NCBI RefSeq assembly: GCF_016405965.1
Contig: NZ_JAEFCD010000002.1
Location: 62,001-126,000, forward strand
Length of the DNA: 64,000 bases
Source: Alteromonas sp. IB21
Lineage (GTDB): Bacteria > Pseudomonadota > Gammaproteobacteria > Enterobacterales > Alteromonadaceae
Reading direction: 5' to 3'
Numbering within the stretch: the stretch's first letter is position 1; each line of letters starts with the position of its first letter. Of this stretch, positions 1-64,000 are shown one piece after another. The notes under the pieces were generated by a model. That model searched no databases. It was not told where the DNA came from and saw nothing but the letters and a program-made list of their open reading frames with translations. A program made the position numbers and the translations under genes.

Positions 1-1367
1 GGAATGAAAACAGCGGCTAATACTAGCGTTGTGGCTATAATGGGCCCAGTTACTTCTTTCATTGCCTGAACGGTTGCATCGAAGGGCGACTTACCTTCAG
101 CAATGTTGCGCTCTACGTTTTCCACTACCACAATGGCATCATCTACCACGATACCAATTGCCAGCACCAAACCGAACAATGACAACGCATTAAGAGAGAA
201 CCCCATTAGCTGCATAAAAGCAAAGGTACCTACCAATGATATAGGCACGGCAACTAACGGAATGATAGACGCACGCCATGTTTGAAGAAACAACACAACT
301 ACCAATACAACAAGTAATACGGCTTCAAACAGGGTATCAACCACTGCCTCGATTGAGCCTCTTACAAATACCGTGGGGTCGTATACGATGTTGTATTCCA
401 AACCATCAGGAAACATTTTCGACAGTTCAGCCATGCGCGCTCGCACATCATCTGATATCTGGATAGCGTTAGAGCCCGGTGCCTGGAAAATGGGAATGGC
501 GGCTGCCGGGTTATTATTTAACAGCGAACGCAAGGCGTAGTTATCTGCACCTAGTTCAATGCGTGCAATGTCTTTTAAGCGCGTAATTTCGCCGTTTTCG
601 CCCGACTTAACGATAATATTTTCAAATTCTGCTTCGTCTTTTAAACGGCCCCGAACGTTAATTAACAGCTGAAATTCGCTTGAGCCTGTTGGCTGTGCGC
701 CTAAGCTACCTGCCGCCGCCTGCTGGTTTTGGTCTGCAATAGCAGCTGCCACGTCCCCCGGGTTTAGCTGAAGGGCCGCTAGCTTGTTAGGGTCTAGCCA
801 TACACGCATGCTGAATTCACCCGCACCGAATAAACGCACTTGCCCTACCCCATTAATGCGCGCCAGTTCATCTTTAACAAACTGGTCGGCATAGTTAGAC
901 AGGTATAACATGTCGTAACGATTATCGGGCGACGTTAAGTGCACCACCATGGTTAAATCTGGCGATGATTTTTCTGTCACCACCCCTAAACGCTGCACTT
1001 CCTGCGGCAAGCGTGGTGTAGCACGGTTAACGCGGTTCTGTACCAGCGTTGTTGCATCATCTGGATCTGTCCCAATGGCGAAAGTGATGGTTAAGGTCAT
1101 GCGGCCATCGCTGGTTGCCTGAGACGACATATACAGCATGTCTTCAACACCATTAATTTCTTGCTCTAATGGCGTTGCGACGGTTTCAGCAATAACCTCT
1201 GGGTTAGCGCCCGGGTAATTTGCCGTGACAACCACGGTAGGCGGCACGACTTCTGGGTACTCGGTAATCGGTAGCTGCCACACGGCAATGGCACCACCAA
1301 TGAATATAAGTAGGGAAAGCACGCCCGCAAAAATGGGACGGCTAATGAAAAATTGCGAAATATTCAT
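1..1367 (-). CDS. RND multidrug efflux transporter, HAE1/MexF-like (3' part outside window)
   Basis: Inner-membrane proton-driven drug exporter of the AcrB/MexF family. About the first 455 residues are visible and the rest lies before base 1. The N-terminus reads MNISQFFISRPIFAGVLSLL, the usual first membrane segment after a short cytoplasmic amphipathic stretch, and is followed by ITEYPEVVPP and TPLEQEINGVEDMLYM, both typical of the porter domain. The proton-relay membrane segment (GIVVDDAIVVVENVERN) with its paired aspartates is encoded around 120-180. The start codon overlaps the stop codon of the adaptor gene by one base (TAATG), so the two are translationally coupled. An outer-membrane channel gene, if present, would lie beyond the window edge. 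Substrate cannot be told from the sequence. Confidence 0.93.
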   Translation of the reverse strand, partial: MNISQFFISRPIFAGVLSLLIFIGGAIAVWQLPITEYPEVVPPTVVVTANYPGANPEVIAETVATPLEQEINGVEDMLYMSSQATSDGRMTLTITFAIGTDPDDATTLVQNRVNRATPRLPQEVQRLGVVTEKSSPDLTMVVHLTSPDNRYDMLYLSNYADQFVKDELARINGVGQVRLFGAGEFSMRVWLDPNKLAALQLNPGDVAAAIADQNQQAAAGSLGAQPTGSSEFQLLINVRGRLKDEAEFENIIVKSGENGEITRLKDIARIELGADNYALRSLLNNNPAAAIPIFQAPGSNAIQISDDVRARMAELSKMFPDGLEYNIVYDPTVFVRGSIEAVVDTLFEAVLLVVLVVVLFLQTWRASIIPLVAVPISLVGTFAFMQLMGFSLNALSLFGLVLAIGIVVDDAIVVVENVERNIAEGKSPFDATVQAMKEVTGPIIATTLVLAAVFI

Positions 1368-2653
1368 TACTTAAGACCTGCCGTTGCTGTACCCGGGGCA
1401 AATGAACCACCAGATAAAACATCTTCGACCTGAGCCATGTTTTGGGTAACTTGTGATGCGTTATCAACGCGCTGCTGCCAGTCAGATAAATTTGCAAGCG
1501 CATCTTCATCGCCCATTGGCACTTCATTAGCGGCAACCTGTGCACCTGGGCGTACACGCTGTAAGCCGTCAACTACAATGGTGTCGTTGGCATTTAGGCC
1601 GCTAGTGATAATGCGCATGCTGCCCACTTTGTCACCCAGCTTAACCGCGCGATATTCAACCTTACTTTCGTCGTTAACCACCAATACATACTTGTTGTTA
1701 AGGTCTGTACCAATGGCTTTTTCTTTAATAAGAATGCCCTGTTCATCGGTATCACCTGCAAGTTTAAGGTGTGCAAATAGGCCAGGAATTAAACGGCCAT
1801 CTTCGTTGTTAAATACCGCGCGAACGCGCAAGGTACCCGTGCTACCGTTTACTTGGTTATCAATGAAGTCTATTTGGCCCCAGTGCTGATAATCCGATTC
1901 ATTCGCAAGGCGCATAGCTACGGGTTGATCGCTAACGGCAGTTGATGCTTTTTTATTGCCGTTTGAATTATCACTTAAATAATTTAAGTAAGTCTGCTCA
2001 TCAATATCGAAATACGCATATAAACGGTCGGTAGAAACAATACGAGTAAGTTCTGTTTGACCTGCGGTAACAAAGTTACCTTCAGTGATGTTCGCGCGAG
2101 ATATACGACCTGAAATAGGCGCTTCAACACGCGCGAAACCGCGATTTAGGCGCGCTACTTCAAGGGCAGCTTGTGTTTGATTTAAACTTGCTAATGCTTG
2201 ATTCTTTTCTGCTAAACGGGCGTCTAGCACTTCTTCAGACACCGCTTGCGTTTTGCGAAGTTTGAACGCGCGATTATAGTTCTGTTCAGCAAGCTGAACG
2301 CGGCTTTTCGCTTCTTCAAGCTGCGCGGTTAAACGGTCGACTTCCGCTTTAAACGTACGGTTATCAATTAGAAATAAGGTTTGGCCTTGCTCGACGTATT
2401 CACCTTCGTCAAATGCAACAAAGTCGATGTAACCCGATACCCGTGGACGAAGTGCAACAATATGAGGGGACTCTAAGCGGCCAGTAAAATTGTCCCACTC
2501 GGTTAAACGCTGGGTGATAACCGTAGCCACATCAACAGGCACACCAGCATGTGCGCCAGCGCTCATCGATTGACCTGGATCCTGCTCGTCACCGCATGCA
2601 GCGACTAGCGCAGTTAGGCTTACTATTGCCAATAAACGGGTAAAAGTTTTCAT
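1367..2653 (-). CDS. RND efflux periplasmic adaptor (membrane fusion) lipoprotein, MexE/AcrA-like
   Basis: Periplasmic adaptor that links the RND pump to an outer-membrane channel. The 428-residue product starts with a lipoprotein signal (MKTFTRLLAIVSLTALVAAC) with lipobox LVAAC, so Cys20 should be lipidated. Then come the biotinyl-lipoyl half (LRPRVSGYIDFVAFDEGEYVEQG, residues about 70-90), a coiled-coil hairpin (about 105-165) and the second lipoyl half with VEAPISGRISRA. Length fits the family. The phrase EWDNFTGRLESPHIVALRPRVSG resembles MexE more than AcrA. The gene precedes and overlaps the transporter gene. The opposite-strand LysR gene upstream is the likely regulator by position only. 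Confidence 0.95.
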   Translation of the reverse strand: MKTFTRLLAIVSLTALVAACGDEQDPGQSMSAGAHAGVPVDVATVITQRLTEWDNFTGRLESPHIVALRPRVSGYIDFVAFDEGEYVEQGQTLFLIDNRTFKAEVDRLTAQLEEAKSRVQLAEQNYNRAFKLRKTQAVSEEVLDARLAEKNQALASLNQTQAALEVARLNRGFARVEAPISGRISRANITEGNFVTAGQTELTRIVSTDRLYAYFDIDEQTYLNYLSDNSNGNKKASTAVSDQPVAMRLANESDYQHWGQIDFIDNQVNGSTGTLRVRAVFNNEDGRLIPGLFAHLKLAGDTDEQGILIKEKAIGTDLNNKYVLVVNDESKVEYRAVKLGDKVGSMRIITSGLNANDTIVVDGLQRVRPGAQVAANEVPMGDEDALANLSDWQQRVDNASQVTQNMAQVEDVLSGGSFAPGTATAGLK

Positions 2654-3089
2654 TGCAAGATTCTCTAAAAAATTAAACTAAAGTTTGATGCCGCGCATTA
2701 TGCACACCCCAAAACAATAAAAATAATTATCTTTTCATATGCAACACATCACATGATGTTATATATTGATGTAGACTGAAAAAACGCCCAGAAAGCGTTA
2801 ATGAAGTGATAATCACTGGAAAACTCAGCGTTACAACAAGGTTTCAGGGGCGTAAACTTAAGATGGTATTTGTTCGGTTATTTATTAACGTAAGCATTGC
2901 GCTAGTTATTAATTTAAATAAATAAGCCCCTATATATCAGAACTTTAAATAATAACGAGTGGTATTAAAGGTACTTATCACAAGTATTTTCATGCTGTTT
3001 GAAAGCAATGACATAGTACGAGACTTGCTCACAAGCGTTATACAACGTTTAGCTTATATATAATGAGCAAACGATATTTGGAGACGACG
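2654..3089. other. Divergent intergenic region between efflux adaptor and LysR gene
   Basis: This 436-bp AT-rich stretch separates two divergent genes and should carry both promoters and the regulator's binding sites. I see short dyads: ACATCA-CA-TGATGT at 2746-2759 and AAACT-AA-AGTTT around 2677-2688. LysR-type operators are often of the T-N11-A type, but no single site stands out. No open reading frame here looks like a gene. Confidence 0.5.
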
Positions 3090-4172
3090 ATGCGTCCACA
3101 TGATTTAAATTTATTAATGATTTTTGATGCCATTATGACTGAAGGGGCAATTACCCGTGCAGCAGATAGGCTATCAATGACGCAGCCCGCCGTTTCCAAT
3201 GCGCTTTCGCGTATGCGCACTGCATGGAACGATGAACTATTCGTGAAAGACGGGCGCGGTATTCAACCTACTTCATTTGCTAAAAATCTGTGGAGCCAAA
3301 TTCAAGGACCATTGGGCGAGCTTGAGGTTGCAGTAAACCCCACCGACTTTAACCCAGCGACAGCCAAACGTACCTTTCGTATTGCCGCCACCGACAGCAT
3401 TGTCTCTATGGTATGGGGCCCGCTGCGTAAAGTTATCGAAAACGAAGCGCCGGGTATCAATATCCACGCTATCCCGAACTATGACATGGAGACGGACAAG
3501 ATCCTAAAGGACGCCGAAGCCGAACTCACCTTTTCAAAATACCAAGAGCCGGGCTCGGTTATTCGCGCTGAGCATGTGCTTGACCCGAGCTGGGTGGTAG
3601 TAATGCGCCCCGATCATCCATTAGCTAAGTCTCAACTTAGTTTAGAAGACTTTGTGGCAGCTGATCATTTATTAGTTTCGGTAACAGGTGACGTAACCGG
3701 CCCAACTGATCAAGTGTTAGCAAATTTAGGCCTTAAGCGTCGTGTAGCTATGTCGGTGAATCAATTTCACAACGCCGCGCAATTACTTAGGGAAAGTAAC
3801 TTGATATGTGTTGCACCATCGCTCGTAATGGAAAAAGAGATTTTCTCAGGTGAACTGGCCGTATTTGAAACCCCTATTGAAATAGTTAGTTCGCCGCTAT
3901 CGGTTATGTGGCATAAACGTCAAGACCAAGATGCCGGTTTACAATGGCTTCGAGGCTTAGTCGTCAAATTCATTCGCGAACGGGTACAACGTCACGAAAT
4001 GCTGCTTTCTCAGTGTTGTCGCAAAGCGTACTGTGCAGATACAGTCAAACGCTTTATGGAAGAACGAAATATGGATTGTGAAGGGTTTACGCCCGCTCAC
4101 TTAACAACACCCGGCAACGATGAAATAGACCAAGTACTCGACAAGGTGGTGGTTGAAAAAGAAACGGCTTAA
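3090..4172 (+). CDS. LysR-family transcriptional regulator, LeuO-like, with Cys-containing C-terminal tail
   Basis: DNA-binding regulator. The winged helix-turn-helix covers about residues 4-62 (DLNLLMIFDAIMTEGAITRA, then MTQPAVSNALSRMR and DGRGIQPT) and most resembles LeuO and related regulators. The effector-binding domain follows to about residue 295. I chose the ATG at 3090 because it has GGAG six bases upstream and starts directly at the family N-terminus; an in-frame ATG at 3063 lacks such a site. The 360-residue product is longer than the usual 300: the last 63 residues form an extension with four cysteines (about 309, 310, 315, 330). It is divergent from a MexEF-like pump and may control it, as MexT and LeuO do elsewhere; this is inference. 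Confidence 0.9.
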   Translation: MRPHDLNLLMIFDAIMTEGAITRAADRLSMTQPAVSNALSRMRTAWNDELFVKDGRGIQPTSFAKNLWSQIQGPLGELEVAVNPTDFNPATAKRTFRIAATDSIVSMVWGPLRKVIENEAPGINIHAIPNYDMETDKILKDAEAELTFSKYQEPGSVIRAEHVLDPSWVVVMRPDHPLAKSQLSLEDFVAADHLLVSVTGDVTGPTDQVLANLGLKRRVAMSVNQFHNAAQLLRESNLICVAPSLVMEKEIFSGELAVFETPIEIVSSPLSVMWHKRQDQDAGLQWLRGLVVKFIRERVQRHEMLLSQCCRKAYCADTVKRFMEERNMDCEGFTPAHLTTPGNDEIDQVLDKVVVEKETA

Positions 4173-4212
4173 TCTGTTTCCTTTATACTTCTAAAGCATT
4201 CAAATCTATAAT

Positions 4213-4240
4213 AAAAAACCGCTCAATGAGCGGTTTTTTT
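4213..4240. terminator. Bidirectional intrinsic terminator between LysR gene and lpdA
   Basis: Stem ACCGCTC / GAGCGGT with a short AAT loop region, flanked by an A-run on the left and a T-run on the right. It lies between two convergent genes and can end transcription from both sides. Confidence 0.88.
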
Positions 4241-4263
4241 ATAGTTCATGGAAAGAAACGAAT

Positions 4264-5685
4264 TTACTTCTTTTTCTTCGCTTTAGGGTTTGGCAAGTCA
4301 GTAATGCTTCCTTCGAAGATTTCAGACGCAAGACCAATAGACTCGTTAAGCGTTGGGTGAGCGTGGATTGTAAGTGCAACATCTTCTGCGTCAGCACCCA
4401 TTTCTAATGCTAGGCCAATTTCGCCAAGCATTTCGCCAGCGTTGGTACCTACCATTGCACCACCGATAACGCGCCCTGTTTCTTTGTCGAAGATCATTTT
4501 GGTCATACCGTTAGTCGCATCAGATGCGATGGCACGGCCAGAGGCAGCCCACGGGAATACCGCTGTTTCGTAGCTCAAACCTTGCTCTTTCGCTTCTTTC
4601 TCAGTAACACCAACCCAAGCAACTTCTGGCTCAGTATACGCAACTGAAGGAATTCCACGTGGGTCGAAGTAGTGCTTCTGCCCTGCAATAACCTCTGCAG
4701 CAACGTGACCTTCGTGAACGGCTTTGTGGGCAAGCATTGGCTGGCCTACCAGGTCACCGATTGCGAAGATGTGGTCAACGTTGGTACGCATTTGCTTATC
4801 AACGTTGATAAAGCCACGCTCGTCAACATTAACGCCAGCGGCGTCTGCGCCAACAAGCTTACCGTTTGGCTTACGGCCAACAGCAACCAATACTTTGTCG
4901 TAACGCACTTGCTCTGAAGGTGCATTCTTGCCTTCAAACGTTACGTACAAACCGTCATCCTTCGCTTCAACCGCAGTCACTTTGGTTTCAAGCATGATGT
5001 TGAATTTTTCTTTGTAGTCTTTCATGAATACTTTCATGATATCTTTGTCAGCAGCTGGAATAAGCTGGTCTAAGAATTCAACCACGTCAATTTTTGAGCC
5101 TAGTGCTTCATATACAGTACCCATTTCTAGACCGATGATACCACCGCCTAGTACTAGCATCTTCTCTGGAATGTCTTTCATTTCCAGTGCGCCAGTTGAG
5201 TCGATTACGCGGTCATCTTCAGGGATGAACGGTAGGCTTACTGGCTCTGAGCCCGCAGCGATAATCGCTTTTTCAAAAGTAATGGTAGTAACGTCGTCAC
5301 CATTTTTTACTTCTAGGGTGTTTGTACCTGTGAACTTACCAAAGCCTTGTACATGCTTGGTTTTACGCATTTTAGACATACCGCTAAGGCCGTTTGTTAA
5401 CTGCTTAACAACGCCGTCTTTGTACTCGCGGATTTTATCTAGATCGATGGTAGGCTCGCCAAACGATACACCGTGACTTGCAAGGTGCTTCGCTTCTTTC
5501 ATCACTTTAGCAACGTGAAGAAGGGCTTTTGAAGGGATACAGCCAACGTTAAGACAAACGCCACCTAGGGTGTCGCGAGAGTCTACGATAACCGTTTCAA
5601 TACCTAAGTCAGCCGCACGGAATGCTGCTGAATAACCGCCAGGGCCGCCGCCCAGTACCACCAATTGCGTTTTAATTTCGCTCAT
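4264..5685 (-). CDS. lpdA: Dihydrolipoyl dehydrogenase (E3 of pyruvate and 2-oxoglutarate dehydrogenase)
   Basis: FAD enzyme that reoxidises dihydrolipoamide with NAD+ in the 2-oxoacid dehydrogenase complexes in the cytoplasm. Visible are the N-terminal FAD-binding GGGPGG motif, the redox disulfide in GGVCLNVGCIPSKAL (Cys44 and Cys49), the NAD-binding GGGIIGLE segment, the second FAD motif around IFAIGDL, and the C-terminal HAHPTLNES with the catalytic His-Glu. I chose the ATG at 5685 (473 aa): GAGG lies at proper distance and the N-terminus MSEIKTQLVVLGGG matches E. coli Lpd; a TTG 12 bases upstream is unlikely. It is the last gene of pdhR-aceE-aceF-lpdA, 132 bp after aceF, with a hairpin in the gap. 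Confidence 0.98.
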   Translation of the reverse strand: MSEIKTQLVVLGGGPGGYSAAFRAADLGIETVIVDSRDTLGGVCLNVGCIPSKALLHVAKVMKEAKHLASHGVSFGEPTIDLDKIREYKDGVVKQLTNGLSGMSKMRKTKHVQGFGKFTGTNTLEVKNGDDVTTITFEKAIIAAGSEPVSLPFIPEDDRVIDSTGALEMKDIPEKMLVLGGGIIGLEMGTVYEALGSKIDVVEFLDQLIPAADKDIMKVFMKDYKEKFNIMLETKVTAVEAKDDGLYVTFEGKNAPSEQVRYDKVLVAVGRKPNGKLVGADAAGVNVDERGFINVDKQMRTNVDHIFAIGDLVGQPMLAHKAVHEGHVAAEVIAGQKHYFDPRGIPSVAYTEPEVAWVGVTEKEAKEQGLSYETAVFPWAASGRAIASDATNGMTKMIFDKETGRVIGGAMVGTNAGEMLGEIGLALEMGADAEDVALTIHAHPTLNESIGLASEIFEGSITDLPNPKAKKKK

Positions 5686-5715
5686 TGTGAACCTCAATCC
5701 TGTTCTTGTAGGGTC

Positions 5716-5741
5716 ATGCTATTACTTTTGCGTAATAGCAT
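5716..5741. repeat. 10-bp perfect inverted repeat in the aceF-lpdA gap
   Basis: Arms ATGCTATTAC (5716-5725) and GTAATAGCAT (5732-5741) around a 6-base loop. No T-run follows on the minus strand, so it is a poor terminator. In the aceF-lpdA transcript it would fold as a stem about 30 bases ahead of the lpdA start, where it could mark an mRNA processing or stability point that lets E3 be made at a different level from E1/E2. Confidence 0.6.
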
Positions 5742-5817
5742 AACCTAAATGCCGTCAAAAAGGCTGATAAAATCATCAAAAATGTTACTGATATTGTAAA
5801 CTTTTTCGGCCTTTTAT

Positions 5818-7851
5818 TTAAAGTATGATTCTGCGTAAGTCAGTTAGGTTTGCAGCAACCTCGGTAGAGAATCTTGCACCTACCGCACCATCGATTACTC
5901 GGTGGTCATAAGACAGGCTTAGCGGCACCATCAAGCGCGGCTCAAACTCTTTACCATTCCACTTAGGCTTCATCTCAGACTTAGACACACCTAATATGGC
6001 AACTTCTGGTGCATTTACAATAGGCGTAAACGCCGTACCGCCAATACCACCTAGGCTAGAGATAGTAAACGTACCACCCTGCATGTCGGCAGCTTTAAGC
6101 TTGCCTTCACGGGCCTTCTTCGATGTTTCGATAAGCTCGCGAGAAAGTTCTTCAATGCCTTTCTTATTCACGTCGCGAATAACAGGAACTACAAGGCCCC
6201 CCGGTGTTTCAACCGCAATACCGATGTTGATAAACTTCTTAATGATCAAGCTTTCGCCGTCGTCAGACAGTGATGAGTTAAATACTTCGTATTTCTCAAG
6301 GGCTTTTGCTACCGCTTTCATTACGAATACGAGCGGCGTGATCTTAAGACCAGACTTAATTTTCGCGTGGTAAGCGTTTTGCTCTTTACGGAATTCTTCA
6401 ACGTCAGTGATATCTGCTTCATCGAACTGCGTAACGTGCGGAATCGTCGCCCAGTTACGGTGTAAGAACGGACCAGAGATCTTCTGAATTCGAGATAATG
6501 GCTGCTCTTCAATTTCACCAAACTTGCTGTGATCAACAGGTTTAACTGGCACAATTTGAAGCACGTTATCGCCCACTGGCGCACTGCCAGAAGCCGCTGC
6601 TGTTGAGCGCGGTTTCGCTAGTTCAGCTTTCACGTAAGCCTGAACGTCTTCTTTAAGAATACGGTTTTTAGGGCCAGAGCCATTAACCTGAGTTAGGTCT
6701 ACACCAAACTCACGCGCAATTCGGCGTACCGAAGGCGATGCGTGCGCTTTGCCGTTACCTTTTGCTTCAGGAGCAGGAGGCACAGGAGAACGGCCTTGCG
6801 AGGCTTCTTGCTGCGAAGCTTGCTTAGGCTCTTCCTGTTTAGGTGCTTCTTGCTTAGGCGCTTCAGCAGGCTTTTCAGCAGCACTTGAAGACGAACCACC
6901 GCTAGTCTCTAGCTTAACAACCAAGGTGCCTTGCTTAACTTTGTCGCCCGTTTTGATAAAGACTTCTTTAATGGTACCTGCATGCGTTGAAGGCACATCC
7001 ATGGTGGCTTTATCCGTTTCTAGCGTAATTAGACCGTCTTCTTTTTCAACGGTGTCGCCAACAGACACAAGCACATCGATAACGTCAACTTCACCGTCTT
7101 CACCGATATCAGGTACAGCCACTTCAATGGTTTCGCTGCTTGCAGAACCAGCTGACGCATCTTGCTGTGATTCTTGTTGGCTTGACTCTTGACTAGAAGC
7201 CTCTTCTGGCTTCTCAGCAGGCTCGCTTGAACCACCTTCTCCAGCAATTTCAAGCTTAATAACAACTGTGCCTTCTTTCACTTTATCGCCAGTGCTGATG
7301 AATACTTCTTTCACCGTACCAGCGTGTGTTGAAGGTACATCCATCGTTGCTTTATCGGTTTCAAGGGTAATAAGACCATCTTCTTTTTCAATGGTGTCGC
7401 CCGCTGAAACCAATACATCGATAACGTCAACTTCGTCATCAGAGCCGATATCCGGTACGGCAACTTCAATCACTTCACTGGTACCAGAAGCAGCAGGCGC
7501 TGCATCTGACTTGCTTTCTTCTTTTGGAGCTTCTTCTTGCTTAGGCGCTTCTTCTTGTGACGCGTTGTCTGAAGATGATGCTTCAGCAGCACTATCGCCG
7601 GCACTGTCACCATTGGCAACTTTCATTTCACCAATCACATCGCCTTCTTTGATTTTATCGCCTACTGATACAGACAGGCTTACAATCTCACCTTCAAATG
7701 GTGCTGGGATGTCCATTGACGCCTTGTCACTTTCTACAGTAACAACGCCTTCATCGGCTTCGATGTTGTCGCCTACGGCAACACATAGCTCGATAACTTC
7801 AACTTCGTCACCGCCTACATCGGGTACGATAATCTTTTGAATATCTGACAT
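5818..7851 (-). CDS. aceF: Pyruvate dehydrogenase E2, dihydrolipoyllysine acetyltransferase, three lipoyl domains
   Basis: Core of the pyruvate dehydrogenase complex; transfers acetyl from lipoamide to CoA. Three lipoyl domains occur at residues about 4-78, 126-203 and 240-316, with lipoylated lysines in DKASMDIP (Lys43) and DKATMDVP (Lys167, Lys281). They are joined by Ala/Glu/Gln/Ser-rich flexible linkers. The peripheral-subunit binding domain (SPSVRRIAREFGVDLTQVNG) is at about 372-408. The catalytic domain fills the C-terminus with DHRVIDGA near residue 650. The length, 677 aa, is larger than E. coli AceF (630) because of long linkers. Lipoyl domains 2 and 3 are near-duplicates. The gene is 21 bp downstream of aceE. 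Confidence 0.98.
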   Translation of the reverse strand: MSDIQKIIVPDVGGDEVEVIELCVAVGDNIEADEGVVTVESDKASMDIPAPFEGEIVSLSVSVGDKIKEGDVIGEMKVANGDSAGDSAAEASSSDNASQEEAPKQEEAPKEESKSDAAPAASGTSEVIEVAVPDIGSDDEVDVIDVLVSAGDTIEKEDGLITLETDKATMDVPSTHAGTVKEVFISTGDKVKEGTVVIKLEIAGEGGSSEPAEKPEEASSQESSQQESQQDASAGSASSETIEVAVPDIGEDGEVDVIDVLVSVGDTVEKEDGLITLETDKATMDVPSTHAGTIKEVFIKTGDKVKQGTLVVKLETSGGSSSSAAEKPAEAPKQEAPKQEEPKQASQQEASQGRSPVPPAPEAKGNGKAHASPSVRRIAREFGVDLTQVNGSGPKNRILKEDVQAYVKAELAKPRSTAAASGSAPVGDNVLQIVPVKPVDHSKFGEIEEQPLSRIQKISGPFLHRNWATIPHVTQFDEADITDVEEFRKEQNAYHAKIKSGLKITPLVFVMKAVAKALEKYEVFNSSLSDDGESLIIKKFINIGIAVETPGGLVVPVIRDVNKKGIEELSRELIETSKKAREGKLKAADMQGGTFTISSLGGIGGTAFTPIVNAPEVAILGVSKSEMKPKWNGKEFEPRLMVPLSLSYDHRVIDGAVGARFSTEVAANLTDLRRIIL
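6904..7476 (-). repeat. Internal duplication: lipoyl domains 2 and 3 of aceF
   Basis: The segments 7243-7476 and 6904-7134 encode almost the same 77-residue lipoyl domain (both with EVDVIDVLVS, EKEDGLITLETDKATMDVP and STHAG). They also align well at the DNA level, while domain 1 is clearly more distant. This points to a domain duplication younger than the split from domain 1, or to gene conversion between copies 2 and 3. Confidence 0.85.
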
Positions 7852-7872
7852 ATGTAAAATACCTTATCTGGC

Positions 7873-10548
7873 TTACGCGTAAAGTGGGTTAAGTTTTTCA
7901 GCGTTGATATCAAAACGCTTAATGGCTTCTGCTACCACTTTCTTCTCAACGTCGCCGCGCTGAGCCAATTCGTAAAGTGATGCAACCACAATGTATGACG
8001 CATTAACTTCAAAGTGAGTACGCAAGTTTTCGCGGCTATCACTTCGACCGAAACCGTCTGTACCTAGGCAGCGGTATTCAGTTTCAATGAACGCGCGTAC
8101 TTGGTCTGAGTAGTTCTTCACATAATCAGTGGCAGAAATCGCAGGACCTGCGTCTTTCGTAATGACCTGACCAATGTAAGGTACTTTTTGCTCGGCTTCA
8201 GGGTTTAGCATGTTCCAACGCGCAACGTCTTGACCTTCACGGGCTAGCTCGTTGAATGAAGTCACAGAGTAAACGTCAGAAGACACGTTGTAGTCTTCAC
8301 ACAGAATCTGCGCTGCTTTACGCACTTCGTTCAAGATAGTACCTGAGCCCATTAGCTGAACGTTAAGCGTAGACTTGTCGTTTTCAACGCGCTCTAGCTT
8401 GTAGATACCTTTAATGATTTGCTCGGCAACGTCATCACCTTCTGGCATTGCAGGGTGCTGATAGTTCTCGTTCATCAACGTTAGGTAATAGAAGATATTT
8501 TCGTTGTTACCGTACATACGACGCAGACCGTCTTGAATGATAACCGCCACTTCGTAACCATACGTTGGGTCGTAAGTAATACAGTTTGGAATTAGGTTCG
8601 CCTGAACATGTGAGTGGCCGTCTTGGTGCTGTAGACCTTCACCGTTAAGTGTGGTTCTACCTGCAGTTGCGCCTAATAGGAAACCACGCGCTTGGCTATC
8701 GCCAGCTGCCCATGCCAGGTCACCAACACGTTGGAAACCAAACATTGAGTAGTAGATGTAGAACGGAATAGTGGTCGCGTTACAGGTTGAGTAAGACGTA
8801 CCTGACGCAACCCACGATGCCATTGCACCTAACTCGTTAATACCTTCTTGTAGTACCTGACCTTTCTTATCTTCGCGATAGTAAGCCACTTGGTCTGCAT
8901 CTTGAGGTACGTATTTCTGACCTTCGTTGGCGTAAATGCCGACCTGACGGAACAAGCCTTCCATACCAAATGTACGGGCTTCATCAGGAATGATTGGCAC
9001 AATGCGTTTACCAATTTTCTTGTCTTTCAATAGCGCGTTAAGTACACGTACAAAGGTCATGGTTGATGACACTTGACGGTCGCCTGAACCTTTCAAGATT
9101 GCATCGAATGCACTTAGCTCAGGAACTTCCAACTGCTCTTCAGCTTGTTCGCGACGAGAAGGCAGGTAACCACCTAGTGCTTCACGACGTGCGCGAAGGT
9201 ACTTCATTTCTTCGCTATCTTCGTCGAACTTGAAGTAAGGTAAGTCAGCAATCTTGTCGTCTGCTACTGGAATATTGAAACGGTCGCGGAATACTTTGAT
9301 TGACTCTACGTCCATTTTCTTAACGTTGTGCGCTACGTTTTGTGCTTCACCTGATGCACCAAGACCGAAACCTTTTACTGTTTTAGCAAGAATTACTGTC
9401 GGACGACCTTTGGTATCAATCGCTTTTTGATAAGCTGCGAATACTTTCACTGGATCGTGACCACCACGGTTTAGACGCCAGATGTCATCATCAGACATGT
9501 TTGCTACAAGTGCCGCTGTTTCAGGGTACTTATTGAAGAAGTTTTCACGGGTGTACTTGCCGCCTTTGGCTTTACAGTTCTGGTATTCACCGTCTACCGT
9601 TTCACCCATAAGCTGGATTAGCTTGCCAGATTTATCACGAGCTAGTAGCTCATCCCAGTAACTACCCCAAATGACTTTCACGACTTCCCAGCCTGCGCCG
9701 CGGAACGTCCCTTCAAGTTCTTGGATAATTTTGCCGTTACCACGTACCGGGCCGTCTAGACGCTGAAGGTTACAGTTGATAACAAACGTTAGGTTGTCTA
9801 GGCCTTCGCGAGACGCAAGACCAATCGCTCCCAAGCTCTCTGGCTCATCACACTCACCATCACCCATGTAGCAGTATACGCGCTGACCTGAACAGTCTTT
9901 AATACCACGGTTGGTTAGGTACTTAAGGAAACGAGCAGTGTAGATTGCTTGAAGTGGACCTAAGCCCATAGATACCGTTGGGAACTGCCAGTAGTCTTTC
10001 ATCAAGTGAGGATGCGGGTAAGACGATAGACCATCGCCTGCACACTCTTGACGGAAGTTGTTTAACTGCTCTTCAGTTAAGTTGCCTTCTATGTAAGAAC
10101 GGGCATAAATACCAGGAGAAATATGGCCTTGAGCGAAAATAAAATCGCCGCCTTGGTTTTCGTTAGGCGCTTTAAAGAAATGGTTAAAACCCACATCGTA
10201 AAGCATAGCGGATGATGCAAAGCTTCCAATGTGGCCACCAAGCTCCAGGTCTTTTTTCGATGCACGCAATACGATCATCAATGCGTTCCAGCGAATAGCG
10301 GCACGGATGCGCGCTTCGATGGTCAAGTCACCAGGCATTTTTGGTTCTTGCGCTGCCGGGATAGTATTGATGTAGGCAGTAGTTGCGTCATACGGTAAAT
10401 GCGCTCCGCTGCGACGTGCTTTATCAATAAGTTTTTCGAGTAAATAGTGAGCGCGTTCTACGCCTTCCTCTTCTAAAACCGACTCAAGCGCATCAATCCA
10501 CTCTTTAGTTTCTTGAGGATCTACATCTTGGTGCATCATATCAGACAT
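7873..10548 (-). CDS. aceE: Pyruvate dehydrogenase E1 component (homodimeric type)
   Basis: Thiamine-diphosphate enzyme that decarboxylates pyruvate and acetylates the lipoyl groups of AceF. The 891-residue length equals the gammaproteobacterial homodimeric E1 (E. coli 887). Visible are the ThDP motif region GDGECDEPESLGAIGLASRE with its NC-containing end (FVINCNLQRLDGPVRGNGKI), the loop around HNVKKMD, and C-terminal blocks such as PFYIYYSMFGFQR and GLQHQDGHSH. The start at 10548 (MSDMMHQDVDPQETKEW) has AGGATGG just upstream. It is the first enzyme gene of the pdh operon, 206 bp downstream of pdhR. Confidence 0.98.
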   Translation of the reverse strand: MSDMMHQDVDPQETKEWIDALESVLEEEGVERAHYLLEKLIDKARRSGAHLPYDATTAYINTIPAAQEPKMPGDLTIEARIRAAIRWNALMIVLRASKKDLELGGHIGSFASSAMLYDVGFNHFFKAPNENQGGDFIFAQGHISPGIYARSYIEGNLTEEQLNNFRQECAGDGLSSYPHPHLMKDYWQFPTVSMGLGPLQAIYTARFLKYLTNRGIKDCSGQRVYCYMGDGECDEPESLGAIGLASREGLDNLTFVINCNLQRLDGPVRGNGKIIQELEGTFRGAGWEVVKVIWGSYWDELLARDKSGKLIQLMGETVDGEYQNCKAKGGKYTRENFFNKYPETAALVANMSDDDIWRLNRGGHDPVKVFAAYQKAIDTKGRPTVILAKTVKGFGLGASGEAQNVAHNVKKMDVESIKVFRDRFNIPVADDKIADLPYFKFDEDSEEMKYLRARREALGGYLPSRREQAEEQLEVPELSAFDAILKGSGDRQVSSTMTFVRVLNALLKDKKIGKRIVPIIPDEARTFGMEGLFRQVGIYANEGQKYVPQDADQVAYYREDKKGQVLQEGINELGAMASWVASGTSYSTCNATTIPFYIYYSMFGFQRVGDLAWAAGDSQARGFLLGATAGRTTLNGEGLQHQDGHSHVQANLIPNCITYDPTYGYEVAVIIQDGLRRMYGNNENIFYYLTLMNENYQHPAMPEGDDVAEQIIKGIYKLERVENDKSTLNVQLMGSGTILNEVRKAAQILCEDYNVSSDVYSVTSFNELAREGQDVARWNMLNPEAEQKVPYIGQVITKDAGPAISATDYVKNYSDQVRAFIETEYRCLGTDGFGRSDSRENLRTHFEVNASYIVVASLYELAQRGDVEKKVVAEAIKRFDINAEKLNPLYA

Positions 10549-10725
10549 GGTGCCATCCTATTTTTTGCTTATATAGAAAATCCCCCTTTAGCATTGCCTC
10601 TAATCTTAAAGGCGCTAAAAGAAGGAAAACTAAATTACGTTGTACTCACAGTGACCCAATCTGGCTCACCTGCTTTTGCAGTGGCACAGGAAAAACCTGA
10701 CCGGCCTCTGCGAATGAATAGCTAT

Positions 10726-10750
10726 CTAGCTTTTTTGAAAGCAAAGCTAG
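10726..10750. terminator. Hairpin directly after pdhR (attenuator or weak terminator)
   Basis: Arms CTAGCTTT (10726-10733) and AAAGCTAG (10743-10750) form a perfect 8-bp stem immediately downstream of the pdhR stop. No clear T-run follows on the minus strand, so partial termination or attenuation before aceE is more likely than a full stop. Confidence 0.45.
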
Positions 10751-10754
10751 GTAA

Positions 10755-11510
10755 CTAAATCTCTAATCGTCGCAATGCGCGCTGTACACGTGTATCGCGT
10801 TGATTAATGGTTAAAAGCGTTTTTTCAATAAACGCCAAATGCGTGTTACATGCCTGACGCGCAGCTTCAGGATCGCGAGAAGCAATAGCTTCTACAATTT
10901 CACGACGCTGCTTGGCAATGTCTTCCACTGCTTCAGGGTGCGCTGCCAACATGTCAAAATTTCGTTCAATATTGTCCACCAGCATACTTTGCATGGTGCT
11001 CATCACATGCAACAGCACCATGTTGTGCGATGCTCTTGCCATAATAATGTAAAACTGACCTAGTGCCTCTGCTTGAGCACGCTTACTTTCATGGGCTTTG
11101 GGCGTAGGCACGTCATTTAATGCTTGCTTTAATGCCTCATAGTCTTCTGGTTGACCACGAAGTGCCGCGTAATAAGCCGCCATTCCTTCAAGGGCGTGAC
11201 GAAATTCAAGCAAATCAAACTGGGTTTCAGGGCGCTGGCTGACTAAGTCCATTAGCGGGTCGGTCATCGCTGAATTGAGGTTGCGATTTACAAATGTACC
11301 GCCGCCTTGCTTACGCTCTACCAGTCCGCGTGCCTGTAGATTGCCAATGGCCTCTCTCAACGAGGGGCGAGAAACATCAAATTCAAGCGCTAGCTCTCTT
11401 TCTGGCGGCAGTTTTTGACCCGCCAACAGAGTACCGTCGAGTATCATTGACTCGAGTTGCTCGGTAATCACATCAGAGAGTTTTTTTCGCTGCTGCCGCA
11501 TGCGTTGCAC
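10755..11510 (-). CDS. pdhR: Pyruvate-responsive GntR/FadR-type repressor of the pyruvate dehydrogenase operon
   Basis: Transcriptional repressor released by pyruvate in the E. coli model. The N-terminal GntR winged helix (residues about 8-75) shows LPPERELALEFDVSRPSLRE and the wing ERKQGGGTFV. The C-terminal FCD all-helical ligand domain follows to residue about 235. The length, 251 aa, matches E. coli PdhR (254). The start is a GTG with AAGGA just upstream; an ATG three codons in is the alternative. The gene precedes aceE in the same direction and has a PdhR operator about 80 bp upstream, so autoregulation and control of the whole operon are likely. Confidence 0.95.
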   Translation of the reverse strand: MQRMRQQRKKLSDVITEQLESMILDGTLLAGQKLPPERELALEFDVSRPSLREAIGNLQARGLVERKQGGGTFVNRNLNSAMTDPLMDLVSQRPETQFDLLEFRHALEGMAAYYAALRGQPEDYEALKQALNDVPTPKAHESKRAQAEALGQFYIIMARASHNMVLLHVMSTMQSMLVDNIERNFDMLAAHPEAVEDIAKQRREIVEAIASRDPEAARQACNTHLAFIEKTLLTINQRDTRVQRALRRLEI

Positions 11511-11841
11511 GTATCCTTTAATTTAAACCAGCGCTGATATAACAGCAGTGAATGTAAACAATAATCAGAGATAATTTAATCACAGACACAATTGGTAATA
11601 CCATTTTACCTATCTAGTTTAAGGCAGATCGAATTCGAGGTAAATACTTCCAAGCATAGCAAAGCCATAGGGATTTGCTTCGTGTTAAGCTTTATTATTG
11701 AAATTGTTAAGAAAAGCGCAGCAATCGAAACTGGTCTGATGAGGCAGAAGGGGTGTAAAATAAGACGCGAAGGGTTTGATCTATCTACTAATTTATAAAC
11801 AGACCAAACGTTTAGTACTTATTAAATGTTAAAAATAGTGG
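11511..11841. other. Intergenic region between ampE and pdhR
   Basis: These 331 bp contain the pdhR promoter region and the PdhR operator described separately. A 68-codon plus-strand reading frame here has no family resemblance and I do not accept it as a gene. In E. coli aroP lies at this point; it is absent here. Confidence 0.6.
11590..11606. promoter_or_regulatory. PdhR operator upstream of pdhR
   Basis: AATTGGT-AAT-ACCATTT fits the known PdhR consensus AATTGGTnnnACCAATT with one mismatch. It lies about 80 bp upstream of the pdhR start codon, the expected place for autoregulation of pdhR-aceEF-lpd. Confidence 0.85.
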
Positions 11842-12759
11842 TTATGCCAAGCTACCGACTAGCGTGAGCGCCGAGGTAATAACTAGCAGAAAAATAACAT
11901 TACGTTTTGCTAACTTTACAAGCACCTTGGGCTCTACCGCTGCATTTTCAGCCTGTAGCTGCTGTTCGTCTGGCGTGAGCACCTCTGCTTTTGAGGAAAT
12001 TTTCGTCAGCACATCGTATGCAGGCACATCGAATTGAAGCGCATATTTAAGCCATTCTGGTAGCGCTCGCGAAAAATGTCCCATCATCAGCATACCGAAC
12101 GCTGTTATCCGCACGGGTATATAATCTAGCGCGAACATCAGCCTGCCTGAGGCCACTTTTAAAGGATGATTAACATCACACAAAACTTCAGTCGTGCTTC
12201 GACTTAAGCTATAAAACAACGCTCCAGGTGCTCCGAAGGCGATAAACCACAACATCACCGCGGCATAATGCTGGTAATTAAGCCAGGTAAGATGTTGACC
12301 AAAGCTTTTACCTTCTGCACTGGCAGTGCCGTCACTGTCAGAGTGACTGCCGCAATGACCTAACTGGTCGGTATACATGCTACACGCCTGAAGGTCGCCT
12401 CGATCCGCAGCATTAAGAAAGTTCTTATAAACCGCCCTTAATACCGGGCAGCCGATGCAAACGAACAGCACTATGCTCTGCTCTATAAAAGTAAGAAATG
12501 CACCTAGTAGCCAATACTCAATGGCCCCAAGCAGCACTGCCGGAATTAAGAGGTAGAAATAGAGTGTGGCGGAGGAAGCGGGTTTTCGTTCTTCATTGCC
12601 TTCCTCCCTACTTTCCTCTCCAATTTCTTTAAGCTTGATCAAACCTTTATCATGAAGAAAAGCACGATATTGAACGGCATTCTTTTCGATATGCCAATTC
12701 GGTGTTTTTGTTATCAACCGCTCTAAGCTGAGAACTAATAGCAAGCTCATTAACATCAT
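11842..12759 (-). CDS. ampE: AmpE-like inner membrane protein
   Basis: Polytopic inner-membrane protein encoded after ampD in enterobacteria, with a poorly defined role in signalling linked to muropeptide recycling and beta-lactamase induction. Recognised by family blocks: N-terminal SLLLVLSLERL, WLNYQHYAAVMLWF, HPLKVASGRLMFALDYIPVRI, and a C-terminal hydrophobic helix (VIFLLVITSALTLVG). About four membrane segments are visible (around residues 75-110, 175-195, 215-240 and 285-303). At 305 aa it is slightly longer than E. coli AmpE (284), mostly from a charged insert (GEESREEGNEERKP) before the first strong membrane segment. The gap to ampD is 42 bp. Confidence 0.87.
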   Translation of the reverse strand: MMLMSLLLVLSLERLITKTPNWHIEKNAVQYRAFLHDKGLIKLKEIGEESREEGNEERKPASSATLYFYLLIPAVLLGAIEYWLLGAFLTFIEQSIVLFVCIGCPVLRAVYKNFLNAADRGDLQACSMYTDQLGHCGSHSDSDGTASAEGKSFGQHLTWLNYQHYAAVMLWFIAFGAPGALFYSLSRSTTEVLCDVNHPLKVASGRLMFALDYIPVRITAFGMLMMGHFSRALPEWLKYALQFDVPAYDVLTKISSKAEVLTPDEQQLQAENAAVEPKVLVKLAKRNVIFLLVITSALTLVGSLA

Positions 12760-12801
12760 AGGTATTGTGTTTCCTTTTTTCAGCGGCGTGGATTAATTAA
12801 A

Positions 12802-13341
12802 TTACTTTAGCCCAGCAACACGCATTCTGTACCTTGCCCAATCAAATGCCTCGCCCGGATCAGTTTTTCGACCAGGCGCAATATCATTATGACCTACGAT
12901 ACGCCCTAAAGTGATCCGAGGATAGTGTCTTGTAATGAATTCGGTGAGTTCACCGAGTGCTTTATACTGCGCATCGGTAAAGGGCAAGGTATCTGTGCCT
13001 TCCAGTTCAATACCGATGGCATAGTCATTACAACGGCTACGGCCTTGAAATGAAGATACACCTGCATGCCATGCCCGCTTCTCGAAAGGTACAAATTGTT
13101 CTACTTCGCCGGTTCGATATATCACGCAGTGGGCAGAAACCCGTAAACCAGCAATTTCTTTATAAAAAGGATGTTCATCTGGATTTAGCGTGCCAGTAAA
13201 CAATTGTCGAATGCCAGGCGTACCAAATTGTGAAGGCGGCAGTGAGATATTGTGTATGACTAATAGGCTTACGTCTGTGCCGTCAGGACGGGCGTCGAAA
13301 TGCGGGCTCGATGTGTAGCTCGCGTTGTTGTAGAGCACCAT
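12802..13341 (-). CDS. ampD: 1,6-anhydro-N-acetylmuramyl-L-alanine amidase (AmpD)
   Basis: Cytoplasmic zinc amidase that removes the stem peptide from anhydromuropeptides during cell-wall recycling; its loss derepresses AmpC in organisms that have AmpR. The 179-residue length fits (E. coli 183). Zinc ligands are in VIHNISLPP (first His), VGHNDIAPGRKTDPG (second His and the Asp) and the lysine of GRKTDPG is the conserved catalytic-site residue. Blocks FYKEIAGLRVSAHCVI and RAWHAGVSSFQGR.RCND are typical of AmpD rather than of the larger AmiD. It lies upstream of ampE in the same direction. Confidence 0.97.
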   Translation of the reverse strand: MVLYNNASYTSSPHFDARPDGTDVSLLVIHNISLPPSQFGTPGIRQLFTGTLNPDEHPFYKEIAGLRVSAHCVIYRTGEVEQFVPFEKRAWHAGVSSFQGRSRCNDYAIGIELEGTDTLPFTDAQYKALGELTEFITRHYPRITLGRIVGHNDIAPGRKTDPGEAFDWARYRMRVAGLK

Positions 13342-13558
13342 GATATTTGCTTCGATAATTGATTTTCTGCGTAGTAGCCTACATTGTATAGGCTTATAAG
13401 TGTATAGGGCTATAAGAGCTCCCAGTAATTTGAACCAGTTTATTTAGTCAATGGTCTAGGCAAATAATTAAGCCTGATCTTAGACCTTCTCTTAGGTCTG
13501 TACAGAAAAACCGGCTGCATGAGATACAATTCATACCATGAATAGAAAGGGTTAAAGC

Positions 13559-14077
13559 ATGAGTGAACAACAAGACCCGACCGCATCAACGGGCAAATGG
13601 ATGGTGGCGCTTGCCTGGATATGCGGCTTCGGGTTACTGGTTTTTGTCTTCTCAGACTTACTAGAGAAACAGGTTAACCCAAATAGCGAACCAACATCCG
13701 AGCGTATTGGTTCCCAAACTGAGGTCCGTCTTAAGCAAAATCGCCAAGGGCACTATGTAACCACAGGTTATATCAATGGCGAAGAAGTGGTATTTCTTGT
13801 GGATACCGGCGCGACCGACGTGGCTGTACCGGCTCACCTGGCAAATAAACTACAACTCAAAGCAGGACGTGAAGGATTAGCCAGCACAGCCAATGGCGTA
13901 GTGAGAGTTGCCGAATCGACCATTAATACGTTGCGCATTGGTGAAATTGTGGTGCGCGATGTAAAAGCAAACTTAAACCCTGGTATGCAAGATGACCATA
14001 TACTGCTTGGAATGAGCGTTCTTCGCCAATTAGAGTTTACTCAGCGCGGAGATTGGTTAATATTGCGTACCCTTTAA
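13559..14077 (+). CDS. Membrane-anchored retroviral-type (clan AA) aspartyl protease
   Basis: The 172-residue protein has one N-terminal membrane segment (residues about 16-33, WMVALAWICGFGLLVFVF) followed by a single aspartyl protease domain. The catalytic motif is VFLVDTGATDVAVP (residues about 78-92), with the C-terminal hydrophobic-hydrophobic-Gly strand ILLGMSVLRQLEF. This is the TIGR02281-type proteobacterial family. One protease domain per chain means it must dimerise to work, and the domain should face the periplasm. It lies between ampD (divergent) and nadC (26 bp downstream, same strand). Its target is not known from sequence. Confidence 0.88.
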   Translation: MSEQQDPTASTGKWMVALAWICGFGLLVFVFSDLLEKQVNPNSEPTSERIGSQTEVRLKQNRQGHYVTTGYINGEEVVFLVDTGATDVAVPAHLANKLQLKAGREGLASTANGVVRVAESTINTLRIGEIVVRDVKANLNPGMQDDHILLGMSVLRQLEFTQRGDWLILRTL

Positions 14078-14102
14078 GTAGAACATAACACAGATCATAG
14101 CG

Positions 14103-14963
14103 ATGAAGATGACATCACAAGACATGCAAGCAATTCGAGAGCAAGTATCTAACGCGCTTGTTGAAGATCTTGGCGGCGAGTTAAATGCTGCAAACGACAT
14201 AACCGCAAACCTGATAGATAAAAGCGTTAACGCAAAAGCCACCATCATTACGCGGGAGCCTTGCGTTGTTTGCGGGATCGCTTGGGCAAACCAGGCGTTT
14301 GCGCTTATCGATGAGTCAGTATCGCTAACTTGGCATGTAAAAGATGGTGATAAGGTTGAAGCCGACACCGTTCTAGTGAGTTTAGAAGGCTCTGCTCGCG
14401 CCATATTAACTGCTGAACGTACGGCCCTTAACTTTTTGCAGACCCTATCAGCTACTGCAACCGTAACCGCGTTTTACGCTAAGTTTTTAACCGGCTCAAA
14501 CACTAAAATTCTAGATACCCGCAAAACCCTGCCAGGCCTTCGCTATGCACAGAAATACGCGGTACGCTGTGGCGGCGGTCAAAATCATCGTGTAGGCCTT
14601 TTTGACGCGTTCTTAATCAAAGAAAACCACATTTTTTCTTGCGGCAATATCGAAAAAGCCGTCAGCCGTGCAAAATCAATGATGCCAGGCAAGCCTGTTG
14701 AAGTAGAAGTGGAGAATCTGGCAGAGCTTGAACAGGCCCTATCAGCAGGTGCCGACATTGTCATGTTGGATAACTTTTCTAACGAACAGATCCAACAGGC
14801 AGTAGCGCTTAACAAAGGCCAATGTAAACTGGAAGTATCAGGGAACATTACTGATGAACGACTGGCCTCGCTTGCCAAGCTCGGCGTAGACTATATTTCA
14901 TCTGGCGCGCTCACTAAGCATGTTCAGGCCATTGACTTGTCTCTACGAATTAATTTGTCATAG
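14103..14963 (+). CDS. nadC: Quinolinate phosphoribosyltransferase (decarboxylating)
   Basis: Makes nicotinate mononucleotide from quinolinate and PRPP in de novo NAD synthesis. The 286-residue product shows the family blocks ALVEDLGGELNAANDITA at the N-terminus, TAERTALNFLQTLSATAT, the active-site run DTRKTLPGLR.AQKYAVRCGGGQNHR (residues about 138-163) and IKENHI, with VEVEVENLAELEQAL and IVMLDNFS in the C-terminal barrel. Its place beside ampD and the type IV pilin genes is the same as in E. coli and Pseudomonas. A second in-frame ATG two codons in is possible. Confidence 0.97.
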   Translation: MKMTSQDMQAIREQVSNALVEDLGGELNAANDITANLIDKSVNAKATIITREPCVVCGIAWANQAFALIDESVSLTWHVKDGDKVEADTVLVSLEGSARAILTAERTALNFLQTLSATATVTAFYAKFLTGSNTKILDTRKTLPGLRYAQKYAVRCGGGQNHRVGLFDAFLIKENHIFSCGNIEKAVSRAKSMMPGKPVEVEVENLAELEQALSAGADIVMLDNFSNEQIQQAVALNKGQCKLEVSGNITDERLASLAKLGVDYISSGALTKHVQAIDLSLRINLS

Positions 14964-15036
14964 CGAAACCATTGAAAGGCCATATGCTATTAGCGTGATT
15001 AAGTGTCAACATCTAGTTTAGTCGTGCAGCATACAA

Positions 15037-15076
15037 CCATAAGTTGTCGTATCACCTGTGATACGACAACTTATGG
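15037..15076. repeat. 19-bp perfect inverted repeat downstream of nadC
   Basis: Left arm CCATAAGTTGTCGTATCAC (15037-15055), loop CT, right arm its exact reverse complement (15058-15076). There is no T-run on either side, so it is not a classical intrinsic terminator. In RNA it would form a long stem with a minimal loop; in DNA it is a large palindrome. I do not recognise it as a known repeat family. Confidence 0.85.
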
Positions 15077-15234
15077 ATATCTCCAGTCATTTCTCATTAA
15101 TCTCTTCTGTGTATAGATGAATATACCTGGTTAAGTCATTAAGATTTATACGAAAGTTCAATCAAACAGGCCTGCCATGGTTTACCGAACCATGTCATAC
15201 TGCAAAAGCTAGACATACGTATATTTGCCTATAC

Positions 15235-15262
15235 TTGTCAGTAACAAATAAAATTCTATACT
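15235..15262 (+). promoter_or_regulatory. Candidate sigma-70 promoter of pilA
   Basis: TTGTCA (15235-15240) and TATACT (15257-15262) are separated by 16 bases, giving a predicted start near 15269 and a 5' leader of about 95 bases before pilA. Inferred from consensus only. Confidence 0.5.
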
Positions 15263-15365
15263 GAGTATCAAGTACCAGGGGCGTTGAAATGGACGACTCG
15301 GGTATAAACGTCAATTTGAATTAGATTTAACTTAGCGTGTATACGCGTCCCGGAGAAAAACCATC

Positions 15366-15779
15366 ATGAAAATGAACACTAAAAACCAAAAGGGTTTCAC
15401 CCTAATCGAACTAATGATTGTAATTGCAATTATCGGCATACTCGCTGCAATTGCATTGCCTGCTTACCAGACTTACACAAAGAAATCTAAGTTTACCGAA
15501 GTTGTAATGGCGACAACGGCGTTCAAAACTGCGTTTGAAGTAGCAGCGCAAACAGGTGAATTTGCTGCGATAGGTGACGCTGATGCTGCCACTAACGGAT
15601 TGCCTGCTGCAGTCGGTGCATCTGGTGTTGTTAACTCTGTTACAATTGTAGACGGCGTAATCACAGCTACTGGAACTGCAGACGTTGACAGCGCAACTTA
15701 CACATTAACACCAAGCGGTATCACACCGCCAATTACTTGGACTAAAGGCGGTACTTGCACGACCACTGGTTTGTGCTGA
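15366..15779 (+). CDS. pilA: Type IV major pilin-like protein (type IVa prepilin)
   Basis: Prepilin with a short leader ending in QKG, followed by [20 protein letters not shown]: cleavage and N-methylation by PilD occur at Gly-Phe, and Glu5 of the mature chain is present. The 137-residue precursor has the usual hydrophobic helix with a small globular C-terminal domain. The only two cysteines are near the C-terminus (GTCTTTGLC) with five residues between them, a very short D-loop compared with most type IVa pilins. GGAG precedes the ATG. The position after nadC corresponds to ppdD/pilA in E. coli and Pseudomonas. A terminator follows directly, so pilA can be transcribed at a higher level than pilC. 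Confidence 0.95.
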
Positions 15780-15791
15780 AAAGAATAGAGT

Positions 15792-15823
15792 AAAAAGGAG
15801 GTGCGCTATGCACCTCCTTTTTT
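15792..15823 (+). terminator. Intrinsic terminator between pilA and pilC
   Basis: Perfect stem AAAAAGGAGGTGC / GCACCTCCTTTTT around a 5-base loop and ending in a T-run. It lies in the 62 bp where pilB is normally encoded. Confidence 0.93.
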
Positions 15824-15841
15824 AGTCTAAGGAGCAATACC

Positions 15842-17047
15842 GTGAAAGCTGCAGCAGTTTTTGAATGGCAGGGGAAAGACAGCCGAGGCTCAAGTCGAAA
15901 AGGCGAGATTTCTGCGCTGAACCTTTCCGAAGCAAGGACTATGCTCCGTAAGCAAGGTATTTCAGTCCAAAAAGTTAAAAAACAGCAAAAATCGATACTT
16001 AGTCGAGGCCAAAAAATTGTTCCTGTCGACATATCGGTAGTGTCTCGACAAATCGCCACCATGCTTGCTGCAGGTGTAACGCTTATACAATCCTTAGAGA
16101 TGATTGGGCAAGGTCACTCGAAAGCGCCCATGCGTAGCCTTCTGATAGAGATAACTAACGAAGTTAAATCAGGTAACCCTTTATCTTCCGCACTACGCAA
16201 ACACCCGCAATATTTCGATAGCTTGTACTGCGACCTGGTTTACACAGGCGAACAATCAGGTGCTTTAGAAGTTATTTACGAACGAATAGCCACCTATAAA
16301 GAAAAAGCCGAAGCACTAAAATCTAAAATTAAAAAAGCGATGTTTTACCCCGTTGCTGTTCTTGTGGTGGCGTTTATCGTTACTACCATTCTGCTAGTTT
16401 TCGTTGTTCCGCAGTTTGAAGAAATTTTTTCGGGGTTCGGCGCTGAACTACCAGCATTCACGCAGTTTGTACTCGGCATCTCGCGCTTTGTTCAAGATTA
16501 TGGCGTTTTTATAGCGCTGGGGATGGGAATTGCGGGCTTTTTATTTGGACGTACGTACACAAGAAGCTTGGCGCTGCGGGACAAATGCGACAAACTTTCT
16601 TTAAAAATCCCAGTGATTGGTGAGATTCTTAAGAAAGCGAGTATCGCCCGCTTCACACGTACCTTATCAACTACCTTTGCTGCAGGCGTTCCGCTAATAG
16701 GCGCACTGGACTCAGCAGCAGGCGCATCTGGCAATGCCGTATACCGTGATGCAATTTTATTTGTTAAGAAAGAAGTTGCAGGCGGTATACCCATGTTCGT
16801 CGCCATGCGTGCTACTCAAGTATTTCCCGACATGGTCACCCAAATGATTGCCATTGGTGAGGAGTCCGGTGCCGTTGATGAAATGCTAAGCAAAATAGCC
16901 ACCATTTATGAAGCTGAAGTTGATGACATGGTAGACGGTTTAACCAGTTTGCTTGAACCTATGATCATGGTGGTACTGGGTGTGGTTATCGGTGGCCTAA
17001 TTGTAGCCATGTACTTACCTATATTCGAGATGGGTAACGTGGTATAA
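15842..17047 (+). CDS. pilC: Type IV pilus inner-membrane platform protein PilC
   Basis: Polytopic platform protein of the type IV pilus machine that couples the PilB/PilT motors to pilin insertion and removal. The 401-residue product has the short N-terminal domain (VFEWQGKDSRGSSRKGEISA) and two T2SS-F repeats (about residues 66-190 and 270-390), each with hydrophobic helices. The conserved FYPVAVLVVA, VPQFEEIF and IGEESGAVDEML are visible. The start is a GTG at 15842 with AAGGAG nine bases upstream. It directly follows pilA with no pilB between, and precedes pilD by 127 bp. Confidence 0.96.
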   Translation: MKAAAVFEWQGKDSRGSSRKGEISALNLSEARTMLRKQGISVQKVKKQQKSILSRGQKIVPVDISVVSRQIATMLAAGVTLIQSLEMIGQGHSKAPMRSLLIEITNEVKSGNPLSSALRKHPQYFDSLYCDLVYTGEQSGALEVIYERIATYKEKAEALKSKIKKAMFYPVAVLVVAFIVTTILLVFVVPQFEEIFSGFGAELPAFTQFVLGISRFVQDYGVFIALGMGIAGFLFGRTYTRSLALRDKCDKLSLKIPVIGEILKKASIARFTRTLSTTFAAGVPLIGALDSAAGASGNAVYRDAILFVKKEVAGGIPMFVAMRATQVFPDMVTQMIAIGEESGAVDEMLSKIATIYEAEVDDMVDGLTSLLEPMIMVVLGVVIGGLIVAMYLPIFEMGNVV

Positions 17048-17092
17048 CTTACCAAATCGTTGGCTTTAAGCACATAGATTGAATTTGGCTAT

Positions 17093-17111
17093 AGCGCCTT
17101 AAAACGGCGCT
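17093..17111 (+). terminator. Possible weak terminator between pilC and pilD
   Basis: AGCGCC (17093-17098) and GGCGCT (17106-17111) form a 6-bp stem, followed by TTGTTAT. The T-run is broken, so partial read-through into pilD is likely. Confidence 0.45.
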
Positions 17112-17174
17112 TTGTTATAAACTTAAAGCCAAGCCTTTTTTCGACCACTAATAGAACGAAAAGAACTACACTTC

Positions 17175-18095
17175 ATGGATGCCATAATAACGCTTAGCCA
17201 GCTCTACCCCGCTATTTTTTATTGCCTTGTTTTCTTTGTAAGCATAATGGTGGGCAGCTTTTTAAACGTAGTAATCTACCGCTTACCCATTATGATGGAG
17301 CGAAGCTGGCAGCAGGAATATGAAAGCTATTTTAGTGATAGTGGTGCGAAGAACGGTGAAAATAAAAATGCCAGTATATCTACAGATAGCAAGCCAACCT
17401 CGTCCACAAAAACATTCAACCTAGTAAAACCCGACAGTACCTGTCCAAGCTGCGGTCATAAAATTCGCGCGTGGGAAAATATTCCTGTTATCAGCTACCT
17501 GTTTCTAAAAGGTAAATGCGCTAAATGCAAAACTGGGATTTCTATTCGCTACCCACTTGTTGAACTGTTCACTGCCCTAGCCTGTACACTCGCGGCCTAT
17601 CAGTTTGGCGTTACGTCTCAAGCACTGTGGGCTGTCGCGTTCACCTATGTGCTTGTTGCGCTGCTATTTATCGATTTAGACAAAATGTTACTGCCCGACC
17701 AGCTTACGCTTCCTTTGCTTTGGCTTGGGCTGCTGTTAAGCACTCAAAACATTTTTGTTGGTACTACTGATGCTATCATTGGTGCAGCGGCAGGCTATTT
17801 AAGTTTATGGTCGGTATATTGGTTGTTTAAGCTGGTTACAGGCAAGGAAGGCATGGGTTATGGCGACTTTAAATTGTTAGCTGCGCTTGGGGCATTTACC
17901 GGTTGGCAAGGGCTGCCCATTATTATATTGCTTTCATCTCTTGTTGGCGCGATTGCAGGTATTCTGATCATGATTATTCAGAACAAAGGAAAGTCGTTAG
18001 CTATTCCTTTTGGCCCTTATCTGGCCGTGGCAGGATGGTTAACCCTGTTATTTAAAAATGAAATTATTACCACGTATTTAGACTATGTGCTTTAA
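17175..18095 (+). CDS. pilD: Prepilin peptidase and N-methyltransferase PilD
   Basis: Inner-membrane aspartyl protease that cleaves prepilin leaders and methylates the new N-terminus, serving type IV pili and usually type II secretion. The N-terminal domain has VGSFLNVVIYRLPIM and two zinc-type CxxC pairs (Cys90/Cys93 in CPSCGH, Cys115/Cys118 in CAKC). The catalytic aspartates are in FIDLDKMLLPD (about 166-175) and GYGDFK (about 229-233). The 306-residue length is slightly above the family's 290 owing to a Ser/Asn/Lys-rich insert at about residues 50-80 in the cytoplasmic loop before the first CxxC. Tandem 13-bp repeats begin in its last codons. Confidence 0.96.
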   Translation: MDAIITLSQLYPAIFYCLVFFVSIMVGSFLNVVIYRLPIMMERSWQQEYESYFSDSGAKNGENKNASISTDSKPTSSTKTFNLVKPDSTCPSCGHKIRAWENIPVISYLFLKGKCAKCKTGISIRYPLVELFTALACTLAAYQFGVTSQALWAVAFTYVLVALLFIDLDKMLLPDQLTLPLLWLGLLLSTQNIFVGTTDAIIGAAAGYLSLWSVYWLFKLVTGKEGMGYGDFKLLAALGAFTGWQGLPIIILLSSLVGAIAGILIMIIQNKGKSLAIPFGPYLAVAGWLTLLFKNEIITTYLDYVL

Positions 18096-18151
18096 TTCAG
18101 TGCTTCCACTACGTGCTTTAACTCAGTGCTTTAACTCAACGCCTTAACTCA
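18087..18151. repeat. 13-bp tandem repeat, five units, starting at the pilD stop codon
   Basis: Five contiguous 13-bp units: GTGCTTTAATTCA, GTGCTTCCACTAC, two exact GTGCTTTAACTCA, and ACGCCTTAACTCA. The first unit encodes the last pilD codons and its stop, so the array looks like slippage duplication of the gene's end into the pilD-coaE gap. No function is evident. Confidence 0.85.
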
Positions 18152-18192
18152 GTAATCTGGCTACGAACATTCATCCCAAGGTTTTATAGAAA

Positions 18193-18807
18193 ATGACAAC
18201 AGCACAACAACCGTTTGTAGTTGGCCTCACAGGCGGTATAGGCAGCGGTAAATCAGCAGCCACAGCGTGCTTTGAAAAGCTCGGTATCGACATTGTTGAT
18301 GCAGACGAAGTAGCACGTGATGTGGTAGCGCCTGGCTCTGAAGGCCTAAAAGAAATAGTAAATCGCTTTGGAGATAGCATTCTACAGGAAGATGGCAGTC
18401 TTAATCGCGCCGCACTTCGTGAAAAAGTATTTTCCGACATCAATGAAAAAAACTGGCTGAATAGTTTGCTTCACCCTCTCATTCGCTCGCGTATGCAACA
18501 CCTTCTTGGTGAATCGACCAGCCCTTACTGCATTTTATCTGTGCCCCTACTTGTTGAAAACAAGCTCACGGAGATGTGTAACTATGTGGTTGTTATTGAC
18601 TGCCCTGAAGCAATGCAGCTTGAACGTGCTTTGAAGCGGGATGGAAGTACAGAAGAAACCATTAGAAATATCATGGCTTCTCAAGCCACACGAGACGAGC
18701 GAATTAACGCCGCGGATGTGGTTTTGGATAACAGTACAACATTACCTGCCCTTTCTGCACAAATTACAGACCTTCACAATACCCTATTGACGTTATCATC
18801 TGTTTAA
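18193..18807 (+). CDS. coaE: Dephospho-CoA kinase
   Basis: Last step of coenzyme A synthesis: phosphorylates the 3'-hydroxyl of dephospho-CoA with ATP in the cytoplasm. The 204-residue product starts with the P-loop VVGLTGGIGSGKSAA (residues about 11-24), then the substrate-binding DIVDADEVARDVV, the lid-region HPLIRSRM and the conserved VPLLVENKL. Length equals E. coli CoaE (206). It is the first of coaE-zapD-yacG, the same gene set as in E. coli, and follows pilD by 97 bp that include the 13-bp repeat array. Confidence 0.97.
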   Translation: MTTAQQPFVVGLTGGIGSGKSAATACFEKLGIDIVDADEVARDVVAPGSEGLKEIVNRFGDSILQEDGSLNRAALREKVFSDINEKNWLNSLLHPLIRSRMQHLLGESTSPYCILSVPLLVENKLTEMCNYVVVIDCPEAMQLERALKRDGSTEETIRNIMASQATRDERINAADVVLDNSTTLPALSAQITDLHNTLLTLSSV

Positions 18808-19030
18808 GTGCTTATGACGCGATATCCGCAGAAACAATAACGTCCCTTCCAGTGTAATGGCAGTTTTTGAAACTTTTTTGAACAGATAACGTCAAACAAA
18901 AGATTTGGTGTACAAGTATGCTTGGCTTAAACGCATTGATGCTTTAGGCTTAACGCAACTTATTGTTCAGTTTCAATTTTGGTGCGCCTCTCGTGCCAAT
19001 TCTCTATATCAATGTGTTTTAAGGGGTTTC

Positions 19031-19783
19031 ATGGGTAACGCTGTTTTCGAATTTCCGCTAAAGGAAAAAGTACGTAACTATCTACGTGTTGAGCAGCTGC
19101 TTGGACAACTTAAGATTACGGCGAAATCTGAGCATACCCATTTACAGCTCGTTTTTTTCGAACAGCTTTTCGAACTTCTTGATTTAATTGAACGGTTAGA
19201 TTTGCGTTCAGATTTAACTAAAGATCTCGACGCGCACGAGAAGAACTTGGTGTATTGGTCAAAGCATCCGAAAATTGATAGTACAGCTTTAGAACAAGCT
19301 TTAAAGACGGTACTAACCTTAAGGCAAAAGCTAAAAACAGATCGTCGCTTTGGCAATGTCCTTAAAGACGACAAACTGTTGAGCGCTATTCGTCAGCGCT
19401 TCGCCATTCCCGGAGGTGCGTGTAGTTTCGATTTACCCAACCTGCATTTTTGGTTGCAGCAACCGTTAGAGCAGCGCCAAGCAGAAATTACGCAATGGCT
19501 AGAAACGCTAAGCTTACTAGATGATGCCATTGCCGTAAGCCTCTCTTTTATTCGCGAGCGTGGTCAATTTGTCGACGTCATTGCTGATAACGGCTTCTAT
19601 CAGGGCGCAGCCGAAGACAAAAACGAGCTTATTCGGGTAAAATGCAGCGTAGATGGGGGGTATTACCCTACCCTGAGTGGAAACAAATACCGCTATGCAC
19701 TGCGCTTCATGAACTTTGCTCCCGAAGAGGGGCAAAATGGCGCTGTCGAAGACAGTATTCAGTTTCGTTTAGCAGCCTGTTAA
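19031..19783 (+). CDS. zapD: Cell division protein ZapD (FtsZ-associated)
   Basis: Cytoplasmic protein that bundles and cross-links FtsZ protofilaments at mid-cell. I chose the ATG at 19031 (250 aa) because AAGGGG stands five bases upstream and MGNAVFEFPLKEKVRNYLRVE aligns with the E. coli N-terminus; the open frame extends further upstream but without family similarity. Typical blocks are VFFEQLFELLDLIERLDLRSDLTKDLDAHE, SAIRQRFAIPGGACSFDLPN, FWLQQP and SFIRERG. E. coli ZapD is 247 aa. Its target FtsZ is encoded about 19 kb away in this window. Confidence 0.95.
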   Translation: MGNAVFEFPLKEKVRNYLRVEQLLGQLKITAKSEHTHLQLVFFEQLFELLDLIERLDLRSDLTKDLDAHEKNLVYWSKHPKIDSTALEQALKTVLTLRQKLKTDRRFGNVLKDDKLLSAIRQRFAIPGGACSFDLPNLHFWLQQPLEQRQAEITQWLETLSLLDDAIAVSLSFIRERGQFVDVIADNGFYQGAAEDKNELIRVKCSVDGGYYPTLSGNKYRYALRFMNFAPEEGQNGAVEDSIQFRLAAC

Positions 19784-19872
19784 ACTTCAATCTATTTCTT
19801 TTTATTGGTTATCTCTAAGGCTTTAGTGCCAACGCAATTAGCCTTACTTAACGTATTTCACTGGAGCGTATT

Positions 19873-20100
19873 ATGGAAGTGAAATGTCCAATTTGTGCCA
19901 AGCAAGTGGTTTGGGCGCCAACAAGCGAATACCGCCCTTTTTGTAGCAAGAAATGTCAGCTTATCGATTTAGGCGAGTGGGCTGCAGAAGACAGAAAGAT
20001 AGCGGGTAAGCCCGCCGAAGACGGGCGCCCAACAGAGTTCGATGTCGAAGAGATAGAAGCCATGTTGGCCCAACAATCTGACGACTTCTTCAAGCATTAA
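19873..20100 (+). CDS. yacG: DNA gyrase inhibitor YacG (zinc protein)
   Basis: Small cytoplasmic zinc-binding protein shown in E. coli to bind GyrB and inhibit DNA gyrase. The 75-residue product has the four ligands in [10 protein letters not shown] and [15 protein letters not shown] (CxxC and CxxxC), then an acidic C-terminal tail ([12 protein letters not shown]). It follows zapD by 89 bp. In E. coli the next gene is mutT; here an aspartoacylase and an 11-gene chemosensory operon lie between. Confidence 0.96.
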
Positions 20101-20117
20101 CAATACAAGGAAACACA

Positions 20118-20990
20118 ATGTTTAATTCTATCGCTCTTGTTGGTGGTACTCACGGAAACGAAACCAGCGGTATTCAGCTTATCCGCAACTGGCAACAGTT
20201 CGGCTTACCGTCGCGATTTGATGCATTAAATGTTTCTTTGACAATTGCTAATGAAGCAGCACTTGAAGCAAACGTGCGATTCGTAGAAGAAGATTTAAAT
20301 CGACAATTCACTATGGAGCGATTAGCTGCTGAAAACCCAGCGAAAGAGGCGGTGCTTGCTAAATCGCTTAATGAGAAGTTTGGGCCTAAAGGCAAGTCAA
20401 ATACCGACTTTGTGATCGACATTCACAACACCACCAGCGAAATGGGTGCCACGCTGATTATTCTAGAAGCCGATGAGTTTCACACTCAGCTAGCGAGATT
20501 CGTTAAACAGCGGATGCCAGATGCGAATATTTTGGTGGAAGACGAGAAGCCTTACCTTGAACACGGTTACTTGTGTACTACGGGTAAAAAAGGCGTGATG
20601 ATTGAAGTGGGCGGGCAGCCTCAAGGCGTGTTAAGAGAAGATGTTTACCTTTTAACGCAAACCATGGCAGAAGCCATTTTAGATTTTTGTGTTGCTTATA
20701 ACAATCAAGAGATAAAAACAGACGCCTTGCCAGCCTGTGAAGCATTTCGCTTAGGTGAAAATGTCGGTTTCCCTTTGGATGACAATGGTAAGCGCACCGC
20801 TATGATCCACCATGCACTGCAAGACAACGACTTTGAGCCACTCATGCCTGGCATGCCCATGTTCAGAACTTTTGACGGCAAAGATATCCTGTGGGATGGC
20901 GATAAAGAAACCTACCCTCACTTCATTAATGAAGCCGCCTATTTCAAACTGGACGTTGCGTTTGCCACGTCTGAACGTATTACCCTGTAG
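20118..20990 (+). CDS. Aspartoacylase-like zinc amidohydrolase (AspA/AstE superfamily)
   Basis: Predicted cytoplasmic zinc carboxypeptidase-fold enzyme, likely hydrolysing N-acyl-L-aspartate or a related N-acyl amino acid to the free amino acid. The 290-residue product begins IALVGGTHGNETSG, whose His and Glu are zinc ligands; the ligand and substrate region DFVIDIHNTTSEMGATLI follows at about 95-112, and the catalytic Glu is in GVMIEVGGQPQG (about 160-170). It resembles aspartoacylase (EC 3.5.1.15) more than succinylglutamate desuccinylase by the N-terminal GTHGNE and the VEEDLNRQF block. It lies 17 bp after yacG and may be cotranscribed with it. Substrate assignment is inference. Confidence 0.85.
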   Translation: MFNSIALVGGTHGNETSGIQLIRNWQQFGLPSRFDALNVSLTIANEAALEANVRFVEEDLNRQFTMERLAAENPAKEAVLAKSLNEKFGPKGKSNTDFVIDIHNTTSEMGATLIILEADEFHTQLARFVKQRMPDANILVEDEKPYLEHGYLCTTGKKGVMIEVGGQPQGVLREDVYLLTQTMAEAILDFCVAYNNQEIKTDALPACEAFRLGENVGFPLDDNGKRTAMIHHALQDNDFEPLMPGMPMFRTFDGKDILWDGDKETYPHFINEAAYFKLDVAFATSERITL

Positions 20991-21093
20991 ACCATATAGG
21001 TTTATTTCCCGGCTACTTTCAAAAGCTAACGAATTAACCAACTGGCGATATCATCAACAGAGCGAAAATGCGTTAAGGATTAAATCAACAAGC

Positions 21094-21121
21094 GCCAGTC
21101 AAAAATTGACTGGCATATTTT
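21094..21121 (+). terminator. Intrinsic terminator after the aspartoacylase gene
   Basis: Stem GCCAGTCAA / TTGACTGGC with a three-base AAA loop (21094-21114), followed by ATATTTT. It separates the plus-strand coaE-yacG-aspartoacylase group from the convergent chemosensory operon. Confidence 0.85.
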
Positions 21122-21214
21122 GTTATAGGGCAGGCTCTCCAGCACGTCTTACTTACTTTTATGGCCCGCTCACCTTAAAGTAATCAAGATAAACAGCGTC
21201 TTAGCCAGAGCGTG

Positions 21215-22504
21215 TTAAAAAAGCTCTATCTTAGGCTCGCGGGCTTCTTCAAACTCATTTTTTTCTTCTGTCGATGACTCATTAATATCGAAATGGATTT
21301 TGCGCTGGTCTTCCATCACATACTTTTCAAACATTTCTTTGGTGCTCAAGTTAAACGAGTCATCAAAATGTTCTCGGTTATTAATGTATGACGAGAACTG
21401 CCCGAACAAACTAACAATAGCATCTTGCTCTAGTTTCACATGTTCGGTGCGCTGACGAATGATATCTTGGAATTGAATTTTCGCGATAGCACCACTTACT
21501 TTAAATGCAACCTCGGTTGCACTTTGAGAAAAGCACGCCAGCATATTAGGGTTAAGGTCTTCTAGCACGCGATAATGAGACGTTATATTTTCCAGGGATT
21601 CAGAAAAACCGGTTAGTAATTCACACGTATCATTTGCCCTTGTTGAACTGAGCATTTTTTCGCCTTGAACGTGCGCCGCATCGAGGGCTGATTTGATACC
21701 GCTTTCAATTTTTTCTGCCGCCTCTGAAGACTGAGACGATAAAATTCGTACCTGTTCGGCTACTACGGCAAACCCGCGGCCATATTCGCCGGCACGCGCA
21801 GCTTCAATTGCCGCATTAAGCGCTAATAAGTTGGTTTGTGAGGCAATATTTTTAACCAGTTCGGTGAGTTCCTTGAGATTTTCAACCTCACGCATTACCC
21901 CTTGAATTGCCTCGCTATCTTCTATTTGTTGCTCGCGTTGCGTGTTTATCATCTCTTTTATATTAGACAAGCGCTGTGCGGCCAATTCAAATTCATCGGC
22001 ACTCTTTTCTTTACAATTAAGGGCATTTTTATGACCTATTTCGACGTTATCTATACTGTCTTGAATACTGCTTTCAATTTCGTATAACGCCTTCATTAGT
22101 TCCATCGAGGCATCTTCAGTTATCGCACTTATGCCGTCCATCTGGCCTTTTAATATGGCTACGTAATCGTTAACCTGAGAATGGGTTTCACTTAACTGCG
22201 ACGAGGTTTCCTGCAAATAATTCTCTTGGCTGCTTAGCTTGGCGGCAAACACGCGGTTTTGTCTGCTTTGATACCAAAGCATAAAGCTGATCATTCCTAA
22301 AATAGTGACAAAGACGCCCGCATGCACACCCATTATCTCTATAGGTATACTTAGCGACACCATGATCCCCACTAATGCCACGGTTAACAGCCCAACCCAA
22401 AGTAAAAGCGAGTCCTTCATGCTACTAGTCTTTTCCCTAAGCACTTTTATTTTTTCAGCGAGCATGGTTTCGTAATACTGCTTTGCTTTTTCAAGTACTT
22501 TCAT
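21215..22504 (-). CDS. Membrane-anchored methyl-accepting chemotaxis-like protein with CheZ-like FQDxxxQ motif
   Basis: Last gene of the chemosensory operon. The 429-residue protein has two adjacent N-terminal membrane helices (about 33-52 and 60-78) with almost no periplasmic loop, so no external sensor domain. A cytoplasmic coiled coil follows, with the receptor tip [32 protein letters not shown] at about 222-253. The C-terminal arm is short and carries [14 protein letters not shown] (343-356): Asp347 and Gln351 repeat the spacing of the catalytic Asp143/Gln147 in E. coli CheZ (FQDLTGQ). No CheR-tethering pentapeptide is seen at the end. In gene order it corresponds to the terminal receptor of V. 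cholerae cluster I. It may sense membrane or redox state, or act as signal terminator; both are inference. Confidence 0.88.
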
Positions 22505-22513
22505 TTTTTTACC

Positions 22514-22882
22514 TTATGCAGTTGGCACCAACTGCTTTACTACACCTAACAATTGCTCTGGCTCAACGGGTTTGACGAGCCATCCTGTAGCGCCTGCCGC
22601 TTTCGCTTCTTGTCGACGACTTTGCTGCGATTCCGTTGTTAACATCAACATGGGGGTAAATCTAAATTTGGATTGCTGCTTTAATGTTTTTATTAACTCG
22701 ATGCCATTCATACCTGGCATGTTTAAATCCGTAATAATCAACTTGGGCGATATTGATTCAAGTGCTGTCATAGCCGCTTCAGCACTTTCTGATTTTGTAA
22801 CAGTATACCCTGCTCGTTTTAGCAGCATTTCCATACTCATTAGCATGGTTGCTGAATCATCTACTAAGTGTATTGCGCTCAT
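22514..22882 (-). CDS. CheY-like single-domain response regulator (second of the operon)
   Basis: The 122-residue receiver domain has the acidic pair Asp8/Asp9 (HLVDDSA), the phospho-acceptor Asp52 (ITDLNMPGMNG), the switch Thr in LMLTTES and the conserved Lys in WLVKPVEP. There is no output domain. It lies 9 bp before the terminal receptor gene and 17 bp after the ParA-like gene. As one of two CheY proteins in this operon it may be the output or a phosphate sink. Confidence 0.93.
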   Translation of the reverse strand: MSAIHLVDDSATMLMSMEMLLKRAGYTVTKSESAEAAMTALESISPKLIITDLNMPGMNGIELIKTLKQQSKFRFTPMLMLTTESQQSRRQEAKAAGATGWLVKPVEPEQLLGVVKQLVPTA

Positions 22883-22899
22883 TGCATTACCTCTTGTTT

Positions 22900-23634
22900 C
22901 TAGCCGATTAATTGTTTACATAATTCAGTATAGTCGTGTGCGCCACGACTGTTAGGCGCATAGGCAAAAACCGGTTTGTTTTGTGCAAATGCCTCGGCTA
23001 ATTTGATGCTCTTTCTTATAGGAATCAGTACCTTGCTGCGCCCGTACCGCTCGTACCAGACACTTAATTCCTGACGATGAAGCTTTAGATTTTGTTCGAC
23101 CATGACGGGCAAAATAGTCAGCTTGGTCGCTCTGAATTTTTTTTCCGCCATAGCGTTTCTACAGGCCGTTAATAATTTCTGCACACCGTCACTGGCAAGC
23201 GGCAAAGGTGTGGCGGGAATAATAATATCGGTAGCGGCTGATAGCGCGGCCATCAGTTGCGGGCTTAGCGTTGGTGGCGTATCTATAAGTACAATGTCAA
23301 AAAGCGTTGTCACGCAATCTGAGTCACACCAAGTGCGCAATGTATCTAACGTGATGCTATCGTTCGTGTTGGCCTTGTTCGTATCCACATTCGTGGCGTA
23401 GATATTTTCTGTACACTTCACAATTGACGTGAAGAAATGGCTAATTGGTAATTCGGCAATATCGTTTTGTGGTGCACATCCAAGTGCTTTTAAGCCATGC
23501 ATCACGTGGCCTTGATTATCAAGGTCTATCACCATTACTCGCTTGCCTGCCTGTGCAAACCCATAGGCAAGGTTTACGACAGTTGTCGTTTTGGCCGTAC
23601 CTCCTTTGCGATTAGCTACCGTGATTACTTTCAT
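22900..23634 (-). CDS. ParA/MinD-family ATPase of the chemosensory operon
   Basis: Deviant-Walker ATPase of the ParA type, predicted to position the chemosensory array or segregate it at division, as PpfA does for cytoplasmic clusters in Rhodobacter sphaeroides and ParC for polar arrays in Vibrio. The 244-residue product starts MKVITVANRKGGTAKTTTVV (signature lysine and P-loop at about 9-17), then VIDLDNQGH (switch I) and VLIDTPPTL (Walker B). I chose the ATG at 23634 since it starts right at the domain and overlaps the preceding stop (ATGA); a longer version has an unrelated 15-residue lead. It is not linked to a parB or plasmid genes. Confidence 0.93.
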   Translation of the reverse strand: MKVITVANRKGGTAKTTTVVNLAYGFAQAGKRVMVIDLDNQGHVMHGLKALGCAPQNDIAELPISHFFTSIVKCTENIYATNVDTNKANTNDSITLDTLRTWCDSDCVTTLFDIVLIDTPPTLSPQLMAALSAATDIIIPATPLPLASDGVQKLLTACRNAMAEKKFRATKLTILPVMVEQNLKLHRQELSVWYERYGRSKVLIPIRKSIKLAEAFAQNKPVFAYAPNSRGAHDYTELCKQLIG

Positions 23635-23885
23635 TCGCACCACACGTTGCTTTGGTTGTTCATCATCTTCGTTAACCAAAACAGCCTTTCAGATTCTGGC
23701 CACACGCTGACTTTTGGCTTATTAGCGAGCAACACCTGGTACACCGCTGTGTGTGCACTGGTTAAGACCTTTAAGTTAACTTGGCGAGAGGCCTCTTCAT
23801 TTAGCCAGGTAAACAGGCTTTCCGCTTCTTCAATTTCGCAGTGTCCGGTCATCACCGCCACTTTCTTTTTGAACGCTATAGGCAT
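23631..23885 (-). CDS. Small STAS-like protein between cheA and the ParA-like gene
   Basis: An 84-residue protein with no membrane segment. The start overlaps the cheA stop by 10 bases and its stop overlaps the ParA-like start (ATGA), so translation coupling on both sides supports it as a real gene. The pattern of a strand (KKVAVMTGHCEI), a helix (EEAESLFTWLNEEA), a strand and TSAHTAVYQVLLANKP resembles a minimal STAS / anti-sigma antagonist fold; the assignment is by pattern only. It could act as a connector between CheA and the ParA-like protein. Easy to miss in automatic annotation because of size and overlap. Confidence 0.78.
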   Translation of the reverse strand: MPIAFKKKVAVMTGHCEIEEAESLFTWLNEEASRQVNLKVLTSAHTAVYQVLLANKPKVSVWPESERLFWLTKMMNNQSNVWCE

Positions 23886-26590
23886 TTGGCTAACACCTCT
23901 TGTACATTGATGATCAACAGCACACGCCCGTCGCCAAGCAGCGCTGTTCCTGAAAACTGCGCGTATCCCGCAAGCACTCCTTCGAGGGGTTTTTGAATGA
24001 CATCGATGCCTTCATGAAACTTATCGATGATTAACCCAAACTCTCCCTGCGGTGCCGAAACAACCAGAATTGAGTGTTCTTCTTTTTCCTCGGCCTCGTC
24101 GAAACCCAGTGCATCACGCAAATTACACAGTGGAATAAGCTTTTCTCGGATAACAAGAACATGTTCGTTGCGGATACGTTGAATATCAGAAGTAGGGACT
24201 TTAACGGTCTCAACCACCGCATCCATCCCCACGCCAAACATTTGGTCGCTCACTTCAAACATCATCACGCGATTAACCGACATGGTTTGAGGTAACAGCA
24301 GCTTAAAGGTCGTACCCACGCCCACTTCGCTGTGCATTTCGATAGTGCCGCCCGCTTGACTGACCATGGTTTTAACCGCATCCATGCCCACGCCACGACC
24401 GGAAAGATCCGACACTTGTTCACTGGTCGAAAAACCCGCGGCAAAAACAAGCTGTAGCGCTTCGTTATCGTCTAAGCTCTCAAGTTGTGCTTCACTAATT
24501 ACCCCTTTTTGAAAGGCCAGCAGCTTAATTTTAGTGGGGTCTATACCTTTTCCATCATCGCGAATTTCAATAATTACGCTGTCATCAAGGGGCGTGGCAA
24601 TAAGGTCAATACGGCCCATTTCTGACTTGCCAGCCGCAAGCCGTTCTGCTGGCGATTCAATACCGTGATCAATGCTGTTTCTCAATAAATGAATGAGCGG
24701 CTCTGAAAGTGATTCAATTAAGTTTTTATCAAACTCAGTGTCTTCACCCTGCAGAAAAAGCTCAATTTTTTTATCGAGCTTTCTAGCTAAGTCCCTCACT
24801 AAACGAGGGTAGCGTTGGAATACATGAGAAACGGGTACCATACGTATTTGCAATACCGCGCTTTGAAGTGATTCAGTGAGGCGATTAACAATAGAAAAAT
24901 GGGCTTTAATTTGCTTGCTAAGCTTTCTACTTCCCCCCTCTTCCTCGGCTTGTTTAGCAAGATAGGGTAAAGAGTTTTTGGCCACCGTTAGCTCGCCCAC
25001 AATGTCCATTAAGTAGTCGATCTTGGCTTGATCGACCTTTAGCATCTTAACCGCCTGACGCTCGGCTTTTACGGGCTGTGCACTTTCGTTGGTACTGTTT
25101 AAGGCATTACTCTCTGTGTTATTTCCTGCTTTCTCTGGTGTATCCGTCGTCTGCGTAGCCACCGCTGACATATCTTCTGCGCTTTGCTGCTTTAGTGTTT
25201 CATCAGCTTGCTCATTGATTGTTTCGTCATCTAACGCATTGCAAATAGCCAACGCCAAGGTACCTTCATCGCTAAAGGTTTCACCTAAGATGTTCCCTAC
25301 AAGCCCTGATATAGAGGGAAACATAAACTCCGACTTATAGTTATCTGAATTCAAAAGCGTAAGTTGCTGAGTAAGAATTGCCTTTTCATGAGGAGCTAGA
25401 ATTTTTTCGGGGCGCGCTGAAATGTCTGATGGCTTGGCATTAGATTCAAGGGGAGCGTCTTCATCTGCGTTTCCCAATACACTGACATTTGCAGTATCAT
25501 CAGTACCGACAACCGCGTCATTGCTTTGGCCTATGCTTTCGTTGGCGCTTTCTGCTGTTTCCGCAACACTGCTTGACTCAGGCCCACGAAGAAAATCTAG
25601 CTCACTTGCTGCTGATAAAAATTGTAAAGTAGCGCGCTTGGCATCATCACAGTGCGCATCACCAATATCTTGAGAAGCAAGTAGTAGCCCTGCACTGGCG
25701 TTAACCTGCTCAAGGTTATTGTCTGCTAGCGCATCTGATAATGTCTGGTCAGCGATTTGGGCAACGTTATCTATAATTTTGCTAACGCAACTTGCTCTTA
25801 ACGCCTGGCTAGAAAATACAGTAACGGTATATTGTCCTTCGTAATACGCCATGTGCTGCTTGATTGCATCTTCATCTGCACAACCGAGCGCCTCAATACT
25901 GGTCACGCAGTTATAAATATCGGCATCATGGTTAAGTTCGGGCATGTCAATATTGAACGCTTTGAGCCCCGGTAAGGCTAGCAAAACATTAATAGGGTCC
26001 TCGCCGCGAAAGAAACAACCTTCATCGGGTGTATATCTCACTAGATAACAGTATGGTCCCTCGACCTGACACAAGAGTTTAATATCTGCGTTTTCGCTAA
26101 AGCTTGCTAAAAGGTCTATTTGCTCGTCAGTTAGGAATTTATCATCTAGTGATACTGTGCTAGTCGGTGAAGCTTCATTTTTAATGCCTGCGCCATCTGA
26201 TGCGTCAGGATCGATAAAGTACCGGAGCTTCGCACCTAGGTTAGTCGATATGGGTTGCCACTGTTCAAGGTCTTGTGAGCCCACTTCTAACTCGTCAAAC
26301 CAAATCGAAATTTGGTCTAAAGCCTCTAGCAGCAATTCGCCGATATCGTCGCTGAAAGCTACTTCGTTAGCTCTTACACTATCGAGTAAGTCTTCTGCAG
26401 CATGCGCTAACCGAGTTAAGGGTTTTATATCAAATAAGTCAGATGACCCCTTTATGGTGTGCAAATCGCGAAATATCTTATCTACACGTTCTGACGATGA
26501 TCCCGACGATTGAATTTCTAGTAATTCTTGGCTCGCCGACTCTAGATTTTCTCGCGACTCTCCGATGAATACGTCAAGTAACTCACTCAT
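23876..26590 (-). CDS. cheA: Chemotaxis histidine kinase CheA (F9/cluster-I type)
   Basis: Cytoplasmic kinase that phosphorylates the CheY and CheB proteins. The 904-residue chain has an Hpt domain with the phospho-accepting His44 (LHTIKGSS), a P2-like region (YLVRYTPDEGCFFRGEDP, around residues 180-260), a long acidic, Ser/Thr/Asn-rich linker of about 200 residues to about 510, the dimerisation domain (about 516-580), the HATPase domain with N box LRNSIDHGIE (about 635-645), G1 DDGKGID (about 678-684) and G2 GRGVGMD (about 731-737), and a C-terminal CheW-like domain. I chose the ATG at 26590: GGAGG is five bases upstream and it overlaps the cheY stop. A TTG 15 bases upstream is less likely. 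Confidence 0.96.
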   Translation of the reverse strand: MSELLDVFIGESRENLESASQELLEIQSSGSSSERVDKIFRDLHTIKGSSDLFDIKPLTRLAHAAEDLLDSVRANEVAFSDDIGELLLEALDQISIWFDELEVGSQDLEQWQPISTNLGAKLRYFIDPDASDGAGIKNEASPTSTVSLDDKFLTDEQIDLLASFSENADIKLLCQVEGPYCYLVRYTPDEGCFFRGEDPINVLLALPGLKAFNIDMPELNHDADIYNCVTSIEALGCADEDAIKQHMAYYEGQYTVTVFSSQALRASCVSKIIDNVAQIADQTLSDALADNNLEQVNASAGLLLASQDIGDAHCDDAKRATLQFLSAASELDFLRGPESSSVAETAESANESIGQSNDAVVGTDDTANVSVLGNADEDAPLESNAKPSDISARPEKILAPHEKAILTQQLTLLNSDNYKSEFMFPSISGLVGNILGETFSDEGTLALAICNALDDETINEQADETLKQQSAEDMSAVATQTTDTPEKAGNNTESNALNSTNESAQPVKAERQAVKMLKVDQAKIDYLMDIVGELTVAKNSLPYLAKQAEEEGGSRKLSKQIKAHFSIVNRLTESLQSAVLQIRMVPVSHVFQRYPRLVRDLARKLDKKIELFLQGEDTEFDKNLIESLSEPLIHLLRNSIDHGIESPAERLAAGKSEMGRIDLIATPLDDSVIIEIRDDGKGIDPTKIKLLAFQKGVISEAQLESLDDNEALQLVFAAGFSTSEQVSDLSGRGVGMDAVKTMVSQAGGTIEMHSEVGVGTTFKLLLPQTMSVNRVMMFEVSDQMFGVGMDAVVETVKVPTSDIQRIRNEHVLVIREKLIPLCNLRDALGFDEAEEKEEHSILVVSAPQGEFGLIIDKFHEGIDVIQKPLEGVLAGYAQFSGTALLGDGRVLLIINVQEVLAKCL

Positions 26591-26960
26591 TGGCGCCTCC
26601 TCCAATCACTGCACTTACAACCGATTTAAGCATGTCTGCATCAACAGGCTTGGTCATGTAGTAATTTGCGCCGCATTGGTACGCACGTTCGGCATCTTGA
26701 TTAGCCGACTCGGTGCTTATCATGATTACGGGGACCGCGCGCAACGCCTCGTTGCGACGAATTTCTTTGCACAGTCGGTAGCCATCCATTTTTGGCATAT
26801 TCACATCAACTAAAAACAAATCAACCTGTGTACCAATGGCTTTTTCAAGCGCTTCTACTCCGTTTTCCGCTTCTTCAATAATCCTATCCGGCGTGGACAC
26901 TAGCTTTTTGTGGAACATCCTGACCGTAGTGGCATCATCAACAATCATTACTGTTTTCAT
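26583..26960 (-). CDS. cheY: CheY-like response regulator (first of the operon)
   Basis: A 125-residue single receiver domain: Asp8/Asp9 in VMIVDDATTV, phospho-acceptor Asp52 in LVDVNMPKMDG, the Thr/Ser switch in MISTES and Lys in YMTKPVD. The chosen ATG at 26960 has GGAGAG upstream and starts at the domain; an upstream in-frame ATG adds 12 residues that overlap cheR. It sits directly between cheR (1-bp gap) and cheA (8-bp overlap), the place of the CheY in V. cholerae cluster I. Confidence 0.94.
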   Translation of the reverse strand: MKTVMIVDDATTVRMFHKKLVSTPDRIIEEAENGVEALEKAIGTQVDLFLVDVNMPKMDGYRLCKEIRRNEALRAVPVIMISTESANQDAERAYQCGANYYMTKPVDADMLKSVVSAVIGGGANE

Positions 26961-26961
26961 C

Positions 26962-27816
26962 TTATGCCTCTCCTGCAAGTGGCTTCTGATAGGCAATCAC
27001 ATCGCCAAACTTGCGTACCTTAAACATAGAAGAAATGCGACTCATCGACTCACTATGCCCCAAAAAGATATAGCCGCCTGGCTTCATGGCGTCGTAAAGA
27101 ACATGCGCCGCCTTTTTGCGTGATTCATCGTCGAAGTAAATGAGTAGATTGCGACAAAAAATCAGGTCAAAGTGCCGAAACTGTTTCATATTGGTGCCCG
27201 ACAATATATTGGCGAGGGTAAATGACACCGACTCGCGAATATCTTCGCTTAGCTGGTATTGCCCATTTGCCTCTTTGAAGTATTTTTTTACCAACGGCAA
27301 CGGGATATTTTGCACGGAGCGTTTTGAATAGAGCCCTTTTTTCGCTGATGCTAATACATTACTGTCGATATCGGAAGAAATCAGTTCCACATCTCTGTGA
27401 GCTAAACCTTTCCAATACTCAATAAGGTAGATAGCAATTGAATATGGTTCTTCACCCGTGCTTGAAGGTACAGACCAAATTCTCAAGTCCTCCCCGGGCG
27501 GACGGTAACTATCGAGCTCGTCCATAATATCTCGAGTCATGGCTTCGAACTGATATTCTTCTCGAAAGAAATAGGTTTCATTAACCGTCATCGAATTCAC
27601 TAAGTTTTGGAACTCTTCGCCAGAAGCCTGAAATCGCATATAGGTAAAGTAGCCTTTGAAGCTCGAATGGCCGGTGGCTTTCATTCGCTCATGAAGACGC
27701 TTATCAACGAAGTAGCGCTTCGAGTCTTCAAAGTGAATTCCCGTTTTCCGGTAAAACATAGAGCGGAACCGTTCGAAGTCGGCAGCATCTATTTTATCTA
27801 ATGCTGCGCTACTCAT
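26962..27816 (-). CDS. cheR: Chemoreceptor glutamate methyltransferase CheR
   Basis: SAM-dependent methyltransferase for receptor adaptation. The 284-residue product has the N-terminal helical CheR domain (DFERFRSMFYRKTGIHF and SMTVNETYFFRE, the latter near residues 75-86) and the Rossmann domain with IWSVPSSTGEEPYSIAI (a variant of the usual SAGCSTGEEPYS, with PSS in place of AGC), HFDLIFCRNLLIYFD and GYIFLGHSES. It overlaps the upstream HEAT-like gene by 8 bp. As neither receptor shows a clear CheR-binding pentapeptide, methylation would occur without tethering. Confidence 0.96.
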   Translation of the reverse strand: MSSAALDKIDAADFERFRSMFYRKTGIHFEDSKRYFVDKRLHERMKATGHSSFKGYFTYMRFQASGEEFQNLVNSMTVNETYFFREEYQFEAMTRDIMDELDSYRPPGEDLRIWSVPSSTGEEPYSIAIYLIEYWKGLAHRDVELISSDIDSNVLASAKKGLYSKRSVQNIPLPLVKKYFKEANGQYQLSEDIRESVSFTLANILSGTNMKQFRHFDLIFCRNLLIYFDDESRKKAAHVLYDAMKPGGYIFLGHSESMSRISSMFKVRKFGDVIAYQKPLAGEA

Positions 27817-28450
27817 CAGCGCCCCTTACCTGATTTCGTATCAGTGATATGACAAATTGGATATAGCTGTGATTTGGGAAGCGGCTTTCTACTGTTTGCA
27901 AAATATCGAGTGTCGAGGTATCGGCAATCTCTGCGAGTTTATCGAGCGCTGTGCCGACAACATTTTCATTATCATCTGTTAATGCAAACTGGTGCAGCCA
28001 ATTTAAGGCTTCAATATGTGCTACGGCGCCAATGATATCTACACAGAAAATGCGCGTGTCTGGGTCGTTGTCTTTCATAAGAAGGTTAACGTTGGCCGCA
28101 AACACGTCTGGGTTTTGCTGCATAAGTTCTATGGCGCCGTTTCGAAGCTGCACGTGTTCGCTTTTAAGCATGGTGAGCACTTGTGATGCGTGACTGTCTG
28201 ACATATCGTGCTCAAGTGCACTAAATAGCGCTTCGATAACGGTAGGGTCGTCTTCAAGAGGCAGTCGATCAATAAACGCATCATGTGCGTCTTGCTGACC
28301 ACTTAGATCTCTTATCGCCCATCGACGCACGTCTCTGTCGTTTGAGCTAAGGTCGTTAACAAGTTGTTCTGTGGTTCGCGGGTGGTGGCGTTTCTCATCA
28401 AACTCATCGCCATGGTTTGCAATAGGCTCCGCTTTCTTTTTTAAACCCAT
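27809..28450 (-). CDS. HEAT-repeat-like helical protein of the chemosensory operon
   Basis: A 213-residue soluble protein made of paired helices with recurring D-N-P-D-T/V-x-x-A motifs: SSNDRDVRRWAIRDL (about 36-50), LEDDPTVIEALFSAL, LKSEHVQLRNGAIELM, MKDNDPDTRIFCVDIIG and TDDNENVVGTALDKLAEI. This spacing is typical of HEAT/PBS-lyase-type repeats that act as protein-binding scaffolds. I chose the ATG at 28450 because AGGAGA precedes it; an upstream start overlapping cheB is less likely. It lies between cheB and cheR. HEAT proteins also occur in the Che7 system of Myxococcus, so an adaptor role within the array is plausible. Confidence 0.85.
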   Translation of the reverse strand: MGLKKKAEPIANHGDEFDEKRHHPRTTEQLVNDLSSNDRDVRRWAIRDLSGQQDAHDAFIDRLPLEDDPTVIEALFSALEHDMSDSHASQVLTMLKSEHVQLRNGAIELMQQNPDVFAANVNLLMKDNDPDTRIFCVDIIGAVAHIEALNWLHQFALTDDNENVVGTALDKLAEIADTSTLDILQTVESRFPNHSYIQFVISLIRNQVRGADE

Positions 28451-28464
28451 TTTGACTTCTCCTG

Positions 28465-29502
28465 TTAACGACAAAGCACATTGAGTTTCGATGCAACTTT
28501 TGGACTGTCTAGGACAAAACTGGCACAGCCTGCTTCGATAAGCTCTTTGGGCATACCAAATACGACCGAGGTAGCTTCGCTCTCCGCGATAGTTGTCGCT
28601 CCTTCTTTAAATGCTTTACTCATTGCCGCAACGCCATCACACCCCATACCCGTTAGTTGAACGCATAGCATAGACAGCGGTTTGTAGCAGGTAAGCGCGC
28701 TGTCTACCATCCGATCTACGCTGGGGTGCCATAGAAAGCTGGGGCTGGACGGCACAGGCCGCGCGAAAACATCGCTTCCTACTTTCGAAAAAGAGAGATC
28801 TGCATCGCCTTTCGCTAAGTAGACGGTGCCTGGTTTTATTGGCATCTTACTGTCGACTTCAACAACATTAAGCGAACTTAAACCATCTAACCGCTTCGCC
28901 AGTGCACAGGTGAAAGACGCTGGCATATGCTGAGAAATGACAACGGGTACCGGGAACGTCGGGCTTAGATTTGATACTAGGTGTTCCAGCTTCTTAGGCC
29001 CCCCCGTTGAAACGCCTACTAGCACCACTTCAAAGGGTGCACTCTTGTTACTTCGAATCACTTTTTGATTAACGACAGGCGGTGTTTTTATGATGGGACG
29101 CTGGGGTTTACCGGTTTTCGCTAACGCATGGATTTTATTAATAAGCGGGACTTCTAAATCTGAGATATCCCGTGAAACAGTGCCCCCAGTCTTTAGAACA
29201 AAGTCACTGGCACCAAGCGCCAGCGCCTCTAGCGTAATGGTTGCGCCTTTTTGTGTTAACGAAGACACCATGATGATGGGACATGAATAAAGCTTTTTCA
29301 GCATGGCTAAGCATGTCATGCCGTCCATTACCGGCATATTGATATCTAACGTTATGCAGTCGGGCTCAAACTCTATCGCTTTTGATAACGCTTCTTCGCC
29401 GTTACGCGCTATCCGAACGTTAAAGCCCTCTTTCTCAAAAAGCTCCGTAAACAACTTACGCATTAACGCTGAGTCATCGACGATAAGTACTTTCACTGTC
29501 AT
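28465..29502 (-). CDS. cheB: Chemotaxis response regulator / protein-glutamate methylesterase CheB
   Basis: Removes methyl groups from receptors after phosphorylation by CheA. The receiver domain (1-120) has Asp9/Asp10 and phospho-acceptor Asp53 (TLDINMPVMDG); the methylesterase domain (about 155-345) has the triad Ser165 (VGVSTGGPKKL), His192 (VISQHMPASF) and Asp289 (TGMGCDGVAAM). The 345-residue length is typical. The chosen ATG at 29502 has GAGG about eight bases upstream; an upstream TTG is less likely. It follows the triple-CheW gene by 19 bp. Confidence 0.97.
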   Translation of the reverse strand: MTVKVLIVDDSALMRKLFTELFEKEGFNVRIARNGEEALSKAIEFEPDCITLDINMPVMDGMTCLAMLKKLYSCPIIMVSSLTQKGATITLEALALGASDFVLKTGGTVSRDISDLEVPLINKIHALAKTGKPQRPIIKTPPVVNQKVIRSNKSAPFEVVLVGVSTGGPKKLEHLVSNLSPTFPVPVVISQHMPASFTCALAKRLDGLSSLNVVEVDSKMPIKPGTVYLAKGDADLSFSKVGSDVFARPVPSSPSFLWHPSVDRMVDSALTCYKPLSMLCVQLTGMGCDGVAAMSKAFKEGATTIAESEATSVVFGMPKELIEAGCASFVLDSPKVASKLNVLCR

Positions 29503-29521
29503 ACATAACCTCAAACGTTAG

Positions 29522-31069
29522 TTAGCATTGCTCTTGAGCCGTTGCAACGGCGTTGTCGTTAAGCAACACATTGGGTTCGATAATTTGGATGATGCGCTTT
29601 TCGTCGTTGAGTTTTATCAATCGATTTAGAAATTCAGACTGCATATCAGAGAGTGATGGGGCATTTTCAATGGTCTGTCTCACCACTGTTTTAACTTCGG
29701 CTACGCCATCTACAATGAACCCCGTACGCTGCTTATCTTTGGTAAGAACAACAATACGCTGGCGCTCTGAGGTTTCGCTACTGGGCATTCCCAGGCGACT
29801 ACGCAAATCAATAACTGGCAGAACTGTGCCCCGAAGATTTACGATACCTTTTAGGTAGTCTGGCGTACTCGGCACACTTTCCAGCTTCTCAGGTACTCGC
29901 GTGATTTCTTGGGTGTCGTCGATGCTCACGCCATACTCTTGCCCGTTAATCCAGAAAATCACGTATTGCTCGCAATCATCTTCGTCAATCACCACATCAT
30001 TACCTTCACTCATTTGCGACTCCTGCTTGATATCGTCTTCAATACTGCTAAGTACACTCATCAACGCGCGCCCGTATACGTTAGAAAGGTTAATAATGGA
30101 CACCAATCGCTTGCCACCATCGCTACGGTATACGGCTTCTAGAAGCCCCGATTCCGCACCGTCGTTACATACTGATGGCACGCTTTCTAACTCTGATTCT
30201 GATATAGACACCACGTTACTGACCTTGGCTACGACAAAGCCTATGCTGCCAAACTCACTGTTTTGTGTAACTACAATGCGCGAGGCTTCATTGATCTCGG
30301 TGGACATCATGCCGATGGCGTTCGATAAGTCGACAATAGGAATGATACGGCCGCGTAGGTTAACCAAACCGAGGACAGCTGGTGCACTGTCTGGTAGCTG
30401 GGATATATCTGCGGGCACCCGAACAATCTCTTCTACGTCTTGGAGGTGAAAGGCAAATTCTTGGTCTTCTAGAGAGAAACACACCAACTGTTGAAGACTA
30501 TCATTTTCGTTTGCGTCACCCACTTCATCGCTGTCAATGCGTCTCATCCCCGATAATTGCATGGCATTGCCGTCTTGCTTTGTTACAGCTTGCGCTCTGG
30601 CAAGTGAAGAAACATCAAGGATTTGCTCTACAGGATGGTCGCTTTGCTTAATTATTCCGAGCATATACTCATAGGCGATAGATTCCGTCATTGATGCTTT
30701 TTCAATAACGACGTCGTTTGTCGCACTGTATACCCGAAGCACTCTGTCGACTAAAAAGCCTATGCTGCCAAGCTCAGATTCCACTACAATAACGCGAGTA
30801 ACATCGCTCGCCTCTGCATGGGTACCTAACAAAATGGCGCTTAAGTCATAAACGGGAAGTACATTTCCGCGCAGGTTAGCTAAACCAATCATCTGCGGTG
30901 GCCCAAGCGGCACCGAGACCATGGTGGGTACGCGAATGATTTCGCCCACCGATAGCATAGGAAAGGTAAAGCGCTCTTGGTTGACCAAGAAAGAAACGAA
31001 CTGTTGTTCGCCGTCAGTCGCTTGATCCGTGTTGCTTTCAGTTTCATCGAATGTATTGCCGTTGCTCAT
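29522..31069 (-). CDS. cheW: Triple-domain CheW scaffold protein
   Basis: Couples receptors to CheA in the array. A normal CheW is about 160 residues with one domain; this 515-residue protein has three in tandem (about 22-158, 192-332 and 366-503), each with its own NLRG motif (65-68, 237-240, 411-414) followed by LPVYDL, IPIVDL and LPVIDL. Acidic, variable linkers join them. There is no membrane segment. One chain could therefore bridge several CheA or receptor tips. It lies between the double-tip receptor gene (35-bp gap) and cheB, as the multi-domain CheW in V. cholerae cluster I does. Confidence 0.93.
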   Translation of the reverse strand: MSNGNTFDETESNTDQATDGEQQFVSFLVNQERFTFPMLSVGEIIRVPTMVSVPLGPPQMIGLANLRGNVLPVYDLSAILLGTHAEASDVTRVIVVESELGSIGFLVDRVLRVYSATNDVVIEKASMTESIAYEYMLGIIKQSDHPVEQILDVSSLARAQAVTKQDGNAMQLSGMRRIDSDEVGDANENDSLQQLVCFSLEDQEFAFHLQDVEEIVRVPADISQLPDSAPAVLGLVNLRGRIIPIVDLSNAIGMMSTEINEASRIVVTQNSEFGSIGFVVAKVSNVVSISESELESVPSVCNDGAESGLLEAVYRSDGGKRLVSIINLSNVYGRALMSVLSSIEDDIKQESQMSEGNDVVIDEDDCEQYVIFWINGQEYGVSIDDTQEITRVPEKLESVPSTPDYLKGIVNLRGTVLPVIDLRSRLGMPSSETSERQRIVVLTKDKQRTGFIVDGVAEVKTVVRQTIENAPSLSDMQSEFLNRLIKLNDEKRIIQIIEPNVLLNDNAVATAQEQC

Positions 31070-31104
31070 GAGGCAAGCTCCTCTTTACAGTCTAGCGCGA
31101 TGGA

Positions 31105-33012
31105 TTAGCCGTTTTGCATTTCGTCTGCCACCGAAGCAATTTCTTCAATAGACTTGGCCAACATCTCCATACCTTTACTTTGCTGCTCAGCGGCACTCAG
31201 CGCCTGCTGGCAGTTACTGCTTGCCTCCTCATTGGCCGTCGCGATTTGCTCTAAACCACGCTGAGCTTGTGTCACTCCCGCAGCTATTTCTTCACCCCGA
31301 ACTTTCATTGCTTTGTTGTATTCAACAACATCATTAATATCTGTAGAAATTTGTTCTACATCTCGGGTGGTTTGCTTGGCTTTCATCACTTCTCTATATG
31401 CGCTTTCAGCGACGTTCGTGAGGTCGGTCTTAACGCTAACTGTTTGATCCTGAATAGCTTTGATAAGATCTTTTATTTGCTCTACGTTTTCGGCAGCTTC
31501 ATCAGCTAAGCTTTGAATATCAGCCGATACCACAGCAAAGCCTTTACCATACTCACCGGCCCTTGCTGCTTCTACCGCGCCGTTTACCGCGAGCATGCTG
31601 GTTTTAACCGAAACAGTTGTAATAGTGTCAATAACCTTATCGATCTGACGGGTCATAACTTCCATTTCGCTTATAGCGCTTACATTTACCTTGCTAGTTT
31701 CAAGCGCCGTATTGATACCGCCCACCATTTCTTCAATTGCCACGCGGCTATCTTTAAGTAATGCTGCGATAGAACTTCCTTTCTCTAGCGCTAAATCACT
31801 GCTCGCTGCTGCTTTTTCAACGCCCTCTCGTAACAGATCAATATTACCCACAGCTTGATCTACAGAACTTGCTGCTTGCTGCGCCCCGTTATTAACTTGG
31901 GTAAGTGCAGTCATTATCTCGCTCGATGAACGGTTAATTTCTTCCAAACTTGCCGACAATTCCTCTGCTGATGATGCAACTTCTTCAGCGCTTTTATTAA
32001 TGTCTGTACTATTTTTGAGCTCTTCAGTGATTATTTCTAATGATTGCGCAGCCTGCTCAGCCTGTGACAAGGCTGCACTTTGCTCCGACACATTTGACGA
32101 GACTTCTTGAGCTGCAGTGGATTGTTCGTCGGCAGCGCATGATATAATTTCTGAGCCAGCTTGGATTTCTTTGGCAGCAGCATCCATTGAATTAACTAGC
32201 GCCTGTAATTCTTCAGCGCCATCAGCAATACTTTGCATATCTGCTTTAATAATGGTGAGTTGTTCGGTAACGGCCTCACCCTTTGTCACTTCTTCTAGCG
32301 CAGCCTCAGAAGAAGATTTAACCGCATCAGAAACACGATTTGACTGCTCTTGAATTAGCTCTATTTGCTTCGCAATATCCGCTGCGCTTTTATCTGAAAC
32401 CTCGGCAAGCGCTCGGACAGTGTCAGCGACGACTGCAAACCCTTTACCGTGCTTGCCAGCTCGACCAGCCTCTATTGCAGCATTAAGCGCCAGCAAATTG
32501 GTTTGATCTGCTATTCGAGTCACCTGCTTGACAGCTTCACCAATGTTTGAAGCTTGCTGTTCTAGCTCGCTCATCATCACGACCGAACGAGATTGATGCT
32601 CAGACGCGGTTTTTACGCTGGTCATCATAGTGCCTAAATCAGCTACCACTCGCTCTAAGAATATTTGTAATTCATTGGTTTTATTCATAGTGGAGCCAGC
32701 AAGCTCGAGTTGTGCTACCAGCCCCCCGGATATTTGTGTCACTGCCGCCAGGCTTTCTTGGCTTGCACTGCTTGACTCCTCTGCACCTGCTGCAATCTCG
32801 TTTACAGCGGTAGATAACTGGTCGGTAGCGCTTGATGATTGGTTTATACCGCTAGCTAGCTCAGCGGTTGCCGACGCAATACGCTCCGCTGCTTGCTGCT
32901 GCCTTGCTAGTGTTCTCGCTTTGCGGCGCTCCTCTTCCGCTTCTTTCCTCATTTTTGCGTCTACGCGAACGGTAGGTGCGACTGCTTGATCAGATGATTT
33001 TTTGAGCGCCAT
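31105..33012 (-). CDS. dosM: Cytoplasmic double-signalling-domain chemoreceptor (DosM-like)
   Basis: First gene of the operon. The 635-residue protein has no membrane segment and no ligand-binding domain; nearly all of it is Ala/Ser/Glu/Gln-rich coiled coil. It contains two complete receptor tips: [20 protein letters not shown] (from Ala168) and [20 protein letters not shown] (from Ser468), exactly 300 residues apart, each followed by GKGFAVV. This is the architecture of V. cholerae DosM, which stabilises membrane-free two-layered arrays. I chose the ATG at 33012 because GAGG stands at the right distance; an upstream ATG adds five residues. The second tip deviates more from the canonical sequence than the first. 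Confidence 0.92.
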
Positions 33013-33387
33013 AGTTAACCTCGACATTTAAATGGCTGTTAATGCACGTATTAAATATCGTTTAAAAAATGGTTTATTTAAGTATAAATTCATATACTTT
33101 TATATAACGATAAACACTATTCCCTCGCTTTCACACGTTTCAGCCGCAGAAAGACGTAAATGTCGTAAAAAACACAATTTTACGTACATTGTATTAAAAC
33201 AAGAGTTTATGTATGTACTTTAGCCAACGATGAAAAGCGCAACTTTGTCAACGTACAAAAGTCTAAGGGGGCAAACTGTGGAGTTAAATTTTTTGAAGAA
33301 AAAACAGTTGGAAACGATTCAATTATACTTAGGTATAAGAAAAAAGCGGCTATTAGCCGCTTTGATTTTTCATTATGTTAAGCGCTG
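33013..33387. other. Region between mutT and the chemosensory operon
   Basis: This 375-bp AT-rich gap should hold the promoter of the whole chemosensory operon, reading left. I could not identify a convincing sigma-70, sigma-28 or sigma-54 promoter by eye: a TTGACA near 33252-33257 on the minus strand lacks a suitably spaced -10. The mutT terminator at 33341-33363 is the only clear element. Short open frames here show no family resemblance. Confidence 0.5.
33341..33363 (-). terminator. Intrinsic terminator of the secA-mutT transcript
   Basis: Stem AAAGCGGCT / AGCCGCTTT with a 3-base loop; on the minus strand it ends in a T-run. It closes the secA-mutT transcript before the chemosensory operon. 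Confidence 0.9.
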
Positions 33388-33768
33388 TCATTGCAATACG
33401 CTAATAATTGGCACGTTTGCCTCAGGAAAATCTTCTGGGTTAAGCGCATTAACGTTTACCCATCGAGATGCTTGACCTTCTTTACCATGGGGCTCACCGG
33501 TAAAGTCATAAACGCGATGAACGTCTAGCTTAACTTGCTTGTCGCCGTAGTCATGTGTAGTAACAATCACAGGCTCACTGTGGTTCACGCTAATTCCTAC
33601 TTCTTCAGCAAGCTCTCGCTTTAATGCCTGAAGCACGGTTTCGCCTGCTTCCACTTTACCGCCAGGAAACTCCCATTTCCCGCCCTGATGGACATTATCT
33701 GGGCGAAGGGTAATAAATATTTCATCGCCGCGGGCGATAACGCCCACAGCAACATGTACTACTTTCAT
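33388..33768 (-). CDS. mutT: 8-oxo-dGTP diphosphatase MutT
   Basis: Hydrolyses 8-oxo-dGTP to the monophosphate and so prevents A-to-C mutations. The 126-residue Nudix protein has the complete Nudix box GGKVEAGETVLQALKRELAEEVGI (residues about 36-59, consensus Gx5Ex7REUxEExGU), and the N-terminal VHVAVGVI and PGGKWEFPGGK blocks match E. coli MutT (129 aa). The ATG overlaps the secA stop by one base (TAATG). The secA-mutT order is conserved in gammaproteobacteria. Confidence 0.96.
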   Translation of the reverse strand: MKVVHVAVGVIARGDEIFITLRPDNVHQGGKWEFPGGKVEAGETVLQALKRELAEEVGISVNHSEPVIVTTHDYGDKQVKLDVHRVYDFTGEPHGKEGQASRWVNVNALNPEDFPEANVPIISVLQ

Positions 33769-36476
33769 TACTTCAATTTACCGTGACACTGCTTGTACTT
33801 TTTACCTGAACCACAGGGGCACGGGTCGTTACGGCCTACTTTCGCGCCTTCGCGAACTTGGGTACGTACTTTGTCGCTAGCTGCCTCTGGCGCTGCGCTA
33901 GCTTCTTCGTGTTCAAAGTTCTTAGGCACATCGTCAGCTTGGCGACGTTGTTCTTCAACCTTTTCCACGTCTTCTTCCGCTTGTACTTTCACACGAGCAA
34001 GAATGGTGATCACTTCAACCTTAAGCGCTTCTAGCATTTGAGAAAACAAGGCAAACGATTCACGCTTGTATTCTTGCTTAGGGTTTTTCTGTGCATAGCC
34101 ACGTAAGTGAATACCTTGACGTAGGTGGTCCATAGCCGCCAAATGCTCTTTCCAGTGGCTGTCCAGGTTTTGTAGCATTACCGCTTTTTCGAACTGACGC
34201 AGCACCTGTTCACCTACCACCGCTTCTTTCTGTTTATACGCATCGACGACTTCATTTAAAATGCGCTCGCGAAGCTTTTCTTCATAAAGCTTATCGTCAT
34301 TTTCTAGCCATGTTTTAATTGGCAGGTCCACAGCGAAATCGGCGCGCATGCGCTCTTCTAGGCCGCTGACGTCCCACATCTCTTCTAGCGATTGTGGCGG
34401 AATGTATTCGTCAACAACGCTTGAAATAACATCCTCACGAATAGCAGCAATCGTCTCGCTAATATCGCCTTCATCAAGAAGCTCATTACGCTGTTCGTAA
34501 ATGACTTTACGCTGGTCGTTGGCCACATCGTCGTATTCAAGTAACTGCTTACGAATATCGAAGTTACGCCCTTCTACCTTGCGCTGTGCATTTTCGATGG
34601 CCCGCGTTACCCAAGGGTGTTCAATTGCTTCGCCGCGTTCCATACCAAGGCGCTTCATCATGTTGCCCATTTTTTCAGAGGCAAAGATACGCATTAGCGC
34701 ATCGTCTAATGATAGGTAGAAACGGCTTGAACCCGGATCACCTTGACGGCCTGAACGACCGCGAAGCTGGTTATCAATACGACGAGATTCGTGACGCTCT
34801 GTACCAATAATATGTAGACCGCCTGAAGCAAGTACAGCATCGTGGCTTTCTTTCCACGCCGCTTTGATCTTTTCAATTTGTGCTTCCGTTGGATTTTCTA
34901 TTTTCTCGACTTCCGCCTGCCAGTTACCACCTAACACAATATCGGTACCACGGCCGGCCATGTTGGTCGCAATAGTGACAGCGCCCGGTTTACCTGCCTG
35001 AGCAACAATATCGGCTTCGTGTTCGTGGAATTTAGCGTTTAGTACCTTATGAGGAATTTTCGATTTCTTAAGAATGCGAGAAATAAGCTCTGAGTTCTCG
35101 ATAGAGACCGTGCCTACAAGGGTCGGCTGTCCGCGCTTAACACATTCTTTAATGTCTTCAACAATGGCTTCGTACTTCTCTTCCGCCGTCAGGTAGATAA
35201 GATCAGGCATATCTTTACGCTGCATAGGGCGGTTAGTTGGAATGACCACCGTTTCCAAGCCGTAGATATGATTAAACTCAAATGCTTCTGTATCGGCAGT
35301 ACCCGTCATACCTGCGAGCTTGTTATACAAGCGGAAATAGTTCTGGAAAGTAATTGACGCTAGCGTTTGGTTTTCGTTTTGAATACGAACCCCTTCTTTC
35401 GCCTCTATCGCTTGGTGCAAACCTTCAGACCAACGACGGCCTTCCATAGTTCGGCCAGTATGCTCATCAACAATAACAATTTGGTCTTCTTTAACAATGT
35501 AGTCTACGTCTTTGGCGAACAGTTTGTGCGCGCGAAGTGCGGAGTTTATGTGGTGGAGCAAAGAAATATTGCCCGCATCAAACAACGACTCGCCTTCTGG
35601 CAATAGGCCTTCTTCATGAAGAATCTCTTCGACGTGAATTTGACCGCGCTCTGTCAGATGAATTTGTTTAGCTTTAAGGTCGATAGTGTAATCACCGTCA
35701 CCTTCTTGGCCTTCCTCATCTTCTTTTTCTTGCTGAACTAGCTTAGGGATAATAATGTTAATTCGGCGATATAGCTCTGAGCTGTCTTCTGCCTGCCCAG
35801 AAATAATAAGGGGCGTACGTGCCTCGTCGATAAGGATTGAGTCGACCTCATCCACTACTGCATAGTTGAGTGGGCGCTGAACGCGATCTTGCGGGCTGAA
35901 TGCCATATTATCGCGAAGATAGTCAAAGCCAAATTCGTTATTGGTACCGTAGGTAACGTCCGCCTGATACGCTTCACGCTTTTGCTGTGGCGACATACCA
36001 GGTACATTACAGCCCACGCGCATTCCCAGGAAGTTAAATAACTTATTACTCCACTCGGCATCGCGACGCGCTAGGTAGTCGTTCACGGTAACGACATGTA
36101 CACCCTTGCCTGAAAGCGCATTAAGATACGTCGGCAAAGTAGCGGTCAAGGTTTTACCTTCACCGGTACGCATTTCTGAAATTTTACCTTCGTGCAGTAC
36201 TTGGCCACCTAGCATCTGAACGTCGAAGTGACGCATACCATATACACGTTTACTTGCTTCACGCACCGTCGCAAACGCCTCAATGAGGATATCGTCAAGG
36301 GTTTCTCCCTTTTCGATGCGGGCTTTAAATTCGTCGGTTTTAGCCTTTAGCGCCTCATCGGAAAGCTTTTCAAATTCTGCTTCCAGTGCATTGACGGCAT
36401 CTACGTTTTTGCGTAATTTTTTTAATAGTCGGTCATTTCTGCTACCGAATACTTTTCGAAGGATGCTTGAAAACAT
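33768..36476 (-). CDS. secA: Protein translocase ATPase SecA
   Basis: Peripheral motor that drives preproteins through SecYEG. The chosen ATG at 36476 gives 902 residues (E. coli 901) and the N-terminus [20 protein letters not shown]; a longer frame upstream has no family similarity. Visible are Walker [12 protein letters not shown] (about 100-112), [15 protein letters not shown] (Walker B region), the preprotein cross-linking domain, [14 protein letters not shown] and [12 protein letters not shown] in the second ATPase domain, and a C-terminal zinc tail [14 protein letters not shown] that binds SecB. No secM gene precedes it. Confidence 0.98.
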
Positions 36477-36655
36477 TAGCTTTTTTATTCCACTACTTGT
36501 CGAGACGCCGCACATTGTGCACAGCTAAATTAAACGTAAAAAACACAACCGGTTAGTTCGGGTGCTTTGCGATTTTCTAAAATTGTGTTTCACCGCTATC
36601 AGCGCCATTTTTAAAAAGCCCTGATAACAGGAATATACCTGGCTGCTGCCCTAGT

Positions 36656-37534
36656 CTACTTTTTGTAGACGAAAGGCAGAGGATCGACTTGTTTTCCGTT
36701 TCTTATTACTTCGTAGTGAACGTGAACGCCGGTTGAACGCCCGGTGTTGCCCATTTTAGCGATAGCTTCACCTTTGGTGACAACATCGCCGATTGATACG
36801 GTTAACTCATCGTTGTGCCCGTATCGGGTAACAAAACCATCACCGTGATCAATCTCTACTAGCTGGCCATAACCGTAGCGCTCCCCCGCCCAGGTTACAA
36901 TACCTGCTGCAGTGGCGACGACGTTTTCTCCTGCTTTACCAGCGAAATCCAACCCTTTATGCATGGTTGGTTTACCTGTAAACGGATCGGCCCGCATACC
37001 ATAATAAGAAGACAACCACCCTGACTCAATCGGACGACCAGATAATTGGCTCTGTTCGTTTATATGGTGACCCCTTACCAAACTTTCAAGCATAGATAAC
37101 TGTTGAGACTTCAAATCAAGTGATTGCTCAAGCTTTGCTATTTCGTGAAGAATGGGGTCGTCTTGGAGGTTATCCGGTATCGATACCGGTACGAAAGCGT
37201 CCAGGTCAGCCGCTGACATACCTAATTCTGTTGCTATTTGCTTACCTTTCTCATCAAGCAACGTAGCTTGCGCTGATAGTTCAGCGACATGAGAAAGTAA
37301 GGCTTTTATCTTAACGGAGGTTTGTTGCTTTAGCGCCTCAACATCTTTTCGTTGTTCATTGACTTCTGTTTGGGCTAAACGCACACGCGCAATATCTTCG
37401 GACACCGATTCGGTTGAGCGGCTGGATACCAACATAAAAATAGACGATAGCACGGTGGCACTAACAAGCGTGCGGACACTGATACTGTGTCTGTAACGTT
37501 TATTTTTGCCTGCTAATGTAATAGTTAGTTTCAT
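36656..37534 (-). CDS. M23-family metallopeptidase with N-terminal membrane anchor and coiled coil
   Basis: Likely periplasmic peptidoglycan endopeptidase or amidase activator. The 292-residue protein has an N-terminal membrane anchor (residues about 20-38, preceded by a basic stretch), a coiled coil (about 48-105 and 130-155), and a LytM domain (about 172-285) with complete zinc ligands: His192 and Asp196 (MHKGLDFAGK) and His271/His273 (GVHVHYEV). With all ligands present it should be an active hydrolase, unlike EnvC/NlpD-type activators. It lies between lpxC and secA, the place of secM in E. coli. The partner and exact bond are unknown. Confidence 0.9.
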   Translation of the reverse strand: MKLTITLAGKNKRYRHSISVRTLVSATVLSSIFMLVSSRSTESVSEDIARVRLAQTEVNEQRKDVEALKQQTSVKIKALLSHVAELSAQATLLDEKGKQIATELGMSAADLDAFVPVSIPDNLQDDPILHEIAKLEQSLDLKSQQLSMLESLVRGHHINEQSQLSGRPIESGWLSSYYGMRADPFTGKPTMHKGLDFAGKAGENVVATAAGIVTWAGERYGYGQLVEIDHGDGFVTRYGHNDELTVSIGDVVTKGEAIAKMGNTGRSTGVHVHYEVIRNGKQVDPLPFVYKK

Positions 37535-37679
37535 ACCACGAAGATTATTGCTGTTTCACGCCTGTGCTTTGACGAAAATAAACAACAATCGCCTTTGATT
37601 ATTGATTTCTGGCACATGGGTGAAATTTATATTAGTTATTCGGCTACTGTATCATTTATTTCAGTAATTGCCATATGAA

Positions 37680-37706
37680 AAAAAGCCGCCTATTAGGCGG
37701 CTTTTT
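37680..37706. terminator. Intrinsic terminator after lpxC
   Basis: Stem AAAAAGCCGCC / GGCGGCTTTTT around a 5-base loop, with a T-run on the minus strand beyond. It ends the lpxC transcript and separates it from the M23 peptidase gene. Confidence 0.93.
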
Positions 37707-37713
37707 GAAAATC

Positions 37714-38625
37714 TTAAGCCAACACAGGTTGAGCGTACCGAATTGGCGCTGTCTCTTGAGATTCGTAAGTCACAAACTCCCAACACTCGCGTTGCACTAA
37801 CACTGCATTTAACAGCTTATTGTTTAAACCGTGACCGGTTTTGTATGCACGCAACTCGCCGATTAAACTGTGGCCGCCAAGGTACAAATCACCAATAGCG
37901 TCCAAAACCTTGTGCTTCAAAAACTCATCATCGTAGCGCAACCCTTCAGGGTTAAGTACGCGAAACTCGTCTAACGCAACCGCATTTTCCATGCTGCCAC
38001 CTAACGCTAGGTTGTTAGCGTTCATGTATTCAAGGTCGCGCATAAAACCAAACGTACGTGCTCGACTTACCTCATTGACATATGAACATGAATCAAAATC
38101 CATTACCATATGTTGACGAGTTTGACTGATCACTGGGTGATCAAAGTCGATTTGGAAATCAACGCGAAAACCGTCATATGGCACTAATTCTGCCCACTTG
38201 TCGCCATCTTCAACTCGAACAGGCTTTTTAATTCGGATAAATTGCTTAGGCGCGTTTAGCTCTTCAATACCCGCAGATTGAAGTAGAAATACGAACGGGC
38301 TAGCACTTCCGTCCATAATTGGCAGCTCGTTACTGTCTACCTCAACAATGATATTGTCGATACCTAATCCTGCAAGCGCAGATGCTAAATGCTCTACCGT
38401 TTGGATAGTTACACCGTCTTCGTTATTTAGGCACGTACACAGCATGGTATTACCTACCGCGTTCGCACGCGAAGGTATGTCAACATGTGGTTCAAGGTCA
38501 ACACGCCTAAACACGATACCCGTGTTTGCTGGCGCAGGTCGGAGAGTCATTGTGACCTTTTCCCCTTTATGAAGCCCAATTCCGGTCTCTTGTACCGATT
38601 GCTTGATTGTACGTTGTCTAATCAT
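37714..38625 (-). CDS. lpxC: UDP-3-O-acyl-N-acetylglucosamine deacetylase LpxC
   Basis: Zinc deacetylase for the committed step of lipid A synthesis, cytoplasmic. The 303-residue length equals that of E. coli (305). The N-terminus [21 protein letters not shown] is typical; zinc ligands are in TVEHLASAL (His78 region) and [17 protein letters not shown] (His and Asp near 237-241), and the catalytic His is in [11 protein letters not shown] perfect consensus promoter lies 38 bp upstream, so it can be transcribed independently of ftsZ. Confidence 0.98.
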
Positions 38626-38662
38626 CTGCTTAAGCTTTTACCTATTAAAAAAGCGGGCGCGA

Positions 38663-38691
38663 ATTATAGTGAGTTATTACTCACATGTCAA
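38663..38691 (-). promoter_or_regulatory. Consensus sigma-70 promoter of lpxC with palindromic spacer
   Basis: On the minus strand TTGACA (38691-38686) and TATAAT (38668-38663) are both perfect and are 17 bases apart. The spacer reads TGTGAGTAATAACTCAC, so the dyad GTGAGT-AATA-ACTCAC fills it. Transcription would start near 38656, about 30 bases before the lpxC ATG. Confidence 0.88.
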
Positions 38692-38836
38692 AAAACACCC
38701 TTTCCGACGGAAATTAACCCGCCAGATTGCGTATTTAATCAACTGTTCAACGCGCATTTTTCACGCTGTGAATCTTCACCTAATTAGTGAGACATCACAA
38801 ACGTGAAATAATTCCCTTCGTTTTCAGGCAGCTAAA

Positions 38837-40003
38837 TTAGTCTGCCTGTTTACGAAGAAACGCTGGAATATCTAAATACTCCAAGTCGTTGTCTGGCTGC
38901 GCACTGTCGTCGGCTTTAAGCGCTTGATTACCTTCCGTACCACCTACTGCCGAACGCGGTTCACTTGAATGTGTATTACCGTATTCTCTTGCTGGCGCCG
39001 TAAGGCGAGAGCCCTCAGAGCTTACTAACGAAATATCAGGCTTGCGCTCTGCGCCAATACCGGTTGCTACAACCGTAACGCGAAGTTCATCCGTCATTTC
39101 CATATCGATTACCGTACCCACAACCACAGTCGCGTTTTCTGAGGCGAATGCTTTTACAGCATTACCCACAGTCTCAAACTCATCGATAGCGAAGTCTGGG
39201 CCCGCTGTTATGTTCACAAGAATGCCGCGCGCACCTGACAAGTCGATGTCTTCAAGAAGCGGGCTCGCAATGGCAGATTCCGCAGCTTCTTCAGCACGGT
39301 CAGGACCGCTTGCTGCGCCACTGCCCATCATGGCTTTACCCATTTCAGACATAACAGTTCGTACGTCTGCAAAGTCAACGTTGATCAAACCAGGACGAGT
39401 GATTAGCTCAGCAATGCCTTGAACTGCGCCGCGTAGCACGTCATTCGCCGCGCTAAATGCTTGAAGCAATGGCGTGCCTGGACCCATTACTTTCAGTAGT
39501 TTCTCGTTAGGAATAGTAATCAACGAGTCAACATTGTTCGCAAGCTCTATAATGCCTTGCTCAGCAAAAGAGGTACGCTTTTTACCTTCAAATGGGAATG
39601 GCTTAGTAACAACTGCTACTGTAAGAATACCCATTTCACGGGCAATCTTTGCCACTTCTGGCGCTGCACCAGTACCCGTACCACCGCCCATACCGGCTGT
39701 GATAAACACCATATCCGCACCGTCTAATGCTTGACGAATAGTTTCTCTGTCTTCCTGCGCTGCTTCACGACCGATATTCGGATCAGCACCTGCACCCAAG
39801 CCTTTTGTTACGCTTGAGCCAATTTGAAGCGTAACATTTGCATTTGAACTACGAAGCACCTGTGCATCTGTATTTACTGCAATAAATTCTACGCCTTCAA
39901 TGCTTTGAGACACCATGTGCTCAACTGCATTGCCACCGCCACCACCGACACCGATGACTTTGATTACGGCTTCTTCGCCGTGACTATCCATTAATTCGAA
40001 CAT
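38837..40003 (-). CDS. ftsZ: Cell division protein FtsZ
   Basis: Tubulin-like GTPase that forms the division ring at mid-cell. The 388-residue product shows VIKVIGVGGGGGNAVEHM at the N-terminus, the GTP-binding GMGGGTGTGAAPEVA (about residues 104-118), NVDFADVRTVMSEMG (T7 loop) and the C-terminal conserved peptide LEYLDIPAFLRKQAD that binds FtsA and ZipA. A variable linker joins body and tail. It is the last cell-division gene of the dcw cluster, 108 bp after ftsA. Confidence 0.99.
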   Translation of the reverse strand: MFELMDSHGEEAVIKVIGVGGGGGNAVEHMVSQSIEGVEFIAVNTDAQVLRSSNANVTLQIGSSVTKGLGAGADPNIGREAAQEDRETIRQALDGADMVFITAGMGGGTGTGAAPEVAKIAREMGILTVAVVTKPFPFEGKKRTSFAEQGIIELANNVDSLITIPNEKLLKVMGPGTPLLQAFSAANDVLRGAVQGIAELITRPGLINVDFADVRTVMSEMGKAMMGSGAASGPDRAEEAAESAIASPLLEDIDLSGARGILVNITAGPDFAIDEFETVGNAVKAFASENATVVVGTVIDMEMTDELRVTVVATGIGAERKPDISLVSSEGSRLTAPAREYGNTHSSEPRSAVGGTEGNQALKADDSAQPDNDLEYLDIPAFLRKQAD

Positions 40004-40111
40004 ACTTACTCTCCGGTTGTACGTCTTTTAAACACTACGCCAGGTCATTCCCTTAGGCTAATTGCTTCCTGCTAGCCTTAATGCCGTAGCTATAGCGCCC
40101 CCAAAAAAAAT

Positions 40112-41341
40112 TTAAAATTCACCTTTAAACCAGCTTTGCACACGCTGAAATAAACTTTCACCGTTTTTTTGCGTACTGGACTTCTTATTATCAGATTGTA
40201 CTTTGCCATATTGCAGCAGCCCTACGACTGTCGCAAATCCAGCATCATCAACGTATTCAGATAAACCTTTTACGTTGATGGGCTTGCCCACGCGCACGGG
40301 CATCTGGAAAAGTTCTTCGGCAAATTCCACAGCACCTTCCATCTTAGCGGTACCACCAGTAAGTACAAGACCCGCTGCGATTTGCTCTTCCAGACCGCTG
40401 GCACGAATTTCATCATGTACCAGCTCAAAAAGTTCCTGATAGCGAGGTTCAATAACCTCAGCTAACGTATGACGAGACATTACTCTAGCTGGGCGACCAC
40501 CCACACTGGGTACTTCAATACTGTCTTCCATACTCACCATATCTTTTAATGCACAGGCGTAATTCACCTTTATTTCCTCTGCATTACTGATTGGTGTTCT
40601 AAAAATTTTCGCAATATCACTGGTAATTTGATTACCCGCAACCGGTATAACGGCAGTGTGGCGAATGGCACCATCGGTGAAAATTACGATATCCATAGTA
40701 CCGCCACCAATGTCTACTACGCATACACCTAACTCGCGCTCGTCATCAGTTAATACCGCGTAGCTTGAAGCCAACGCTGAGAAAATAAGTTGATCAGCGT
40801 TCAGCTCACAACGCTCAACGCACTTCACCATGTTCTTCGCCATATCGTCTGCGCAAGTGATGATGTGCGCATCTGCTTCCATTCGCACGCCTGACATGCC
40901 TATCGGGTTCTTGATCCCTTCCTGCACGTCGATAGTAAATTCTTGGGGCAACACATGAAGCAAACGACGTTCAGCCGCAATAGGTACGCTGCGCGCTGCA
41001 TGAATAACGTTGTCTACATCTTCTTGTGTTACTTCTTGGTTGTTAATCGGTACCATGCCATTTTCATTTTGGCACTTCACGTGGCGTCCCGAGATAGACA
41101 TGAAAACTGAAGATACACGGCAATCCGCCATTAACTCCATCTCGTTTACCGCACGCTGAACCGATTTAACCACCAGATTTAAATCGTTAACGCCGCCCTT
41201 ATCCATGCCCTTTGATGCATGGGTGCCCACGCCAACGATACTGATTTGATCGTCTTCTAGCAATTCACCCACCACAGCCTTTACTTGGCTGGTGCCGATA
41301 TCTAGTCCTACAATCAAATTGCGTTCAGCAGGTTTTGACAT
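40112..41341 (-). CDS. ftsA: Cell division protein FtsA
   Basis: Actin-like ATPase that tethers FtsZ to the membrane. I chose the ATG at 41341 (409 aa), with AAGGA at proper distance and the N-terminus MSKPAERNLIVGLDIGTSQVKAVVGE; the upstream frame overlaps ftsQ. Visible are the phosphate loops LDIGTS and VVDIGGGTMDI, the adenosine motif VLTGGTAKMEG, and a C-terminal amphipathic helix (ESLFQRVQSWFKGEF) that anchors to the membrane. E. coli FtsA has 420 residues. Confidence 0.98.
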   Translation of the reverse strand: MSKPAERNLIVGLDIGTSQVKAVVGELLEDDQISIVGVGTHASKGMDKGGVNDLNLVVKSVQRAVNEMELMADCRVSSVFMSISGRHVKCQNENGMVPINNQEVTQEDVDNVIHAARSVPIAAERRLLHVLPQEFTIDVQEGIKNPIGMSGVRMEADAHIITCADDMAKNMVKCVERCELNADQLIFSALASSYAVLTDDERELGVCVVDIGGGTMDIVIFTDGAIRHTAVIPVAGNQITSDIAKIFRTPISNAEEIKVNYACALKDMVSMEDSIEVPSVGGRPARVMSRHTLAEVIEPRYQELFELVHDEIRASGLEEQIAAGLVLTGGTAKMEGAVEFAEELFQMPVRVGKPINVKGLSEYVDDAGFATVVGLLQYGKVQSDNKKSSTQKNGESLFQRVQSWFKGEF

Positions 41342-41348
41342 GGTTTCC

Positions 41349-42119
41349 TTAACTCTCTTCATCTGTGGTGTTGTCGTCTTTCCAGCCAACGGCAACACCC
41401 GTGTCATAGCGAAGGTCGACGTATTTCACCGCCTTCTCTTGTTGCGCCAACAGTGGGTATACATCAATAAAGCGCTGCAGCCTATCGATAAACTCCTGAC
41501 GTCCTAAATTCAATTTTATGCCGTTTTTCAACTGCACTTGCCATGCAAACCGTTCGCTTAATGACAACTCAGACAACGTCATGTCTGTCGTTGAAATGAG
41601 CGCATGCATCGCGTTGTAACCCTCTAACGCGGTTTTTTCGCTACCGCCGGGGCCATATAAACGAGGTAAATCGAGCACTACCCCTTCATCGTTAAACGTA
41701 TCCCCATAAGGGTTTAACAACAAATCTTCATTCCATTGAGCGACCGGCTGCTGCTCAACCAGATAGATTTTTAACGTATTTGGCCACTTCTTTCTTACTG
41801 AAGCGCGATAAACCCAAGGCTGCGCTTCAACAAGCTCAAATACCTCATTAACGTCAAGCGCAAAAAAACTTCCAGGCTGCGCTTTGCGTATTAACCGCTC
41901 TAGCTTTGTAATATCGATATGCTGATAATCACCAGAAAAATCGATAACCTGTACCGGCATTTGCTGTTCGTCTTGCAAATACTGGTTCGCTTTCAACCCA
42001 CCAAATACTAACCCAGCAATAACCAACACTAAGAAAGCGACGCCGCCCCACACTGCCGTTTTGCTATTGTCGCCCTTTTCAGTCGCGCGCTTGTCTTGAC
42101 TAGTATTCGTGTTAGTCAC
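41349..42119 (-). CDS. ftsQ: Cell division protein FtsQ
   Basis: Bitopic inner-membrane protein that recruits FtsL/FtsB to the divisome. The 256-residue chain has a short cytoplasmic N-terminus, one membrane segment (about 26-45, AVWGGVAFLVLVIAGLVFGG), the POTRA domain (about 55-125, with FFALDVNEVFELVEAQPWV) and the beta domain ending in YVDLRYDTGVAVGW. The ATG is 2 bases after the ddl stop. E. coli FtsQ has 276 residues. Confidence 0.96.
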   Translation of the reverse strand: MTNTNTSQDKRATEKGDNSKTAVWGGVAFLVLVIAGLVFGGLKANQYLQDEQQMPVQVIDFSGDYQHIDITKLERLIRKAQPGSFFALDVNEVFELVEAQPWVYRASVRKKWPNTLKIYLVEQQPVAQWNEDLLLNPYGDTFNDEGVVLDLPRLYGPGGSEKTALEGYNAMHALISTTDMTLSELSLSERFAWQVQLKNGIKLNLGRQEFIDRLQRFIDVYPLLAQQEKAVKYVDLRYDTGVAVGWKDDNTTDEES

Positions 42120-42121
42120 GT

Positions 42122-43105
42122 CTACGCCTTATTTGCAACGTCGTCAAAACTAGTAGAAAGAATACTCAGTACCAGTTGATCAAACGTTAAGCCCGCAACT
42201 TTGGCGGCCTTTGGCACCAAACTTTTTTCTGTCATGCCAGGCACTGTATTTGCCTCGAGCAAATAAAACTGCCGTTGATTGTCCTGCATAACGTCTATTC
42301 GGCCCCAACCGCTGCCAGAAATAGCGTCAAACGCACGGGATGCTAGTTTTGCTAGCTGTGCTTCTTGCTCTTCAGACAAGCCGCTTGGGCAATAATATTC
42401 GGTTGTATTATCCTGATATTTCGCAGCATAATCATAGAATGTATGTGGAGTAGACATGCGAATGGACGGCAACGCCTGTCCCTGCAACACAGAAACAGTG
42501 AATTCGGGACCGTCTATGTACTGCTCTAACAGGACTTGATTATCATATTTAAAGGCGTCCTGAACGGCAGTTTCGAGCTGTTTAGCGCTTGTCACTCTTG
42601 CCATGCCAATACTCGACCCTTCTCTGGCCGGTTTTACCATGACTTCATTCCCCAATTTATCCATTATAGCGCTGCACTTACCAGCTTCAAAGTGCCTTTT
42701 ATCAGCAATTTCATATTTCGCTGTAGGTAAGCCTAAACTTTGCCACACTTGCTTAGTGTGAATTTTGTCCATTGCCAACGCTGAGCCTAAAACTCGACTT
42801 CCCGTGTAGGGTATTTTTAGAAGCTGAAGGGCACCTTGCATAGAGCCATCTTCACCACCTCGACCGTGCAGCATAATGAGCGCTCGGTCTACGTTTAGTT
42901 CAAGAAGGTCGGTTAACGGGCGCTTAGCAGGGTCAAACGCAAAAGCATCTACACCTTGTCTTAACAATGCATTTAACACCGCGTTGCCTGAATTTAGCGA
43001 TACTTCCCGTTCAGCGGAATCGCCCCCAAGCAGCACAGCAACTTTGCCGTACTCGCTTGGCAAATGTGTTTTTTGTGAGTGAATACTTACTAAAGGTGTA
43101 GACAT
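42122..43105 (-). CDS. ddl: D-alanine--D-alanine ligase
   Basis: ATP-grasp ligase that makes D-Ala-D-Ala for peptidoglycan. The 327-residue product shows VAVLLGGDSAEREVSLNSG at the N-terminus, MLHGRGGEDGSMQGALQLL, MVKPAREGSSIGM (ATP and loop region) and the C-terminal EANTVPGMTEKSLVPKAA. It lies between murC and ftsQ, as ddlB does in E. coli (306 aa); the extra length is an N-terminal extension. Confidence 0.97.
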   Translation of the reverse strand: MSTPLVSIHSQKTHLPSEYGKVAVLLGGDSAEREVSLNSGNAVLNALLRQGVDAFAFDPAKRPLTDLLELNVDRALIMLHGRGGEDGSMQGALQLLKIPYTGSRVLGSALAMDKIHTKQVWQSLGLPTAKYEIADKRHFEAGKCSAIMDKLGNEVMVKPAREGSSIGMARVTSAKQLETAVQDAFKYDNQVLLEQYIDGPEFTVSVLQGQALPSIRMSTPHTFYDYAAKYQDNTTEYYCPSGLSEEQEAQLAKLASRAFDAISGSGWGRIDVMQDNQRQFYLLEANTVPGMTEKSLVPKAAKVAGLTFDQLVLSILSTSFDDVANKA

Positions 43106-43106
43106 C

Positions 43107-44552
43107 TTATTCTCCTTCCTTTGTAAGCGTTGCAGGCTCTAACTCACAACGCGCTAACAGCTTCGCGATTTGTCCGATATTACCCGCACCTTGGGTCATC
43201 ACAATGTCGCCGTCTTGCATGATATTCGCCAAAATTGCAGGCAAGGCGTCTTTATCGCCTACATATACCGGCTCTATCTGTCCCCGCTGACGAATTGAAC
43301 GGCACAGGGCTTTACTGTCAGCACCTTCGATAGGCTGTTCACTGGCAGCATAAACATCCAGAAGCAATAGTGCGTCAACGCTCGACAACACCTCAACAAA
43401 ATCTTCGTACAGGTCACGAGTTCGCGTAAACCGATGGGGCTGGTAAACCATGACCAAACGTTTATCTGGCCAGTTTGCGCGAGCTGCAGCAATAGTGGCT
43501 CTTACTTCTGTAGGATGATGGCCGTAATCATCCACCAAGCACACTTCACCTTTACTCGTGTTAAATGTACCTAGCTGTTCAAATCGACGTCCAATGCCTC
43601 CAAAACTGGCTAAAGCACGCATAATGGCGTTGTCTTCCACCCCTTCATCAGTTGCTACCGCAATGGCAGCGAGGGCGTTCAAAACGTTATGGTTGCCAGT
43701 TAGGTTTAACGTAATGTCTAGCGGTTCGTGATCGGGACGAATAACGGTAAAATTTGCTTTGCCAAATGACAAAGTAATATTTTCAGCGCGATAGTCGTTG
43801 TGCGGTTCAAAACCGTAAGTAATGATGCTACGACCAATACGCGGGCGAATCTCTTGAATATTGGCGTCGTCGCCGCAGACAATGGCCTGACCGTAAAATG
43901 GCAAGTTAGACAGAAAATCTACGAAGGTATCTTTCACCTTTGAGAAATCGCCGCCATAGGTATCCATATGGTCCGCTTCAATGTTCGTAACTACCGATAC
44001 CATTGGCTGAAGGTGAAGGAAAGATGCATCGCTCTCATCAGCCTCGGCAATGAGATAACGACTTTTTCCTAATCGGGCGTTAGTGCCAGCACTGTTTAAC
44101 AAGCCACCAATCACAAACGTAGGATCGTAGTCGGCTTCTGCAAATATGGTAGAAATTAAACTAGTTGTGGTCGTTTTGCCGTGCGTTCCCGCTATCGCAA
44201 TTCCGTGACGGAATCGCATCAGCTCCGCCAGCATTTCTGCACGACGAATAATAGGGATGCGTTTTTCACGAGCAACGATAATTTCTGGGTTTTGCTCGTT
44301 AATTGCGCTAGACACAACGATAACATCCATGCCTTCGACATTTTCAGCGCGATGACCAATTTTTACTTCGGCACCTAACTCGCTTAAGCGCTGTGTCATT
44401 GGCCCTTCTTGAATGTCAGAGCCAGCAATAGCATAACCTTCGTTCAGTAATACTTCGGCAATACCACCCATACCGGCACCGCCGATACCAATAAAGAATA
44501 TATTTTTCACCCTGCGCATTTGCGGGCTTTCAAATGGGGTTTTAAAAACCAT
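43107..44552 (-). CDS. murC: UDP-N-acetylmuramate--L-alanine ligase
   Basis: Adds L-alanine to UDP-MurNAc in the cytoplasm. The 481-residue product begins with [23 protein letters not shown] (UDP-binding), the ATP loop [13 protein letters not shown] (about residues 119-131), then [27 protein letters not shown] and the C-terminal [21 protein letters not shown]. Length near E. coli MurC (491). Its ATG overlaps the murG stop by one base, and ddl follows after 1 bp. Confidence 0.98.
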
Positions 44553-45670
44553 TAGTCCCCTACTCCTACCACGCTTTTAACGTGGCTTACTACATTTTCC
44601 GTGGCATGAGTGCTTGCACATGTTTTCGCAACAGCACCCATCTTTAAGCAGCCTTCAGGGTGTTGTACCCACTGACGCACCGCCTGCCCTAAATTTTCTT
44701 TCAATACAGATTGAGCAATCATCAGTGCCGCATTTTGCCTCACTAGCGACTGCGCATTTTTTGTTTGGTGATCGTCAACCGCAAAAGGTAGCGGTACGAA
44801 AATCGCCGCGCGTCCGGCTGCTGCGACTTCACTTACCGTAAGCGCACCGGCTCTACAGACAATAAAGTCTGCCCATTCATAAGCTGCGGCCATGTCTTCG
44901 ATAAAATCGCTAACATCAATGTTCGACATGTCAGCGCCTGCCGACTCATATGCCTCGGCCACATATCCACTGTTACCTTTACCACACTGATGTTTTATAA
45001 ATAGACCACCAAGTGCACCGCATGTCTGTGGCACAGTTTCATTAAGAATTTGTGCGCCTAAACTGCCGCCTACCACAAGCATATTTAAGCCTTGCTTATG
45101 CCCCCGCTCGCCTTGGCGAGCATCTACGCTAATGTCTACAGGTTTGGGCTGAACCTGCCAAATCTCTTCGCGAACGGGGTTACCCACAGTATGCACTTTG
45201 TCAGCAACACCTGAGAATTGTTCTTTAGCATCGTCAAAGCCAAGAAGCACTCGGCTCGCCAATTTACTGAGTAGCTTATTGGTCATGCCTGCCGCGGCAT
45301 TTTGCTCATGCACAATAACGGGAATACCTAAGCTTTTTGCTGCAACCCCGCCGGGACCACTCGCATAGCCGCCAAACCCGACAACAACATCAGGCTTTAG
45401 GCGTTTGATGATTCGTCTTGCTGAGAATAAACTTTTTACTAGGGCAATAGCGCCCTGAAAACGTGCCGATATTCCTTTACCACGTAGCCCTTTTACCGGA
45501 ATAAAATGAATGGGAATGTTGTGCTTAGGTACAACCTGCGCTTCCATTCGCTCGGCGGTACCCAGCCAATGAATATCCCAGCCCTCGCTACGAAGCGCAT
45601 TGGCTACCGCGAGACCCGGAAAAACATGCCCGCCTGTACCGCCGGCCATGATTAAACAGCGTTTAGCCAT
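44552..45670 (-). CDS. murG: UDP-GlcNAc:lipid I N-acetylglucosaminyltransferase MurG
   Basis: Peripheral membrane glycosyltransferase that turns lipid I into lipid II. I chose the ATG at 45670 (372 aa): GGAGG precedes it and [19 protein letters not shown] is the family start; the longer frame overlaps ftsW. Other blocks are [28 protein letters not shown] and [24 protein letters not shown]. It is longer than E. coli MurG (355), with an insert [16 protein letters not shown] ahead of the second-domain glycine-rich loop. The start overlaps the ftsW stop by 8 bases. Confidence 0.97.
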
Positions 45671-47066
45671 TGTCCGCCTCCTGCGCGACGCGCGCGAGTA
45701 TGGCTTTAATGCCGGCTTTACCTTCATCTTCCGCGCTTGAATTTTTGGCCACTGGCTTAGTTTCAACCTTAGATGTTGAAAATGCCTCATCATCAGCATT
45801 CGTCTCTGGTTTAACCGGGGATTTAGCTATGCTTGAATTAATAGGCTTTTTCCTACGCGGGTTTTTCCTGCCGTCTTTACCATCGCCTCGGCCAATTGCC
45901 TGTACGCCATCAACCCGCAACTCGAAGTCGATACGAAGTAATATAGCCACAGCCACAGCCATAATAATGAGTGACGAACCGCCATAGCTAACTAACGGTA
46001 ACGTTAATCCTTTGGTTGGCAGGATACCTGCACTTGCGCCAATATTTACCGCCGTTTGGAAACTAAACCAGATGCCGATGCTGTAAGCCAGATAGCCATC
46101 AAACGCCCGTCCTTTTTCAAGTGCCTTGTTGCCAATGCTCAGCGCACGCAACACCATCCATAAAATAAGCGCAAGGACAGCCAGTACGCCAACAAAGCCC
46201 AACTCTTCTGCCAAGATGGCCATAACAAAATCTGTGTGAGCTTCGGGTAAGAATTCCAGTTTTTGCAGGCTGTTGCCTAGACCTTGACCAAACCAGTTAC
46301 CCCGGCCATAAGCCATCAAAGATTGCGTTAACTGATAACCTGCGCCGAAGGGGTCTGCCCACGGATCTAAAAATGAGGTCACCCGTTTGAGGCGGTATTC
46401 TTCAAATACGATAAGTGCTACCACCGCCAATATGCCTGCAAACACTAATGCGAAAAACTGCCATAGTCGTGCACCTGCTAGAAATAACAGGCCGATCGTG
46501 GTGGCGAACATTACCACCACTGTGCCCAAGTCCGGTTGAAGCAGTAACAACATCGCCAAAACAAAAAACACAGCTAGCGGTTTGATGAACCCTTTTAAGT
46601 TTTCTGTCACTTCTTCATATCGGCGCACTAAATAGCCCGCCAGATAAGCGAAGAAGAAGAGCTTAGCCGGCTCTGCCGCTTGAATGGTAATGGGGCCTAT
46701 CGCCAACCAGCGAGTACTTCCGTTTACGGTTCTTCCCACTACTAGCACAGCGAGTAGAAGCCCGATTGCAGCGAGAAGTAAATAAGGGTTGGTCATGCGC
46801 CAAAACTGCATGGGAAGATTCAGCACAACCATGGCCGCGACAATCGCCCCAACAATGTAAATGCCGTGGCGAATAGCAAAGTAGAAAGGATTATCGTGCA
46901 GTCTGTCTGCCACCGGCATAGATGCCGACGTGACGATTATAACGCCGATGCTCATCAGTGCTAGCGCTATTAAAATAAGCGTAACGTCATAAGGATGTTG
47001 CGCTGGCGCTTTTCCATCGTATTTTGCGGCAAACAATGCACTAAGTTTCGTTGGGGCCGTCATCAT
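45663..47066 (-). CDS. ftsW: Cell division peptidoglycan polymerase FtsW (SEDS family)
   Basis: Polytopic inner-membrane glycan polymerase that works with FtsI at the septum. The 467-residue product has about ten membrane segments to about residue 385 and the SEDS blocks NGSTRWLAIG, QPAEPAK-like IQAAEPAKL, QPDLGTVVV, GRGNWFGQGLGNS, LPEAHTDFVMAI and LPLVSYGGSSL. A C-terminal cytoplasmic tail of about 80 residues (basic RKNPRRKKP, then acidic and Ser/Thr-rich) is longer than in E. coli FtsW (414 aa). Its start overlaps the murD stop (ATGA). Confidence 0.97.
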   Translation of the reverse strand: MMTAPTKLSALFAAKYDGKAPAQHPYDVTLILIALALMSIGVIIVTSASMPVADRLHDNPFYFAIRHGIYIVGAIVAAMVVLNLPMQFWRMTNPYLLLAAIGLLLAVLVVGRTVNGSTRWLAIGPITIQAAEPAKLFFFAYLAGYLVRRYEEVTENLKGFIKPLAVFFVLAMLLLLQPDLGTVVVMFATTIGLLFLAGARLWQFFALVFAGILAVVALIVFEEYRLKRVTSFLDPWADPFGAGYQLTQSLMAYGRGNWFGQGLGNSLQKLEFLPEAHTDFVMAILAEELGFVGVLAVLALILWMVLRALSIGNKALEKGRAFDGYLAYSIGIWFSFQTAVNIGASAGILPTKGLTLPLVSYGGSSLIIMAVAVAILLRIDFELRVDGVQAIGRGDGKDGRKNPRRKKPINSSIAKSPVKPETNADDEAFSTSKVETKPVAKNSSAEDEGKAGIKAILARVAQEADNG

Positions 47067-48538
47067 AATGCCGCCTCCAAACTTATATTGTGTAGGTCGT
47101 AAACGTCCTGTTTGAAGGTATCGCCGCGGTGCATATAGTTTTTATACATATCTAAGCTTGCACACGCTGGTGAAAGCAACACGGTATCGCCGGGAGTAGC
47201 AAGTCTAATCGCCGCTTTCACCGCATCTTTCATGGTGGCTACACGGGTAGTATGCGCAAAGTGCTTTTCGAACAAATGTGCATCTTTGCCCAAAGCAAAC
47301 ACATGGAAAACATGCTGGTTTAAATAGGGCGCAAGACTTGCCATATCAGCACCTTTGGCATCGCCTCCTGCGATGAGAATAAGCTTGCCATTTATGGTTG
47401 GGCCAATTCCCTCAAGTGCGGCGATAGTAGCGCCAATATTCGTTGCTTTTGAATCGTCGATATAGCGAACATTATTTACACTGGCTATTTCAACGCAGCG
47501 ATGAGGCGCAGATGTAAAACTATGTAAATGTTTAGCCGCCGCTTGAGGCGACACGCCGAGTTTAAAGCAGATGCCGAGTGCTGCCATAATATTTAGCACG
47601 TTATGCATGCCCGCTAAATGAATGTCGCTTAAAGCAATAAGCTTTTCGCCGTTAAACGCGATACAAAGTTTGCCATCGTCGTCAAAGTTCGCGATGGAAA
47701 ACCCGGTAGAAGACTCACCTAACCCATACTCTACGATATGTTGGGAAGCTTGCGTTTCTGGGTGTGTCGTTTCGCTAGAATTTACGTCCGCAACAGCGCT
47801 TACACCTTCATCATACTCAACTAGGAGGTGTTCATCTGGTGCTACAAACTCACCGTCTCGCCAGACAATCGCTGATTTCGCATTATCAAAAATGCGATGC
47901 TTAGCATCAATATACGCCTCTAGCGTTCCGTGACGGTCTAGGTGATCGTCGGTGATATTCAGTATCGTGGCAGCCGCAAGCACTAGGCTTGACGTTGTTT
48001 CAAGTTGAAAGCTCGACAATTCCATTACTACTACATCAGCATCGCTTTCCAACGCTTCCAATACAGGTCGGCCTACATTACCCGCTTCAATGCTTTTCAC
48101 GCCACAGGCGTTGAGTAAGTGATTGACCAGCAGAGTGACAGTGGTTTTGCCGTTTGAGCCTGTTATGCCCACCACACGCTTAGCAGGCGTGTTGCTGCTG
48201 TTTGAGGTGTTTAAGCGGGCAAATAGTTCTACGTCGCCAATCACTTCAACGCCGCGTGTTTTCGCTAGGCTAACTTGTTCAATGTCAAGCGCAAGACCTG
48301 GGCTCAACACTAAGGTGTCCACGCCATCAAAGAAATCTGCGCTAAGCGCGTTACACGTGACCTTTTCAGCCATGAAAGCTAGCATGTCTGGTTCTAGATT
48401 GTCAGGTGCAGTGAAATTAGCGCGTGTATCAAACGCTTTAACCCTTGCCTGTTTCTGCAACAAAAAGCGCACGCAAGCCTGACCCGTCACACCTAGGCCA
48501 CCGACTACATAACTATGCTCACGTACGTTATACGACAT
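47063..48538 (-). CDS. murD: UDP-N-acetylmuramoyl-L-alanine--D-glutamate ligase
   Basis: Adds D-glutamate to UDP-MurNAc-L-Ala. The 491-residue product has SYVVGGLGVTGQACVRFL at the N-terminus, the ATP loop GITGSNGKTTVTLL (about 122-135), MELSSFQLETT, NITDDHLDRHG and the C-terminal LLSPACASLDMYKNYMHRGDTF. E. coli MurD has 438 residues: the excess includes an acidic, Ser/Thr/Gln-rich insert (residues about 250-280, GVSAVADVNSSETTHPETQ) within the central domain. Confidence 0.97.
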   Translation of the reverse strand: MSYNVREHSYVVGGLGVTGQACVRFLLQKQARVKAFDTRANFTAPDNLEPDMLAFMAEKVTCNALSADFFDGVDTLVLSPGLALDIEQVSLAKTRGVEVIGDVELFARLNTSNSSNTPAKRVVGITGSNGKTTVTLLVNHLLNACGVKSIEAGNVGRPVLEALESDADVVVMELSSFQLETTSSLVLAAATILNITDDHLDRHGTLEAYIDAKHRIFDNAKSAIVWRDGEFVAPDEHLLVEYDEGVSAVADVNSSETTHPETQASQHIVEYGLGESSTGFSIANFDDDGKLCIAFNGEKLIALSDIHLAGMHNVLNIMAALGICFKLGVSPQAAAKHLHSFTSAPHRCVEIASVNNVRYIDDSKATNIGATIAALEGIGPTINGKLILIAGGDAKGADMASLAPYLNQHVFHVFALGKDAHLFEKHFAHTTRVATMKDAVKAAIRLATPGDTVLLSPACASLDMYKNYMHRGDTFKQDVYDLHNISLEAAL

Positions 48539-48559
48539 TACTATTTATCTCTTCAGCGC

Positions 48560-49642
48560 TTATCTGAGTTTGAGGGTAGCAAGCCCCACCAATACCAAAA
48601 TGATAGAAATGATCCAAAAACGCACAATTACGCGCGGCTCTGGCCAGCCCTTTAATTCATAGTGGTGATGAATGGGTGCCATCCGAAATATACGCTGACC
48701 GCGTAGTTTGTAAGAACCCACTTGCAGGATCACTGACAAGGTCTCGATGACAAACACACCGCCCATTATGATGAGAACCAATTCTTGACGCACCAGCACG
48801 GCAAGTACACCTAACGTTCCGCCTAGCGCTAGTGAGCCAACATCACCCATAAAGACTTGTGCTGGATAGGTGTTAAACCATAAAAAGCCCAAGCCAGCGC
48901 CGACCATAGCGGTACACACAATCACCAGTTCACTGGTAAGGGGGATATGCGGAATATTTAAGTACTCAGCAAAGTTTGCGTTACCTGTCACATAGGCAAA
49001 AATAGCAAACGCGCCTGCCACCAAAATGGTTGGCACTATTGCCAGGCCATCTAGGCCATCAGTAAGGTTTACCGCGTTACTGGTTCCCACAATGGCAAAG
49101 TAAGTAATGATGATGAAAAAGGCACCTAACTGCGGGAACACTTCTTTAAAGAAAGGTACTAAAAGCGAGGTTTCAGCGCTTATCGTGGCACTGCTATACA
49201 AATAAAACGCTACACCTAAAGCCACAACCGATTGCCAGAAATACTTCCAGCGCGCGATTAGCCCCTTTGAGTCTTTGCGAATGACTTTTCTATAATCGTC
49301 AACAAACCCGATAATGCCGTAGGCCACTACCACGGTTAGGGTTACTAACACGTAACGGTTTGTGAGGTCTGCCCACAGCAGGCCGCTTACCACGATTGCC
49401 GCTAGGATGAGTAGCCCGCCCATTGTGGGCGTGCCCGATTTTGATAAATGGCTTTGCGGGCCATCGTCGCGCACGGTTTGACCTATTTGCATACGCTGCA
49501 AATAACGGATCATTTTAGGGCCAATAAGAATGGCAATAAGTAACGCGGTCAGCGTACTTAAAATTGCGCGAAGGGTAAGGTATGAAAATACGTTAAACCC
49601 TGAATCGAATTGTGTCAGCCAGTCGGCGAGCCAAATTAACAT
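48560..49642 (-). CDS. mraY: Phospho-N-acetylmuramoyl-pentapeptide transferase MraY
   Basis: Inner-membrane transferase that makes lipid I from UDP-MurNAc-pentapeptide and undecaprenyl phosphate. The 360-residue length is identical to E. coli MraY. Ten membrane segments and the family motifs [18 protein letters not shown] (first Asp pair), [34 protein letters not shown] and the [15 protein letters not shown] loop are all visible. The start lies within the end of murF (7-bp overlap). Confidence 0.99.
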
Positions 49643-51045
49643 GCTATTCGCTCCCGACGGCTATCGAGCTTTCCCAGCGCAGAGGCCTCGATCGCCTCTA
49701 CCACGCGTTCCATCTTAGAACTGCGTGAACCCTTTACTAAAATAGAAATATCGCGCTGCTGCACTAACAAATCATCCTCCATTGCGGCCAACAAACTTTC
49801 AACATCGCTGAAATGACCACCATTTTCATTAAACACAGCAATGGCTGACTGACTCAAAACACCCATAGTGTAGAGATAATGAATACCTTTTTGCTTTGCG
49901 TATTCACCTACCTGCTCATGATAAAAGCGCGCCTGTTCGCCCAATTCTTTCATGTCTCCGAGCACAAGCACTCGTATGCCCGAAAAGCTACTGAGCGTGT
50001 CAATTGCTGCGTTCACAGAAGCTACGTTGGCATTGTAGGTATCGTCTAATAATCGAACTTGTTCGGTAAGCTGTTTTACGTTCAAGCGGCCGCTAACCTG
50101 CTTCATTGCTAGCAGTCCATCACGCACGTTCTCAATAGTTGCACCCACTTGCAACGTTAACGCCGCAGCGACCAACGCATTACCCACGTTATGAATACCG
50201 GGAATAGTGAGCTGGATGGCTATTTCGCCCTGGAGACAAACTAGTTGAAACGCAGCGCATCCATCTAATCCGATAGTGATATCTTGCGCTTTGAAGTCGG
50301 CGTCATTTTTTTGCTGAGGGGAAAACGTCAGCGTTTTAGTCTGTTTAAGTTTACCTTGCCAAAACTCTGCAAACTGACTGTCGATGTTCACAACGGCCAC
50401 ACCGTCGCTTCCCAACCCTTTAAATATTTCGCTTTTTGCTCGTGCTACGCCCAACAAGCTGCCAAAACCTTCTAAATGCGAAGCTGCGGCGTTTACTATC
50501 GTTGCAACATCGGGCTTCACGAGGCTGGTAGTATAAGCAATTTCACCTAAGTGATTGGCCCCTAGTTCCATTACTGCGTATTCATGCTGAGGCTCTAGGC
50601 GAAGCAAAGTAAGCGGTACACCAATATCGTTATTAAAATTTCCTTTAGTGGCGAGCACATTACCTCTACGGGCTAAAATTGCTGCACACATTTCTTTCAC
50701 CGTGGTTTTACCGCTACTTCCTGTGATCGCAATAGTTTTTGGTGCAACCTGTGCCTTCACCGCTGCTCCTAATGCGCCCAGTGCCTCTTTGGTGTCTTTC
50801 ACCAAAATTACAGGTAGCGATGTCACTACCTCTTCACTGGCAATAACGGCACTCGCCCCTGCTTTTTCAGCGGTCTCGACAAAGTCATGACCGTTAAAAT
50901 TTGGGCCTTTGAGTGCTAGATATACCGCGCCCGCTTCCAGCGTGCGCGTGTCGGTACTTACCGAACACACTTCGGTGTCCGCGGCAGTCCCTACTAATTT
51001 TCCGTTAACCTTTTCGGCTATCCACGACAGCGTTGTTGTTATCAT
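49636..51045 (-). CDS. murF: UDP-MurNAc-tripeptide--D-alanyl-D-alanine ligase
   Basis: Adds the D-Ala-D-Ala dipeptide to the precursor. The 469-residue product shows [20 protein letters not shown], the ATP loop [14 protein letters not shown] (about 108-121), [28 protein letters not shown], and the C-terminal [15 protein letters not shown] and [10 protein letters not shown]. coli MurF has 452 residues. It overlaps the murE stop (ATGA) and the mraY start. Confidence 0.98.
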
Positions 51046-52592
51046 TTGCTGTACTCCTGTTGCAGTCGCGCCACAACTGCACGTTCGTTATAGTTAGTCT
51101 TCTTGTCACCGATAATTTGGTAATCTTCATGGCCTTTTCCGGCCACAATGATGATGTCGCTCTCCTGTGCATGCTCAAGGCAGTAGCGAATAGCGTCTTC
51201 GCGGTCTGCAATAGACACGGCCAGTTCGCGATTCTTCAAGCCAGCGATAATATCTTTTGCTATAGACTCTGGACTTTCACTGCGACTGTTGTCGGTTGTG
51301 ATAACGATGGCGTCAGCACCTGACTCTGCCGCCTGCCCCATTAAAGGCCGCTTACCTTTGTCTCGGTCACCACCGCAACCAAATACGCACCACACTTTGC
51401 CTGAAGTATGAAATTTTGCGCTAAGTAGTACCTTCTCGAGTGCATCTGGCGTATGCGCGTAGTCCACCACTAAATTGGCGGCGCCTGTGACAGGAAACAC
51501 TTCCATTCTGCCAGGTACAGGAGTAATAGCATTCACGGCTTTAACCACTTCATCAAAACGCTCGTCCTCAGCCAATAAGGTCGCGATGGCACTTAGCACG
51601 TTACTGATGTTGAACTTACCGAAAAGTGGCAAAGCTATAGCAGCACTGCCCCAAGAACTCACCAACTCAAAGCTACATCCACCCGCATGATAAAAAGCAT
51701 TTGTGGCGAAACAATGGCGATGTTGAGGATTGTTGTAGGCGCTTAACAGCGCAGCATCTTTGCTATCATCAATACCCGTCCACACTCGCATGATGGCGCT
51801 ATCTGCGGCACCGTCCCACTTTGTACTTTCATCATCGTTCGCGTTTAACACTACGGTTTTCAAACCCGGCTGTTGAAGCAGCAAGCGCTTGGCTTTGCCA
51901 TACTCTTCCATCGTGCCGTGATAATCGAGGTGATCCCGCGTAAGGTTTGTGAAAATCGCAATATCGGTTTTAACCTTACCAAGACGCCCTTGAACCAACG
52001 CGTGAGAACTTGCTTCAAAAGCCGTATGGCGAACTTCGCTTTGCACAAAGTCTGCCAACAAATATTGCATACGTATTGCGTCGGGCGTTGTGTTTGCCGC
52101 CGGCGTGTTAGCCCACTGCGTTTCATCACCTTCAAATACGCTACTGCCCAAGGTACCTATGCTTGCACTGCGCGTACCTAAGACATCTTTAAGCTGCGTA
52201 AGCAACTGAACTGTAGAGGTTTTTCCATTTGTTCCTGTTACTGCAACGGTCGTCATTTTTTGCGCAGGATAGTCATAGAATGCGGCAGCCAATGATGAAA
52301 GCATTTGCGGTAATTCATACAGCGAAATGATCACGCTGTGGTCACGCATTTCCATTTGACCATGGGCTTCACTGTCGTCAGTTTGCGCCAGAATTACACG
52401 GGCCCCTAAACTAATTGCCTGCGGGATAAAATCCCGACCATCTCGTTCGTGCCCTTTAATAGCTAAGAACGCCAAACGGGTGTTTACCTCTCGGCTGTCT
52501 AACGTAAGACCTTCAATACGAATGTCTGGCGCCTCTACGCCGAATTTCGCTAGCAGCGCTTTGGTGCTTTGAATAAAGGCATTAACTACCAC
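51042..52592 (-). CDS. murE: UDP-MurNAc-L-Ala-D-Glu ligase (diaminopimelate-adding type) with DNSR motif
   Basis: Adds the third amino acid, expected meso-diaminopimelate, to the precursor. The 516-residue product has GLTLDSREVNTRLAFLAIKG, the ATP loop AVTGTNGKTSTVQLL (about 110-124), NTTPDA, FTNLTRDHLDYHGTMEEY and CVFGCGGDRDKGKRPLM. The specificity motif is DNPR in E. coli; here it reads DNSR (TTDNSRSESP), keeping the Arg that binds the DAP carboxylate but with Ser in place of Pro. The start is a GTG with GGAGG upstream, overlapping the ftsI stop by 11 bases. Confidence 0.96.
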   Translation of the reverse strand: MVVNAFIQSTKALLAKFGVEAPDIRIEGLTLDSREVNTRLAFLAIKGHERDGRDFIPQAISLGARVILAQTDDSEAHGQMEMRDHSVIISLYELPQMLSSLAAAFYDYPAQKMTTVAVTGTNGKTSTVQLLTQLKDVLGTRSASIGTLGSSVFEGDETQWANTPAANTTPDAIRMQYLLADFVQSEVRHTAFEASSHALVQGRLGKVKTDIAIFTNLTRDHLDYHGTMEEYGKAKRLLLQQPGLKTVVLNANDDESTKWDGAADSAIMRVWTGIDDSKDAALLSAYNNPQHRHCFATNAFYHAGGCSFELVSSWGSAAIALPLFGKFNISNVLSAIATLLAEDERFDEVVKAVNAITPVPGRMEVFPVTGAANLVVDYAHTPDALEKVLLSAKFHTSGKVWCVFGCGGDRDKGKRPLMGQAAESGADAIVITTDNSRSESPESIAKDIIAGLKNRELAVSIADREDAIRYCLEHAQESDIIIVAGKGHEDYQIIGDKKTNYNERAVVARLQQEYSK

Positions 52593-54354
52593 TTTGGCCT
52601 CCTTTCAATAAGCTGCTAGAAGTAACCTGCTTATCGTCTGGCGTAACGTTTAGCATGTGTAACGCGCCCCCCATAATCGACGAAAAGACCGGTGCAGCCG
52701 TATCCCCCGCGTGATACAAATCGCCGCCGGGTTCGTTGATCAATACAATAGTCACTAATCTTGGGTCGGACACAGGTGCAATACCGGCGAAGATGTTGAC
52801 GTACTCTTCACCGTACCCGCCTGCTACCGCCTTTCGGCTTGTTCCTGTTTTTCCTGCAACTCGATAACCGGGCACGGCAGCCTTTGTTGCAGTGCCGCCG
52901 CGCAGCGTAACGCTCTCCATCATCTGGACGATGGCGTTTGCGTTTTCTTCACTTATAACGCGCTCAGATTGTGCGTGCCACGAGGGTTGCTCTGGTGTTT
53001 TGATGATCTTAAGCGGCGTTTTGATTCCACCATTTGCCAATGTGGCATAGAGGCGTCCTAACTGGGCCGTTGTCACTGAAATACCGTAACCGAATGAAAG
53101 TGTGGCAAGTTCAAATTCAGACCAACGACTACGCTCGTGGAAAATTCCGCTGCTTTCCCCGGCCATGTTAAGGCCCGTGTCACTCATCAGCCCCATGTTG
53201 TAATAGGTATCTAGCAAGAACTGCTTAGGTACAGACAGCGCCAGTTTGGACGTACCCATATTCGATGAATGCTGAATAATTTCTTCTAAAGTTAACTCAC
53301 CGTAGTTACGCGAGTCTTTTACTAGGCTTCCGCCTAAGCGCATCCAGCCTGGGTGAGTATTAACAGAATCTTCCGGTTCTACCTCGCCAAACTCCAGAGC
53401 AGTTAACACCGCAAGGGGTTTAAGTGCGGAGCCCGGCTCAAAGGCGTCAGTGATAATCCGGTTGCGCATGCGGTGCGGGCTGATATCACTTCTATCATTT
53501 GGATTGAATGATGGCGCGTTAACCATTGCCAGCACTTCTCCGCTTTTTACATCGATAACGATGGCAGAAGCCGAGCTTGATTGATAATAAATCATGGCTT
53601 CTTTTATCTCTTTGTAAGCAAGAGCTTGAATACGTTGGTCGATAGTGAGCTGTAAATCGCCGGCCTTTTCACCTGAAGTGGTTTCTAAAATCTCAACCTG
53701 ACGGCCTTTCGCGTCACGGCGGATTTTGCGAGAGCCTGGCGTCCCCGTGAGCCACTCGTTATACATGCGCTCTAAACCTTCAACACCCGTGTCGTCAACG
53801 TCGGTAACGCCGATTAGCTGAGCGGAAACTTCCCCCGTAGGATAATAGCGGCGGCTCTCACGGCGAAGATAAATGCCCGGAATATCTAGCTTATCCACAT
53901 ACTCGGCCATGGCAGGCGAAACTTGGCGCTGCAAATACACAAAGCGGCGTTTAGGGTTAGCTACTTTTTCTTTAAGTTCATTAACATCTTGGCGCAGCAC
54001 ATCGGCCAACGCTTCCCAACGACGTTCCTCTTTAAAGCCGTCGTTTTCGTGAATAATTTTCGGGTCTGCATAAATAGCGCGAACAGGTACACTCACCGCC
54101 AGTTCAACCCCGTTTCTGTCGGTAATAAGGCCACGGTAGGTCGGCATATCACGGGTGCGAAGCGTACGGTTGTCTCCCTGTTGAATAAGTTCATCAGGTT
54201 CAATAACTTGAATATAGGCGGCACGGGCGGCTAGCACGCTGAAAACTAGCATAATAACAACAAGCACAACGACAAAGCGCCAGTGCACCAAGCTTGGCGT
54301 GACATTCTGTTTTGCGCCGGTTTTCTTTCGCTGTCGAATATTTGCGGCGTTCAT
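52582..54354 (-). CDS. ftsI: Septal peptidoglycan transpeptidase FtsI (PBP3)
   Basis: Bitopic class B penicillin-binding protein that cross-links septal peptidoglycan. The 590-residue product has one N-terminal membrane segment (about 28-48), the non-catalytic pedestal domain (TYRGLITDRNGVELAVSVPV), and the transpeptidase domain with the SxxK motif in EPGSALKPLA (around residue 300), SxN in QHSSNMG and KTG in VAGKTGTSRKAV. E. coli FtsI has 588 residues. The start overlaps the ftsL stop (ATGA). Confidence 0.98.
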   Translation of the reverse strand: MNAANIRQRKKTGAKQNVTPSLVHWRFVVVLVVIMLVFSVLAARAAYIQVIEPDELIQQGDNRTLRTRDMPTYRGLITDRNGVELAVSVPVRAIYADPKIIHENDGFKEERRWEALADVLRQDVNELKEKVANPKRRFVYLQRQVSPAMAEYVDKLDIPGIYLRRESRRYYPTGEVSAQLIGVTDVDDTGVEGLERMYNEWLTGTPGSRKIRRDAKGRQVEILETTSGEKAGDLQLTIDQRIQALAYKEIKEAMIYYQSSSASAIVIDVKSGEVLAMVNAPSFNPNDRSDISPHRMRNRIITDAFEPGSALKPLAVLTALEFGEVEPEDSVNTHPGWMRLGGSLVKDSRNYGELTLEEIIQHSSNMGTSKLALSVPKQFLLDTYYNMGLMSDTGLNMAGESSGIFHERSRWSEFELATLSFGYGISVTTAQLGRLYATLANGGIKTPLKIIKTPEQPSWHAQSERVISEENANAIVQMMESVTLRGGTATKAAVPGYRVAGKTGTSRKAVAGGYGEEYVNIFAGIAPVSDPRLVTIVLINEPGGDLYHAGDTAAPVFSSIMGGALHMLNVTPDDKQVTSSSLLKGGQSGS

Positions 54355-54686
54355 TTCAACCTCACCACTACTTCATCGTCAGCTGTCGGGCGGTACATGC
54401 CCAGCTGTTTTTCTACGAGGTTTTCGATACGGTTATGTTCAGTTAACGCACGTTGCTCTAGAACAAGGTTACGCCACTCAACATCAAGCTCATCCTTCTC
54501 CTGCATAAGGTCTTCAAGGGCAATAACTTGCTGCCGATTGTGGTGGCTGCTGAGCGTTACAGCCATAGCACTTGTAATAACCATTAAATACAACAAAACC
54601 CGCAACTTGTTGCGGGTCAAATCTGAAACAATTATGAGCAGTAATTTAAAATTAGTGCTGGCCTTGTCTGGCGTGACTTTCGTCAT
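54351..54686 (-). CDS. ftsL: Cell division protein FtsL
   Basis: Small bitopic divisome protein that forms a complex with FtsB and FtsQ and activates FtsWI. The 111-residue product has a short cytoplasmic N-terminus, one membrane segment (about 30-48, [20 protein letters not shown]) and a periplasmic leucine-zipper-like coiled coil (about 50-95, [20 protein letters not shown]). Its identity also rests on the place between rsmH and ftsI, with ATGA overlaps on both sides. Confidence 0.95.
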
Positions 54687-55624
54687 AGCTTTTCCGCCAC
54701 GCGTAGCACTGAACTGCGAGAGCGAACGTTGTTCGCAATCTCCTGCTCTGAAGGTTTTATCGCTCTGCCCAGTGCCTTAAGCACTTTATCGGCATCTATT
54801 TCAGCCTGTGTAATAGGTAAATTGTGTGGTACTGATTTCCCTCTACTTTGCTCCTTGATAAAGCGCTTTACTAAACGATCTTCAAGAGAATGAAACGAGA
54901 TAACAGCAAGACGCCCTTCTTTTGCCAACACCTGTGTGGCAGCTTTAAGGCCCACACGAAGCTGCTCAAGCTCTGCATTGATATAGATGCGAATGCCTTG
55001 GAACGCGCGGGTTGCCGGGTGCTTAAATTTATCTTTTACAGGCACGGCTTCATCGATGATTTTTGCTAGCTGAGCAGTACGGGTAATGGGTGTATCTTTG
55101 CGAGTGTTTACAATAGCGTGCGCAATACGTTTGCCAAACTTTTCTTCGCCAAACTCTTTAATGACTTGTGTTATGTCTTGCTCTTCGGCGTTGGCTAACC
55201 AGTCTGCCGCACTTTGACCACGCGAGGTGTCCATACGCATATCAAGCGGACCGTCACGCAAAAAGCTAAACCCACGTTCAGCATCGTCAAGCTGTGGTGA
55301 AGATACGCCTAAGTCCATCAGTACACCGTCAATCTTACCAGTTAGCCCCAGCGCTTCGATTTCTTCAGCCATATCACCAAATGGTGAGTGGATAATGCTA
55401 AAGCGCTTGTCATCGGCAAAGCGTTCAGCGGCTTTAATTGCTTGGGGGTCACGGTCAAAGGCGATAAGACGCCCGTTTTGACCTAGCGAGTTTAATATGT
55501 GTGCTGAATGCCCACCACGACCAAACGTGGCATCAATATAGATACCGTCTGGTTTAATCGCCAGCGCCTCAATACACTCATCAAGAAGTACCGAAATATG
55601 TTTAAATTCATTAGGCTGCGTCAT
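54683..55624 (-). CDS. rsmH: 16S rRNA (cytosine(1402)-N(4))-methyltransferase RsmH
   Basis: Methylates N4 of C1402 in the P-site region of 16S rRNA. The 313-residue length equals E. coli RsmH (MraW). The N-terminus [20 protein letters not shown], the SAM-binding [15 protein letters not shown] (about 30-44), [21 protein letters not shown] and the C-terminal [18 protein letters not shown] are all diagnostic. It overlaps the mraZ stop and the ftsL start. Confidence 0.98.
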
Positions 55625-56079
55625 AGCGAGAAGTCCTGTAGTCGTTCGGTAAGTTCAAATTCGCCTTTGCGTTCGGTGTCTATATCAGCTTCAACTTGTT
55701 GTGCCCAAATATCGGCATCCCAAATTTCGAATTTGTTTAACTGACCAACTAACATGACTTCTTTTGAGAGTTTTGCGAATGTTCGCAGCGGTGTGGGAAC
55801 AAGAATACGGCCGCTTTTGTCCATCTCGCCTTCAGAAGCATATCCAAGGAGCAGTCGCTGAAGGCGACGCTCGGCTGGTATCATGCTTGAAAGTTTAGAG
55901 AGTTTTAGCTCAATCTCTTCCCATTCGGGAAGTGGGTAAAGCAGCAAACAACTTTGTTGTGTATCGACTGTGCAGACTAGTTGTCCCTGACAATCATCCA
56001 GCAGCGACTGACGATACTTCGTAGGTATAGCCAGTCTGCCTTTTGTATCCAGATTGATTGCGTTAGCGCCGCGGAACAT
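55621..56079 (-). CDS. mraZ: Transcriptional regulator MraZ
   Basis: First gene of the dcw cluster; a DNA-binding ring-forming regulator that represses its own promoter in E. coli. The 152-residue length is identical to E. coli. Two SpoVT/AbrB-like halves are visible: [22 protein letters not shown] (about 2-23) and [17 protein letters not shown] (about 88-104), each with the DxxGR motif. A matching three-repeat operator lies just upstream. Confidence 0.98.
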
Positions 56080-56153
56080 TCCCCTAGCCTTTTATTATTT
56101 GCTCTTGGTTTTCTTGTTTTTTGAGTACTAATCTGCAAAGTGATGATGATTTG

Positions 56154-56179
56154 ATCCACAATTCGCCACATTTACCCAC
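56154..56179 (-). promoter_or_regulatory. MraZ operator: three GTGG repeats at 10-bp period
   Basis: On the minus strand the repeats GTGGGTAAAT, GTGGCGAATT and GTGGATCAAA follow one another with a strict 10-base period (cores at 56176-56179, 56166-56169 and 56156-56159). MraZ is known to bind three or more TGGGN repeats separated by 5 bases. The site begins right after the predicted transcription start, so binding would block the promoter. Confidence 0.82.
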
Positions 56180-56187
56180 TGAGATAC

Positions 56188-56217
56188 AGTTTAGGTACCA
56201 ATGATCCCCACTGTCAA
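56188..56217 (-). promoter_or_regulatory. Promoter of the mraZ-dcw operon
   Basis: Perfect -35 TTGACA (56217-56212) and -10 TAAACT (56193-56188) with an 18-base spacer; the predicted start is near 56181, about 100 bases before the mraZ ATG. It precedes the MraZ repeats directly. Confidence 0.75.
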
Positions 56218-56257
56218 GTAGAAAAAAGCCGTGAAAGCCGCATAAACACTGGGTTTA

Positions 56258-56277
56258 AACTGGTTGTATATACAGTG
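56258..56277. promoter_or_regulatory. LexA-like SOS box upstream of the mraZ promoter
   Basis: AACTGGTTGTATATACAGTG contains CTG-N10-CAG with an AT-rich centre, close to the gammaproteobacterial LexA consensus. It lies about 40 bp upstream of the -35 element. By eye it is also inside a wider dyad AAACACTG ... CAGTGTTT (56244-56280). Confidence 0.4.
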
Positions 56278-56458
56278 TTTTTAGGAAGTGTATGATTAGG
56301 CGTGTAAAAAAGATTAAAAATTATTCAGGTTAGAAAAAATAAAGGTGTAATTAATCGATGAACTGCAGTTTTTAACGCACTGAAGTGAAGGGCCTGTAGA
56401 TTTCCCCAATCACGAGCGCAGCAACAATTCTAACGTGGTAAAGGTAGGAGGATGAAAG

Positions 56459-56491
56459 CAAAAAATGAGCTTTCAACCTAGCTGAAAGCCC
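56459..56491 (-). terminator. Intrinsic terminator after the porin-like gene
   Basis: On the minus strand GGGCTTTCA and TGAAAGCTC form a 9-bp stem with one G-U type mismatch around a 7-base loop, followed by a T-run (ATTTTTTGC). Confidence 0.75.
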
Positions 56492-56549
56492 ACTGTCTTT
56501 ATTGTTTATCGCTGTTGAATTTTATTCTATTGAGAAGCCGTGCATTTAA

Positions 56550-57374
56550 TTAGAAACGGTACGTGGCTGACAATGCCGCAACATCGCTATCTACGTCGCT
56601 ATCAACATCCGTTTCATAACTCGCTGATATTGCGAACTGCTCATTGACCCAGTAATCAAGCGCTACGCCTGCCGTTTTAACATTATCAAAACCGTCTGGC
56701 GCATTCGTATAGCTGTAGCTACCTTGAACACTTAATCCCGGGCTAAAGAAGTAACGCGCACTTCCAGACAGCACATCAATATCATCGGCGATGTATTGGG
56801 CTGTGAAATCCCATCCCGTTCCTGCATTACCTACCGTGGTATATCGGGTGAAAACAAGGGGTGATGTTTCATTTTCACTCTCGCTATAGCTCTCTCCATC
56901 GGCATTAAAGTCGTAGGTAGCACGCTGGTAGATAAGACCTGCACCAATTTGCCACTGACGTGATAGGTTAAACCCTACTTTTAGATCAATATTGGTGTAG
57001 TCCTCATCACCAAAGTCATCATCAAATTTACTATGGGCGCCTTCTATAGCAAGCATCCAGATGTCATCAATATAAAACGTGCTGCCTAAATTAAACACGT
57101 CGATACCATCTAAATTTGCATAACCACCAGACAGGCTAGATACACGCTGAAGATAAGGGTTGATAAGGTAAGCGCCGCTGTTACCGCTTACTTCATCTAA
57201 ATAGCGAACATATTTTGCACCATAAAGATTTTCATCTAATCCTTCAAAATCGACAGCCATAACTTGTACTTCGTTTTGTGTAGCGGCATGTGCTGCTGAG
57301 ACTGAAAATACTGAAGCCGTAATAAGTGATAGCGCAGTTAGCGTTGTTGAAAATTTATTAGATTTGATGTTCAT
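56550..57374 (-). CDS. Putative outer-membrane beta-barrel porin
   Basis: A 274-residue secreted protein with a Sec signal peptide (SNKFSTTLTALSLITASVFSVSAAHA, cleavage about residue 30). The mature part alternates hydrophobic and polar residues in about twelve predicted strands separated by Asp/Gly/Asn-rich turns (for example FDDDFGDEDYTNIDLKVGF and VDSDVDSDVAALSATYRF) and ends in Phe, the sorting signal of outer-membrane barrels. I chose the ATG at 57374 because AAGGAC stands upstream. Substrate is unknown. It has its own terminator and seems to be a single-gene unit. Confidence 0.78.
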   Translation of the reverse strand: MNIKSNKFSTTLTALSLITASVFSVSAAHAATQNEVQVMAVDFEGLDENLYGAKYVRYLDEVSGNSGAYLINPYLQRVSSLSGGYANLDGIDVFNLGSTFYIDDIWMLAIEGAHSKFDDDFGDEDYTNIDLKVGFNLSRQWQIGAGLIYQRATYDFNADGESYSESENETSPLVFTRYTTVGNAGTGWDFTAQYIADDIDVLSGSARYFFSPGLSVQGSYSYTNAPDGFDNVKTAGVALDYWVNEQFAISASYETDVDSDVDSDVAALSATYRF

Positions 57375-57483
57375 GTCTTTTGTCCTTAAAAAATGTGTTG
57401 GAATCGACAAACAAGATAAGACATTAAAACTTAACGGTTTCTGAACGAAACGTGACGAAGTCTGAACGTGAATTTTTGGTACA

Positions 57484-57510
57484 AAAAAACCCGCAACTTG
57501 GCGGGCTTTT
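57484..57510 (-). terminator. Intrinsic terminator of the SapC-family gene
   Basis: On the minus strand GCCCGC / GCGGGT around a 6-base loop, ending in a run of seven T. It directly follows the SapC-family gene. Confidence 0.88.
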
Positions 57511-57532
57511 AAACTTCAAAATGAGGTAGCGA

Positions 57533-58303
57533 TTACGCGCTTGGCGCCGCTTCTGCAGGCGCTTCTTCTGCTTTTACAGCAGAAAGCTGCATGCTGCGAA
57601 TTGGGTTTTCTGTATCGTTAGAAAGCTCAACAAGACGGTTAAGCTGACCAACAGACATCATTACTGCGTAGATAGCGCCTAGGAAGCCTTGCTTGTGCAG
57701 CTCTAGTACTTGCTCTTCTGGCAGCTCAAGAAGTTTCTTCTCGTTGATGCTCATCATGCCGGTAACGTTGCGCTGCTTACCATCTTGGTAAGTAAGACGA
57801 ATTTGAATCGGATCTAGTAGGTCTAGTTCAACGACTTTCGCTACAAAACGCTGCGTTAGCATTTCGCTGTTTGCAAGGTCCGCTAGGAATTTTTGGCGGT
57901 TTTCAAGGAACTCGCTTGCTTCACCAGCTTCGGTGAATAGTGCTTGGCCTTCATCAGAGATAAGGTCAGAGTTTTCATCAATATAAACACCAAGCTTGTC
58001 GCCGTCAGGACGTACGTCGAATGGGTAGCGAAGGATGTTCATCGGAACGTGTGGGCCTTTCCAACTATCGCCAGTAAGGAAAAGGTTTTGTCCTTGCTCC
58101 ATGCCTAGCATAGTCACCACGTGATGGCGCTTTGCATTGGTATCTTCAATAAAAACCAACGGCATTGTCGCTGCAAGTTGTGCAAACTCACGAATTGTCG
58201 CTGCTGCAAGGTGTGTGTTTTTCGCAAAGCTGAAAGAAGTGTTTACCGCAACCTTTAGGTCTTTATGCTTTTCTTTATCTAGCGGTACAAAATTAATAGC
58301 CAT
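57533..58303 (-). CDS. SapC-family protein
   Basis: The 256-residue cytoplasmic-looking protein matches the SapC family: FVPLDKEKHKDLKVAV, FAQLAATMPLVFIEDTN, WKGPHVPMNILRYPFDVRPDGDKLGVYIDENSDLIS and the LPEEQVLELHKQGFLGAIYAVMMSVGQLNRL block. SapC was named from a gene linked to S-layer protein in Campylobacter, but a molecular role is not established. There is no signal peptide. The C-terminus is an Ala/Glu/Pro-rich tail (VKAEEAPAEAAPS). It stands alone with its own terminator. Confidence 0.85.
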   Translation of the reverse strand: MAINFVPLDKEKHKDLKVAVNTSFSFAKNTHLAAATIREFAQLAATMPLVFIEDTNAKRHHVVTMLGMEQGQNLFLTGDSWKGPHVPMNILRYPFDVRPDGDKLGVYIDENSDLISDEGQALFTEAGEASEFLENRQKFLADLANSEMLTQRFVAKVVELDLLDPIQIRLTYQDGKQRNVTGMMSINEKKLLELPEEQVLELHKQGFLGAIYAVMMSVGQLNRLVELSNDTENPIRSMQLSAVKAEEAPAEAAPSA

Positions 58304-58695
58304 ATTTATTTCTCATACTTGTTAGCTGTGGCCCCGGCTTGATTATGTGAGAAGAGCGGGTGCCATCAAAAAATTTAAGTCGGCCGCGCTGATGCGTATC
58401 AGCATCGATAGTTGGCGGAGCGCTTGGGAGTATCCCGTATTCGCGCAATGAAGTCACGCAGTCTTCACCATAACAAGTTTTAAATTTTTATTGCAATGTA
58501 AACTTGAAGTAAACAAGCACAAGCGCTCTAAAAATGAGCAATTCAAGCTGATTTCAAGAGTCGAAAGAGCGATTTGATGTAAATGAGAGTCTGTTGAAGA
58601 CCTATTGTCGCGGTATGAATTATCCTTTAGTCTCTTATTGCTAGTTAATTAGGGGCTGTTGACCTAAGCGATAAAAAACAAAATAAGGATTTTCT
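58304..58695. other. Divergent intergenic region between SapC-family and dipeptidase genes
   Basis: These 392 bp must contain both promoters. A short dyad GCTGAT-GCGT-ATCAGC is at 58388-58403. No strong -35/-10 pair was found by eye and no gene is visible. Confidence 0.5.
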
Positions 58696-59910
58696 ATGAA
58701 GGGGCACTTCCCACTCTCGTCTTGCGCATTCTTTATCTCTGCGCTTTTTGCTTCCAACAGTGTATTTGCAGACACTCCGGTCTACTCTGCATCAGAAAAC
58801 GCGATTAAGATCGCTCAAGAAACCATTATAGTAGACGGGCACATTGATGTGCCTTATCGCGTAAAAGAAAAATGGGTAGATGTTACCAAGGCGACCGATG
58901 GTGGAGACTTTGACTACCCTCGCGCTGTAGCCGGTGGTTTAAACGCCCCGTTTATGAGCATTTATGTACCCGCAAGCTTAGACAATTCACCTGAATCTAC
59001 ACAGCTTGCTCACGAGCTTATTGACTCAGTAGAAGCAATTGTTGCTCGCGCTTCGGACAAGTTCGCCATTGCTAAAAGCCCTTCTGACGTAAAAGCACAG
59101 TTTGAAAAAGGGCTAATTTCTTTGCCTATGGGTATGGAAAACGGTTCGCCTATTCAAGGTGACTTGAAAAACCTAGCCGCTTTTTACGAGCGCGGTATCC
59201 GCTATATTACTCTTGCTCACAGCCAAGCAAATCATATTTCTGATTCTTCATACGATCTTCGCAGAAAGTGGAAAGGGCTGAGTCCATTTGGCAAAGAACT
59301 CGTAGGCGAAATGAATAATATTGGCATTATGTTGGATATTTCTCATGTATCTGACGACGCCTTCTATCAGGTTATTGAATTGACCAAGGCGCCGGTTATA
59401 GCCTCTCACTCTTCACTGCGCCGCTTCACACCTGGCTTCGAACGAAATATGAACGACGACATGATTAAAAAGCTCGGCGAAAACGGCGGCGTGATCATGA
59501 TTAACTTTGGTTCTAGCTTTGTTTCGAAAGAAGCCGGTAAATGGCGTAGTGGCCTAACTGCTGCGCGAAAAGCGTTGATTGAAAAAGAAGGCGAAGATAG
59601 CCCTAAGCTAGAGAATTTTGAAGACAGTTACCGCAAAGAAGTGCCTTACCCATATTCAACCCTTGATGAAGTGCTTGATCACATCGACCACGTGGTAAAA
59701 CTAATTGGTGTTGATCATGTGGGTATTGGCTCAGACTACGACGGTGTAGGTGACTCACTCCCCATTGGACTTAAAGACGTAGCAAGCTTTCCAAACCTCG
59801 TTCAAGGGCTGCTAGATAGAGGCTACAGCCGAACTGATATTGAAAAGATATTAAGCGGTAACCTACTGCGCGTTTGGCAGCAGGTAGAAGACTATGCCGC
59901 AGCGCACTAG
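58696..59910 (+). CDS. Secreted membrane-dipeptidase-like metallopeptidase (family M19)
   Basis: Zinc dipeptidase of the renal dipeptidase family, predicted periplasmic, cleaving dipeptides including those with a D-residue at the second position. The 404-residue product has a signal peptide ending in SNSVFA-DT (about residue 26). Zinc ligands are in VDGHIDVPYR (HxD), MGMENG (bridging Glu), ITLAHSQAN, LDISHVSD, and VIASHSS, with GIGSDYDGVGD at the end. All metal sites are complete. It stands as a single gene with AAGGAT near the start. Confidence 0.93.
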   Translation: MKGHFPLSSCAFFISALFASNSVFADTPVYSASENAIKIAQETIIVDGHIDVPYRVKEKWVDVTKATDGGDFDYPRAVAGGLNAPFMSIYVPASLDNSPESTQLAHELIDSVEAIVARASDKFAIAKSPSDVKAQFEKGLISLPMGMENGSPIQGDLKNLAAFYERGIRYITLAHSQANHISDSSYDLRRKWKGLSPFGKELVGEMNNIGIMLDISHVSDDAFYQVIELTKAPVIASHSSLRRFTPGFERNMNDDMIKKLGENGGVIMINFGSSFVSKEAGKWRSGLTAARKALIEKEGEDSPKLENFEDSYRKEVPYPYSTLDEVLDHIDHVVKLIGVDHVGIGSDYDGVGDSLPIGLKDVASFPNLVQGLLDRGYSRTDIEKILSGNLLRVWQQVEDYAAAH

Positions 59911-59937
59911 CTCGCCAGCGCGTCTCAGATAAGGCTT

Positions 59938-59969
59938 GGGGAAGCAGATGTTTGCTTCCCCACATTTTT
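59938..59969. terminator. Intrinsic terminator between the convergent dipeptidase and cusA genes
   Basis: Stem GGGGAAGCA / TGCTTCCCC around a 6-base loop (59938-59961) followed by ACATTTTT on the plus strand. It ends the dipeptidase transcript and may also stop cusA on the other strand. Confidence 0.88.
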
Positions 59970-59977
59970 CTAGCCTG

Positions 59978-62900
59978 TTACTTTTTACGCGAAATCGTGA
60001 GATAAAACGCGCTTGGCAACACAAGTAACGTTAGCACCAGTGCGCTCGCCATGCCGCCCACCATTGGCGCGGCAATTCGCTGCATGACCTCGCTACCAGT
60101 TCCGGTCGCATATAGGACGGGCAACAACCCCACGATAATAGAAAGCGATGTCATCATAACCGGTCGAAGTCTTGCCGATGCGGCGTGCACGATTGCCTCT
60201 TTCACCCGCTCATCACCTTTAACATTACGGCTTTCCATAGCAGGCTTCGCAAGGGCTTCCGATACATGTTGTTTTAAATACACTAACATGATGACGCCTA
60301 TTTCAACCGCTACACCCGCAAGCGCAATAAATCCAACGCCTACCGCAACCGACAGGTTAAAATTAAGAAAATAAAGTAGCCAAACGCTCCCAACCAATGC
60401 TAAGGGCAAGGTAGCAAGTATTAACGCCACGTCGCGCAAGCGTTTAAATGCGAGATAAAGCAAAAGACAGATGATGGCTAACGTAAGCGGTATAACCAAC
60501 GAAAGTTTTGCTTTCGCGCGCTCCAGATAAGCAAATTGGCCAGCCCAAGAAATTGAGTATCCAGCGGGTAAATTAAGGTGCTCTGACAGGTGACTTTTTG
60601 CACGCGCTACATAACCTCCCAAATCTATACCCGTAGCTGAGTCGGACGATATATCAATATATACCCAACCGTTTAGACGCGCGTTTTCACTTTTGATCGC
60701 TGCAGGACCATCATCTATTCGTACGTTTGCGACATCCCCCAAAGTAATATGCGCCCCACTTGGCGTAACGAACGGCATAGATGCCAGAGATTCAGGCGTA
60801 TCGCGGTAATGCTCTATAAATCGCATCGTTATAGGAAAACGCTCTCGCCCTTCCACAGATTGAGTCACGATTTGGCCGCCCACGGCTGTTCCCACGATAT
60901 TGTGCACATCGTCTATCGTCATGCCATAGCGCGCCGCCAACTGCCTATCAATATCAATATAGACGTAACGCCCGCCAACAACGCGCTCGGCATATACCGA
61001 CGCTGTATTTGGCACGTCTTTTAGTAACACTTCTATTTCTCTACCAATTGCTTCAATGCCTGCCAGATCTGGCCCAGCTATCTTAATTCCCACAGGGGTT
61101 TTAATTCCCGTCGCCAACATGTCGATACGGGTTTTAATAGGCATTACCCATGCATTCGTTAGCCCGGGAAACTGTACAAGGGCATTAAGTTCCTCTTTAA
61201 GCTTTTCAGTGGTCATTCCGTCTCTCCACTGCGCTTTCGGTTTAAGCTGAATAAACGTTTCAATCATCGTGAGTGGCGCAGGGTCAGTCGCCGTGTCAGC
61301 TCGCCCAATTTTCCCAAACACTGTCTTAACTTCTGGCAAGGTTGCAATAAGCTTATCGGTTTGTTGCAAAAGCTCTCTGGCTTTGCCTACCGAAATACCT
61401 GGGTAAGTCGTGGGCATGTACATTAAGTCACCTTCATCTAACTCAGGCATAAACTCACTGCCAAGATGGCTTAACGGCCAATACATAGAAACCAATAAAA
61501 GCAATGCGCCAAGAAGCGTCGCTATTGGGTGATTAAGCAGCCGTGTCAGCAATGGCTGATACATACGCTCTAATAATCGATTAACCGGGTTTTCTCCTTC
61601 AGCACGTATTCTGCCGCGAACGAAGTAGCCTGCAAGCACGGGGACCAAGGTAACTGCCAGCGCCGCTGCGGCTGCCATGGCATACGTTTTGGTGAAGGCG
61701 AGAGGCGCAAAAAGCCGCCCTTCTTGTGCTTCTAACGCAAAAACCGGGATAAACGATACCGTTATAATAAGGAGCGCAAAAAATAACGCAGGGCCAACTT
61801 CTGTGGTTGACTTAATCACCAGCGCCCAACGCTCAGCAGAAGAAATCTGATGAGATCTTGCCCCCATACGCGCAGACACTGAATGCTGGTGAATGTGCTT
61901 GTGCAAATTCTCAACCACCACAATGGCCCCATCGACCATAGCGCCTATGGCAATCGCGATACCGCCTAGCGACATGATGTTTGCGTTGAGCCCCTGCAGC
62001 TTCATTACGATGAAGGCGCTTAAAATACCGATCGGCAAACTGATTAGCGCGACCATAGAAGAACGTAGATGAAACAAGAATACAGCACATACCAACCCGA
62101 CAACGAGCAGCTCTTCTACCAACTTACTAGCAAGTGTATCCACCGACTTATCGATAAGGGTTGAGCGGTCGTAAACCGGAACAATATTCACGCCTTCCGG
62201 CAAACCTGCTTTTAATGCATTTAACTTTTCTTTGACGGCGTCGATAGTGGCTTTCGCGTTTTCACCATAGCGCATGACAATAATGCCACCTACGGTTTCA
62301 CCTTTCCCGTTGAGCTCTGCGACACCACGGCGCATCAGCGGGCTTTCTACTACTTGCGCCACATCGTCGATGGTTATGCTAACGCCATTTTGAATAACGC
62401 CTGTAGGTAACGCGAGTATGTCATCTATTCCCTGAATATAGCTTTGCGCCGTCACCATATATTCTGCTTCGGACATTTCGATAACTGAAGCACCCGTGCC
62501 ACGATTACCGCGCTTAAGGGCAATGTCAATCACAGAAGGCTGAATGTTATACGCGCGCAATTTCTCCGGGTCGACAATGACTTGATACTGCTTAACCATA
62601 CCCCCCACAGATGCGACTTCTGATACGCCTTCCACTGACTGCAATTCAAACTTCAAAAACCAATCTTGCAATGCCCGTAATTCACCGGCATCAAGCGCAT
62701 TGGGCTGGTTTGCATCGCTTTCCAAGGCATAGATGTATACCCAGCCTACACCCGTAGCATCGGGCCCCAGTTGAGGTGTGACGCCCTCGGGGAGCTGTGA
62801 AGCCGCTTGGCTTAAATATTCTAAAACTCGGCTTCGCGCCCAATACATGTCCGTGTCGTCATCAAAGATTATGTACACGTAAGCATCGCCAAAAAATGAA

Positions 62901-63154
62901 TAGCCTCGCACAGTTTGTGCACCAGGCACCGACATTAACGCTGATGTTAGGGGAAACGTCACCTGATCTTCGACCACTTGTGGAGACTGGCCCGGATAGC
63001 TTACTTTCACAATAACCTGGACATCAGATAAATCAGGGATCGCATCAATAGGCGTGTTTTTTACTGCCCACACACCGGCAACACTGAGCACAAGAGCGCT
63101 CAGCAATACCAATATTCTGTTATTTACCGACCAGCGAATTACCGAATCAATCAT
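59978..63154 (-). CDS. cusA: Heavy-metal RND efflux transporter, CusA-type (copper/silver)
   Basis: Inner-membrane pump that exports Cu(I)/Ag(I) with CusB and an outer-membrane channel. The 1058-residue length is close to E. coli CusA (1047). Visible are MIDSVIRWSVNNRILVLL at the N-terminus, IPDLSDVQVIVKVSYPGQSP, LGPDATGVGWVYIYAL, the proton-relay segment GGIAIAIGAMVDGAIVVVEN and the sequence MPELDEGDLMYMPTTYPGIS. Methionines in MPELDEGDLMYMPTT and DMLATGIKTPVGIKIAG match the places of the metal-relay Met residues (E. coli Met573/623/672). The start overlaps the cusB stop by 8 bases (ATGATTGA). Confidence 0.93.
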   Translation of the reverse strand: MIDSVIRWSVNNRILVLLSALVLSVAGVWAVKNTPIDAIPDLSDVQVIVKVSYPGQSPQVVEDQVTFPLTSALMSVPGAQTVRGYSFFGDAYVYIIFDDDTDMYWARSRVLEYLSQAASQLPEGVTPQLGPDATGVGWVYIYALESDANQPNALDAGELRALQDWFLKFELQSVEGVSEVASVGGMVKQYQVIVDPEKLRAYNIQPSVIDIALKRGNRGTGASVIEMSEAEYMVTAQSYIQGIDDILALPTGVIQNGVSITIDDVAQVVESPLMRRGVAELNGKGETVGGIIVMRYGENAKATIDAVKEKLNALKAGLPEGVNIVPVYDRSTLIDKSVDTLASKLVEELLVVGLVCAVFLFHLRSSMVALISLPIGILSAFIVMKLQGLNANIMSLGGIAIAIGAMVDGAIVVVENLHKHIHQHSVSARMGARSHQISSAERWALVIKSTTEVGPALFFALLIITVSFIPVFALEAQEGRLFAPLAFTKTYAMAAAAALAVTLVPVLAGYFVRGRIRAEGENPVNRLLERMYQPLLTRLLNHPIATLLGALLLLVSMYWPLSHLGSEFMPELDEGDLMYMPTTYPGISVGKARELLQQTDKLIATLPEVKTVFGKIGRADTATDPAPLTMIETFIQLKPKAQWRDGMTTEKLKEELNALVQFPGLTNAWVMPIKTRIDMLATGIKTPVGIKIAGPDLAGIEAIGREIEVLLKDVPNTASVYAERVVGGRYVYIDIDRQLAARYGMTIDDVHNIVGTAVGGQIVTQSVEGRERFPITMRFIEHYRDTPESLASMPFVTPSGAHITLGDVANVRIDDGPAAIKSENARLNGWVYIDISSDSATGIDLGGYVARAKSHLSEHLNLPAGYSISWAGQFAYLERAKAKLSLVIPLTLAIICLLLYLAFKRLRDVALILATLPLALVGSVWLLYFLNFNLSVAVGVGFIALAGVAVEIGVIMLVYLKQHVSEALAKPAMESRNVKGDERVKEAIVHAASARLRPVMMTSLSIIVGLLPVLYATGTGSEVMQRIAAPMVGGMASALVLTLLVLPSAFYLTISRKK

Positions 63155-64000
63155 GGTGCATGTGCTCCTTGTGATTCATCGACTCGTAGGCTTTATCCTT
63201 TTCTTGGTGGTCTTTGTGTTCGTTTTTGTCGCCACTGTTATTGTCATGCCCCATTTCGTTGTGAGCCCCCTCTCCTATCTCATTCTCCAGAGCGTTAGAG
63301 TGTGAAACATCATCAATAGGGGTAGGATGCACATGGCCACTGTGTTCCGAGCCTTGAAGCATATCGCTATGCATAGCATGCTCGATTTGTTTACGCATAT
63401 CGATAACCGTAAATTCTTCGCCGGTTACGAAGGTAAACGTAACCTTGTCGCCCTCTTCAAACTGAGATAAATCAATGTGCTTTGAAACTGCAAATGACAT
63501 CACTGCCGGGCCCCGCCCCCATTTCTCTATTGGCCCGCGTGCTATAACCACTTCTGCATTGCCGCCAGCCTCATTGCCTTCGTCATTTGCCGGGAAAGTA
63601 ATTGCCTCAATGGTTCCCGTCGTTGTTGCCTGATGATCTGGTGCTTTCATCCTGTTAAAGTCACTGCTTTTCGATGACTCAGAATCAATCAAAAATTGTG
63701 CTGATACCACAACCTCATCTCCTGGTAACAAGCCGTCTACCACTTCAAAATGTGAGCGGTCACTTTGACCTAGCTTCACGTTCACTGATTTAAAGTTCCC
63801 CTTCCCATCGCTCACCACAACTCTGGCCCCTTGGGAGAAGCGAATGACCGCACTGCGAGGCACAAGCAATGCAGCAACGCGCTTAGATGGTTTTATCGAA
63901 ACATGGGTGAACATATTGGGCTTAAGGGTATGATGGTTATTGCTAAGTGGGATACGTACTTTCAATGTTCGCGTAACGTCAGACATAGAAGGATAAATGT
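63147..64000 (-). CDS. cusB: Copper/silver efflux adaptor CusB with C-terminal CusF-like domain and His/Met-rich tail (5' part outside window)
   Basis: Periplasmic adaptor of the Cus system. The frame stays open to base 64000; an ATG at 63986 is internal, since the upstream codons continue with IYPSM before DVTRTLKVRIPLSNN, a CusB beta-domain block. After the adaptor (ending about LLPGDEVVVSAQFLIDSES) comes a CusF-like domain (GTIEAITFPAND... to EEFTVIDMRK), then a tail of about 75 residues rich in His, Met, Asp and Glu (EHAMHSDMLQGSEHSGHVHP to NHKEHMHHD). In E. coli CusF is a separate protein. Three of its four metal ligands appear replaced here. The tail may bind metal instead. Confidence 0.88.
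   Translation of the reverse strand, partial: IYPSMSDVTRTLKVRIPLSNNHHTLKPNMFTHVSIKPSKRVAALLVPRSAVIRFSQGARVVVSDGKGNFKSVNVKLGQSDRSHFEVVDGLLPGDEVVVSAQFLIDSESSKSSDFNRMKAPDHQATTTGTIEAITFPANDEGNEAGGNAEVVIARGPIEKWGRGPAVMSFAVSKHIDLSQFEEGDKVTFTFVTGEEFTVIDMRKQIEHAMHSDMLQGSEHSGHVHPTPIDDVSHSNALENEIGEGAHNEMGHDNNSGDKNEHKDHQEKDKAYESMNHKEHMHHD

Follow-up and report, generated by a model that had tools for sequence, protein, structure and literature searches.

A CheZ-like DxxxQ motif and a conserved C-terminal tail in chemoreceptors suggest a possible receptor-borne site for CheY-P

The last chemoreceptor of a chemotaxis operon in Alteromonas sp. IB21, a protein of 429 amino acids, carries directly C-terminal of its MCPsignal domain (residues 191-343) the octapeptide QFQDIIRQ, and ends in a tail, EPKIELF, that together with this motif marks a broad class of receptors, a class overlooked by the original prediction for this DNA. 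We tentatively propose that the receptor carries a CheZ-like output site that would dephosphorylate the CheY encoded beside it. As far as sequences can tell, a receptor-borne CheY-P site is the most likely interpretation, with the site probably acting as a phosphatase, and the 'fused phosphatase' that the original prediction considered is the best reading of the motif, its context and a weak profile similarity. The way in which signals are ended in F7 and F9 systems without a cheZ of their own lacks an explanation so far, and a phosphatase site inside a receptor would join input and signal termination in one protein, as well as providing a candidate relative of the DxxxQ phosphatases.

The motif receptor and its operon

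The window, by which we mean the whole analysed stretch of 64,000 nucleotides, contains the features placed in Table 1. The ten-residue string with D347 and Q351 is present as originally described in the minus-strand open reading frame 22504-21215, with the right FQD context and DxxxQ spacing; it occupies 21449-21478 on the minus strand, and the interval first given for it, 21448-21475, covers QFQDIIRQR, correct as to the site and a few bases off in its ends. The protein unites the MCPsignal domain expected of an MCP chemoreceptor with the Phe-Gln that precedes the Asp of DxxxQ in the CheZ family (FQDIIRQ). FQDxxxQ occurs a single time across the six-frame translation of the window, compared with a chance expectation, calculated from the composition of the open reading frames, of about 0.0015 per 429 amino acids and 0.07 over the window's 45 large open frames. 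The shortness of FQDxxxQ and the coiled-coil-like character of its helix would favour a chance resemblance, but conservation over many genera and linkage to the tail (see below) contradict this explanation and make it scarcely credible.

Table 1. Receptor features and operon genes in the window
Feature	Position	Strand	Basis or remark
Chemoreceptor (MCP), 429 aa	21215..22504	-	Pfam MCPsignal at residues 191-343, PF00015 E 5.8e-27
QFQDIIRQ, residues 344-351, CheZ-like DxxxQ site	21452..21475	-	D347 codon 21464-21466, Q351 codon 21452-21454
Conserved linker motif, 12 residues, 395-406	21287..21322	-	Cf. the YTMxxER-like stretch of relatives and of stand-alone proteins
Tail at the C-terminus, EPKIELF (residues 423-429), putatively a docking peptide	21218..21238	-	Ortholog alignment and tails of relatives
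N-terminal helix stretch, 14 residues, 120-133	22106..22147	-	Conserved among orthologs; height near DxxxQ site inferred from hairpin-tip distance
CheY-like receiver (122 aa, with D52), presumably the substrate or a partner	22514..22882	-	Pfam; D8/D9, D52, T82/T83, K104 present
ParA-family ATPase	22900..23679	-	Pfam
CheA	23876..26605	-	Pfam
Second CheY-like receiver	26583..26996	-	Pfam
CheR	26962..27816	-	Pfam
HEAT-repeat protein	27809..28474	-	Pfam
CheB	28465..29514	-	Pfam
CheW, three CheW domains	29522..31069	-	Pfam
Operon's first chemoreceptor (640 aa), lacking motif and tail	31105..33027	-	Pfam MCP

The operon is ordered MCP, triple CheW, CheB, HEAT protein, CheR, CheY, CheA, ParA, CheY and motif-bearing MCP, the gene of the latter beginning 9 bases past the stop codon of cheY, which bears out the earlier statement that the operon encodes two CheY-like receivers, one of them adjoining the motif receptor gene. 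From this gene content, we take the operon to be of the F9 type. Its gene content resembles that of Vibrio cholerae cluster I, called F9 in PMC7534058 and PMC11940527 (cited, like all papers here, from their accessible parts). The original prediction had further stated that cheZ, cheC, cheX and cheD were lacking, which is correct for the operon (none of the nine genes scanned in it has a Pfam match to any of the four families, and the tenth, 31105-33027, is an MCP) but not for the genome, which encodes a full-length CheZ elsewhere (E 4.7e-76), beside cheY and cheA as the locus was read, together with one CheD and two CheC-type matches outside the operon. Because the genome carries cheZ elsewhere, the argument drawn from the missing cheZ is weakened; the genomic cheZ may instead serve the flagellar system, by analogy with the F6 CheZ reported for the flagellar system in the accessible text of PMC7184735.

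Two further observations concern the receptors of this genome. The operon's first receptor has three MCPsignal stretches in one chain and gave two separate matches in the home-genome MCP search, and may hold two signalling hairpins. A homology search gave 21 distinct MCPs in the home genome; two of them carry QFxDxxxQ beyond the tip, and this same pair has the IELF end. The second of these (L018) reads LQFGDINGQ and lies on a contig (C20) with a CheD (L138), whose C-terminus, SGDVDLFEDLK, has the common tail motif four residues short of its end.

Conservation of motif and tail

Q344, F345, Q346, D347 and Q351 are invariant in all 10 aligned ortholog rows, window protein included (55-91% identity to it), along with the tail EPKIxLF and most positions of YVMEDQRxIHFD, giving a conserved C-terminus without an xWxxF pentapeptide. 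The conservation of D347 and Q351, on which the original prediction depended, thus extends over these rows and over nearly all distant relatives seen. Close orthologs are narrowly and patchily distributed: at E 1e-30 they occur in 3 of 247 genomes from the order, one of the three being the home genome, and at that threshold they are absent from four of the seven genomes of the same genus. A metagenome-assembled contig titled Rhodospirillaceae (L006, PAXN01000055.1) also codes for an Alteromonas-type receptor (83% identity) and is probably misbinned. No relative was found in viral contigs; in the plasmid collection the window protein had no match, and a McpA-like query matched three Vibrio records.

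Wider searches recovered the same combination in distant receptors. A profile of the C-terminal part matched 22 of 369 genomes of the class, with a QF[QEYF]DxxxQ-type frame at all 22 loci, one of which (L051) is a stand-alone protein with FYDAMTQ and no receptor; 18 of the 20 other genomes with such a match have CheZ. The broader MCP-only profile, run on 398 genomes from the phylum, had matches in 132, part of these matches being CheZ or stand-alone proteins, and the best distant loci examined from this search (L077-L103, n=27, L077 repeating an earlier gene) all have both motif and tail. By Pfam, 43 of 45 distant motif frames are MCPs; the exceptions, L099 and L103, are proteins of about 330 amino acids with the motif and a MDEGD[IV]DLF tail and no Pfam domain at E 0.01. 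All 45 end in [IVL][EDQT][LF]F, and 40 of them in [IV][ED]LF. Our filter kept 42 of the 45 frames (L047, an MCP by Pfam, failed along with L099 and L103); L099 is counted among the 29 rows of alignment A6, L122 and L123 were left out since the CheZ profile had found them, and L048 was left out as its frame is truncated. A 46-row alignment (44 rows with MCPsignal) shows no variation at Q344, D347, Q351 and the C-terminal F429; of these, Q, D and Q belonged to the regular expression used in selection, as for many rows, and F429 was not selected. The residues before D and before Q vary; D and Q are constant save in L243, which has kept D and lost Q. A methylation site at Q351 was set aside, every motif row having Gln rather than a mixture of Glu and Gln, in rows that had been selected for Gln.

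Twenty weaker matches of the phylum profile comprised 14 MCP-like frames (13 with the pair, and L243 without Q), three CheZs, a stand-alone protein (L242), a motif frame (L245) and an unresolved locus (L244), and nine further weak matches comprised four CheZs and five small non-CheZ motif proteins, including L258 with motif and tail. A selection by tail only, blind to the motif, gave 14 MCP frames from 62 distinct genomes, 11 of which have QFxDxxxQ. Homology to an F7-type receptor led to a Vibrio receptor with LQFTDIIVQ that ends in GEVELF; in its F7 cluster, CheD ends in DDVELF and the other receptor in EWEEF.

The tail is shared well beyond receptors. In the 62 distinct genomes of our survey (a 5-genome and a 58-genome set), [DE][IV][DE][LF]F ends 39 frames of at least 150 amino acids, which regular expressions sorted into 13 CheD-like proteins, 11 MCPs with the motif, eight FxDxxxQ proteins without a visible receptor tip, three GGDEF proteins, three MCPs without the motif and one spurious frame. 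Raw matches to the tail pattern showed no clear enrichment over a reversed-pattern control in the 58 genomes, so that only the sorting of open frames is informative, and 27 of 60 loci of the 58-genome set had no tail-ending frame. At 25 CheD loci from genomes with motif receptors, [IV][EDT][LF]F forms the very C-terminus in 12 and lies no more than 13 residues from it in 18. The GGDEF diguanylate cyclases (L149, L152 and L153) end in NDIELF, DDIELF and SEIELF, as receptors and CheD do; because all three stem from three genomes of the 5-genome set, with none in the 58-genome set, the link between cyclases and tail is limited. The genome of L152 has an F7-type cluster, and L152 itself is encoded close to a cheY-like gene; c-di-GMP is a possible output of some F7 systems. 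At locus L070 the receptor (9283-10509) ends in EEITFF and the CheD (10905-11534) in ADITFF, the two tails varying together, a paired change that suggests a common partner of receptor and CheD. A sliding-clamp motif was ruled out for the tail, which has no conserved Gln.

That receptors, CheD, stand-alone proteins and a small number of cyclases have this tail in common points to a single partner, for which CheY-P would be the most economical choice and CheB or CheR possible ones. If CheY-P is bound, catalysis need not follow, and the receptor might instead be a CheY-P sensor, a sink or a local platform for docking through which output returns to the array. The combination of DxxxQ with a tail common to CheD and some diguanylate cyclases would suit this as pointing to one partner, and Bacillus CheD answers to CheY-P via CheC; but Asp and Gln are both invariant at CheZ spacing, beyond the needs of a docking surface, and we consider binding without catalysis unlikely.

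Adaptation could also be served by helix motif and tail, which would then dock CheR, CheB or CheD; the tail would be a form of xWxxF in which I or V replaces W, and D and Q would be structural. The register of the tail fits the pentapeptide, three of the tail-bearing MCPs from the tail-only selection have no DxxxQ motif, and in the accessible part of PMC11940527 Mlp44 (VCA1088), placed in System III by unpublished methylation tests, has an E-W/V-E-x-F type tail proposed as a CheR3 site. The Pseudomonas aeruginosa McpA variant with Val at pentapeptide position 2, however, bound none of four CheRs (PMC7184735, citing Garcia-Fontana 2014), and the tail ends diguanylate cyclases and stand-alone proteins as well, which leaves adaptation a fairly unlikely explanation next to the CheZ-like output site that we favour.

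Resemblance to CheZ and to stand-alone proteins

Profile comparison by hhalign placed FQD on FQD against both gamma-CheZ (P 6.8e-5) and alpha-CheZ (P 6.9e-6). The gamma-CheZ score of 32.7 exceeded those of all 150 heptad-block shuffles (best 28.2) and of 150 shuffles in which the motif was kept (best 31.4), and one of 200 heptad-block shuffles reached the alpha-CheZ score. With the motif masked, P values were 0.068 (one side), 0.039 (both sides) and 0.017 (alpha-CheZ), on the same diagonal or part of it; because masking weakens the hhalign signal, the likeness rests mainly on the motif itself. The MCP-only profile fetched seven alphaproteobacterial CheZs, confirmed by Pfam above cut-off, among the 29 weaker matches examined, and conversely the Pfam CheZ model (PF04344) matched the receptors L122 (4.9e-5), L123 (2.3e-4) and L055 (8.1e-4), all below cut-off. 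The window protein did not match PF04344 at E up to 10, the CheZ model matched one of 46 full-length rows at E<=0.01 and, at E<=1, three of 29 segments, so that it did not surpass DUF7217 (4 of 29), and the CheZ search gave a weak sub-cut-off signal in the control Bacillus subtilis too. In a PDB search by sequence, Escherichia coli CheZ (1kmi) came only at E 1.6, below designed and viral coiled coils. We regard the similarity of the receptor helix to CheZ as real at the level of sequence, and a common origin of the two as plausible.

According to the accessible text of PMC7750401, the Asp and Gln of DXXXQ are the residues with which CheZ acts on CheY-P, and AXXFQ is the upstream motif; at position -5 the window protein has K342, versus Ala in 17 of 17 CheZ rows. 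Its tail, EPKIELF, is not the LGF-type CheY-binding C-terminal helix of CheZ.

Receptors, stand-alone proteins and CheZ resemble one another in the hydrophobic pattern that flanks the motif. In 56 helices of the MCP set, six stand-alone proteins and 17 CheZs, respectively, the hydrophobic face points to 338, 321 and 317 degrees before the motif and to 173, 212 and 184 degrees after it. Calculated as a sequence-based moment, D and Q lie opposite the hydrophobic face C-terminal of the motif, as in CheZ, and would lie near that face if the N-terminal register continued. Predicted structures, with a mean pLDDT of 56.8 for a CheY-receptor fusion and 51.4 for the cytoplasmic part alone, were too poor for docking, exposure or a fold search. 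Between the two sides of the motif, the hydrophobic face turns by about 165 degrees. This turn, and the conservation of an N-terminal helix stretch at what is probably much the same height, could also mark a non-catalytic element for packing or a register shift at the membrane-proximal end of the bundle, but CheZ, with its catalytic pair, shows a similar rotation, and the motif occurs in stand-alone proteins of 162-225 amino acids, which makes a packing element very unlikely.

We saw eight stand-alone proteins in which QF[YF]DxxxQ goes together with the tail at, or close to, the C-terminus (L166, L192, L194, L212, L218, L222, L242 and the L051 frame); the first seven of these, and L073 (4564-5190), have about 160-225 amino acids, a YTMxxER-like stretch and a DIELF-type tail. 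L166, close to a cheV-like gene, had no convincing Pfam or NCBIfam match, and L073 had no Pfam match. Five other small proteins (L253, L254, L255, L257, with 182 amino acids, and L258) combine [ML]QF[EQG]DxxxQ with an ELF or DLF tail, and L253, L255, L257 and L258 matched no curated family above cut-off in the libraries scanned. Stand-alone and receptor profiles aligned in the same register with P 2.2e-7 (7.7e-5 with the motif masked on both sides), at a score reached by none of 150 heptad-block shuffles; the comparison of the stand-alone proteins with gamma-CheZ was not significant and out of register (P 0.065, score reached by 12 of 150 shuffles). By these profiles, the stand-alone proteins are related to the receptors, and they are candidate CheY-P phosphatases.

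Proposed function and relation to known systems

In CheZ, the Gln places the attacking water and the Asp pairs with a conserved Lys. We propose that D347 and Q351, on the C-terminal helix past the signalling domain, would form a DxxxQ pair of the CheZ kind, that the EPKIELF tail would dock CheY-P, or another shared partner, near this site, and that the receptor would dephosphorylate the neighbouring CheY, so that the signal would be terminated within the array by an F9-type system that lacks a cheZ of its own; McpA-like receptors would do likewise in F7 systems. Motif and tail, their conservation and joint occurrence, and the gene context are observed; binding of CheY-P, catalysis, an exposed site and the partner of the tail are proposed. 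A more far-reaching and, in our judgement, doubtful generalization is that the last receptors of F9 clusters and the McpA-like F7 receptors are embedded CheY-P phosphatases that share the DxxxQ helix with the stand-alone proteins and CheZ, and that their tail, [IV][ED]LF, serves as a peptide for docking CheY-P and is present on CheD and some diguanylate cyclases too. Were this true, it would account for F9 and F7 clusters without cheZ and for the purpose of the conserved McpA C-terminus, and would indicate c-di-GMP as an output of some F7 systems.

The F7 stages described in the accessible parts of PMC7184735 speak for the proposed output site. There, stages 1-2 of F7 have cheZ only in F6 and an mcpA-like receptor present, stage 3 has lost the mcpA-like gene and kept the F6 cheY/cheZ pair, and the C-terminus of McpA-like receptors is highly conserved; in 2020 it was described as important, with an unclear role. 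In the accessible parts of the literature searched, which largely excluded subscription papers, a DxxxQ site was nowhere mentioned for McpA-like receptors; the site in receptors is therefore provisionally new, and the conserved McpA C-terminus was already known.

Compared with CheZ (PF04344), the receptors have a similar F-Q-D-x-x-x-Q helix with a similar hydrophobic pattern around it, a tail after a linker and weak profile matches in both directions, whereas their site is joined to an MCP signalling domain and their tail is IELF rather than the DDLLSSLGF or DDIDALFG of CheZ. CheT of Sinorhizobium and Agrobacterium, which we set beside them by description, likewise has a DXXXQ motif outside CheZ but is no receptor; it reportedly binds CheR and promotes the dephosphorylation of one CheY out of two (PMC12654446, accessible part). 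The McpA-like F7 receptors (CttP/PA0180 and VCA1088, also compared by description) lie beside a che cluster and have a highly conserved C-terminus with V for the pentapeptide W (PMC7184735), and the F7-type relatives examined here also carry QFxDxxxQ; they differ in belonging to F7 clusters, whereas the window's cluster is of the F9 type, with ParA, HEAT and triple CheW and no CheD among the scanned genes. VC1394 of V. cholerae cluster I, whose correspondence to the window receptor is inferred from cluster type, resembles it in its 24H signalling domain, its TM region and its place as a gene of an F9 cluster (PMC7534058).
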